A stretch of DNA of 33,327 bases from Pseudomonadota bacterium (GTDB taxonomy: Bacteria; Verrucomicrobiota; Verrucomicrobiia; Limisphaerales; SXTU01): positions 1 to 33,327 of the forward strand of contig RFSE01000048.1 of assembly GCA_009924135.1 (NCBI GenBank), read 5' to 3'. The notes beneath the pieces are model-generated. The model had not been told where the DNA came from. It saw nothing but the letters and a program-made list of their open reading frames with translations, and did not search any database. Below, one piece after another: positions 1 through 33,327 of this stretch. Made by a program: the position numbers and the translations under genes. Every line of letters starts with the position of its first letter. The stretch's first letter is position 1.

Positions 1-1
1 G

Positions 2-184
2 ATGATAGACTTGAACGGCGACTATCTTGACGAGCTTGGCGGCGAATGGTCCCCGCGCCTCGTGCCGGTTAGTGAGGTGGAGAAGGCGTGGCGCGAAGGC
101 GTGAAAGTGACGGACGCGGAAAAGATCGAACCGCAATGGCTAAGGAGCCGCGCCCGTAAAGTGGTGGAGGGAGAAAATCTATGA
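2..184 (+). CDS. small early hypothetical protein, possibly 5'-truncated
   Basis: The frame is open from the window edge, so the ATG at 2 may be internal and the real start may lie upstream. At most 60 residues are visible; they are acidic and basic with several Trp, and no motif is recognised. The TGA stop overlaps the ATG of the next gene (ATGA), the coupling used throughout this genome, which supports the frame being real. Function unknown; probably part of the early operon that continues from the far end of the window if the genome is circular. Confidence 0.55.
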   Translation: MIDLNGDYLDELGGEWSPRLVPVSEVEKAWREGVKVTDAEKIEPQWLRSRARKVVEGENL

Positions 185-273
185 ATAAACCAACCGGACC
201 AATGCTGCCTGAGCAGCGCGATGCGTGGGCTGCCTACGAGGCGCGGTTGAAGGCGGAAGGGGTGGAGTTGTGA
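181..273 (+). CDS. 30-residue small protein
   Basis: This very short gene starts at the ATG that overlaps the previous stop and ends at a TGA overlapping the GTG of the next gene. The peptide begins MNKPTGPMLPEQRDAW and is mostly hydrophilic. A purine-rich stretch (GGAGGGAGAA) just upstream can serve as its ribosome binding site. No family is recognised. Support comes from its fit in the overlap chain and the good ribosome binding site, so it is probable but not certain. Confidence 0.5.
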   Translation: MNKPTGPMLPEQRDAWAAYEARLKAEGVEL

Positions 274-398
274 GAGCTTTTATAGCAATCTTAATAATCA
301 GCATCCACTTCGATTCCAAAGTTCTCTGCTTTGCGCTTGGGCTTTTCCTGTGGTGGCTCACTGACAAACTGGACAAGGCAAGGGAGAAGAAAGAATGA
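270..398 (+). CDS. 42-residue single-pass membrane protein, GTG start
   Basis: The gene uses a GTG start overlapping the previous TGA, with GGAAGGGG about ten bases upstream. It encodes 42 residues: two hydrophobic stretches (about residues 3-12 and 18-30, the second ending in FLWWL) and a charged KLDKAREKKE tail. It is likely a tiny inner-membrane protein with a cytoplasmic basic C-terminus. Its stop overlaps the ATG of the ASCH gene. Function unknown; such small membrane proteins are common among phage early genes. Confidence 0.5.
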   Translation: MRAFIAILIISIHFDSKVLCFALGLFLWWLTDKLDKAREKKE

Positions 399-697
399 AA
401 ACTCTAAAACTCACCCTGAAAAAGAAGTGGTTCGACATGATCGCCAGCGGCGTGAAGAAGGAGGAATACCGCAAGGAGGGCCAGTGGATTGTGAGCCGAC
501 TTTATGAGCGTGTAGCTTTTGCGAAACGCCCCTACGACGCCGTCGAATTCACCAACGGCTACGGTGCCGACAGACCATTTGTCCGCGTCGAGTTCCTGGG
601 CTTTGAGTACGGCGGCGGCAAACCTGAATGGGGCGGCGCACCGGACGTTTACATCATCAAGCTCGGCAAGGTTTTGGAACGGAGGAATTGCGAATGA
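395..697 (+). CDS. ASCH-domain (PUA-like) protein
   Basis: This 100-residue protein has the usual length and pattern of phage ASCH-domain proteins: a beta-strand LKLTLKKKWFDMI at the start, the hallmark SGVKKEEYR at residues 18-26, then alternating strands ending in VYIIKLG. ASCH domains have a PUA-like fold and are thought to bind RNA or modified nucleotides; some have ribonuclease or nucleoside hydrolase activity, so the exact role here is open. The start is fixed by the ATGA overlap with the gene before, and its stop overlaps the next ATG. Confidence 0.8.
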   Translation: MKTLKLTLKKKWFDMIASGVKKEEYRKEGQWIVSRLYERVAFAKRPYDAVEFTNGYGADRPFVRVEFLGFEYGGGKPEWGGAPDVYIIKLGKVLERRNCE

Positions 698-930
698 AAC
701 CAAAGTGTAACAAGTTTGGATGCGGAGGCCACGCAAGTACAAAATGGCTCAACATTGGCGAGTCCATGCAGACAGCGAATGGGTTCATTATAGCCAAAGT
801 TTCCGGGTGGTTTTGCCCCATCTGTGGTGGTGGATACGGATCTGGTGATCCTCCTGCAACAGTGCGTCAAAGCGCGGCCAAAGCCCGCGCCACCGCGAAG
901 GAAGCGAAACGAAATTACCAAGGAAAATAA
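694..930 (+). CDS. small zinc-ribbon-like protein
   Basis: This 78-residue protein starts at the ATG overlapping the ASCH stop, with GGAGGAA upstream. It has Cys pairs CNKFGC near residues 5-10 and CPIC near residues 42-45, followed by GGGYG, and then an Ala/Lys/Arg-rich tail. Four cysteines in two pairs suggest a small structural zinc site. An in-frame upstream start at 628 would lie inside the ASCH gene and is not favoured. Function unknown; early accessory protein. Confidence 0.65.
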   Translation: MKPKCNKFGCGGHASTKWLNIGESMQTANGFIIAKVSGWFCPICGGGYGSGDPPATVRQSAAKARATAKEAKRNYQGK

Positions 931-934
931 CCGC

Positions 935-1312
935 ATGTGCGAAATTGCAGAAGTCTATAAGATTGACAAAACGAAGGCGCGCAAGCCGCACAAGTGCCGC
1001 GAGTGCGGCGGTGTCATCGCCAAGGGTGAAATCTACAACCGCCACCACGGAGTATTCGATGGCTCTGGATTCGACAGCCGCGTGTGCCTCGATTGCGACG
1101 CGCTCCGGGCTGAGGTGGATAAGGATAAGCCCAGCGTTTACGATCAAACGTGCGTGGAGGAGCTTGGAGAGGTTGTGTTTGGATCGGGCAACACGGGACT
1201 GATCCGCGCATTCATCACCAACAAACGGAAGCGCGGCGCGCCCGTCACGGACTGGCAGGCCGCGTTGCTGGAGGAACTGGAAAGGCCGAAGACTCAGGGG
1301 GATGCGCCATGA
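935..1312 (+). CDS. 125-residue zinc-binding hypothetical protein
   Basis: Translation from ATG 935 gives MCEIAEVYKID, then a two-pair cysteine module, CRECGG at about residues 21-26 and CLDCD near residues 52-56, enclosing YNRHH. This looks like a treble-clef or zinc-ribbon knuckle. The rest is acidic and helical (VEELGEVVFG, WQAALLEELERP). The start was chosen because upstream in-frame codons overlap the neighbour by a long stretch. The stop overlaps the next ATG. Probably an early DNA- or protein-binding factor; the function is not identified. Confidence 0.65.
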   Translation: MCEIAEVYKIDKTKARKPHKCRECGGVIAKGEIYNRHHGVFDGSGFDSRVCLDCDALRAEVDKDKPSVYDQTCVEELGEVVFGSGNTGLIRAFITNKRKRGAPVTDWQAALLEELERPKTQGDAP

Positions 1313-2046
1313 AACCCCGCAAACTCACCCGCCGCCAGTTGGCCGCGAAGCTGGGTAAGCTCGCCAAGGATATGCAACAGGTGGGCGCGGAGCTGGAATA
1401 CTTCGGAGGCTTTTCGCCTGTCGCGCAATGGAGTCGCGGAGCCATCCCTAGCGAGCCGGAGAAGCTGGAGCGCGTCGCCGGGGGTAAAGTGTCCGCCGAC
1501 GTGCTGGCGAAGTTCCCAGGGGGCAAAAACGCGCGAATGGAGCAGGAGCGCGAGAAGCAAGCTGCCTTTCGAGAGGATCAGCGCCGAAAAGGCATTGCCA
1601 GCGGGCAGGCGAGACGTGAACAGCGGTTCAACCGCGGTTCAACCACGGTTCAACCGAGTCCCCAACCGGAAGGTCAACCGAAATCGAACTCTCCGTCTCC
1701 GTCTCCGTCTCCGTCTCCGTCTTCAGTCTCCAAAGAAGAGGGGGAGGGGAAATTGCTCCCCCGCGAATCCTGCGAAGTGCCGGACAAGCCCGGCGCTATC
1801 GCCCAAACGATGACCGCAGGCATCCCGGCAGACTTTGCCGGGTACGTTTACGACGATTGGGAAAGCCGGGGAGGAAAAGACGGTGGAGGGAACATGGTCC
1901 CGTGGCTCCGGTACGTCACGAAACGGTGGGCGCGCGAGGGGACCGAATGGCGGAATGGGACGCACAGCGCGCTGAAGAGGCAAAAAACACCCCCACCGCA
2001 CGCCGTAATGGGCACGCCACACGATTTGAAAGCGAAAACGCTATGA
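1309..2046 (+). CDS. putative phage replication protein with internal iteron-like repeats
   Basis: The product has 245 residues. The N-terminal third is basic and helical (KLTRRQLAAKLGKLAKDMQQ), the centre is disordered with a Ser-Pro repeat, and the C-terminus is a compact block with FAGYVYDDWESRGG and WLRYVTKRW, which resembles the C-terminal modules of phage replication proteins that pair with helicase loaders. It overlaps a DnaC-like gene by ATGA, as lambda O precedes P. Its coding DNA holds three tandem 11-bp palindromic repeats, which may be the origin. The initiator role is inferred from context and repeats; there is no recognised catalytic motif. Confidence 0.55.
   Translation: MKPRKLTRRQLAAKLGKLAKDMQQVGAELEYFGGFSPVAQWSRGAIPSEPEKLERVAGGKVSADVLAKFPGGKNARMEQEREKQAAFREDQRRKGIASGQARREQRFNRGSTTVQPSPQPEGQPKSNSPSPSPSPSPSSVSKEEGEGKLLPRESCEVPDKPGAIAQTMTAGIPADFAGYVYDDWESRGGKDGGGNMVPWLRYVTKRWAREGTEWRNGTHSALKRQKTPPPHAVMGTPHDLKAKTL
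1624..1656 (+). repeat. three tandem 11-bp iteron-like repeats (CGGTTCAACCR)
   Basis: Three contiguous copies lie at 1624-1634, 1635-1645 and 1646-1656, reading CGGTTCAACCG, CGGTTCAACCA, CGGTTCAACCG. Each G-ending copy is an odd-centred perfect palindrome (CGGTT-C-AACCG). A partial fourth copy, GGTCAACCG, sits at 1672-1680. Because 11 is not a multiple of 3, the repeats encode a non-repetitive peptide, so selection probably acts on the DNA. They lie inside the putative replication gene, upstream of a helicase-loader gene, the arrangement of lambda-type origins. Confidence 0.65.
1691..1720 (+). repeat. five tandem CTCCGT hexamers encoding a Ser-Pro linker
   Basis: CTCCGT is repeated five times without interruption. 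In frame it encodes alternating Ser and Pro, a flexible linker between the N- and C-terminal parts of the replication-like protein. The tract is strongly strand-asymmetric (pyrimidine-rich on this strand). It could expand or contract by slippage without a frameshift. Confidence 0.75.
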
Positions 2047-2693
2047 CTGCCAAAACACCCGCCGAGCCGTTGGAAGCGATTTTAGAGAGGATGAACCGGC
2101 TGGAATTTTCCAGCAAGGCGGGTCAGGAGCCAAAGCGCGACATGTCGGGAATCGCGGTTGGCTTATTCAACGACTGGAACGCCCCCCGCAGGCAGGCGGA
2201 ACGTAAGGAGGTGAATTTATCCGGCCCGTGGGGTGAAACTCTCGCCAAGGTCAAAGGGAAGCTGGGAGCAGGGTTTTTAATCGCAATCCACGGCGAGCAC
2301 GGGAACGGCAAGACCCAGATGGGGGTTGAGTTGATGCGCTACCAGATCACCAACCGGATCAAGTCCGCCCGGTTCACGACCTCGACGGAATTCTTCATGG
2401 GACTGAAATCGACCTACAGACAGGACGCGCAACGGTCAGAGGCGGATTACGTCGAGTCGTTCTGCCGGCCATCCTTGCTGGTCGTGGACGAAATCGAGAA
2501 GCGCGGGCAAAGCGAATGGGAAAACGGGCTGCTTTTCCACCTGTTCAACCGCCGCTACAACGCGGTGAAAGACACGCTGCTGATTAGCAACCTCCCCGCG
2601 GGCGAACTTGAGCAGCACCTGGGGCGCGCATTGGTATCAAGGCTCAACGAAACCGGCGGGATGATTCACGCGGATTGGCCGGGGAGAAGGTGA
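2043..2693 (+). CDS. DnaC-like replicative helicase loader (AAA+ ATPase)
   Basis: A 216-residue AAA+ protein. Walker A is GEHGNGKT at residues 84-91, Walker B is LLVVDE at 145-150, a sensor-like LLISNLP lies at 179-185, and an arginine-finger region ALVSRLNE at 196-203. Length and motif order match DnaC/IstB-type loaders, which place the host DnaB helicase at the phage origin. The start ATG overlaps the previous stop. The gene follows a putative initiator, matching the O-P pairing of lambdoid phages. The ATPase call is firm; the loader role follows from family and context. Confidence 0.85.
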   Translation: MTAKTPAEPLEAILERMNRLEFSSKAGQEPKRDMSGIAVGLFNDWNAPRRQAERKEVNLSGPWGETLAKVKGKLGAGFLIAIHGEHGNGKTQMGVELMRYQITNRIKSARFTTSTEFFMGLKSTYRQDAQRSEADYVESFCRPSLLVVDEIEKRGQSEWENGLLFHLFNRRYNAVKDTLLISNLPAGELEQHLGRALVSRLNETGGMIHADWPGRR

Positions 2694-2875
2694 TGCGCCA
2701 CAAGCCTACCGGACGCGCTTGCAGTCGTACTGCGGGCGGCATGGAGCGCCGCCTTGCCAGACGTGCCAGCTCAGGTCTAGCACCCCCACCCCCGGCAAGG
2801 AATCTTTTCGCCAAGCCTCCCGAACAGGTTACCAATGAACCCCGACTTGTCGGTATGAGTAGTAAAAAAAGCTGA
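2693..2875 (+). CDS. 60-residue basic hypothetical protein
   Basis: The ATG overlaps the stop of the helicase loader gene (TGATG). The peptide is rich in Arg and Pro, with an APPPPARN stretch, and shows no recognised fold. A 12-base gap separates it from the next gene. Low-complexity composition means this could be a chance frame, but the coupling to the upstream stop gives some support. Confidence 0.35.
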   Translation: MRHKPTGRACSRTAGGMERRLARRASSGLAPPPPARNLFAKPPEQVTNEPRLVGMSSKKS

Positions 2876-2887
2876 TGTTGCTACTAA

Positions 2888-3550
2888 ATGAGCCGAAAAC
2901 CCTCTTTAACTGACGGACTTCCCGAGGAAATGCCGGACCTCGACACGCTTATTGACGCTGACGCGGAATTTGACAGTTCCGCCGGCGGCTTCACCAAAGC
3001 CAAGCGCGTGCAATCGGCCAGGATAGTCACCTTCGACGCCCGGAAGGTTAAAACCGCGTGCGACGCGCTGCAAACGATGCCAATGGATCAGGAATCGGTT
3101 CACATCGTGGTTTCCCAATCCTTCGCCGGCTTCGACCTCATCCCAGCTTTCCTAAAACTCACAGGCGCGGCCAGCTACCAGAGGCTTTACCTGACAACGC
3201 TCGGTTTCAGCCGGGACAACCTCGCACAAATCGAGGTGATGATTCGCGCGGGACAGATACCCCCCCCGAAACTACGCATCCTGTGCGGCGACTTCTTCCG
3301 CCGGGCGGACTCCGGCCTTTGGGACATTGGCGCACTGCTCGCCAAGGAGCACGGATTCACCTTCAAAAGCTACCGCAACCACACGAAGCTGATACTGGCC
3401 GAGATCGTGGGTAAGTATTACGTCGTGGAATCCTCCGCCAATCTGCGCTCCTGCCAAAATGTTGAGCTTTTCACCATCACACAAAGCAAGCCACTTTTCC
3501 AGTTTCACGCCGGCTGGATTGACGAAGTGCTGAAATCGTCGGAAGGTTGA
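2888..3550 (+). CDS. phospholipase D-like (HKD) domain protein
   Basis: The 220-residue product has a central alpha/beta domain and a late block with H165 and K167 in NHTKLIL, followed by YYVVESSANLRSC, where N185 follows a Ser-Ser-Ala. This resembles one half-site of the PLD superfamily (HxK...N). The Asp of the classic HKD motif is not evident and only one half-site is visible, so a dimeric nuclease-like or inactive PLD fold is likely. It lies just before the packaging genes, a place where phages often carry PLD-like proteins. Role in DNA processing is inferred. Confidence 0.6.
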   Translation: MSRKPSLTDGLPEEMPDLDTLIDADAEFDSSAGGFTKAKRVQSARIVTFDARKVKTACDALQTMPMDQESVHIVVSQSFAGFDLIPAFLKLTGAASYQRLYLTTLGFSRDNLAQIEVMIRAGQIPPPKLRILCGDFFRRADSGLWDIGALLAKEHGFTFKSYRNHTKLILAEIVGKYYVVESSANLRSCQNVELFTITQSKPLFQFHAGWIDEVLKSSEG

Positions 3551-3565
3551 CTCTCCTGCCGGAAG
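3547..3565 (+). repeat. TTGACT leader element, copy 1 (before the HTH gene)
   Basis: TTGACTCTCCTGCCGGAAG overlaps the stop of the PLD-like gene and runs into the 19-bp palindrome. It matches copies at 7758, 10426 and 14181 (TTGACT, then CTGCC or CGCC, then GCAAGG). Here the AAG lies 22 bases before ATG rather than the usual four to six, the palindrome taking the gap. Confidence 0.5.
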
Positions 3566-3583
3566 TGTAGCGTCACGCTACAC
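3565..3583. promoter_or_regulatory. 19-bp perfect palindrome, probable operator
   Basis: GTGTAGCGT-C-ACGCTACAC is a perfect inverted repeat with 9-bp arms around one central base. It ends one base before the ATG of a small Xre-type HTH protein, so a bound repressor dimer, or an RNA hairpin, would block the ribosome binding site. The position next to an HTH gene suggests autoregulation. Seen in sequence; the operator function is inferred. Confidence 0.6.
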
Positions 3584-3584
3584 C

Positions 3585-3752
3585 ATGACGCCGGAAGAAT
3601 ACCGACAGGAACGCAAGCGCCGAGGCACCCAGGCCGCCATTGCCGGCAAGCTTGAAGTATCCCGTGTCACCATAGCCCGCCGAGAGTCGGGCAAAATACC
3701 CGTCACCCGCGAAGCGTGGCTTGCTCTTCGCACAATCAAGGTGACTCGATGA
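3585..3752 (+). CDS. 55-residue Xre/Cro-type HTH regulator
   Basis: ATG 3585 opens a 55-codon frame. Residues 14-34 (GTQAAIAGKLEVSRVTIARRE) give a clear helix-turn-helix, followed by SGKIPVTRE, typical of the Cro/CI superfamily. The gene directly follows a perfect 19-bp palindrome and its TGA overlaps the ATG of the terminase small subunit gene. It probably represses its own expression and perhaps the packaging operon. Short length is normal for Cro-like proteins. The DNA-binding call is confident; the target is inferred. Confidence 0.75.
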   Translation: MTPEEYRQERKRRGTQAAIAGKLEVSRVTIARRESGKIPVTREAWLALRTIKVTR

Positions 3753-4333
3753 TTTCCCCAGCGGACAAGGCGAAGATTCTCAAGGCCAACACGGCAAACA
3801 TCGTGCGCAAAGTGAAGGCCGGGAAGCCGCTCACAAAAGCCGAGATGGGTTTAATTGCCGAGGCTCCGGAGGGGGAGGCTAAAACAAAGAAGGGAAGGCC
3901 GGCCAAGGGGAATTCCGTTTACTCCCTCGCCCAGGAAAGCGGCATAGACCAACGAACGGTCAGAAAGCGACTGGTTGACGCCGGACTTTTCCCGCCTGAC
4001 GACCACCCCCGGCAAAAGTTGATCGACGCGATCAAGCCGACAAAGGGAAACGGGGACGGCACGATCAAGGAACAGAAGACCTTCGAGGAATGGAGGAAGC
4101 TGAAAATCTTTAACGACAAAGAGGACGGACTACTCATCACCAAGGCCAGCGTCATCAGCAGCATCCAGCGGCTCAATCCGAAGATTGACGCCTTGATTGA
4201 ACAGAAGATCGTCAACGAGTACCCCGCCGCAGTAGCCGGGTTGGACGTGCCAGCCGCGCGGGAGTTTGGAAAGAGGTTCGCCGACGAACTCCGCCGCGAG
4301 TGGGCCGCGTTCCGGGAGGAGTGGCAGGGATGA
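3749..4333 (+). CDS. terminase small subunit-like protein
   Basis: A 194-residue protein directly upstream of the large terminase subunit and overlapping it by ATGA. Residues 65-90 (VYSLAQESGIDQRTVRKRLVDAGL) form a winged-helix/HTH start like Nu1-type small terminase subunits, which bind the packaging site and guide the large subunit. A helical C-terminal half ending AAFREEWQG may be the large-subunit contact. ATG 3749 is chosen because it overlaps the previous stop. The call rests on HTH plus position. Confidence 0.75.
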   Translation: MISPADKAKILKANTANIVRKVKAGKPLTKAEMGLIAEAPEGEAKTKKGRPAKGNSVYSLAQESGIDQRTVRKRLVDAGLFPPDDHPRQKLIDAIKPTKGNGDGTIKEQKTFEEWRKLKIFNDKEDGLLITKASVISSIQRLNPKIDALIEQKIVNEYPAAVAGLDVPAAREFGKRFADELRREWAAFREEWQG

Positions 4334-6198
4334 GCCTCGCTGTGCGCGATGCGTGGGGCGCGTCGATACCGCCCAAAGACCGCCGCCCGATTTACGAGTG
4401 GGGTAAGGACCATATTCGGAACTTGCCGCCTGTGCTTTCCAAAACGGGCGCATTCGACATTGGTACAAGTACGCATTTCCGCGAACCGTTCGAGGCCATC
4501 GCGGATGACCGCGTGCGCGAGGTGAACGTGTGCGCCCCGCCGCGCTCCGGCAAGACCTTGCTGGCCGACGTGTCAATCCCGTGGCTCGTATCGGTCCAAG
4601 GCTCTTCGATCCTCTTTGTCATTCAGACGGACGAAATGGCGAAGTCACACGCGGAGCTGCGGACAATGCCGCTCCTGAATTCCGTCGCCAGCGTGCGTGC
4701 CATGCTCCCCGATGATCGGCACAAAAACCGGGGACAGGAAATCATCTTTGCGAACGGCCTGCCTTTGATCGTATGCGGTCCGGCCATCTCCAATCTTCAG
4801 AACCGGGGCTTCCGAACCGTTATCATTGATGAAGCTTGGCGCATTGCGGCAGACCATCCGGGGCGCATCGGGGAGGCTAAGACGCGGCTTGGCGATTTCC
4901 TCCGGGAGCAACTATCAAAGCTCCTCGTCATTTCGCAGGGCGGGACGTGGGACGACGATTGGCACATCCAGTTTTCCTCCGGCGTGATTCACGAATGGAC
5001 CGTTCCTTGCGCTGGCTGCGGTCAATTCATCATCCCGAAGATTCACGGCAAGCACGCCGACGGGCGGAGGTGGGGGATTGTTTGGGATTCGCGGGACCGG
5101 CCCGACGGAAAATTTGACCGCGCGCACGCGCTCGCCACGCTGCGATTTGAATGCCCGTTGTGCGCGCACCGGCACTATGACACCCCCGCCACTAAAGCCG
5201 CATGGAGCGCGGCAGGGCGCTATCAGTGCACGGACCCAGAGGGCGACTTGACCAAGAAAAGCTACCATTGGGAAAACGTCATAGACTACCCGTGGAAAGA
5301 ACTAGCCACACTTTGGTTCAGTGCGCGTGAGCAGGCACACATCGGCAACGAAGGACCGACCATTCAGTTTTTCCAAAAACAGTGCGCAAGCTTCTACAAC
5401 CCGTCTTTCGGCGCGCACGTCGAGACGCTGCCCAGCGTCGAGATCATCACCCCCGCCCCGGAGACGAAGAAGTTTTGGGAAAAGCAGGACGCAATATGCC
5501 TCTCGGTCGATATGCAGTATGGCCACTTTTGGGGACTAGTTGAAGCGTGGAGCCGGGACGGCGAATCAATGGTAATGTGGGCAGACCGGCTCGAAACGTG
5601 GGTGGACATTTCGGCCAAGCAAGCTGAGTTCCACGTCCCGGATGATTGCGTGATGGTGGACGCGGGCAACTGGCGGAGTGAGGTTGCCGCGCAATGCGTG
5701 CAGCATGGGCACGCTACCAACTCCCGGCTTTGGTGGGAAAAATGGTCGTGCTGGTGGGCCATGCTGGGCGACGATGCCCACAGCTTTACCTACAGCTACC
5801 TTGAGCGGGGAGAGAAGAAAACGAAGCGCCTTCCCTACTCATGGGAACCGGAAGCGTTCGACCCATGCTTCGGTCAACACACGGACGCCGCGCTTCGCAA
5901 GCTCACCCAGGGGCGCAAATGCCCAACGATTCGCTGGAGCAACCCGACGATCAAAGACATCATGGGAAGCCGCCGCCAAGCATTAATGGAGGGGAAGCTC
6001 GCCTTTGTCGCGAAGGGAGCCAGCGAACACTTCGCGCGTCACATCTTCTCAGAGGCCAAAATGCCGGACCCGAAGAACCTTGGCAAAATGAAGTGGGCTC
6101 CGAAAAGCAAGAAGCTGCCAAACCACCTATGGGATTGCTGGTGCCAGTCCGCCGTATTCGCGGCGCGGCGGAGGATTATCCGGGCGTTCGGGGAGTGA
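4330..6198 (+). CDS. terminase large subunit, GpA family
   Basis: A 622-residue packaging motor and nuclease. Walker A is APPRSGKT at residues 69-76, Walker B is VIIDE at 164-168. A cysteine knuckle follows, with CAGC at 227-230 and CPLC at 275-278, characteristic of GpA-type terminases. The nuclease domain starts near LSVDMQ with a metal-binding Asp at about 394. Length matches lambda gpA (641). It cuts concatemeric DNA and translocates it into the prohead. The start overlaps the small subunit stop. Its TGA abuts the stop of the convergent gene at 6199. Confidence 0.93.
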   Translation: MSLAVRDAWGASIPPKDRRPIYEWGKDHIRNLPPVLSKTGAFDIGTSTHFREPFEAIADDRVREVNVCAPPRSGKTLLADVSIPWLVSVQGSSILFVIQTDEMAKSHAELRTMPLLNSVASVRAMLPDDRHKNRGQEIIFANGLPLIVCGPAISNLQNRGFRTVIIDEAWRIAADHPGRIGEAKTRLGDFLREQLSKLLVISQGGTWDDDWHIQFSSGVIHEWTVPCAGCGQFIIPKIHGKHADGRRWGIVWDSRDRPDGKFDRAHALATLRFECPLCAHRHYDTPATKAAWSAAGRYQCTDPEGDLTKKSYHWENVIDYPWKELATLWFSAREQAHIGNEGPTIQFFQKQCASFYNPSFGAHVETLPSVEIITPAPETKKFWEKQDAICLSVDMQYGHFWGLVEAWSRDGESMVMWADRLETWVDISAKQAEFHVPDDCVMVDAGNWRSEVAAQCVQHGHATNSRLWWEKWSCWWAMLGDDAHSFTYSYLERGEKKTKRLPYSWEPEAFDPCFGQHTDAALRKLTQGRKCPTIRWSNPTIKDIMGSRRQALMEGKLAFVAKGASEHFARHIFSEAKMPDPKNLGKMKWAPKSKKLPNHLWDCWCQSAVFAARRRIIRAFGE

Positions 6199-6459
6199 TT
6201 AAAACCACCTAGTAGCGCGCCCGATCCTTAATAACCACAGACAAGCTTCTCGCTTTGTTTTGAAAACAGGATCGTTATGCGAGTCCCTTGCTGATGAATG
6301 GAGCCGTGAATTAGCCACCCATCTCCACCCAAGGCAATGAAAGAAAACTCTCTCCACATAGCCGAGTAATTCCAAGCAATCACCCCATTGAACTTTTCCG
6401 CCGCGAACCCATATTTTCCCGGAACTGTCAGGGTTTTTGCATTTGTATCTAAGCTTCAC
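6199..6459 (-). CDS. hypothetical protein, GTG start, last gene of the reverse cassette
   Basis: An 86-residue frame reading toward terL, with stop codons of the two genes directly abutting. It is basic and aromatic-rich (WRWV, FFHCLGW) and ends in a segment VFKTKREACLWLLRIG that looks like the helical C-terminus of small phage proteins. The GTG overlaps the stop of the short upstream frame (GTGA). AT content is higher than in the structural genes, consistent with a later-acquired cassette. Function unknown. Confidence 0.5.
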   Translation of the reverse strand: MKLRYKCKNPDSSGKIWVRGGKVQWGDCLELLGYVERVFFHCLGWRWVANSRLHSSARDSHNDPVFKTKREACLWLLRIGRATRWF

Positions 6460-6636
6460 TTTCCGGCCTTTCTCTTTGCAGTCTGCCTTGATTCGCCACC
6501 GATAAGAATCGCGGCAATGGCCTTCCGTTTCTTTACCGAGCGCGTCGGCTGGCCGTAGGAGATAGCCAGGCCGTCGCGAGAAGGTTCAGACCAAATGCGT
6601 TTCCCTTTTCCAATCGGAATAAATTGAGACTTCATT
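6456..6636 (-). pseudogene. small gene apparently interrupted by a one-base frameshift
   Basis: An ATG at 6636, three bases after the Lar-like stop, starts MKSQFIPIGKGKTHLV and stops. One base away, after a GGGAAAA run near 6600, another frame continues for about 45 codons (RIWSEPSRDGLAISYGQ...) to a TGA at 6456-6458 that overlaps the next GTG. Dropping one A would give one 59-residue protein. Alternatives are an intact 52-residue gene from TTG 6614, a sequencing error, or a true pseudogene. Confidence 0.4.
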
Positions 6637-6638
6637 TC

Positions 6639-7025
6639 TCAGCCTTTCTCTTTTTGTGACTCGCGACCGCCGCTTTTTCCGACCGCCTCGCTGGCGACAC
6701 CCCAGACAGAGATTGCAGTTTTCATTTTTTGGTGCGCCGGACCTTCGGCTCCGCAATTCATGCAGGCCACCCTAAACCATACATCGCCAAGCCATTTCTG
6801 AGACCAATCAGAATCGGACTCTTCATCGCGCGATTCAAAAGCCTCAACAACCGAATCGCTAACCCCGCAAAATGGGCACGGTAAAAGCTTTGTGCCATGA
6901 TTTTTAACAAGGCAGCACCTTTCCTCCTGATTAACTGAGACGTTATCGGCGGTTAGCGGACCATTTGGAAGCGAGTCGTCAAATGGGACTATCCCGCGCG
7001 GGTCAATGTATTGGTTTTTTTGCAT
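6639..7025 (-). CDS. Lar-like (restriction alleviation-type) zinc protein
   Basis: The 128-residue product carries LLPCPFCG, a hydrophilic stretch with WFRVACMNCGAEGP about 45 residues later, and a further helix. The CPFCG...C..CGA.GP pattern is the Lar family zinc fold; the Rac-prophage Lar protein reduces restriction of phage DNA. The N-terminal 47 residues before the first Cys are an extra extension, so an internal start is possible. It overlaps the upstream HTH gene by 37 bases. Family call good, anti-restriction role inferred. Confidence 0.7.
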   Translation of the reverse strand: MQKNQYIDPRGIVPFDDSLPNGPLTADNVSVNQEERCCLVKNHGTKLLPCPFCGVSDSVVEAFESRDEESDSDWSQKWLGDVWFRVACMNCGAEGPAHQKMKTAISVWGVASEAVGKSGGRESQKEKG

Positions 7026-7687
7026 AGATTTTTTTGGTGACTCCGCCGCGCCGCTTCCGCCATGCGCGCCCGTGATTCCTGACTCCGCAGATTTGGCAGC
7101 GGCAGACGAAGGTCATCAAGGCACAGCCTCCGCAGTTCCCCCATCGCCTTATTGAGCGCCTGCTTTGTGACCGCCTTGCCGTCCTTCTTTTTCAGTCGCG
7201 CCGCCAGCTTCTCAATCCGCGAGTCATCAAACACCCCGCCGCCCGTCACCAGCAATGCCAGCGCATGCGCCCGGATGTTGGTTGCCGTCGCGTTGCACTT
7301 CGGGCCGACCAGCCACGCGCACACGGTGCGGATCACGTCGCCCGCGCCTTGGAGCGGGCTGGCCGCTTCCGGCTCAATGTCGTCAATCTGGTGCGCGGCG
7401 CGGGCTAGTAGTGGGTCAAGGTCGATGCTGTAATCCGCCCCAAGACCGTCCGTCGCCGGGTTGTCATCCGACAGGATACGCTCGCCGGCAGGTTTGCGCC
7501 CCCGGCGCTTTGACTTCAACGCGGCAACCCCGTCACGGAGCGCGATGCGCCACCAGCGAGCTACTGAGCTGTGATGCACCCCCAGCATCATCGCCGCCTC
7601 GCGGGTGGTTTTCTCCCCTGCCCACTTCATGGACTCTTCGCGCTTCCTTTCCAGCTCGAAAATATCCAAGTGCTTATTGCAAAGCAT
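6989..7687 (-). CDS. helix-turn-helix protein heading the reverse cassette
   Basis: From ATG 7687 the protein has 232 residues. TTREAAMMLGVHHSSVARWW is a homeodomain-like HTH, followed by RDGVAALKSKRRGRKP, the pattern of IS630-type and related HTH proteins, but no transposase catalytic domain follows. The C-terminal half (NIRAHALALLVTGGG, KAVTKQALNKAMGELRRL) is helical. The start is uncertain: ATG 7687 lies in the centre of a palindrome, ATG 7633 has GGAAAGGAAG upstream, and a TTG at 7774 is also open. Likely regulator of the cassette. Confidence 0.6.
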   Translation of the reverse strand: MLCNKHLDIFELERKREESMKWAGEKTTREAAMMLGVHHSSVARWWRIALRDGVAALKSKRRGRKPAGERILSDDNPATDGLGADYSIDLDPLLARAAHQIDDIEPEAASPLQGAGDVIRTVCAWLVGPKCNATATNIRAHALALLVTGGGVFDDSRIEKLAARLKKKDGKAVTKQALNKAMGELRRLCLDDLRLPLPNLRSQESRARMAEAARRSHQKNLCKKTNTLTRAG

Positions 7688-7694
7688 TTGCAAT
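7676..7694. promoter_or_regulatory. 19-bp perfect palindrome over the HTH gene start
   Basis: ATTGCAAA-GCA-TTTGCAAT is a perfect 8-3-8 inverted repeat. On the - strand a TTGACC (near 7719) followed by TCACTAT just upstream could form a weak promoter whose start site overlaps the palindrome. The adjacent - strand gene encodes an HTH protein, so autoregulation is plausible. The region also lies upstream of the + strand connector operon. Palindrome seen; operator function inferred. Confidence 0.55.
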
Positions 7695-7757
7695 AGTGAG
7701 CACCACAACGCCGCCAAGGTCAAGCCGTTTTGTCGCACAATTAAAAACCGCCAGCCG

Positions 7758-7782
7758 TTGACTTCCTGCGACAAGGGGAATG
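7758..7782 (+). repeat. TTGACT leader element, copy 2 (before gpW-like gene)
   Basis: TTGACTTCCTGCGACAAGG then GGAATG. The CAAGGGG acts as ribosome binding site for ATG 7780. The shared TTGACT-CCTGC-CAAGG layout with other copies suggests one ancestral leader or a common promoter or translation element. Confidence 0.5.
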
Positions 7783-8043
7783 GCTTACTGGAACTTTCCG
7801 GGCAAGACGCAAGCTTGGCTGCTCGCCGAGCTGGACAAGCTCAATGACGACAAGTCAGCGGGCAAGACCGTCGTCGCCAGCGGGGCCGGGGACTCCAATC
7901 TAACCGAGCGAACCGAGACTTCAATCTCAGCCAGGGACAACATGCTTCGACAGGACTTGGCCGCACTGGCTGCGGCCAGTCTCAACACCGTTCCTCTCGA
8001 CTTCACCCGCCCGGCCAAGCGCGTTCGCCCTCATTACAAGTGA
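7780..8043 (+). CDS. gpW-like head-tail joining protein
   Basis: An 87-residue protein between terminase and portal, the exact place of lambda W. It begins with a helix (WLLAELDKLNDDKSAG) followed by a polar beta-like stretch and a second helix (NMLRQDLAALAAAS), in keeping with the small alpha-beta gpW fold. It starts at ATG 7780 with AAGGGG upstream and its TGA overlaps the portal GTG. gpW fills the portal channel before tail attachment. The call rests on size, layout and position; similarity is moderate. Confidence 0.6.
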   Translation: MAYWNFPGKTQAWLLAELDKLNDDKSAGKTVVASGAGDSNLTERTETSISARDNMLRQDLAALAAASLNTVPLDFTRPAKRVRPHYK

Positions 8044-9602
8044 ACTCTCCAATTCTTGCCCCAAATGGACGGCCCGCCCGCGAGCAGATTGGGCACACCC
8101 GCCCCGCCGCCCCGCCGCAGCCGAAAGCCTACGGGTGGGGGCTTTACGCCACACCCCGGAGCACGGGCCAAATGGACAGCTACCGGCAGCGGAGCATCTA
8201 CCTCGGCGGCTCGCTGGATTACGAGCTGAACGGCTACAACTGGCGGGAGCTGCTCTCCTACTCCCGGCAGCTTTTCGCCCAGCTTGGAAACTTGGGCGGT
8301 GCACTGGTTCAGAAGGCCACCTACGCGGTCGGGGAGTCGTGGAAACCCCAGTTTTACGGCGAGAATCAAGCGTGGGGGGATCAAGCGGAGGAATGGCTAT
8401 CAGAGACGTTTTACCCCGTCGCCGACGTGCGCGGCGGTGGCTTCGATTTCACGACGAACCTGTTTCTGGATTCCCTCGCCCTCGACGTTGACGGCGACGC
8501 GGCGATGATCCTCACCAGCGCGGACAGCGGTTTTCCGCAGGTCATGTTCATTCCAGCCGACCGTATTTCTGGCACGGAAAAGGAGATTCAGAAGGGCCGG
8601 TTTAAGGGCAATATGCTCGTTAATGGCTGCATTCTGAACAGCGACGGGCGCGTTATCGGATACCGGGTTTACAACACTGGAATGGCGGATTTCGAGGAAT
8701 ACTCCACGACGAATTGTCAGCTCCTCTTTGAGCCGGAATGGCAGGGCCAACGCCGGGGCGTGCCGCGCATTGCGCGCGTGCTCATGGACTGGTTCGACAT
8801 TCAGGACATCAATGCGTTTTTGAAACGCGGTGTGAAGCTGGACGCCTCGCAGGGCATCATTCACAAAACGGAGACAGGGACCGCCGACACCAGCGCGACG
8901 GAAATCTCTCCCAACACGGACGTTGGCACCACGGACACGGACCTGCGAATTGAGCAGCGCGAGGGCGGAGAGATTCTTTACATGAAGGCGGGCACCGGGG
9001 AGACGATTGAAAGCTTCTCCAGTGACCGCCCGCACCCGAATACCGAGGCATTCGTCCGCCGATTGGAGCGCGCTGGATTGCTCGCGGTGGGCTGGTTTTA
9101 TGAGCTGATTGACCCCTCCGGCATCGGTGGGGCGAGTGTCCGGCTCATTCAAGACCAGGCCCGCAACTCCATTCGTTACCGGCAGAAAACCATCCGCAAA
9201 CGGGCCAAGCGCGCGGTCACTTACGCCGTCGCGATGGCGATGAAAAACGGCTTCCTGCCGAAAAATTCGGGCGATTGGTGGAAGTGGAATTTCGAGCTGC
9301 CCGCGCAAATCACGGTGGATGAAGGGTACAGCCGGCAGGCGGAGATCGAAGACTACAAGCTCGGCTTCCAAACCAAGGCCGGAGTCACCCAGTCGCGCGG
9401 CAAGTTTTGGAAGGACCAGGACAAGCAGCGGGATCAAGAATTCGACGCCCTGCTCACCCGTGCCAAGGCGCACGCTGACAAGTTCAATCTGCCGCTGGAT
9501 TACGTTCTGGACCGGCTCGAGCAACGCAACCCGAATCCGCCGACCATCGCGCAAGATTTGAGCGGCGGAAAACCTTCGCAAACTGCCCCTGAAAAGCCAT
9601 GA
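8040..9602 (+). CDS. portal protein, lambda gpB family
   Basis: A 520-residue portal with family features: an early LGGSLDYELNGYNWRELLSYSRQL segment, GGALVQKATYAVGESW, a central FIPADRISG and the FIKRGVK-like FLKRGVKLDASQG helix, then IDPSGIGGASVRLIQDQARNS, which matches lambda-type portals. The dodecamer forms the DNA entry vertex and docks terminase and the neck. GTG 8040 overlaps the gpW-like stop and the TGA overlaps the protease ATG. Length agrees with lambda gpB (533). Confidence 0.9.
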   Translation: MNSPILAPNGRPAREQIGHTRPAAPPQPKAYGWGLYATPRSTGQMDSYRQRSIYLGGSLDYELNGYNWRELLSYSRQLFAQLGNLGGALVQKATYAVGESWKPQFYGENQAWGDQAEEWLSETFYPVADVRGGGFDFTTNLFLDSLALDVDGDAAMILTSADSGFPQVMFIPADRISGTEKEIQKGRFKGNMLVNGCILNSDGRVIGYRVYNTGMADFEEYSTTNCQLLFEPEWQGQRRGVPRIARVLMDWFDIQDINAFLKRGVKLDASQGIIHKTETGTADTSATEISPNTDVGTTDTDLRIEQREGGEILYMKAGTGETIESFSSDRPHPNTEAFVRRLERAGLLAVGWFYELIDPSGIGGASVRLIQDQARNSIRYRQKTIRKRAKRAVTYAVAMAMKNGFLPKNSGDWWKWNFELPAQITVDEGYSRQAEIEDYKLGFQTKAGVTQSRGKFWKDQDKQRDQEFDALLTRAKAHADKFNLPLDYVLDRLEQRNPNPPTIAQDLSGGKPSQTAPEKP

Positions 9603-10429
9603 AATACCCTCTTATTGCCGCCCGCGTCGCCCGCGAAATCTGGCTCACCACGCCGGAGGTTCACCAGGCAATTCACGCCGCCGTTTTTCATGGTCAAACC
9701 TTCACTGCGCTGCCCGCCGGAAAGGCACTTTACGGCGAGGATGGGAACGATGATTTCGATGGAGATGAGGCTGAAATGACCGGCGGGCGCACGGCCATCA
9801 TTCAGGTGTTCGGCGTGCTCGGCAAGCACTTGGACAGCATGGAGATGGCTTGTGGCGGGTGCTCCGTTGACCGCATTGCCTCACTGCTCACCGCTGCCGA
9901 TAAAGACCCGGACTGTGAAACCATCGTGATGATGTTCAATTCGCCCGGTGGGGCCGCGATGGGAATCCCTGAGTTGGCCGCGAAGATCAAAGACATCGGC
10001 ACACGCAAAAACATCATCGCCTACACCGATGGACTTTGCTGCTCAGGAGCGCTCTGGCTGGCTTCGCAATGCGACACATTCCTCGCCTCTCCTTCCAGCA
10101 TCATCGGCAGCGTCGGCTGTTGCCTGACTGTCCCGGATGAATCCCGAAAACTTGAGCTTGAAGGCGTGAAAATGCAGTCGATTTACGACGGCAAGTTCAA
10201 GACGACCGGTTCCAGTTTCCGCCCGCTGACACAGGACGAAACCGACATGCTCACCATCCGCGTGCAATCCATCGGAGCCGCGTTCCGGGCCGCCCTGACT
10301 AACGCACGCGCCATCGCTACGGAGGATATGCAGGGCCAGACCTTCACCGGTGAAGAAGCGTGCGCCAAGGGTTTTGTGGACGGGCTGGCAAACGATTTGG
10401 ATGAGGTTCTTGAAATCGCCGCAAGTTGA
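9599..10429 (+). CDS. S49 family head maturation protease (SppA/gpC-like)
   Basis: A 276-residue S49 peptidase. FNSPGG at residues 113-118, the nucleophile Ser149 in CCSGALW and a general-base Lys (199 or 201) in YDGKFKT give the Ser-Lys dyad. SSIIGSVGCCL follows the serine as in SppA-type enzymes. In lambdoid phages this protease cleaves scaffold and portal during prohead maturation. It lies between portal and scaffold, as lambda C does. Unlike lambda C-Nu3, the scaffold-like gene is separate rather than nested in frame. Confidence 0.9.
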   Translation: MKYPLIAARVAREIWLTTPEVHQAIHAAVFHGQTFTALPAGKALYGEDGNDDFDGDEAEMTGGRTAIIQVFGVLGKHLDSMEMACGGCSVDRIASLLTAADKDPDCETIVMMFNSPGGAAMGIPELAAKIKDIGTRKNIIAYTDGLCCSGALWLASQCDTFLASPSSIIGSVGCCLTVPDESRKLELEGVKMQSIYDGKFKTTGSSFRPLTQDETDMLTIRVQSIGAAFRAALTNARAIATEDMQGQTFTGEEACAKGFVDGLANDLDEVLEIAAS

Positions 10430-10447
10430 CTCACGCCGCAAGGTGTG
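10426..10447 (+). repeat. TTGACT leader element, copy 3 (before scaffold gene)
   Basis: TTGACTCACGCCGCAAGG then TGTG; the TGA of the protease gene lies inside it. CCGCAAGG is the ribosome binding site for GTG 10445. Confidence 0.5.
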
Positions 10448-10852
10448 ACGAGCTATTTTGTAAATCTCAAGAAGGCGAATGCCGAAGTCTCCCGCCTCTC
10501 CGGCGAGCTTGACGCGGTGAACGTGAAGTTGACCGACGCGCTCGCGCAAATCGCGGACCACAACACCAGCGCCGAGGCCGTCACGGCCAAGGCGGACGCC
10601 ACGATTACTGACCTCACAGGCAAGCTCACCGCCGCTGAATCGCGCGTGAAGGAGCTGGAGGCCAGCGCAAAGACCGCCGGCCAGATCGCCGCCGAAGTCG
10701 TCGCCAGCCAGGGCGTACCCGCCGCTGCGCTGCCCAAGGAAGCTGCCGCCGGCGAAATCAAGGCACCGACCATCACCCGCGCGGAATTCACCAAACTGGA
10801 TGCCCGCGCCCAGCTCAAGTTCATCAAGGATTCCGGCAAAATCACCGACTGA
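10445..10852 (+). CDS. probable scaffold protein (coiled coil)
   Basis: The GTG at 10445 follows CCGCAAGG, a good ribosome binding site. The 135-residue protein is a long heptad-like coiled coil (residues 8-80, rich in Ala, Glu, Leu), then an Ala/Pro-rich joint and a short helical C-terminus (EFTKLDARAQLKFIKDSG). Size, charge and position between the S49 protease and the capsid gene match prohead scaffolds. No sequence family is identified, so the assignment is from architecture and context. Confidence 0.65.
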   Translation: MTSYFVNLKKANAEVSRLSGELDAVNVKLTDALAQIADHNTSAEAVTAKADATITDLTGKLTAAESRVKELEASAKTAGQIAAEVVASQGVPAAALPKEAAAGEIKAPTITRAEFTKLDARAQLKFIKDSGKITD

Positions 10853-10865
10853 AAACTGACCATTT

Positions 10866-12035
10866 ATGGCAAACGTACTGACTCCCCTAATCCCCTCGGC
10901 CATTGCCGCGCTTGACGTTGTCTCGCGCGAAATGGTCGGTTTCCTGCCCAGCGTCAACCGTGATCCGAAGGCGGACCGAACGGCGAAAAACCAGACGCTC
11001 ACAATCCCTGTTGCCCCCGCGAACGCGCAAGGTGACATCGCCGCGAGCGCGACGCTCTCCGCCGAATCCGACCAGACCGCCGGCAGCGTCTCGCTGGTGA
11101 TCGACAGCTACAAGAAGGCCGGTTTCAACTGGACGGGTGAGGAAATTCTCGCCGTGAACGCGCCCAACGGCATCGGCCAGCAACGATTCATGCAGGACCA
11201 GATCGAGCAGGCGCTCCGCTCGCTGGTCAACGGCGCGGAGCTGGCGGTTTCGACCGCCGCCTACCTCGGTGCTTCCCGCGCCTACGGCACCGCCGGAACC
11301 ACGCCGTTCGCCTCGACCGTCGGCGAGACGGCGCAAGCGCGCAAGATTCTCGACGACAATGGCGCTCCGTTCGGAAACCGCTCGCTCATCATCGATACCA
11401 CGTCCGGGGCCGCGCTCCGCACGCTGGCGAACCTCACTAGAGCGAACGAGGCTGGAACGAACGTCACGCTTCGCGACGGCGAACTGCTCGCTTTGAACGG
11501 TTTGAGCGTCAAGGAATCGGCGCAGGTCGTCACGCCCGCCGTCGGCACCGCTTCCAGTGCGACCGTGAACAACGCGGGCTACGCGGTCGGGGCAACCACT
11601 CTGACCCTCTCCGCCGCCGGGACTGGCACCATCCTCGCGGGTGACATTCTCACCTTCGCGGGCGACACGAACAACAAGTACGTCGTGGCCAGCGCGGGCA
11701 CTGCCGGAGCGGACGTGTCCGCCGGTGGCACCATCGTCTTGGCCGCTCCCGGACTCCGCAAGGCCATGTCCACCGCCACCAAGGCGATCACCGTCGTCGC
11801 TGCCGGCCCGCGCATGGTGGCCTTCAGCCAGAACGCGATTTGCCTCGCGACCCGTCTGCCCGCCGCCCCGCCTCGCGATTTGGCGATTGATCGCCAGACC
11901 ATCACCGACTCCCGCAGTGGTATCAGCTTCGAGCTGGTGGCGTGGCCTGGTCAGGACATGGTGGTGTATCAGGCGCGCATCGCCTACGGCGTCAAGGTCG
12001 TGAAGCCGGAGCACATCGCAATCCTGCTCGGCTAA
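10866..12035 (+). CDS. major capsid protein (HK97 fold, P22 coat-like)
   Basis: A 389-residue protein after protease and scaffold genes. The start ANVLTPLIPSAIAALDVVSREMVGFLPSV and the block TLTIPVAP recall P22 gp5-type coats. Near residues 225-285 there is a beta-rich, Gly/Thr/Ala insertion (TLTLSAAGTG, AGDILTFAGD) like the insertion domain of P22 coat. The end (SGISFELVAWPGQDMVVYQARIAYGVKVVKPEHIAIL) is typical of the P-domain finish. Forms the icosahedral shell. Capsid identity is strong; the P22-like subtype is likely. Confidence 0.85.
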   Translation: MANVLTPLIPSAIAALDVVSREMVGFLPSVNRDPKADRTAKNQTLTIPVAPANAQGDIAASATLSAESDQTAGSVSLVIDSYKKAGFNWTGEEILAVNAPNGIGQQRFMQDQIEQALRSLVNGAELAVSTAAYLGASRAYGTAGTTPFASTVGETAQARKILDDNGAPFGNRSLIIDTTSGAALRTLANLTRANEAGTNVTLRDGELLALNGLSVKESAQVVTPAVGTASSATVNNAGYAVGATTLTLSAAGTGTILAGDILTFAGDTNNKYVVASAGTAGADVSAGGTIVLAAPGLRKAMSTATKAITVVAAGPRMVAFSQNAICLATRLPAAPPRDLAIDRQTITDSRSGISFELVAWPGQDMVVYQARIAYGVKVVKPEHIAILLG

Positions 12036-12064
12036 TTTTGGGTTTGGGTTCCTTGGTTCCTATG

Positions 12065-12093
12065 GGGCCGGCCAGTTAAGCGCTGGCCGGCCC
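12065..12093 (+). terminator. strong stem-loop terminator after the capsid gene
   Basis: GGGCCGGCCAG pairs perfectly with CTGGCCGGCCC across a 7-base loop (11-bp GC stem), followed by TTCTACTTT. It lies 30 bases past the capsid stop and just before the neck gene start. The T tract is short and interrupted, so it may only partly stop transcription and thereby set capsid mRNA above tail mRNA. Confidence 0.75.
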
Positions 12094-12102
12094 TTCTACT
12101 TT

Positions 12103-12420
12103 ATGAGCCGCCTCTCCGCCAGCCAAAGCCGGGGACTTGCGCACCAGCAAGCCGCGCAAGGCTCGCCCGTGTTCACCTTCGCGAGCACTGAGATACCGTG
12201 CGCGGTGTCCTCTTTGAAGCGCGGGACGGAGCTAATGGTCGGCGGTTTCACGGCGATGATCCACACGACCTTGATCGTGCGGCGGGGCGACATTACCGGG
12301 AGTGTTCCGACCGCTGGTCAGTCCGTGACCTACGCGGGCACGTCTTACCGCGTGCTGGCCGTCACGCGCACCGCCGGCGCCGCAACGTATGAATTCGACC
12401 TCGGGAACGTGAACAAGTGA
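12103..12420 (+). CDS. probable head-tail stopper/neck protein
   Basis: The 105-residue product is mainly beta (GFTAMIHTTLIVRRGD, SVTYAGTSYRVLAVTRT, YEFDLGNVNK), the style of small beta-barrel stopper or gpFII-like connector proteins that lie just after the capsid gene. It starts seven bases past the terminator tract, without a strong ribosome binding site. The TGA is followed at once by the next ATG. Assigned from position and predicted fold. Confidence 0.5.
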   Translation: MSRLSASQSRGLAHQQAAQGSPVFTFASTEIPCAVSSLKRGTELMVGGFTAMIHTTLIVRRGDITGSVPTAGQSVTYAGTSYRVLAVTRTAGAATYEFDLGNVNK

Positions 12421-13212
12421 ATGGACGCAACCTTCAACGTCAAGCTGGCCGGCATGGATAAGGCCGTCGAGGAAGCCATGCTGGTGACCAAGAAGACGGT
12501 TGCGGAGCAAATCAATCAGACGACCTTCAACGTGGCGGCACGCGGATTCCATTACACCACACCGAACACTTGGAACGATTCGAGCGCTATTGCGCGGCAG
12601 CGGTGGAAGGTGCAGAGCTACCTGAAGGAGCCGGCGGGGCCAGAAGGCGCGAACCGCTTCGGATCACGCCACAAGCGTGGTTCACGGATGCTCCGCCGGG
12701 TCACGCTCATTGCTCAGGCTCTTTTCTACCGCAAGCACGGCTACGGCATTGGCAAGGGCAAGAGCAACAAGCGGACACGCCGCGCTTCGACGGTTAAAGG
12801 CGCGAAGCCCGGAAAGATGGTTTACGCCAGCGACTACGGGCAGGCCATGACGGCCTATGCCGGAACGATGTTGCGCCGCAATTCGGCCAACGTCGGCTAC
12901 CTCAAAACGGTCTGGATGGCTGGGATAGACGCGCTTGCGCCGCTGGTGAAGTTTAAGGGTTACCTGAAAAACTTCTCCGGTCTGGCCGGACTGCGGCGGC
13001 AGCTTGGCAGCTCGTCTGGCAGCGCAACGCCAGCCTCTGACGGATCATTGCGCGCTCGCGTCTCTGGCCTCCTGTCTTCGCGCAAGCTCACCGACAAGAG
13101 CCAGCAAATCATTGACGCAGCCGCGCGGCAGGCGATGGCGGACGAGGAGAAGGAGCTTCGCCGCCACACGGAAGAGCAGCTCAAGAAAGCGTTCCAAAAA
13201 CTCACCCGGTAA
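12421..13212 (+). CDS. neck/tail completion-type protein
   Basis: A 263-residue protein with an N-terminal amphipathic region (GMDKAVEEAMLVTKKTVAEQINQTTFNVA) that recalls HK97 gp10/lambda gpZ-like tail completion proteins, followed by a strongly basic centre (GKGKSNKRTRRAS) and a helical, charged C-terminus (DEEKELRRHTEEQLKKAFQKL). It sits between the stopper and the tail terminator candidate. The basic patch may contact DNA in the neck. Family membership not proven. Confidence 0.5.
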   Translation: MDATFNVKLAGMDKAVEEAMLVTKKTVAEQINQTTFNVAARGFHYTTPNTWNDSSAIARQRWKVQSYLKEPAGPEGANRFGSRHKRGSRMLRRVTLIAQALFYRKHGYGIGKGKSNKRTRRASTVKGAKPGKMVYASDYGQAMTAYAGTMLRRNSANVGYLKTVWMAGIDALAPLVKFKGYLKNFSGLAGLRRQLGSSSGSATPASDGSLRARVSGLLSSRKLTDKSQQIIDAAARQAMADEEKELRRHTEEQLKKAFQKLTR

Positions 13213-13215
13213 TTT

Positions 13216-14172
13216 ATGGCCATCACAAACAAGATTGAAACGGCGGTAAAACGATTGCTGGTGGCTGGCAAGGTTTGCTCACTGTGGGACGATGAAGATG
13301 CCAACACGGAGCTTGCCGGGCTGCTTTCAGATTCCAGTTTCATCAGCAATCTGCCGACCGAGGAGGCTGTCACGCTCACCGCGCGGATCAGTGTTGACGA
13401 ACAAAATAATGCGAACCCCTCCCTGGACACGGTAAACGGGACCATCGGCTCCAGCCGCCCCCTTGATACAAACTTCGTGCGCGTGACCGTGACCGGAACG
13501 TTTATTGAACTCTCCAACTACAGCGGCGGCACGCATGGCGAACACTCCTATTTCATGGAAGGCGGCAACCCTCCGGCGGACAATTACAACCGGGCGCTTT
13601 TCCACACATCCAACCCATCAAGAACATACGTCGTAAATCGCGGTTCATCCATCACGCAGCAGAGCTTCAGCTATTCGGAGGCGATTCAGCTTTTGCCTTC
13701 AACCAACATCCAACTGAAGCTCGATTCGGTTGACGGATTAGCGTTGCCCGCTCACGGATTCCAGCAAATCGCCGTGAGTGTCGAATTCTTCAACGTGGAT
13801 ACGGACGCACCAAAATGCACGAAGGGCGAAGACTACCACAACCGGGACATGGCCGCGTTCCAAGTCATCGCCAACAAGGGAGAGGAAGTCCCGCCGCTCT
13901 CCGGGAACTACCTCGTCAACGTGCGCGTCCTTTGCTCTGCGCAGGCGGATGACGGCCTGGGCGGGCTTGCCGAAGCCGAATCCCACATGGACGCGCTCCG
14001 GGCCGCGCTGGATACGGATGACCTTGCCGCGCGCATCACGCAAGCGGCAAACGGCGGCCTGACCATCTTCCCAAATAGCATCTGGGGCCGGGGCGTTACC
14101 GAGGGAGTCGAGGGTCGGAAGTTTTCATCGGGCTGGGAATTCACCTGCATGGCCTGCGAGGCGGACCTTTAG
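13216..14172 (+). CDS. tail terminator-like protein with extended insert
   Basis: A 318-residue protein. The C-terminal segment has the layout of gpU/tail terminator folds: a strand GNYLVNVRVLCSAQADD, a helix ESHMDALRAALDTDDLAARI and the final strand GRKFSSGWEFTCMACEADL. The N-terminal KIETAVKRLLVAGKV could be the first helix of the same fold, with about 150 residues (61-215) inserted, including a beta-rich segment. Typical terminators have 130-200 residues, so the length is unusual. It caps the tail tube and joins it to the head. Confidence 0.5.
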   Translation: MAITNKIETAVKRLLVAGKVCSLWDDEDANTELAGLLSDSSFISNLPTEEAVTLTARISVDEQNNANPSLDTVNGTIGSSRPLDTNFVRVTVTGTFIELSNYSGGTHGEHSYFMEGGNPPADNYNRALFHTSNPSRTYVVNRGSSITQQSFSYSEAIQLLPSTNIQLKLDSVDGLALPAHGFQQIAVSVEFFNVDTDAPKCTKGEDYHNRDMAAFQVIANKGEEVPPLSGNYLVNVRVLCSAQADDGLGGLAEAESHMDALRAALDTDDLAARITQAANGGLTIFPNSIWGRGVTEGVEGRKFSSGWEFTCMACEADL

Positions 14173-14180
14173 GCCGCCGG

Positions 14181-14202
14181 TTGACTCCTGCCGCAAGGCA
14201 TG
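14181..14202 (+). repeat. TTGACT leader element, copy 4 (before tail tube gene)
   Basis: TTGACTCCTGCCGCAAGG then CATG. It is the best consensus copy and lies in the 27-base gap between the tail terminator-like gene and the tail tube gene, so it is not constrained by coding sequence. Confidence 0.55.
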
Positions 14203-14631
14203 AGCGCATCATTTCGCGGCGTGGCAGTCATCTACGGAGCCAAAGGCGGCATCACCATCGACGGCACCGCTGTTGGTTCCCTCAATTCCAGCGTGGAAGT
14301 CAGCCGCCCGATGGACCACATCGTGAAGCTGACCGGCAGCGACGGCACCCGGAAGGGCTATGTCATCCCCGAGGATCGCCGGAAGATTTCGATCACCTTC
14401 ACCCCGACCGCCGCCTCGCTGGCAACCATCGCTGCCGCGTCCGCCGTGCCCGCCGCGCTCGCGTTGATGGTCATTGCCGCTGCTGACGTTGCCGACGTAA
14501 ACGGCACCTACGTCATCGACGAGAATTGCTCCGCCAAGTTCACAAACACCGGGCCACAGGAGACTCAGATCACCGCCACCCGTTACACGGACGACGCAAA
14601 CACTGCGGATGTTGCCGCCGTCATCTCGTAA
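14200..14631 (+). CDS. probable major tail tube protein
   Basis: The 143-residue protein is beta-rich with Gly/Thr/Ala loops: VAVIYGAKGGITIDGTAVGSLNSSVEVSRP, then a strand pair KISITFTPT and a final TQITATRY strand. Size and location, after the terminator-like gene and before the chaperone position, fit the tail tube protein that polymerises around the tape measure. It has a strong ribosome binding site (CCGCAAGG) behind the repeated TTGACT leader, in line with the high expression such proteins need. No direct family recognition. Confidence 0.6.
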   Translation: MSASFRGVAVIYGAKGGITIDGTAVGSLNSSVEVSRPMDHIVKLTGSDGTRKGYVIPEDRRKISITFTPTAASLATIAAASAVPAALALMVIAAADVADVNGTYVIDENCSAKFTNTGPQETQITATRYTDDANTADVAAVIS

Positions 14632-14655
14632 CCGCCCGGCCTTCGGGCCACTCTC

Positions 14656-15339
14656 ATGCTGCGCGAAGATTACTTGCGGGCAGCGTACCCCGACCGTCAC
14701 ACGGTCCTTGGCGTTTCGCTGCGGGATTACTCCATCGGGCATGACCTGCTCTTGGAACGCATCCGCTCGCCGTTTGTCGTGCCGGGACGCGCCGGGGCTG
14801 ACGACCTTTTCATTGCGCTCCTGATTTGTTCGATGGACGCCGGGGAGGCCGCTGAATTGCTCAATCAGCCGGACCTCACCGGCGCGGTTGCGGACTTCGC
14901 AGCGCGGCAACTCCGGGCCGCCAGCAAGCCCGCCCGCTGGTGGCAGCCTGCGCGGGCACTCAACCCTGACGACTACATCGCGGCCTTCGCGCGCTACGTC
15001 GGCGAGGCCAAGCAGGGCTGGCCGGGGCTGGATTGGAACAAGGGAGACAGTAGCGAGGTGGTTCAGCTCTCCTCGCACCCGCTGCACGTCATTTGCATCA
15101 CGCTCATGTCAGAGCTTCACTTCACCGAGCGGGAAGCCTTGGAGATGCCCTACGCCCGCGCGCATTGGCACTACGTCACGCATTTCGAGCAGACCGGCAA
15201 GGCGAGCCTGTTTGACCGCGTGGAACGCGCCAAGAAGCAAACAGAGGCCAACGCGATGGCCGAAGAGTTCCACGCATTCTTGAAGGCCGGCGGGCGCCCG
15301 CAGGCTTTCGTCCCCACCAAATCATGGGCGTCAAACTAG
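14656..15339 (+). CDS. protein in the tail assembly chaperone position
   Basis: A 227-residue, mostly helical protein between tail tube and tape measure. Features include DDLFIALLICSMDAGEAAELL and an EMPYARAHWHYVTHFEQTGK segment, the latter like helical C-termini of chaperones that gate substrate entry. The usual frameshifted two-product arrangement is not evident. It overlaps the tape measure gene by 16 bases. A short GCCCG/CGGGC hairpin lies in the gap before it. The chaperone role is from position only. Confidence 0.45.
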   Translation: MLREDYLRAAYPDRHTVLGVSLRDYSIGHDLLLERIRSPFVVPGRAGADDLFIALLICSMDAGEAAELLNQPDLTGAVADFAARQLRAASKPARWWQPARALNPDDYIAAFARYVGEAKQGWPGLDWNKGDSSEVVQLSSHPLHVICITLMSELHFTEREALEMPYARAHWHYVTHFEQTGKASLFDRVERAKKQTEANAMAEEFHAFLKAGGRPQAFVPTKSWASN

Positions 15340-17114
15340 ATGTTGAGATCGGCGGAAATGCCGCTGGATTCGCGACCGCGCTGAACAAAGCGAAGGCCGA
15401 CGCGAAGACGTTTGCTGGCGACGTGTCCGGGGGCGTGTTCAAGAATTTCAACACGGGTTTTGCGGGCGTCGTCACCGGGCTGAAATACGGCTTGATCGGG
15501 GCCATCGTCGGTATCCCGGCGTTGCTCGCTTCCAAATTCAGCGAACTGCAGGACCGGGCCAAGGCCGTCAAGATCGGCACCATCCGCACCGGCCTTGATG
15601 TTGACCAATTTCAGCGCGTCCAAAACACCACCGAGTCCGTCGGCCTTGATTCCAGCAGCGCGGCGCATGCGATTGACCATATCGCCAAGGCGCAGCAGGA
15701 ACTCAAAAGCGGCTCACTCGACGCCACCCGCCAGACGGACAAGCTCGCCGCCGCGTTCGCCGCCCTGGGTGTCAACGTCTCTGAGATTGAACGCCTCTCG
15801 CCTCAACAGCTTTTCTTTCGCATCGCGTCCGCCATGCAGGACGCCGCCGCCGCCGGCAAGCTCACCGGCGAGCAGTTGGCCGCGATGAAGGAAGTGCTGG
15901 GCAAGTCCGGTCCCGAACTCATCCCGGCCTTCGCGAAAGGCTTTGAAGGAAACATCAAGGACACCTCGAACTTGAGCGGGGAAGAGGTTACCAAGCTCGT
16001 TAATGACGCCAAGGCGCTCGATGGAGTAAAGGGCGCTTGGGCAGCATTCGGGAAGCGCTGGGCAGACTTTGCCGGATTCTACATGGGTGGAGGTAAAAGC
16101 GCGCTAGGCTGGCTTTTCAATGCGAATCCGGGTGGAAAACTCAGTGGTGAAACCGGCATCGAACTTTCCCCGGAAGCCATCGCTGGCCGCGAGCGTCTCA
16201 CCGCCACCGAGCAGTCGAAGCGCACGGCGGCAGCGGAAGCGGCGGACAAGGCTCTAGCTGACAAGAAATTTGCCGAAGAGGCGAAGAAGATCGAAGCTGA
16301 GATTGCGGCGGAGAAGTTGAAGCAAGGCACCCCGGAGGAGCGTCGCCTTGCCTTGCTGGGCGACATCGCGAAGCACGAGCAGGAGATTGCTGACATCCGC
16401 ATGTATCAGGAGGCTGGCGCATTCAGCGAGACGGAAGCCCGCAAGCGGATCGACCTTGAAGAGCTGGAGATTCTGAAACGCCGGGGAGCATTGAAGGAGC
16501 TGGAGCGCAACGCCGACAAGAAGGACGCCGACCGCTGGACGCGCATCGGCTTAATTGACCGGCGCACGCCGCTGCCGCCGGTTCAGCGGCAGACGGTGGC
16601 GCAACAAGTTGCTGCCGTTGGCTTGAACGTGAAACGGCTGGAAGCGGAGCGGGACCAACTTCAGCAAGCGCAGCAAGACGTTGCGAACGAAGACCCGAGG
16701 CGCGACACAAATCGTAACGAACGACTCGACCGGACAACGCAGAGACTTGAGCGCGTCGAGGCTCTGCTCAGGGATGCCCGCCGCCGGTTCCCCTCCACGC
16801 GCAACGAGACCGACCCAGAATTTATTGGTCCGGCCAGACCGGAGCCGGAACTGCCGCCACTTCTTTCGCCGGCGGCTCCCGGAATACTCCCGCCGATCCA
16901 AATGATATTTCCCGGCAGCACGTTGACGTTGCCAGGCGTAAACGCGCCACCGCTCGGTTCCAATGCCGTCGCGCCGGTCGGCTCCACTGCGATGGTTCCA
17001 TCCGCCGGAAATCCCGAATCCGAGCGGCAGATGCTTACCCAGTTGCAGGAGGCCAACGCCTCGCTGCGGGAGTCTCAAGCGTCCATGCGCCGACTGGTGG
17101 ACGCGCTCGCCTGA
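15324..17114 (+). CDS. tail tape measure protein
   Basis: A 596-residue protein with a hydrophobic segment at residues 49-72 (GLKYGLIGAIVGIPALLASKF), coiled-coil regions before and after (for example KFAEEAKKIEAEIAAEKLKQ), and an Ala/Gln-rich end with LQEANASLRESQASMRRL. This is the usual composition of tape measures, which set tail length and are ejected with the DNA. At roughly 0.15 nm per residue the tail would be near 90 nm. A Pro-rich stretch near residues 500-560 is unusual. Confidence 0.85.
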   Translation: MGVKLDVEIGGNAAGFATALNKAKADAKTFAGDVSGGVFKNFNTGFAGVVTGLKYGLIGAIVGIPALLASKFSELQDRAKAVKIGTIRTGLDVDQFQRVQNTTESVGLDSSSAAHAIDHIAKAQQELKSGSLDATRQTDKLAAAFAALGVNVSEIERLSPQQLFFRIASAMQDAAAAGKLTGEQLAAMKEVLGKSGPELIPAFAKGFEGNIKDTSNLSGEEVTKLVNDAKALDGVKGAWAAFGKRWADFAGFYMGGGKSALGWLFNANPGGKLSGETGIELSPEAIAGRERLTATEQSKRTAAAEAADKALADKKFAEEAKKIEAEIAAEKLKQGTPEERRLALLGDIAKHEQEIADIRMYQEAGAFSETEARKRIDLEELEILKRRGALKELERNADKKDADRWTRIGLIDRRTPLPPVQRQTVAQQVAAVGLNVKRLEAERDQLQQAQQDVANEDPRRDTNRNERLDRTTQRLERVEALLRDARRRFPSTRNETDPEFIGPARPEPELPPLLSPAAPGILPPIQMIFPGSTLTLPGVNAPPLGSNAVAPVGSTAMVPSAGNPESERQMLTQLQEANASLRESQASMRRLVDALA

Positions 17115-17117
17115 CCT

Positions 17118-17852
17118 ATGGCTGAAATCTACGGCAACAACACCATCAGCCCGCTGCTACCGCGCCGCGTGTACCGGCCCAATGTCGGCTGGCGAACCGA
17201 GCGGCGATTTCGCGGCTTGATGGCCTCGCTGAACGCGGAAGCCGCCGCCATTCTGGCTGGCAGTCCGCAGGTCGAAATTCAGATTGACCCGCCATCAAAC
17301 GACGTAGGCGAGGGGGTGATGACCGTAAGTATTCCAGACGCTCAAGACGGATCCAGTCCTGACGACAACGTGCATACCGTTTGGGGATGCCCCAATTCTT
17401 CGCGGGATCGGGCGATTACGGACCACCCGAAATTCGACGCGCTTTCTGGACCCGATAAAGACCTGCTCTCCAAGTATTACCAGGACCGGTCAAACGGCGG
17501 GCTCTCCACGACCGGCGACGCGCAATCGTTTTCCGATGCCATCGAAAAGGGCAACCTCCAGTACGCGGAAAACGTGTTCCTGCTCCGGCGCACCGAGACA
17601 GCGCCCGCCGGGTGGTCCGTACCAAACCTGCGGCTCTATGTTGACGTTGTATTTACACGGGCGCAGATGATTAGCGTATTTGACCCGCCCGACAACATCA
17701 TCACTCAGATGCCCACGACGCCATTCGATGAAGGCGAATACCTTTGCATGAGGGCTGAACTTGAACAGACGGACAAAGGCGGCTGGCAGGTCGTCATGGA
17801 GTGGGCTCACGCGCCTGTCGCGTGGACATTCCTTTATACTCGCTGGCCTTGA
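17118..17852 (+). CDS. distal tail protein, unassigned
   Basis: The 244-residue product follows the tape measure, where distal tail proteins are found. It begins with RPNVGWRTERRFRGLMASLNAEAAAIL, then a beta-rich central region and ends in WQVVMEWAHAPVAWTFLYTRWP. No Dit, hub or fibre motif is recognised. It ends one base before the next ATG. It could be the distal ring or a hub component. Confidence 0.5.
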   Translation: MAEIYGNNTISPLLPRRVYRPNVGWRTERRFRGLMASLNAEAAAILAGSPQVEIQIDPPSNDVGEGVMTVSIPDAQDGSSPDDNVHTVWGCPNSSRDRAITDHPKFDALSGPDKDLLSKYYQDRSNGGLSTTGDAQSFSDAIEKGNLQYAENVFLLRRTETAPAGWSVPNLRLYVDVVFTRAQMISVFDPPDNIITQMPTTPFDEGEYLCMRAELEQTDKGGWQVVMEWAHAPVAWTFLYTRWP

Positions 17853-17853
17853 T

Positions 17854-18576
17854 ATGCCTCTCCCGATTTCATCCGGTTTGGGCGGCAAGTACGGGCGCAT
17901 TATCGATGCGATCCTCGCGGAGCTTCGCGCGCTCCGGCCTGTCCCTGGCATCAATACGTTCGCCGGCCAGAACTCCATCGGCACGTCGCGCACGGTGCAA
18001 CCTGTCGGGGCCGCTCCCATCATTCAGCAACTCACGGTTCAAATCGAAGGCGCGGACGCGCTACTGTGCACCGACGCGGACGGCAACGACGTGTATGTGA
18101 TGAAGCCGTACACGCTGCAAGCCACCCAGTGGGTTAACGGCGGGCCGCAGTCGGCGATTTTGGGCTGGTCAAACTTCATCTGGGACGCCTCCGGGGCACA
18201 AGCAACGTACTTCATCGATCATTCCTTTGTCCTCACCAAGTCTGACAACGACTGGGGCGATGAACACCTGAAAATCTTTCCTCCCTACTCTTGGAGCAAC
18301 CCAGCCAACGGAGCTTGGCCAACGACGCGAAAGCACGATGATGTAGGCGCATTCGGGCACACCATCCTCGCCGCCCGGCTGCCCGCAACCGTCGGCATTG
18401 ACGCGGCGCAGCTCGCGCTAGTACCCAGCTCCTTCAACCCCGATACTTCACCCGATACGGAAGTCCGTTGGATGGATTTGAACGTCATTGGCCGGCAGTG
18501 GACCCCGATTGCCGCCGTGACCACCTCGCAATTCGTGACCGTCGGCGGAACTGACTACCCCGTGAAGGGAACTTGA
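17854..18576 (+). CDS. putative tail protein, unassigned
   Basis: From ATG 17854 the protein has 240 residues. It contains a helix KYGRIIDAILAELRALRP and a series of beta-strands (TVQIEGADALLCTDADGNDVYVMKP). Patterns such as TQWVNGGPQSAILGW suggest a modular surface protein. The upstream in-frame start at 17761 would overlap the previous gene by 92 bases and is not preferred. Part of the tail operon; function unknown. Confidence 0.5.
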   Translation: MPLPISSGLGGKYGRIIDAILAELRALRPVPGINTFAGQNSIGTSRTVQPVGAAPIIQQLTVQIEGADALLCTDADGNDVYVMKPYTLQATQWVNGGPQSAILGWSNFIWDASGAQATYFIDHSFVLTKSDNDWGDEHLKIFPPYSWSNPANGAWPTTRKHDDVGAFGHTILAARLPATVGIDAAQLALVPSSFNPDTSPDTEVRWMDLNVIGRQWTPIAAVTTSQFVTVGGTDYPVKGT

Positions 18577-18604
18577 CCGGTTGACACCCAGCCCATAGCA
18601 GACA

Positions 18605-19501
18605 ATGGCCACACGCGACCTCTACATCAATCTGAAGGCGGACAGCCTCACGGGCGCGTTCATCGTGTCACACAAGAGCGGCGCGGCCTACAAGCTGCCA
18701 CCGTTCTACCGGCAGGAGAAAGTGGACCTCCGACTGTTTTTCGTGACCCCGAATGCGACGGGCGGATTCGCCAGCCCGTTCACCATCGAGGATGTTTCGA
18801 CCTACACGCTCCGGGTTGCCATCGGTTCAAGCGGAGTGGTGCTTGCCGGGCCAGGGTCGTGGTCGTGGGATTCCGGGAATCTGTGCTGGACCGGAGCACT
18901 TGACCTGTACACGGAGGAAATGGAAGACGCGCTTGCCGGAGCAGGAGCTGCGGGCCTGACTGGAAAAACGTTTGAGGTTGAAATCGTCAAGACCGGGAAG
19001 CGTTTCCTCGCGCAGCAAACCGTCGCGGTGAGGCAGTGCGTCCTGGACGACATGGCTGGCGCTCCGACGCCAGTCGATCCTGGCACGCTCGACGCGATGC
19101 TGATTTCCCTCGGAGTCGCGCACCTTCCGGCTGTGCGGTTGCTTCCGAATGGCAACACGGTGGCGACAGTGTCGGACCTCGGTTGCGTCATTTTCACCGA
19201 CGCGGGCGGCGCGGATTCATGGGTGCAGCTTCAACTTCCGCCGCTGGCAGACGCCATCGCGCATAAGGGTACTATTCGCGTGCTGGCCGGGCGGACGTGG
19301 ACATCGAGCGACTACATCGCCGTTTACCCGCACTCCGGCGAGGCATCGCCAAACCGCTTCATCTACGGCAACGGCAGCGACCTTTATAGCCTGTATTCCA
19401 CCGGCAAGTGTGATTACTTGGAGCTGATTCCGATCACCATCAGTGGAACCAATTACTGGCAGGTCATAACCTCAATAGGGCTGTGGCAAGACCGCGACTA
19501 A
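18605..19501 (+). CDS. putative baseplate/tail protein
   Basis: A 298-residue protein. The opening (TRDLYINLKADSLTGAFIVSH), the LPPFYRQEKVDLRLFFV block and a central beta region look like receptor-binding or upper-baseplate proteins of long-tailed phages. The C-terminus (GKCDYLELIPITISGTNYWQVITSIG) has the shape of a small adhesion domain common at the end of tail spikes. It follows a TTGACA leader. Receptor binding is inference. Confidence 0.5.
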   Translation: MATRDLYINLKADSLTGAFIVSHKSGAAYKLPPFYRQEKVDLRLFFVTPNATGGFASPFTIEDVSTYTLRVAIGSSGVVLAGPGSWSWDSGNLCWTGALDLYTEEMEDALAGAGAAGLTGKTFEVEIVKTGKRFLAQQTVAVRQCVLDDMAGAPTPVDPGTLDAMLISLGVAHLPAVRLLPNGNTVATVSDLGCVIFTDAGGADSWVQLQLPPLADAIAHKGTIRVLAGRTWTSSDYIAVYPHSGEASPNRFIYGNGSDLYSLYSTGKCDYLELIPITISGTNYWQVITSIGLWQDRD

Positions 19502-19504
19502 CCT

Positions 19505-19993
19505 ATGACTTCAACCGACAGATTTCGCGGCTGGCTGGTGCGGCAATTCGGATCCGGGGCGGATGCCGAGATCGGCGTCGACGCGCGCGTGGACACCCTC
19601 ACGACGCGGCTGAATGCCAGCGTCCTGCAACTCACCGCGAGCACTACGGACGCGACGCCGACCGAGCTTCTCCGCGTGGATAACGGCGGGCGGATGACGC
19701 TTGCCGACGCCACGGCGCATGGCTTCTCCATCCTCATCACCGGCACCCAGGTTTCCGGCGGCGCGGTCGTGGCTAGCCAGCTCTACCGGATTGAAGGCAT
19801 TGGTACGCGCGGCACCGGGGCGGGCACTGTGGCGATTGGCTCGGGCGAGCAACTGCGGCTTGACCCCATCGGGGCGCAACCTTTTGGAACACCAGCCGTT
19901 GACGCGGACACTAGCAACGGCGCGGTGCGCTTCAAAGTCACCGGCCTCGCCGCAACAAACATCACTTGGAACGCTACTTTGATTTGGGCATGA
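19505..19993 (+). CDS. putative tail protein with repeated beta-strands
   Basis: A 162-residue protein, Ala/Thr/Gly-rich, with an N-terminal RFRGWLVRQFGSGAD and then a LRVDNGGRMTLADATAHG segment reminiscent of tail-fibre shaft strands. The end (RFKVTGLAATNITWNATLIWA) is a beta-hairpin typical of trimer-forming tail proteins. Its stop overlaps the next ATG. Probable fibre or fibre-adaptor; not assigned to a family. Confidence 0.5.
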   Translation: MTSTDRFRGWLVRQFGSGADAEIGVDARVDTLTTRLNASVLQLTASTTDATPTELLRVDNGGRMTLADATAHGFSILITGTQVSGGAVVASQLYRIEGIGTRGTGAGTVAIGSGEQLRLDPIGAQPFGTPAVDADTSNGAVRFKVTGLAATNITWNATLIWA

Positions 19994-20919
19994 AAAACCT
20001 TCTCACCATCCTGTTTCTGGCATTCACTTTTGCGGCCAGCGCTCAGACCTATCCGGTAATATCGGATAACTCAAACCGCACAATTCGCGGCGGCAGCACG
20101 AATCTGGCCTACCTGAACGGAACGAATGTTTACACCGGAACGAATCGCTTCGACGGTACAGTCCTCATCACCAACGCATCTAGCACGATCAGCGGAAACG
20201 GGGCAGGACTGACGAATCTCGCGGCGGGCAACATCACAAGCGGTTCGCTGGCAGATGCAAGGCTGTCGGCGAATGTGGCGCTTTTGGGTGCCACCAACCA
20301 GGTCTTCACGGGCACCAACACCTTCCCCACCTACCCGATCATTGGCACCAACTTCTCGCCGGGCGTGCCGCGCGTGCTGCTCGCGACCAATGTTGGCTTT
20401 TTCGCTACGATCACCAACCAGTACGCCGCGCAGAGTCTGATGCTCACCAATAACGGACTGAAAAAGCTCACCCTGCTGTTTGACGTTCGGCTGCCTGCGG
20501 TAGGAGCCAATGAGCGCGTGGGATTCTACCAAACTCTGGAGTGTACCAACGTCGAGAAAACTTCGTTCTTCTACCAGTTTTACTGCGGCGAAAACACCAA
20601 CTACATCACCGGGTTAAACATCGCTTCAGCAAGTGGCATCATCGCTGGCAGTGCGGGCTGGTGGGCGCGTCAATATCCGGGCACCACCCCCACGCTGCTC
20701 TTCGCCAACTCTGGCAGCACAACCAATCAATATCCGCAGGGCTCGTTCCCCAACACCAACTCCTGGGGCGCGGGCCTGAGTCCGCTAAACCTGGTGGACA
20801 CCTCGACCAACGGCTGGCGACTGATGCTCGGCGCGTGTCACGACGGCAGCACTCTCACCGTGCTCGGCACCAACCTGAATGTGGTCCGGTTCGTGATCGT
20901 GGCAATCCCAACGCTTTGA
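19990..20919 (+). CDS. tail-fibre-like protein with an N-terminal Sec signal peptide
   Basis: From ATG 19990 the 309-residue protein begins with a canonical Sec signal: MKNLL, a hydrophobic core ILFLAFTFA and a cleavage site after ASA. The mature part carries a fibre-like shaft with GNGAGLTNLAAGNITSG, SLADARLSANVALLG and repeated G-T-N turns, a style common in Verrucomicrobiota surface proteins and phage fibres. A signal peptide on a virion tail protein is unexpected; it may be a periplasmic or surface protein instead. The start is fixed by the ATGA overlap with the previous stop. Confidence 0.6.
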   Translation: MKNLLTILFLAFTFAASAQTYPVISDNSNRTIRGGSTNLAYLNGTNVYTGTNRFDGTVLITNASSTISGNGAGLTNLAAGNITSGSLADARLSANVALLGATNQVFTGTNTFPTYPIIGTNFSPGVPRVLLATNVGFFATITNQYAAQSLMLTNNGLKKLTLLFDVRLPAVGANERVGFYQTLECTNVEKTSFFYQFYCGENTNYITGLNIASASGIIAGSAGWWARQYPGTTPTLLFANSGSTTNQYPQGSFPNTNSWGAGLSPLNLVDTSTNGWRLMLGACHDGSTLTVLGTNLNVVRFVIVAIPTL

Positions 20920-21125
20920 TGGCCGACCGCACCAAATCACTGCTTGAGGAAGCCCGCAAGTGGGGCGTCGTGGGCTTGCTTGGCCTCATGGTGACGGGTG
21001 GAAAGTCCGTGATGCGTGACGCCGCCACGGAGGCCATCGCGCCGTTGAAGGAGCAAATTCGCCAGCTCGAAATCAAGGTTGCCAAACTGGAGGCCGGAGC
21101 GGAACGGAGATTTCAGGAGCGGTAA
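20919..21125 (+). CDS. small membrane-associated coiled-coil protein
   Basis: The ATG overlaps the previous stop (TGATG). The 68-residue protein has a hydrophobic segment (GVVGLLGLMVTGGK) and a heptad-rich tail (LKEQIRQLEIKVAKLEAGAERRF). The layout resembles small XhlA-type lysis helpers, but their order is coiled coil then membrane; here the membrane segment comes first. Its position before the holin candidate suggests a lysis or tail-to-lysis role. Confidence 0.5.
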   Translation: MADRTKSLLEEARKWGVVGLLGLMVTGGKSVMRDAATEAIAPLKEQIRQLEIKVAKLEAGAERRFQER

Positions 21126-21154
21126 AGACAAAGTAAAGACACCAAGGACAATCT

Positions 21155-21709
21155 ATGAACACAGACCGAATCACCACCATCGCCGGGCTTGTCGCCGCCG
21201 TTTGTGCGGGCATCGCCGCAACCAACACCGCCGACCCAGTTGTGATGAAGTGGGCCGGACTCCTCGGCGCTGCCGCTCTCGCGGTCAAAGGCTACTTCAC
21301 GAACAAGCCGAGCGTCTCCGCGCTCCTGCCGTTCATCCTCGCCGCCGGGCTGGCTGGTGGCGTCGGTTGCGCGGTTCTCGACCCTAAGGCTGATCCTGTT
21401 GAAGTGCGCGCGGAACAGGCCGTCTCCGTCGCGTTCGACACCTTCGACACCTTCCTCAAGATCGAACTGGCCAACGAGGCGCAGTTGCGCGCGAAATCCC
21501 CCGAGGTGGTGAAGTTTGCCGCGTGGCTCACCGCAGTTCAGCCCGACGGTCAGCCGAGAGGCGTTTCGATTATCCAGTCGGCCAACGCCGCGCGCCGCGC
21601 CTACAAGGCTAATAGGAGCCCCGACAACAAGGCCACCCTTGCCGCCGCACTGGCCGCGCTGGAAACCGCCCTCGCTGAGGCTAACAAGCAACTCGCAAGC
21701 ACCAAATGA
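21155..21709 (+). CDS. probable holin with an internal lipobox-like third segment
   Basis: A 184-residue protein with CCAAGGACA upstream. Two hydrophobic helices (about residues 8-24 and 32-48) match class II holins; a third hydrophobic run (57-71) ends at VGC72, followed by AVLDPKADPVEVRAEQ, which looks like the start of a lipoprotein. The rest is a soluble helical Ala-rich domain. So it may be a holin fused to a lipoprotein-like domain, or a three-pass membrane protein. The start overlaps nothing upstream; the stop overlaps the next ATG. Confidence 0.5.
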   Translation: MNTDRITTIAGLVAAVCAGIAATNTADPVVMKWAGLLGAAALAVKGYFTNKPSVSALLPFILAAGLAGGVGCAVLDPKADPVEVRAEQAVSVAFDTFDTFLKIELANEAQLRAKSPEVVKFAAWLTAVQPDGQPRGVSIIQSANAARRAYKANRSPDNKATLAAALAALETALAEANKQLASTK

Positions 21710-22257
21710 GATACGACTCAAAAGCGGACACGCTTGAGCATATTGCCCGCGTAAACTCGCTGCTCATTTCGTGCTGCCAAAATTTACAAGAGCGGGCGAA
21801 GGTTCACGATGCCAGCAAATTGACCGAGCCGGAAAAGTCCGCCTTTGACGAACACACTGGAAAGCTTCGCGGGTTGACCTATGGAACTCCCGAATACAAG
21901 CAGAGCCTCGCAGCGCTCGGCCCCGCGCTACAGCATCACTACGCCAAAAATTCCCACCATCCAGAACACTTCGCGGTCAATGAGTGCAACATCTGCTTTA
22001 AGGTGTTCCCGAAGGACTGGGCTGAGAATTGCAACGCCTGCGGAAACGGCGGATTTACCCGCCGAGGCGGAATTGAAGGCATGAGCCTTTTCGACCTGAT
22101 GGAAATGGTGATGGATTGGAAGGCTGCGGGAGAGCGTCACGCGGATGGCAGCATCGAGCGCAGTTTGGCGATTAACGCGCCGCGCTTTGCAATTTCATGT
22201 CAATTACAGAAGGTCATCGAAAATACAGCCCGCGAAATGGGCTGGATTAAACCCTAA
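21706..22257 (+). CDS. DUF5662-like protein with a zinc-knuckle insertion
   Basis: A 183-residue protein with the conserved pattern of DUF5662: H12, VHDASKL at residues 33-39, HHYAKNSHHPEHF at 77-89, MSLFDLMEMVMDW at 126-138 and a C-terminal NTAREMGW. The histidine and aspartate pattern resembles HD-type metal hydrolases. A four-cysteine knuckle (CNIC at 94-97, CNAC at 109-112) sits between the HHPE block and the MSLFDL block. Biochemical function is unknown. It starts at an ATGA overlap inside the lysis region. Confidence 0.75.
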   Translation: MRYDSKADTLEHIARVNSLLISCCQNLQERAKVHDASKLTEPEKSAFDEHTGKLRGLTYGTPEYKQSLAALGPALQHHYAKNSHHPEHFAVNECNICFKVFPKDWAENCNACGNGGFTRRGGIEGMSLFDLMEMVMDWKAAGERHADGSIERSLAINAPRFAISCQLQKVIENTAREMGWIKP

Positions 22258-22262
22258 CAATT

Positions 22263-22451
22263 ATGCCCCTCGCCGCAATCCTCGCCCTAGCCCCGCAGTT
22301 CATCTCCGCTGGGAAGTCCCTGTTCGATTTCGTCCAACACGTTCGCGCAACGGCCCAGCAGACCGGGGAATGGGACGACGCCCACGAGGCCGCGTTTCAG
22401 CAGGTACTCGCCACCGCCGGGCAGTCGCCGGAATGGAAACCGCGCGAATGA
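22263..22451 (+). CDS. 62-residue small hydrophobic-start protein
   Basis: The 62-residue product begins with a short hydrophobic stretch (MPLAAILALAPQFISAG) and continues with an amphipathic helix and acidic tail (TGEWDDAHEAAFQQVLA). It resembles small phage lysis-region proteins of unknown role. The TGA overlaps the next ATG. A translational start at ATG 22263 has no strong ribosome binding site (TAACAATT upstream), so initiation is weak. Confidence 0.55.
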   Translation: MPLAAILALAPQFISAGKSLFDFVQHVRATAQQTGEWDDAHEAAFQQVLATAGQSPEWKPRE

Positions 22452-22888
22452 AAACGCTGTCCTTCCTAGACATTTCCTTGGCCATCCTCGGCGACGGATT
22501 TGCCGTCCCCGATAACGCGTGGAGCATTGCCGACCGCGTGTATGTGATGCCGACGCGGGCGTGGATTGAGGGCGCATACAGCGACGCGCTGGCGAGCGTC
22601 CAAGAGTTTTTTCACACCAAGGAATATGCGGAGGAAGAAAACGATTGCGACGACTTCGCGCGCCTCGCCGGGCCGTTCGCCCAAATCCTCCATCACAACA
22701 CGCCCGGCCATCCGCCCGCAACCGCGCTGGCATTCGGGGAACTCTGGTACAAGTGCGACGATGGCCAAAACCACGTCCTCAACATTGCAATCTGCGGCGG
22801 TGAAGTTGTCACCTACGAGCCGCAGTCACTCCGCATCGTGACCGTCTCCGCCACCGAAAAGCAGCGCGTCAACGCCGTTCGATTTTGA
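22448..22888 (+). CDS. papain/transglutaminase-like Cys-His hydrolase, possible lysis enzyme
   Basis: A 146-residue protein with NDCDDFA at residues 66-71 (Cys67), a later NHVLNI (His109, Asn112) and TYEPQ (Glu124). The spacing of Cys-then-His-then-polar residues and the DCDDFA motif match cysteine peptidase-like proteins seen in phages, which include cell-wall hydrolases. No other endolysin candidate is visible in the lysis region, so this is the best guess for the peptidoglycan enzyme, though substrate is unknown. ATGA and TTGA overlaps couple it to both neighbours. Confidence 0.5.
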   Translation: MKTLSFLDISLAILGDGFAVPDNAWSIADRVYVMPTRAWIEGAYSDALASVQEFFHTKEYAEEENDCDDFARLAGPFAQILHHNTPGHPPATALAFGELWYKCDDGQNHVLNIAICGGEVVTYEPQSLRIVTVSATEKQRVNAVRF

Positions 22889-22989
22889 AAACCATCGCTC
22901 TGATTATTGCTGTGTTTCTGGCCGGCTGCACCACGACTCCGCCGCCCGCGAAGCCCGTCAAAATGCCGCCCGTGGAGTATGTGAAGTGA
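22885..22989 (+). CDS. 34-residue Pro-rich lipoprotein (Rz1-like outer spanin candidate)
   Basis: A TTG start overlaps the previous TGA. The peptide is KTIALIIAVFLAGC followed by TTTPPPAKPVKMPPVEYVK. The lipobox LAGC at residues 12-15 predicts a lipid-anchored Cys15, and the mature part is short and proline-rich, like Rz1 outer spanins. No clear inner-membrane partner lies in the same place; the membrane proteins at 20919 or 21155 could serve. The gene is below the usual length threshold and easily missed. Confidence 0.65.
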   Translation: MKTIALIIAVFLAGCTTTPPPAKPVKMPPVEYVK

Positions 22990-22998
22990 CCCCATGAA

Positions 22999-23730
22999 AT
23001 GAACGTCACGCGCAAATGGCGACGCTTGCTGGCCGTGGGCTGCTCTCACGGAATCCACGCAGACCGAAAAGCCATTGCCGCCGTGCTGAAATTCAGGGAC
23101 GCATTCAAGCCGGATGTGTGCATTCACCTCGGGGATTTTTGCGACACGACCGCGTTCCGCAGCGGAGCTAAAGGCACGTCCGACGAATCAGAGCCAATCC
23201 AGCCGGACGTTGACGGCGGAATCGACTTCCTTGAAAAGCTGCGGCCAACCCTCGTCTTTTGCGGCAACCATGAGGATCGCCTTTATCGGATGCAGCATTC
23301 CAGCAACGCCATCGTGAGCCATTGCGCCGCCGGCGTCATCGCGGAAATCCAGAAGACGTGCGGCAAATTAAAAGCGGAGCTGGTTGAGTGGTCTGGCATC
23401 ACCCAGGGCCGCGTCATCGGCGGTCACCGCTTCATGCATGGCGTTTTCTACAACGAAAACGCCACGCGGGATCACGCGGAAGCCTTCGGGCCAGTGGTTC
23501 ACGCGCACACGCACCGCGCCGCCGTCGCCAAGGGCCGCAGGAGCGACAACCCGACCGGCTACTGTGTCGGCACACTCACCGCCGCCGGGGCGATGGAATA
23601 CGCCAAAGCCCGCCGCGCCACACTGGCTTGGAGTCAGGGCTTTGTGTGGGGTGAGTATTGCGACAAGTCCGCCGTGCTTTGGCTGCATGAACAACCTTCA
23701 AACGTCGCCGAATGGCGTCTTCCGGCATGA
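22999..23730 (+). CDS. calcineurin-like metallophosphoesterase
   Basis: A 243-residue protein with the block GDFCD (45-49), GNHE (89-92) and a late VHAHTHR, all typical of the metallophosphatase fold. The first motif, usually DxH, is CSH at residues 15-17 (in AVGCSHGIH), so the metal ligand Asp is Cys. Such enzymes in phages act on nucleotides, DNA or capped ends; this one's substrate is unknown. The ATG at 22999 has no strong ribosome binding site. Confidence 0.75.
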   Translation: MNVTRKWRRLLAVGCSHGIHADRKAIAAVLKFRDAFKPDVCIHLGDFCDTTAFRSGAKGTSDESEPIQPDVDGGIDFLEKLRPTLVFCGNHEDRLYRMQHSSNAIVSHCAAGVIAEIQKTCGKLKAELVEWSGITQGRVIGGHRFMHGVFYNENATRDHAEAFGPVVHAHTHRAAVAKGRRSDNPTGYCVGTLTAAGAMEYAKARRATLAWSQGFVWGEYCDKSAVLWLHEQPSNVAEWRLPA

Positions 23731-23966
23731 AGTCAAACGAACTGCTCGAGAAGATTTACGAAGCCTCTGGAAAGCTCAAGGAAGAGCCGATTCCGCCTGG
23801 TTTCCGCCACGCCGACCAGTGGGCAAAGGCGTGGGGGATGCACCGCACCAACGCCTTGCGCGCTTGCCGGATCGGCGTCAGGACCGGGCTGCTCGAATGC
23901 CGTAAAATCAGGCGCGCTACAGGCTCAAGGACCGCGCTGGTGTCTTTCTTCAAACCCGTCAAATAA
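23727..23966 (+). CDS. small DNA-binding-like protein (winged helix-like)
   Basis: The 79-residue protein starts at an ATGA overlap. FRHADQWAKAWGMHRTNALRACRIGVRTGLLECRKIR reads as a helix-turn-helix with a following wing, and the tail ALVSFFKPVK is basic. It resembles small phage winged-helix regulators. No operator is seen nearby. Probable late regulator or accessory factor. Confidence 0.5.
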   Translation: MKSNELLEKIYEASGKLKEEPIPPGFRHADQWAKAWGMHRTNALRACRIGVRTGLLECRKIRRATGSRTALVSFFKPVK

Positions 23967-23998
23967 ACGCAACCTTGACCCCGCCGCGCGCGTCTGCG

Positions 23999-24334
23999 CT
24001 ACCCCCACCCCTTATGCAAATCACCATTCAACTGACGAGCCATGCGGAAAAGTCGCGCGGCGAGACTGAGCGGCAGGCCGAAATTTTCACGCTTGAGTTG
24101 AAACGGAACGGGGACGCGCGCGACAAGTTCATCCGGGCATTCGCGGAGGACGTTCGCCGACTGGCAGCAGCTCACAACGCGCGGTTTGACCGGGAGCACG
24201 CTTGAATCCTCCCGTGCCAGAGCTATGGTGACCGCATGAAAAAGGCTCTGGCAGCACGCGCTGCCCTGGCCAGCCTGCGAATCGTCGAACGAGTAGGACG
24301 CAAAACAGAACGGGCATTTTCCGGTGACATTCAT
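23999..24334 (-). CDS. MJ0042-like zinc-finger protein following the integrase
   Basis: The ATG at 24334 overlaps the integrase TGA (ATGA). The first 35 residues, KCPFCFASYSFDDSQAGQ then ACCQSLF, follow the MJ0042-type zinc-ribbon pattern CPxC...Y...D..AG...C..C...F, although one cysteine is displaced by two positions. This motif is frequent in Planctomycetes and Verrucomicrobiota proteins. The rest of the 111-codon frame runs antisense through the gene at 24014 and may be non-conserved. Weak but suggestive. Confidence 0.35.
   Translation of the reverse strand: MNVTGKCPFCFASYSFDDSQAGQGSACCQSLFHAVTIALAREDSSVLPVKPRVVSCCQSANVLRECPDELVARVPVPFQLKRENFGLPLSLAARLFRMARQLNGDLHKGWG
24014..24205 (+). 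CDS. 63-residue hypothetical protein
   Basis: From ATG 24014 the protein is a beta-strand start (MQITIQLTSHAE) and a charged helix (DKFIRAFAEDVRRLAAAHNARF). An in-frame TTG at 23975 is an alternative start. No ribosome binding site is visible at the ATG. It lies antisense to the second half of the - strand frame at 23999-24334, so at most one of the two is likely translated at this place. Confidence 0.45.
   Translation: MQITIQLTSHAEKSRGETERQAEIFTLELKRNGDARDKFIRAFAEDVRRLAAAHNARFDREHA
24215..24265. other. nested inverted repeats after the integrase
   Basis: TGCCAGAGC (24215-24223) and GCTCTGGCA (24245-24253) are perfect 9-bp arms with a 21-base loop. Overlapping them, GGCAGC-ACGC-GCTGCC (24250-24265) is a second hairpin that cannot form at the same time. 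On the - strand the small hairpin is followed six bases later by TTTTT, so it may end integrase transcripts. On the + strand it could be an attenuator-like switch. Confidence 0.4.
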
Positions 24335-25239
24335 GGGGATTTAGGTTTGAGGTTGAAAAACTGGGCTGTGGATTCTTCCGAAACGAGGTTGTGATAGTGC
24401 CGCAGCAAAATGCGCTCACTGTTGCCGAGCGTCAAGGCCACCTTCCCCGCGTCTTTGTGGAGACTCAGGAGATACGAGGCCGCCGTGTGGCGGAGGCAGT
24501 CCTGCGGCCAGGATTCGCCTAGAATCGCCCGCAGCTTCCGCCGCGCTCTACGGACGGTTATCGCCGACGGACACAAGGGAAGCGATTTATCGCACACAGC
24601 GAGCCATTCCAGCGCGACAGGCAGGAGCGGGACAACGCGCCGCTTCCGCGTCTTCCCCTTGTTGAGCAGCACAGCTTTGAGATCGTGGCGAATGTCCGCC
24701 CATTCCAGCGCGTGAATTTCCTCGGGCCGAATGCCCGCGAAAAGGGCGAGCACGAAAAACGGAAGGCAGTTGACCGGGCACGTGTCGAGAATCTTCCGGC
24801 ATTCATCCGGTGTCAGGATTCGCGGCGCGTCGGGCTGGTCAAGCCGGACTTTCTCCAATTGATCGCAGGGATTCTCCGTAATCCAACCGCGCCGAAGGGC
24901 AAACGAAAACAGCGACCGCAGCCGCCCGATATTTGAGGCCATCGTCCTTGGCGCCTCCTTCCGCTCCGCAAACCAACGGTCAAGCGTGTCCGTTGTAATG
25001 GTCCGCAGGGCCAATCCCTCCCGGCCCGCCGCAAACAGCGTGAGGTATTGACGCAGCCCCGTGAGATATTTTGCACGGAGGTTGGCCTTGGCCTTAGCGT
25101 CGAGAAGCGCGGCGATGGCTTTAGAAAGTGTCACGACCTGTAGGTTATTTGGAACAATGCTGCCGTCGCCGAAGACACCTCCTAGCGTCGGCCTGAATTC
25201 CAGTTGAACCCGGCACACCGGGCAAAGCATCGTCCCCAT
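24331..25239 (-). CDS. int: tyrosine recombinase (phage integrase)
   Basis: A 302-residue integrase. Catalytic residues visible: Arg171 (LFAGIRPEEI), Lys in GKTRKRRVVPL near 196, Arg250-His251 (DCLRHTAASY) and the nucleophile Tyr282 (LLRHYHNLV). The usual HxxR motif begins with Asp247 in place of His, and the LGH motif is LGN273. A core-binding region occupies 55-130 and CPVC sits at residues 6-9. ATG 25239 is preferred (GGAAGGGA upstream); the earlier ATG 25308 lies inside the tRNA gene. It catalyses attP x attB recombination. Confidence 0.9.
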   Translation of the reverse strand: MGTMLCPVCRVQLEFRPTLGGVFGDGSIVPNNLQVVTLSKAIAALLDAKAKANLRAKYLTGLRQYLTLFAAGREGLALRTITTDTLDRWFAERKEAPRTMASNIGRLRSLFSFALRRGWITENPCDQLEKVRLDQPDAPRILTPDECRKILDTCPVNCLPFFVLALFAGIRPEEIHALEWADIRHDLKAVLLNKGKTRKRRVVPLLPVALEWLAVCDKSLPLCPSAITVRRARRKLRAILGESWPQDCLRHTAASYLLSLHKDAGKVALTLGNSERILLRHYHNLVSEESTAQFFNLKPKSP

Positions 25240-25615
25240 TGCTAAATCCCTTCCGCACTGACTGACCTGGACCCACGTGGAGTCGAACCACGGACTGGTG
25301 AATGCCATTCACCTGTTTTACCGCTAAACTATGAGCCCGGTTGCCATTGTCGCGCTCCGAACAGCCTGATGCCATTAGCGCGCTCATTGGCGCGATTGCG
25401 GCCAGCGCGGCAGCACTGACGGGCAACTTGAGGCGGGCAATCAAAGCCTCAGCGTCTTTGCGCTGCTCTGCGGCCAATTCTTCAAAGGCGCGGTCCATGC
25501 CGTGGCGGACGGAACGCCGGGCGAACTCGCTTTCACTCACCCCAAGCAATGCCAGCTTGGTTGAAAACGACTTTTCAAGGTCTTTGTCAGGGCGAAAGGC
25601 AATCAGGTTTTTCAT
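25145..25615 (-). CDS. ribbon-helix-helix-like protein whose frame runs through the tRNA
   Basis: From ATG 25615 the first 60 residues are DNA-binding-like (NLIAFRPDKDLEKSFSTKL, LGVSESEFARRSVRHGM), fitting a short antirepressor or RHH protein, followed by a hydrophobic run APMSALMASGC. The frame does not stop before the tRNA at 25338; it continues through it and into the integrase start to 25145. The natural C-terminus was probably elsewhere, or the tRNA was brought in by recombination. An upstream TTG at 25636 is possible. Confidence 0.5.
   Translation of the reverse strand: MKNLIAFRPDKDLEKSFSTKLALLGVSESEFARRSVRHGMDRAFEELAAEQRKDAEALIARLKLPVSAAALAAIAPMSALMASGCSERDNGNRAHSLAVKQVNGIHQSVVRLHVGPGQSVRKGFSNGDDALPGVPGSTGIQADARRCLRRRQHCSK
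25268..25338 (-). tRNA. tRNA-Ala (anticodon GGC)
   Basis: The 71-base gene folds as a full cloverleaf on the - strand: acceptor GGGCTCA with TGGGTCC, D-arm GTTT/AAAC, anticodon arm GGTGA-ATGGCAT-TCACC with anticodon GGC, a 4-base variable loop, T-arm CGTGG-TTCGACT-CCACG and discriminator A. The third acceptor pair is G3-U70, the alanine identity element. The CCA end is not encoded. It lies 28 bases upstream of the integrase start on the same strand, a typical attachment-site layout. Confidence 0.85.
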
Positions 25616-25685
25616 GGCAGCTTCATTTTTCTGCAAAGTTTATTTCAGCACGTTTTTTCAATACCAACGCTTAAACCGTGCATCA

Positions 25686-25757
25686 TTGTTAACAAATTAG
25701 CAAGGCAGTTTTGTGTAAGGTGTTGACCTGATATGATAACCTGTTAACACTTTAACC
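25686..25757 (+). promoter_or_regulatory. divergent AT-rich control region with GTTAAC palindromes
   Basis: This is the most AT-rich stretch of the window, between divergent small DNA-binding genes. TTGTTAACAA (25686-25695) is a perfect palindrome. GTGTTGAC (25720-25727) and GTTAACAC (25743-25750) form an inverted repeat with one mismatch, 15 bases apart, ending eight bases before the ATG at 25758. It contains TTGACC and TATGAT, possible promoter elements. This is likely the lysogeny control region; function inferred. Confidence 0.5.
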
Positions 25758-25961
25758 ATGTTGACCGCAGAACGCGCAAACAAAACGAACAAAGACCTCC
25801 CGGAGACCATCGCCATTCGCACCGATGAGCTTGCCCCGCTGCTCGAAAAGTGGCGCGAGCAAAACCCACAGGTGCCTTGGTCCCGACTCTTGGCTGCGGG
25901 ACTCCGCAAGGAACTCGCCCCGCTCGCCGGAAAACGCTACGCCCACCTCGTGGAGAACTGA
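25758..25961 (+). CDS. small regulator-like protein next to the control region
   Basis: The 67-residue product starts at ATG 25758 directly behind the GTTAAC inverted repeats, with no ribosome binding site, so it may be leaderless. ETIAIRTDELAPLLEKWREQNPQVPWSRLLAAGLRKEL has a strand followed by two helices, the order of ribbon-helix-helix DNA-binding proteins. It is probably a repressor of one of the flanking operons. It is two bases from the next gene. Confidence 0.55.
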   Translation: MLTAERANKTNKDLPETIAIRTDELAPLLEKWREQNPQVPWSRLLAAGLRKELAPLAGKRYAHLVEN

Positions 25962-25963
25962 CC

Positions 25964-26764
25964 ATGAAAACCAAACCAACACGCAAAAAGACCAAGGCCG
26001 CAGTCGCGTCTCAACCTGAAAAGGTTCTGATCCTCCGCACCTGCAACGCCGACATGACCAGCCACGGCGGATTCAAATGGCCGGAGTCTGGGCCGGTTGA
26101 AGCGCCGGATTGGAAACCAACGCAGGAGTGCGGTAATGGACTGCATGGATGGTTGTGGGGCTGCGGTGATTGGTCGCTGAAAATCGGTGACTCAACTCGC
26201 AAGTGGATCGTTTTGGAAACGTCGGCAAAAGGCATTATCAATCTTGATGGAAAGGTGAAGTTCCAAAGCGCAAACGTGCTTTTTGTCACTGGAAAATGGA
26301 ATGAGGCGATGGCTTTTCTGCGCGGTCGATCAGGGTTGCAATACGAGTCTATTGCCACTGGCAACTACGGCCACGCATCTGCCACTGGCGACTCCGGCCA
26401 CGCATCTGCCACTGGCAACTACGGCCACGCATCTGCCACTGGCGACTACGGCCACGCATCTGCCACTGGCTACTCCGGCCACGCGTCTGCCACTGGCGAC
26501 TACGGCCACGCATCTGCCACTGGCTACTCCGGCCACGCGTCTGCCACTGGCTACTCCGGCCACGCATCTGCCACTGGCGACTACGGATGGGCTATCTCTA
26601 ATCATGGAACCGCGAAGGCTGGTAAGGATGGGATTTTAACAATCCGTTACAAAAACGCTGCTGGAAAATATCGCGCGATGGTTGGCTACGTCGGGGAAAA
26701 CGGAATCAAGCCAAACGTGGTCTACAGCGTTGACGAAAACGGCAACTTTCAGGAGGCAATATGA
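25964..26764 (+). CDS. DUF7666-like protein with a GHASATGxx tandem repeat domain
   Basis: A 266-residue protein. An N-terminal domain (ILRTCNADMTSHGGFKWP, GNGLHGWLWGCGDW) recalls DUF7666-type phage proteins. Next come eight perfect-length 9-residue units GHASATGxx at about residues 136-207, then a beta-rich C-terminal domain (GILTIRYKNAAGKYRAMVGYV). The repeats probably fold as a beta-solenoid or stacked strands. Biochemical role unknown; its variable residues at unit positions 8 and 9 suggest a binding surface. The stop overlaps the next ATG. Confidence 0.6.
   Translation: MKTKPTRKKTKAAVASQPEKVLILRTCNADMTSHGGFKWPESGPVEAPDWKPTQECGNGLHGWLWGCGDWSLKIGDSTRKWIVLETSAKGIINLDGKVKFQSANVLFVTGKWNEAMAFLRGRSGLQYESIATGNYGHASATGDSGHASATGNYGHASATGDYGHASATGYSGHASATGDYGHASATGYSGHASATGYSGHASATGDYGWAISNHGTAKAGKDGILTIRYKNAAGKYRAMVGYVGENGIKPNVVYSVDENGNFQEAI
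26369..26584 (+). repeat. eight 27-bp in-frame tandem repeats
   Basis: Eight units of exactly 27 bp, GHASATG plus two variable residues. The first seven codons are nearly identical. Codon 8 is AAC, GAC or TAC and codon 9 is TAC or TCC, so almost all variation is confined to two sites. The array can gain or lose units without a frameshift. A degenerate half-unit precedes it. Confidence 0.85.
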
Positions 26765-26970
26765 AACTCACCGACGCGCAAATCGAGAAGATTCTGCACA
26801 CCGCCGACAGCCGCGCCAGAGCCATCGCGCGCCGCCGCACGGGCGGCGAGTTTGACACCAGCGTTCAGCAGTACATTGATGCGTATCCGAATCGCAAAGT
26901 TGCTTACATGGCCTTCACCCGCGCGATCATTTCCGAATTCAAAAAACTCCAAGCGAAAGGAACGAAGTGA
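26761..26970 (+). CDS. 69-residue helical hypothetical protein
   Basis: The gene starts at an ATGA overlap with the repeat protein and ends at a GTGA overlap with the next. It is a charged helical protein (AQIEKILHTADSRARAIARRR, AFTRAIISEFKKLQAKG). No motif recognised. It may bind nucleic acid through its basic face. Early accessory gene. Confidence 0.5.
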   Translation: MKLTDAQIEKILHTADSRARAIARRRTGGEFDTSVQQYIDAYPNRKVAYMAFTRAIISEFKKLQAKGTK

Positions 26971-27302
26971 GCACTCAAGAAATAATCGCACTACTCGGCG
27001 GGGCTGTATTCGTCGGCGTTGTCATCTGGGCTAACCAGAGAGCAGATGACAAAGGCGCGGGCGTGAAGCTCGGTCAACTCTCGCCGGAGGAAGATTCATT
27101 TCACCACGAGCCGCACGCCGAAGACCTGCGCCTCCTCCGCATTTGCACGCGATGCAGCCGCTACCAGGGGCCGCGCCGGGAGATTCATTTCGGCCAGCAT
27201 CTGAACGTGATTCACGACATTTGCCCCGCGTGCGCGAAGCGGCGTGACGCGGAGGCTGCCGCCGCCACGGATACGAAGGTTCGCAAGCTCGCCATCGCAT
27301 GA
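26967..27302 (+). CDS. membrane-anchored zinc-ribbon protein, GTG start
   Basis: The 111-residue protein has an N-terminal transmembrane helix (IIALLGGAVFVGVVIWA, residues 6-22), an acidic linker with a HHEPHAED stretch, then cysteine pairs CTRC (60-63) and CPAC (86-89). A small zinc ribbon on the cytoplasmic side is likely. The start GTG overlaps the previous TGA. Function unknown; such membrane-tethered zinc proteins occur in phage early regions. Confidence 0.55.
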   Translation: MSTQEIIALLGGAVFVGVVIWANQRADDKGAGVKLGQLSPEEDSFHHEPHAEDLRLLRICTRCSRYQGPRREIHFGQHLNVIHDICPACAKRRDAEAAAATDTKVRKLAIA

Positions 27303-28480
27303 AATCCACCCTGCCACAAACCGGAGATGAGGGCCGTTTAGCGCGGTATCTAGCCAGCCAAGGCGGCAAGTGGGTTACGCGCACGCGAATCGCGATTGCG
27401 CTCGGATGCGAACCCACCTTGACCTGTTCTCCGGCATCGGGGGATTTAGCCTTGCCGCCCATTGGGCTGGATTCCGCACCGTCGCATTCTCTGAAGTCTG
27501 CCCCGATGCGAGCCGCGTGCTTGCCCACCACTGGCCCAGAGTGCCGAATCTTGGAAGCGTCTCCAAGCTCTGCCGGCGAGCCTACGATTGCGAGCAACGC
27601 GACGACGACGTTGTTTGGTGCCTCCGATGCGACGCTAATTTCGGCGACTGCGAATGCGTCGAAACGGATGAATTCACCGAACGTTTCGGAGAAATTGACC
27701 TTCTTACGGGCGGCGTGCCTTGCCAGCCTGCAAGCCTGCTCGGTGCCCGGCGTGGAACTGCTGACGCCCGCTGGCTGTGGCCTGATACCCTCCGAATCGT
27801 CGGCGAGCTTCGACCCTGCTACTGCGTCTTTGAGAACCCGCCAGCTCTCCTTACTCTCGAAAACGGGCGAGCCTTCAACGGAATTATATCAGGACTGGCC
27901 GCGCTCGGGTATGTGGGATGGTACGACGTTCTTCCCGCTGCCGCCATTGGTGCAGGACATCGCCGCGAGCGTGTCATCATCATTGCTGCCGACGCCGCGC
28001 GCTGGAAAAGTGACGATGGAGGAAGAGGAGTCCTGGGCCAAGCGGAACGCGGACGGGAAGGTTTCAACTCGACCGCTGGGGCTTGCGGTGAAGCTGCGAT
28101 TATTACCGACGCCGCGCGCGTCAGCTTCGGAAACCAGATCGACCAAACGGACCCCTTTCCAAGAAGCGGGCAAACACGGGAAGTATCTGCAAGTGGAAGT
28201 GATTCGGTTGCACCTTCTCCCGACTGCCACTGCGCGCGATTGGAAGGACTCACCCAACATGGCCCTGGAGCGGAAGGATGGAACCTCCCGCATCGACCAG
28301 CTTCCGCGCCGCTTGTTCGCGGACTTGAACGCAACGACTGGATACAAACTGAATCCCCAGTGGACCCTTTGGTTCATGGGCTACCCAATAAACTGGTTGA
28401 AGCCGCTTTACGATGCGTTGGCAACTCCGTCGTGCCGCAAGTCATCCTCCCCGTCCTCGACGCAATCCGAAGGCAACTAG
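27299..28480 (+). CDS. second reading frame around the methyltransferase (probable overlapping gene)
   Basis: A 393-codon open frame starting at an ATGA overlap with the previous gene and ending two bases from the next ATG at 28481. N-terminal residues 12-37 (GRLARYLASQGGKWVTRTRIAIALGC) look like a small winged helix. From residue 177 to the end it has signatures of a known phage protein style: SLRTRQLSLL, WPRSGM (200-205), FFPLPP, two LLPTPRA, LLPTATARDWKD and LNPQWTLWFMGYPINWL. Such blocks are found in proteins encoded beside phage methylases. The stretch overlapping the methyltransferase N-terminus is less protein-like. Confidence 0.6.
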   Translation: MKSTLPQTGDEGRLARYLASQGGKWVTRTRIAIALGCEPTLTCSPASGDLALPPIGLDSAPSHSLKSAPMRAACLPTTGPECRILEASPSSAGEPTIASNATTTLFGASDATLISATANASKRMNSPNVSEKLTFLRAACLASLQACSVPGVELLTPAGCGLIPSESSASFDPATASLRTRQLSLLSKTGEPSTELYQDWPRSGMWDGTTFFPLPPLVQDIAASVSSSLLPTPRAGKVTMEEEESWAKRNADGKVSTRPLGLAVKLRLLPTPRASASETRSTKRTPFQEAGKHGKYLQVEVIRLHLLPTATARDWKDSPNMALERKDGTSRIDQLPRRLFADLNATTGYKLNPQWTLWFMGYPINWLKPLYDALATPSCRKSSSPSSTQSEGN

Positions 28481-28506
28481 ATGAAGCCCGCTCCCCACTG
28501 CGCTGA
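27406..28506 (+). CDS. cytosine-C5 DNA methyltransferase
   Basis: From ATG 27406 the protein has 366 residues. Motif I is DLFSGIGGFSLA (6-17), motif IV GGVPCQPAS with catalytic Cys106, motif VI is FENPP (142-146), motif VIII is GAGHRRERV (182-190) and motif X is GNSVVPQV (339-346). A cysteine-rich insert (CEQRDDDVVWCLRC, DCEC, residues 62-84) is typical for phage Dcm-like enzymes. It methylates cytosine at a target set by the region 195-320, which evades host restriction. It is nested within the frame at 27299 and overlaps the next gene by 26 bases. Confidence 0.88.
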   Translation: MRTHLDLFSGIGGFSLAAHWAGFRTVAFSEVCPDASRVLAHHWPRVPNLGSVSKLCRRAYDCEQRDDDVVWCLRCDANFGDCECVETDEFTERFGEIDLLTGGVPCQPASLLGARRGTADARWLWPDTLRIVGELRPCYCVFENPPALLTLENGRAFNGIISGLAALGYVGWYDVLPAAAIGAGHRRERVIIIAADAARWKSDDGGRGVLGQAERGREGFNSTAGACGEAAIITDAARVSFGNQIDQTDPFPRSGQTREVSASGSDSVAPSPDCHCARLEGLTQHGPGAEGWNLPHRPASAPLVRGLERNDWIQTESPVDPLVHGLPNKLVEAALRCVGNSVVPQVILPVLDAIRRQLDEARSPLR

Positions 28507-28645
28507 AAAGGCGTTCCTCGATAAATGCGCCGGATGCCGGTCGATTGAGATCGTGAAACTTCGCTACAAGCAGCGGATGCACGCGAAGTTTGTGCCGCGC
28601 GGCGGACGGTGGGCGGGACAGCAAATCAAAACAATCAAGCCATGA
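28481..28645 (+). CDS. 54-residue Cys-containing basic protein
   Basis: ATG 28481 follows directly on the stop of the 27299 frame. The peptide is MKPAPHCAEK, then KCAGCRS and a basic tail (VKLRYKQRMHAKF, RGGRWAG). Cys7, Cys16 and Cys19 could form a small metal site. Its TGA overlaps the ATG of the next gene (ATGA). Function unknown. Its start fits frame 27299, supporting that frame as a gene. Confidence 0.55.
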   Translation: MKPAPHCAEKAFLDKCAGCRSIEIVKLRYKQRMHAKFVPRGGRWAGQQIKTIKP

Positions 28646-28824
28646 AAACCTATACCACGACCGTCAAATTTTACCGCCGTTTTAAGATCGAGGCTAAGGA
28701 TACCTCAGAGGCAAACGAAAAGCTCGCTAATTTGGTTAACGAAACCGAGTTCAGCGGCAATGTCGAACATGACGGCTACGACCTTTTCGATGATGAGCCG
28801 TCTGATTTTCCCGCCGCTCAATAA
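28642..28824 (+). CDS. 60-residue acidic hypothetical protein
   Basis: The gene starts at an ATGA overlap. It encodes KTYTTTVKFYRRFKIEAKDTSEANEKLANLV followed by an acidic tail rich in Asp/Glu (DGYDLFDDEPSDF). The strand-strand-helix start recalls small ferredoxin-like phage domains. It may be a DNA-mimic or protein-binding factor, but nothing is identified. It is the last clear gene before a 570-base gap. Confidence 0.55.
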   Translation: MKTYTTTVKFYRRFKIEAKDTSEANEKLANLVNETEFSGNVEHDGYDLFDDEPSDFPAAQ

Positions 28825-29392
28825 ACTTCCACCCCATCGCCAGCAGCCAACCCGTGAACACTCCTCGCATCCTTGCACCGGCTGTCGTTTCCAGCGCCCC
28901 ACACGCCGCTGGTTTTTCTGGCGAGGGCTTCTTTTTCCCCGTGCCTGTGCTGGCCGACAGTCGTTCGCAAGCCTGCGGAACTGGCGACGAAGCGCGAGAG
29001 AGCACACGAGCCAAACGCTCCTGCGGATTTGCCAGCAGGACTCTCGCGGCGGGGATTACTTTGACACTGCGAAAGCGAAGTCCAATGCGCCCCGAATGTA
29101 TATTGGTGCGGTCAGAGAAAGCGGCACGCCCGACTCTTCTTAACCCGGTGCGGGGTAGTAGCGTTCCCGCCGCAGTGTCATCCCTTTTCCAAAACCGTGG
29201 TTGCGGTTCACCATCTGGGCAACCAGACACCGCACTGAAGCGCGCGAAGGAACTCCGCCCGGCGTGTGCCGACGCGGAGGTTATTTCCCCCAAAGCGGTC
29301 GCTGCGGTTCCCTCACGGGACTTAAGGCCAGCGACTAGCAACTAAGGAACCCGACGCCGATAGGCCGAGGGGTAATTTCAAACACATAACAT
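28825..29392. other. gap without a convincing gene
   Basis: Several frames are open here (a 163-codon + strand frame from GTG 28854 and a 196-codon - strand frame), but none shows a fold, overlap coupling or ribosome binding site, and their products are low-complexity Arg/Ala/Ser-rich. The stretch may be a degraded gene, a mobile-element remnant or a structured non-coding RNA. It holds one hairpin at 29253-29279. Confidence 0.45.
29253..29279 (+). terminator. possible stem-loop terminator
   Basis: CTCCGC pairs with GCGGAG, and within it CGGC pairs with GCCG around a GTGT loop, with a small bulge. GTTATTT follows. It lies 114 bases before the next gene, in the coding gap. It may end transcription of the upstream early genes. 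Weak T tract. Confidence 0.35.
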
Positions 29393-30175
29393 ATGAAAGA
29401 AAAACAGAAGCTCATACTGAAAACATCGGACTACTCGTTATTTGAGCAGGACGATTTCAACCGTGATGTTCGACCACATCCGAAGCTACATCAATCCATG
29501 AAGCAACATGGTTTTCGGCCTGAATCGCCGATTGTTGTAGTCCCTGGAATTAGTGCCAAATTCAAAATCAAGGACGGCGCGCACCGATTCAGCACGGCTA
29601 AAGCTCTTGGAATTCCCGTGTGGTATACCGTTTCGGAGAATCCTGACGTGCCCATCACAGACATCAACAACGCCATGATGCAGTGGCGGCTGGCTGATTA
29701 CGTTTCGAGCTACATCAAGCAAGGGAATGAGCATTACCTTAAACTGAAGGCGTTTGCAGACGAGTTTAACATCAAGGATTTAGGCTCACTTGCAACCGTC
29801 TGCGGCACCGGCGGACACAGTCAGGAGTTGGTCAATGGCGGTTTCAAGTTTGTTTATGAGACTCACGCCCGAAAGACTATGGCCGTGATTTCCACTGCCT
29901 TGCAGTTCGTGCCGTGGGCAAAGCAAAGCAAGTTCCTGCGAGCGGTGAGCGGCTTACTTCGCTACACGGACGCCGTCCCAGACGTGTTGTCTGCCAAGAT
30001 TCGGACGCACCCGTCTATGCTTTACCCGTGCGTCGGCGTGGAGTCCGCGATGCAAATGCTTGAGGAAATCTACAATTACCGGAATCAAGCAAAAGCTCCG
30101 CTCATGCTGCAATTCAAAGACCGTGTTGCGGCGGCAGAAACAAAGCGGTGCTTGGCGATCAAAAAGAAATCCTGA
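29393..30175 (+). CDS. ParB/Srx-like domain protein
   Basis: A 260-residue protein. LHQSMKQHGFRPESPIVVVPG followed by FKIKDGAHRFSTAKALGIPVWYTV is the ParB-type N-terminal pattern, with the D-G-x-H-R motif of the nucleotide-binding box. The C-terminal part, with an extended helical region, is less conserved. Such phage proteins can be partition-like CTPases, nucleases or regulators; there is no ParA partner visible. It follows the gap and has no strong ribosome binding site at ATG 29393. Confidence 0.7.
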   Translation: MKEKQKLILKTSDYSLFEQDDFNRDVRPHPKLHQSMKQHGFRPESPIVVVPGISAKFKIKDGAHRFSTAKALGIPVWYTVSENPDVPITDINNAMMQWRLADYVSSYIKQGNEHYLKLKAFADEFNIKDLGSLATVCGTGGHSQELVNGGFKFVYETHARKTMAVISTALQFVPWAKQSKFLRAVSGLLRYTDAVPDVLSAKIRTHPSMLYPCVGVESAMQMLEEIYNYRNQAKAPLMLQFKDRVAAAETKRCLAIKKKS

Positions 30176-30178
30176 TTT

Positions 30179-30802
30179 ATGGCTCCAAACTTTCTCACTT
30201 CAACGGAAAACGCGACACTGAAGCGTCTGGAATCCGAAATCAAAGCCGGTCAAAAAACCTTTGTGCAGGTCGGGCTTGCCCTCTCCGAAATTCGAGACTC
30301 CAAGCTCTATCGCGGCGAGTTTAAGACGTTTGATGAATACTGCCAAACAAGGTGGGGATGGAAGCGTCAACGCGCTTACGAGCTTATTCAGGCAGCGGAA
30401 GTGCAGTCTGCTCTTCCGGTTGAGTGTAATAATATTATTACAAATGACTCGCAAGCCCGCGAGCTGGCCCAGGTGCCAACCGCCGCCCGCGCCGACGTGC
30501 TGAAGGAAGTCGCCGCCTCCGGGCCGGTGACAGCGAAGGCCATCAAAGAGGCTGCGAAGCGCAATGCGGAGCCGGAAGAAGAGCGCCCACGCGTGACCTG
30601 CGGTGCACCTCCGACGGTGAATCTGGACGATGAAGAGACGCGGGCGCATCGCATCACGCGGGCCGTCATGGAAGCGGCGGAGGGGCTGGAGAAGTTCCTT
30701 TCCGGCATCAATGCGACGCCGAAGGAGATTATCCAAGCCGCAACCTCATTGCATGGCCGCGCGCGGCGGCTGGAGTCGAACGCGGCGAAATTGGAGGCCT
30801 GA
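30179..30802 (+). CDS. phage DNA-binding protein with an RWGWKRQRAY-type motif
   Basis: A 207-residue, largely helical protein. KTFVQVGLALSEIRDSKLYRG, FKTFDEYCQTRWGWKRQRAYELI and AREL with LKEVAASGPVTAKAIKEAAKR follow the pattern of plasmid and phage proteins related to partition or HTH regulators (DUF3102-like). It probably binds DNA through the middle helices and may work with the preceding ParB-like protein. A run of AATAATATTATTA (30427-30439) lies within the gene, odd against the GC-rich context. Confidence 0.6.
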   Translation: MAPNFLTSTENATLKRLESEIKAGQKTFVQVGLALSEIRDSKLYRGEFKTFDEYCQTRWGWKRQRAYELIQAAEVQSALPVECNNIITNDSQARELAQVPTAARADVLKEVAASGPVTAKAIKEAAKRNAEPEEERPRVTCGAPPTVNLDDEETRAHRITRAVMEAAEGLEKFLSGINATPKEIIQAATSLHGRARRLESNAAKLEA

Positions 30803-30805
30803 CTT

Positions 30806-31102
30806 ATGAAAATCGAAATCGAAATTCCCGACGAACTGATTCGGGAGACGGCCCGACAAGTGGTGGGAGATGCCTTCAACGCGCAATCCGGCTACGGAAA
30901 AACCACAGCCCTTACTGCCATCATTAAAGCCGTAAACGACGCGATTAAATGCCCCGCCTTTGAGCAGCAAGCCGCCGTGGCGGTGCGAGCGGAGATCGAG
31001 CGCCAAATGACCCCGGAAGTGCGGGCGCGCGTCATGGTGGGCTTGAGGGGCGCGGTCAATAAGGCCGTTAAGGCGCGGACGGATGAGCTTTTTACGGAGT
31101 AA
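30806..31102 (+). CDS. 98-residue helical hypothetical protein
   Basis: KIEIEIPDELIRETARQVVGDAF followed by helical segments (LTAIIKAVNDAIK, AVRAEIERQMTPEVRARVM) suggests a small alpha-rich protein. It lies three bases from the previous stop and 24 bases from the next gene. No family recognised. Likely part of the same early transcription unit as its neighbours. Confidence 0.5.
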   Translation: MKIEIEIPDELIRETARQVVGDAFNAQSGYGKTTALTAIIKAVNDAIKCPAFEQQAAVAVRAEIERQMTPEVRARVMVGLRGAVNKAVKARTDELFTE

Positions 31103-31126
31103 TTTCGAAACACAGAAAACACAGAT

Positions 31127-32260
31127 ATGAGCAACCAAAATACAGACCTCGAAATTGTCAGTCCCGATTCATCGCTTGAAGCGATGGAGCGGGCGTCCAT
31201 CGACGTGCAAATCAGCACGGCAAAGAAGTACCCGCGCACGCTGTCGGTCGTGAAGGCGCAAATGTTGAGCTTCGCGACGCTCGACGTTGAAACGGCGGCG
31301 GGTTGTTTCTTCACGCTGCCGGCGCGCAAGGGTGGCGACGGGAAGCCAATTCAAGGGCCGTCCATCCGTATGGCGGAAATCGCGCTTTCGACGTACCAGA
31401 ATATCCGGGCCGGTGCGCGTAAAATGGCCGACGATGGGAAGACGGTGACGGTTCAAGGCGTCTGCCATGACCTGCAAAACAACGTGTGCGTGAGCGTCGA
31501 GGTTCAGCGGCGTGTCACAACGAAAGAGGGGCGTCGGTATTCGGATGACATGGTGAACCTGACGTGCAACGCGGCGTACTCCATCGCGCTTCGCAATGCC
31601 GTTTTCCGCGTTGTCCCGCTCGCTCTGGTAAAGCCGATTTACGAGGCTGCAAAAAAGGTTGCGGTCGGGGACGCGAAGACGCTGGCGACGCGCCGGGCGG
31701 ACGCGCTCGCGCACTTTACCAAAATGGGCGTTGACCGCGCCCGCGTGTTCGGCGCGATCGGGGTGAAAGCTTTGGAGGACGTGACGCTTGAGCATCTCGA
31801 AACACTGATTGGCTACGCGAACAGCATCAAAGACGGCGACGCCACGATTGACGAGACATTCCCGGAGCCGAAAGAGGAAGCCACACCTGGCCCGAAATTC
31901 ACCCCGCTCCCGAAAGACGACCAAGTTCCCGGAGCGGAGGTGCCGCCCGCTCACCCCTTAATGACGCCGGAAAACATGCGGCATCAATCCACGCCGGACG
32001 CCACGCCGGACGCCAAGCCCGCGCAAGGCGAGCAAACCCCCATCCAGCGCGACGTGAAGCTTCTGCGGATGCTGCTGAAACAGTCCGGATTTACCGAGGG
32101 CCACATCTTGAACCTCTGGCGGGATAACGGCCTCGACGAATCGCTCGCCAGCATTGACGAGGTTGCTGAGATCAATCCCGCGTTCATCCGCTTCGCCGTT
32201 GAGCCGTGGAAAAACACGTTGGAAGGTTTGAAGCTGGCCGCACAAGGGGGTGCAAAGTGA
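31127..32260 (+). CDS. candidate single-strand annealing/recombination protein
   Basis: A 377-residue protein. The N-terminal 220 residues show a phage-conserved style (FFTLPARKGGDGKPIQGPSIRMAEIAL, TCNAAYSIALRNAVFRVVPLALVKPIYEAAKK), reminiscent of annealing or ssDNA-binding proteins, followed by a Pro-rich linker (255-305) and a C-terminal helical domain (RDVKLLRMLLKQSGF). A coiled-coil gene follows. Recombination is inferred from position and style; no definitive family. The stop overlaps the next GTG. Confidence 0.5.
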   Translation: MSNQNTDLEIVSPDSSLEAMERASIDVQISTAKKYPRTLSVVKAQMLSFATLDVETAAGCFFTLPARKGGDGKPIQGPSIRMAEIALSTYQNIRAGARKMADDGKTVTVQGVCHDLQNNVCVSVEVQRRVTTKEGRRYSDDMVNLTCNAAYSIALRNAVFRVVPLALVKPIYEAAKKVAVGDAKTLATRRADALAHFTKMGVDRARVFGAIGVKALEDVTLEHLETLIGYANSIKDGDATIDETFPEPKEEATPGPKFTPLPKDDQVPGAEVPPAHPLMTPENMRHQSTPDATPDAKPAQGEQTPIQRDVKLLRMLLKQSGFTEGHILNLWRDNGLDESLASIDEVAEINPAFIRFAVEPWKNTLEGLKLAAQGGAK

Positions 32261-32694
32261 AAGTCTCACGCATCACTGTCGGAAGGCTGTATAACCTCGG
32301 CAATTACGAGCACGTCCGGTATGAGCTGACTGTTGACGTGAAGGACGATGAATCCGCTGCGGTGGCAATCCTTGGAATCGAACGTATCCTTGCTGGACTT
32401 GCTCCGCTGCGATTCGTGAAAGATAAATCCCAACTGGACCGACTGGCCAGCGAGATTGAAGAGATGCAGAAGATGCCCGCAGTAGAATGGGAACGCCGCT
32501 ACGGGCATTGCGTCGGAACTCCGACTGAAATCATTGCCCGTTATAAGGCTGATTTTGAGAAGGAGAAGTCGAAAACAGCGGATGCTGTGGTGCGCGCGCA
32601 GACGGCCCGAAAGCTCTTTGACGACCTTGGCGGTGCGTCGCAATGGAAGGATGCAAAGATGGATTGGGATTGGGATCAGGGAGGTGATTTGTGA
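32257..32694 (+). CDS. 145-residue hypothetical protein, GTG start
   Basis: The GTG at 32257 overlaps the previous stop (GTGA). The first 45 residues (ITVGRLYNLGNYEHVRYELTVDV) are a beta-rich domain and the rest is helical and charged (LDRLASEIEEMQKMP, ARYKADFEKEKSK). This pattern, strands followed by helices near a recombination gene, suggests an ssDNA-binding helper, but no family is recognised. Coupled to its neighbours on both sides. Confidence 0.5.
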   Translation: MKVSRITVGRLYNLGNYEHVRYELTVDVKDDESAAVAILGIERILAGLAPLRFVKDKSQLDRLASEIEEMQKMPAVEWERRYGHCVGTPTEIIARYKADFEKEKSKTADAVVRAQTARKLFDDLGGASQWKDAKMDWDWDQGGDL

Positions 32695-33327
32695 ACCAAG
32701 AAACCGCCCTTGTCCCGCTGGCCTTTACACTCGCGCCAATCGTTTTCACACCGGAAGCGGAGGATGCCCGCATTAGCGCTCTGTGCCTCGCTGCTGACGT
32801 TTCGGAGGTGACGAAAGCCAACGAACTACGCATCGCTACCGAGGTTGGCAACTATCAGGAGGCCGAGCGCGAGAAGGTCCGCAAAGCTGAACAGGCCGCT
32901 GCCGCTGAATTGGCGCGCATCGAGCGGGAGCATCAGGAGGCCGTTGAAGCCGCCCAGCGGGTTGCGTGGAAATCCCAACAGGAAGCCGAAGCCAAGGCCG
33001 CTGTAGAGCGTGCCGCCGCCCAAAATGACACAGAGATCGCCGCCGCCGAAGCCCGCGCCAAAGCCGCACAAGAGGAAGCCGCCGCGCGCCTCGCCGCTGA
33101 AAAGCAACGGCAGGAAGAACTGGCCGCTCAACAAATCGAAGCCGTTGGCACTGTCGCGCAACCCGCGAAGGTTGCCGGCCAAGTCGTGAAAGAGGAATGG
33201 GAGATTACCGAGATCAACGCCTTCGCATTGATGCGCGTTCGCCCTGACCTGGTGCGTGACGTGATTTTCGACCGTGTGGAAATCAAGCGCGAGTTGGATC
33301 GGGGATTGACGCTGGCCGGCGTCAAGG
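32691..33327 (+). CDS. coiled-coil protein, runs off the window end
   Basis: GTG 32691 overlaps the previous TGA and the frame is open to the last base (212 codons visible). Residues 50-150 form a long Ala/Glu/Lys/Gln heptad region, followed by an ordered C-terminal part, EEWEITEINAFALMRVRPDLVRDVIF, seen at the end of phage early proteins near recombination genes. The stop is outside the window. Probably an early recombination or replication accessory factor. Confidence 0.6.
   Translation, partial: MNQETALVPLAFTLAPIVFTPEAEDARISALCLAADVSEVTKANELRIATEVGNYQEAEREKVRKAEQAAAAELARIEREHQEAVEAAQRVAWKSQQEAEAKAAVERAAAQNDTEIAAAEARAKAAQEEAAARLAAEKQRQEELAAQQIEAVGTVAQPAKVAGQVVKEEWEITEINAFALMRVRPDLVRDVIFDRVEIKRELDRGLTLAGVK

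Follow-up and report, generated by a model that had tools for sequence, protein, structure and literature searches.

A pair of nested genes on a phage or prophage contig is likely to encode a two-polypeptide C5 cytosine methyltransferase that works like M.EcoHK31I, with one polypeptide read from the methylase frame and the other from the +1 frame of largely the same bases. Both frames are open, conserved and under selection, and in some phages a half of the outer type is fused in frame to the methylase motifs I-VIII. Judged from the sequence, dual coding is very likely from about position 27791 onward.

The window, i.e. the whole stretch of DNA that was analysed (33,327 nucleotides), is one entire contig of a 6.7 Mb draft genome. 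Ten of its ORFs were scanned against PHROGs and ten against Pfam, and the matches to a terminase large subunit, portal, major head protein, tape measure, integrase and ParB-like protein identify it as a phage or prophage contig. The initial annotation had described two ORFs sharing about 1.1 kb in different phases, and their coordinates were confirmed (Table 1). The overlap at 27406-28480 comprises 1,075 bases in a +1 relation, with outer codon position 1 falling on methylase codon position 2; the third forward frame contains 17 stops. The ATGA junction upstream and the ATG at 28481 directly after the outer stop were found as described, as were the outer-frame peptides WPRSGM, LLPTPRA and LLPTATARDWK and the shared bases that give GNSVVPQ in the methylase frame and ATPSCRK in the outer frame. 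A possible upstream GTG start of the methylase ORF lies at 27370 (378 codons), with AAGG six bases 5' of the GTG. The upstream ORF had no match in the PHROG and Pfam scan at E 0.001.

Table 1. Features of the overlapping gene pair and its direct neighbours (positions in the window).
Feature	Positions	Strand	Description	Basis
Outer ORF (P0001)	27299..28480	+	393 codons, ATG start	phrog_1008 and leave-one-out profile
C5 cytosine methyltransferase ORF (P0002)	27406..28506	+	366 codons from ATG	PF00145, phrog_363
Upstream ORF	26967..27302	+	TGA overlaps outer ATG (ATGA)	
Small downstream ORF	28481..28645	+	54 codons; ATG directly 3' of outer stop TAG	
Outer residues 1-164	27299..27790	+	outer-frame selection ambiguous in the window; true outer start uncertain	
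Outer residues 165-225 (RTRQLSL ... WPRSGM ... LP block)	27791..27973	+	very probably dual-coded, over the methylase stretch ending in motif VIII	
Putative target-recognition region with LPTP-type repeats, outer frame	27974..28342	+		region-wise recoding test, codon positions
Motif-IX-like block LNPQWTLWFMGYPINW, outer frame	28349..28396	+		methylase four-fold site conservation
DLFSGIGG, taken as motif I, methylase frame	27421..27444	+		translation
PCQ, taken as motif IV, methylase frame	27718..27726	+	P105 and C106 invariant in methylase alignment	translation
GNSVVPQ, taken as motif X, methylase frame	28420..28440	+	methylase frame dominant after the IX block	translation

The methylase ORF matched PF00145 with its catalytic core (E=2.4e-36, 126.2 bits at a cut-off of 22) and phrog_363 (E=7.9e-56). 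Its best stretch corresponds to profile positions 45-162, with a second stretch counted, its location not given; in the genome search, this locus again covered 45-162 of PF00145 and several methylases of related genomes about 1-322. DLFSGIGG, PCQ and GNSVVPQ are presumably motif I, motif IV with its role, and motif X. The placement of motifs I-VIII and X in this polypeptide agrees with its translation and with the invariant columns of two alignments. In the window, the X-like GNSVVPQ is located in the methylase frame and the IX-like block only in the outer frame. The outer ORF matched phrog_1008 ('DNA methyltransferase', E=6.6e-24) with residues 109-370. All aligned outer proteins (76/76) matched this same family, which is also cited in the record of Streptomyces phage Samy gp50 and further includes Sitara gp60 and Shelly gp56 of Paenibacillus phages. 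The phrog_1008 annotations seen carry the label 'DNA methyltransferase' and leave half, overlap and mechanism unstated. The outer proteins tried against Pfam (1 + 7), NCBIfam (7) and PADLOC (3) matched no family.

The outer frame was compared with mere shadows by synonymous recoding, in which the methylase protein and its codon pool were kept and the synonymous codons shuffled. After recoding, the +1 frame contained an average of 5.6 stops, and its longest open run averaged 138 codons. None of 2,000 recodings reached the observed open run of 357 codons (ATG start) and one of 2,000 reached 369 codons (GTG start). On a leave-one-out profile, built from 75 other outer proteins with the window left out, the outer frame scored 188.5 bits compared to 34.6 ± 8.2 bits for 200 recodings (maximum 55.1). 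By region, with 20 recodings each, residues 165-225 scored 54.5 bits (recoded mean 16.0, maximum 29.5), residues 226-348 scored 52.2 bits (0.4 and 8.2) and residues 349-393 scored 43.1 bits (-3.6 and 1.9). Residues 1-164 were not distinguishable from a shadow in the window with 17.3 bits (9.3 and 21.4). Thus, the region-wise scores support an outer product from about residue 165 (27791) on. The earlier inference that the outer frame is translated is supported for this part; residues 1-164 look shadow-like in the window. The selection on both frames suggests that both are translated.

Related loci were fetched in three ways and scanned with profiles of both frames. An outer-frame pattern gave the outer-fetched set (best 80 of 306) and the outer protein of locus L062, a relative of an Acinetobacter phage ABMM1 protein, gave the L062 group (best 80 of at least 600); both were chosen by the outer frame. 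A methylase-frame pattern gave the methylase-fetched set (best 80 of 567), whose loci were selected for similarity to this class of methylases and which is the only set not chosen by the outer frame; nine of its 78 overlap loci repeat a place of another set. The same-phase overlap was present in 80/80 outer-fetched and 78/80 methylase-fetched loci, the latter being the best 80 of 567. Of the two exceptions, L192 is truncated at the end of its contig, its phase-1 match being weak (E=3e-6 only), and L158 is apparently frameshifted (mixed). Over all sets, phase-1 overlap was found in 275 of 277 loci (269 plus six on rescan), the exceptions being the mixed L158 and the cut L006. The 269 loci include 249 distinct overlap sequences, window copies counted in. 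The loci with minus-strand hits (L015, L016, L020, L023 and L024) all have the phase-1 overlap, L024 also a mixed ORF.

Stop codons in the outer frame of relatives were rare: it is open to near the profile end in 252 of the 257 overlapping loci uncut by a contig end. The other five are L033, whose annotated methylase ORF also weakly matches the outer profile, L037, which is fused into one frame, L084, L161 and L226. A separate set of stop counts, which presupposed open ORFs, was left out of the evidence. Annotated carriers include phages of Acinetobacter, Salmonella, Pseudomonas, Vibrio, Stenotrophomonas, Lacticaseibacillus, Paenibacillus, Mycobacterium, Gordonia, Streptomyces, Rhodobacter and cyanobacteria. 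Within the class of the window, phrog_1008 was matched in 10 of 286 genomes (own included) at 13 places, none with internal stops.

The recoding nulls were exceeded in these loci as well, and the conserved dual-coding arrangement proposed by the initial annotation is supported. In the methylase-fetched set (best 80 of 567), the outer score was higher than all 20 own recodings in 78/78 loci (mean 94.7 vs 18.6 bits), and the mean open run was 255 codons compared to 107 after recoding; 8/78 loci had one or more recodings among the 20 with an equally long open run. By region, 60/78 loci were above all recodings for residues 165-225, 77/78 for residues 226-348, 73/78 for residues 349-393 and 11/78 for residues 1-164. 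In the outer-fetched set (best 80 of 306), 78/79 loci were above all recodings, with L076 as the exception. The loose block [LFMW]M[GAS]x[PE] occurred in the outer frame of 73/75 and the strict motif in 66/75 methylase-fetched loci with 3' ends within the contig.

The outer N-terminal part was selected in 80/80 loci of the L062 group (best 80 of at least 600; 122.9 vs 83.8 bits recoded), in 58/79 outer-fetched loci (partly in-sample) and in 17/78 methylase-fetched loci; the profile for residues 1-164 included outer-fetched members and four methylase-fetched ones. Different lineages therefore seem to start the outer gene at different points. In 58 of 259 loci, the first ATG of the outer frame is located four bases 3' of that of the methylase frame.

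As a control, 17 canonical methylase loci of related genomes were tried. Forward ORFs passing a motif filter gave seven rows and, as L296 equals L300, six distinct ORFs. Their outer profile scores were between -0.2 and -36.9, and their mean +1 open run was 100 codons vs 108 after recoding.

Substitutions are constrained in both frames and not in the methylase frame alone. Four-fold degenerate methylase sites of conserved residues were compared with those of flanking genes on the same contigs, with about 28-30% identity expected from codon use and pair counts that are not independent. At 45-55% protein identity, the methylase sites were 45.1% identical compared to 36.5% in flanking genes (56 pairs), at 55-65% identity 54.5% compared to 34.0% (40 pairs) and at 65-80% identity 62.6% compared to 49.1%. 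No difference was observed at 80-97% identity (73.5% vs 72.8%). In the IX block, four-fold sites were 91-99.9% identical across loci, against the expected 28-30% or so, and 93% identical in the methylase-fetched set (best 80 of 567).

Mismatches per codon position, given for methylase positions 1/2/3 in methylase-guided pairs of 45-60% identity unless stated, depend for their region bounds on a motif-IX regular expression that bounded 229 of 267 loci; the IX-block values for four-fold sites likewise rely on such an expression. The methylase frame rules over motifs I-VIII (0.282/0.188/0.496) and again after the IX block, where motif X is located (0.255/0.192/0.438). The outer frame rules over the IX block with 0.292/0.103/0.095, where the highest mismatch at methylase position 1 marks the outer wobble as the free position; position 1 was also freest in the methylase-fetched set (0.363/0.131/0.208, best 80 of 567). 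Over the recognition region, the freest position varied with the frame that guided the alignment, with 0.551/0.452/0.584 when methylase-guided and 0.413/0.410/0.610 at outer positions 1/2/3 when outer-guided, and likewise in the methylase-fetched set alone. In methylase-guided pairs at 60-90% identity, the outer wobble was freest (0.498/0.338/0.423), and it was also freest in the L062 group (best 80 of at least 600) despite the methylase-guided alignment. For this region, the region-wise recoding is stronger evidence than the codon positions. Taken by region, constraint falls on the methylase frame over motifs I-VIII and X and clearly on the outer frame over the IX-like block LNPxWVEWLMGxP; over the recognition region, it is mainly the outer frame that is constrained.

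The nature of the outer product is indicated by phages that carry the same parts in one frame. In the mycobacteriophages Phasih and DLane, motifs I-VIII, LPTP repeats, the EWMMGWPAGWVT block and GNGV(V/C)PQQ are all contained in one ORF; DLane gp65 reads I-VIII, LPTP repeats, LAAAFPEWMMGWPAGWVT and GNGVCPQQ in a single frame. In Phanphagia, gp65 comprises I-VIII, and the remainder is read in +1 as gp66. Between the DLane and Phanphagia genes, identity is 96.9% over the initial 543 bases, where both use one frame, and 96.0% over the final 273 bases, which are in frame 0 in DLane and in +1 in Phanphagia; the middle is divergent, with 88% identity in one piece of 110 bases. A profile of outer C-terminal halves found the in-frame C-terminal halves of DLane gp65 (1.6e-16) and Phasih gp65 (4e-10), so that outer homologues exist beyond methylase shadows. 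Of the 12 proteins in this search (search space 40,000), eight matched; the profile did not hit the other four, which are methylase-frame proteins lacking an in-frame copy. From the DLane/Phanphagia identity and these matches, it follows that the outer C-terminal half corresponds to the C-terminal half of a methylase. The initial annotation had regarded the outer product as a separate phage protein beside the methylase, which is probably not the case: it most likely represents the specificity half of the methylase itself, an assignment we consider probable.

The block LNPxWVEWLMGxP is called motif-IX-like because of its place between the recognition region and motif X and because of what we take to be a resemblance to motif IX. 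The profile comparisons did not add to this. The outer C-terminal profile aligned to canonical methylases by hhalign had a probability of 0.1% and gave no support for motif IX, and among the outer C-terminal pieces compared with PF00145, the Samy piece touched profile positions 270-322 at E=0.042, below the cut-off, and four others had no match. The outer profile found nothing relevant among PDB sequences, with three chance hits. AlphaFold2 modelled the outer protein alone (76 alignment rows) with a pLDDT of 56.3 and a pTM of 0.28. Residues 1-165 were low. Values of 70-88 were reached by both ten-residue blocks of 351-370 and by most of those in 171-270, two blocks being at 60 and 47. A Foldseek search with this model against the PDB gave no match at E<=0.001 and one match with E 1.7. 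The poor fold of the lone chain would fit a partner-dependent chain and a poor alignment alike, and decides nothing.

Split methylases of this kind have precedents. M.EcoHK31I is a two-polypeptide C5 methyltransferase recognising YGGCCR. Lee, Kam and Shaw (1995) reportedly described its small gene as lying within the large one in a different reading frame. According to PMC3404938, the large polypeptide has motifs I-VIII and X, and the small one contributes motif IX alone. By layout, as distinct from sequence, the window would resemble it, with I-VIII and X in the methylase ORF and a second gene nested in another frame. It differs in that M.EcoHK31I has its predicted recognition domain in the large subunit, whereas selection over this region in loci of the window type is mainly on the outer frame, and in that the pair of the window is located on a phage or prophage contig. 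In M.AquI, the catalytic and C-terminal halves are separate polypeptides with I-VIII and IX-X, according to the same paper. Such a separation of halves is also proposed for the window; still, M.AquI has motif X in its small subunit and the window has it in the methylase frame. The M.AquI layout is matched by the five actinophages Samy, Phanphagia, Phontbonne, Darrell and MadKillah; the window would correspond to the M.EcoHK31I layout.

A hidden HNH endonuclease within a mycobacteriophage methylase gene, the ShiLan-type insertion, is described in PMC11855218. It resembles the present case in that a phage methylase gene holds a further protein in a different frame, but as described there it is a mobile insertion coding for an endonuclease, whereas the outer frame probably encodes the methylase's own half. 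In the Paenibacillus phages, Sitara gp60 and Shelly gp56 are genes inside the methylase noted as 'g59 internal gene' and 'g55 internal gene', and thus the nesting had already been noticed by annotators. A literature search, weak in that it covered mostly open-licence papers, gave no description of this overlap in phages; an apparent mention of phrog_1008 in PMC9409062 proved to be phrog_10089.

In the proposed mechanism, the overlapping genes of the locus would give rise to a C5 cytosine methyltransferase of two polypeptides. The catalytic one, with motifs I-VIII and X, would come from the methylase frame, and the +1 frame would add a second one supplying the target-recognition region and the motif-IX block. 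The two would assemble into one enzyme that probably shields the phage DNA from host restriction. The dominant frame would change along the shared DNA: the methylase frame would prevail in the catalytic core and motif X, and the outer frame in the IX block and also, though with a less sharp signal, in the recognition region, with a dual constraint just before and over motif VIII. We infer translation of both frames, the assembly, the need for both chains and the biological role from these patterns.

The main rival to two chains is programmed frameshifting, in which a ribosome would read I-VIII, shift by +1 for the recognition region and IX and shift back for X, giving a single chain. The change of dominant frame along the gene would be left by shifting too, the order I-VIII, recognition region, IX and X occurs in one chain in DLane and Phasih, and the outer start in the window is itself unproven. 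Yet two opposite shifts would be needed in the window, as its motif X is back in the methylase frame. Moreover, residues 165-225 overlap the catalytic part and are nevertheless outer-selected (60/78 loci of the methylase-fetched best 80 of 567), a late shift fails to explain the selected N-terminal part in the L062 group (80/80, best 80 of at least 600), and the second ORF is annotated with its own start in several phages. Frameshifting is therefore considered improbable, about as much as an independent outer protein of other function, e.g. in restriction evasion or regulation, that merely shares the methylase DNA. The absence of a Pfam, NCBIfam or PADLOC family for the outer proteins tried would suit an independent protein, as would residues 165-225, which have no known counterpart. 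Against it stands the in-frame occurrence of the outer C-terminal half in the DLane and Phasih methylases. A methylase-free outer copy was also not found, as the single locus of 277 with no methylase match, L006, is truncated at a contig end; this negative is weak because almost every locus was retrieved by way of this locus type.

Translation of the methylase alone, with the outer conservation arising from methylase conservation and codon bias, is the least credible of the rivals. Recoded methylases still average 18.6 bits with the outer profile (best 80 of 567), outer residues 1-164 score 33.0 vs 27.5, and one canonical methylase (L287) has a long +1 open run of 235 codons vs 154 recoded, though its outer score is -36.9. 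Residues 165-393, however, are far above recoded controls, the synonymous methylase sites of the IX block are nearly invariant (91-99.9% identical) and in-frame homologues of the outer half exist in DLane and Phasih. For outer residues 165-393, a shadow was ruled out by synonymous recoding; residues 1-164 stay shadow-like in the window.

The two-chain reading may extend well beyond the window. It seems reasonably probable, with somewhat less confidence than for the locus itself, that the loci belong to a large and mostly unrecognised class of phage C5 methylases with obligate two-chain enzymes, an overlap of commonly 0.6-1.2 kb, a changing dominant frame and switching between split and fused forms. 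As the dominant frame changes along the overlap, catalysis and target recognition would evolve in different frames of the same bases in such a class. The alignment-dependent signal of the recognition region and the lacking difference at 80-97% identity slightly lowered our confidence in the specificity half and in the wider class.

The arrangement was said to be usually annotated as the methylase only, which is about half right: 11 of 21 dual-frame phage records have the methylase frame only, but seven have both and three the outer frame only ('methyltransferase' or 'hypothetical protein'). The single-frame records of Phasih and DLane are beyond these 21. It is unusual for long same-strand overlaps to persist across great distances, and one gene of the pair is often missing from the annotation; here, the same arrangement recurs in many distantly related phages. 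If the two-chain reading is true, the records of many phage methylases show half of an enzyme, or list its second half as a hypothetical protein. An inactive protein could then result from cloning the annotated ORF alone, and the specificity would have to be read from the other frame. With split and fused forms in closely related mycobacteriophages, a natural experiment is ready at hand.

In three public phage records, the methylase frame is omitted and the outer frame alone is annotated. In DLane and Phasih, mycobacteriophages with single-frame methylases, the +1 frame stays open where the catalytic part ends and was matched there by the outer profile. This match persists despite the fusion of the C-terminal half into the methylase frame. 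This +1 frame may be either a relic or a frame whose product is still made.

The outer frame of the relative L084 ends ahead of the recognition region and the methylase frame continues through it. On the minus strand of L020, the outer stop-to-stop ORF comprises 630 codons, and the methylase ORF terminates early. The frame of the C-terminal part is changed in L138, L158, L161 and L226, for example with an outer frame ending in a methylase-type C-terminus; these are either real frame switches or assembly errors.

Elsewhere in the window, an ORF with SATGxYGHA-type repeats is an example of a shadow made by repeats, as these keep another forward frame open for 118 codons and leave reverse frames open as well. 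The window's own genome encodes a further C5 methylase on another contig, with PF00145 matched over 1-322.

Coordinates of the features (L-numbers, fetched loci)
Feature	Position	Match
DLane +1 frame	L280:941-1336	Outer profile, E=8.8e-14
Phasih +1 frame	L037:1965-2540	Outer profile, E=1.5e-21
Outer-only annotated record	L011:2585-3139	
Outer-only annotated record	L026:2001-2729	
Outer-only annotated record	L034:1977-2675	
L084 outer frame	L084:1695-2120	Outer profile, 3-143 only
Repeat ORF	25850-26764	DUF7666, run of SATGxYGHA-type repeats
Further C5 methylase (L285)	G000:C113:10338-11477	PF00145
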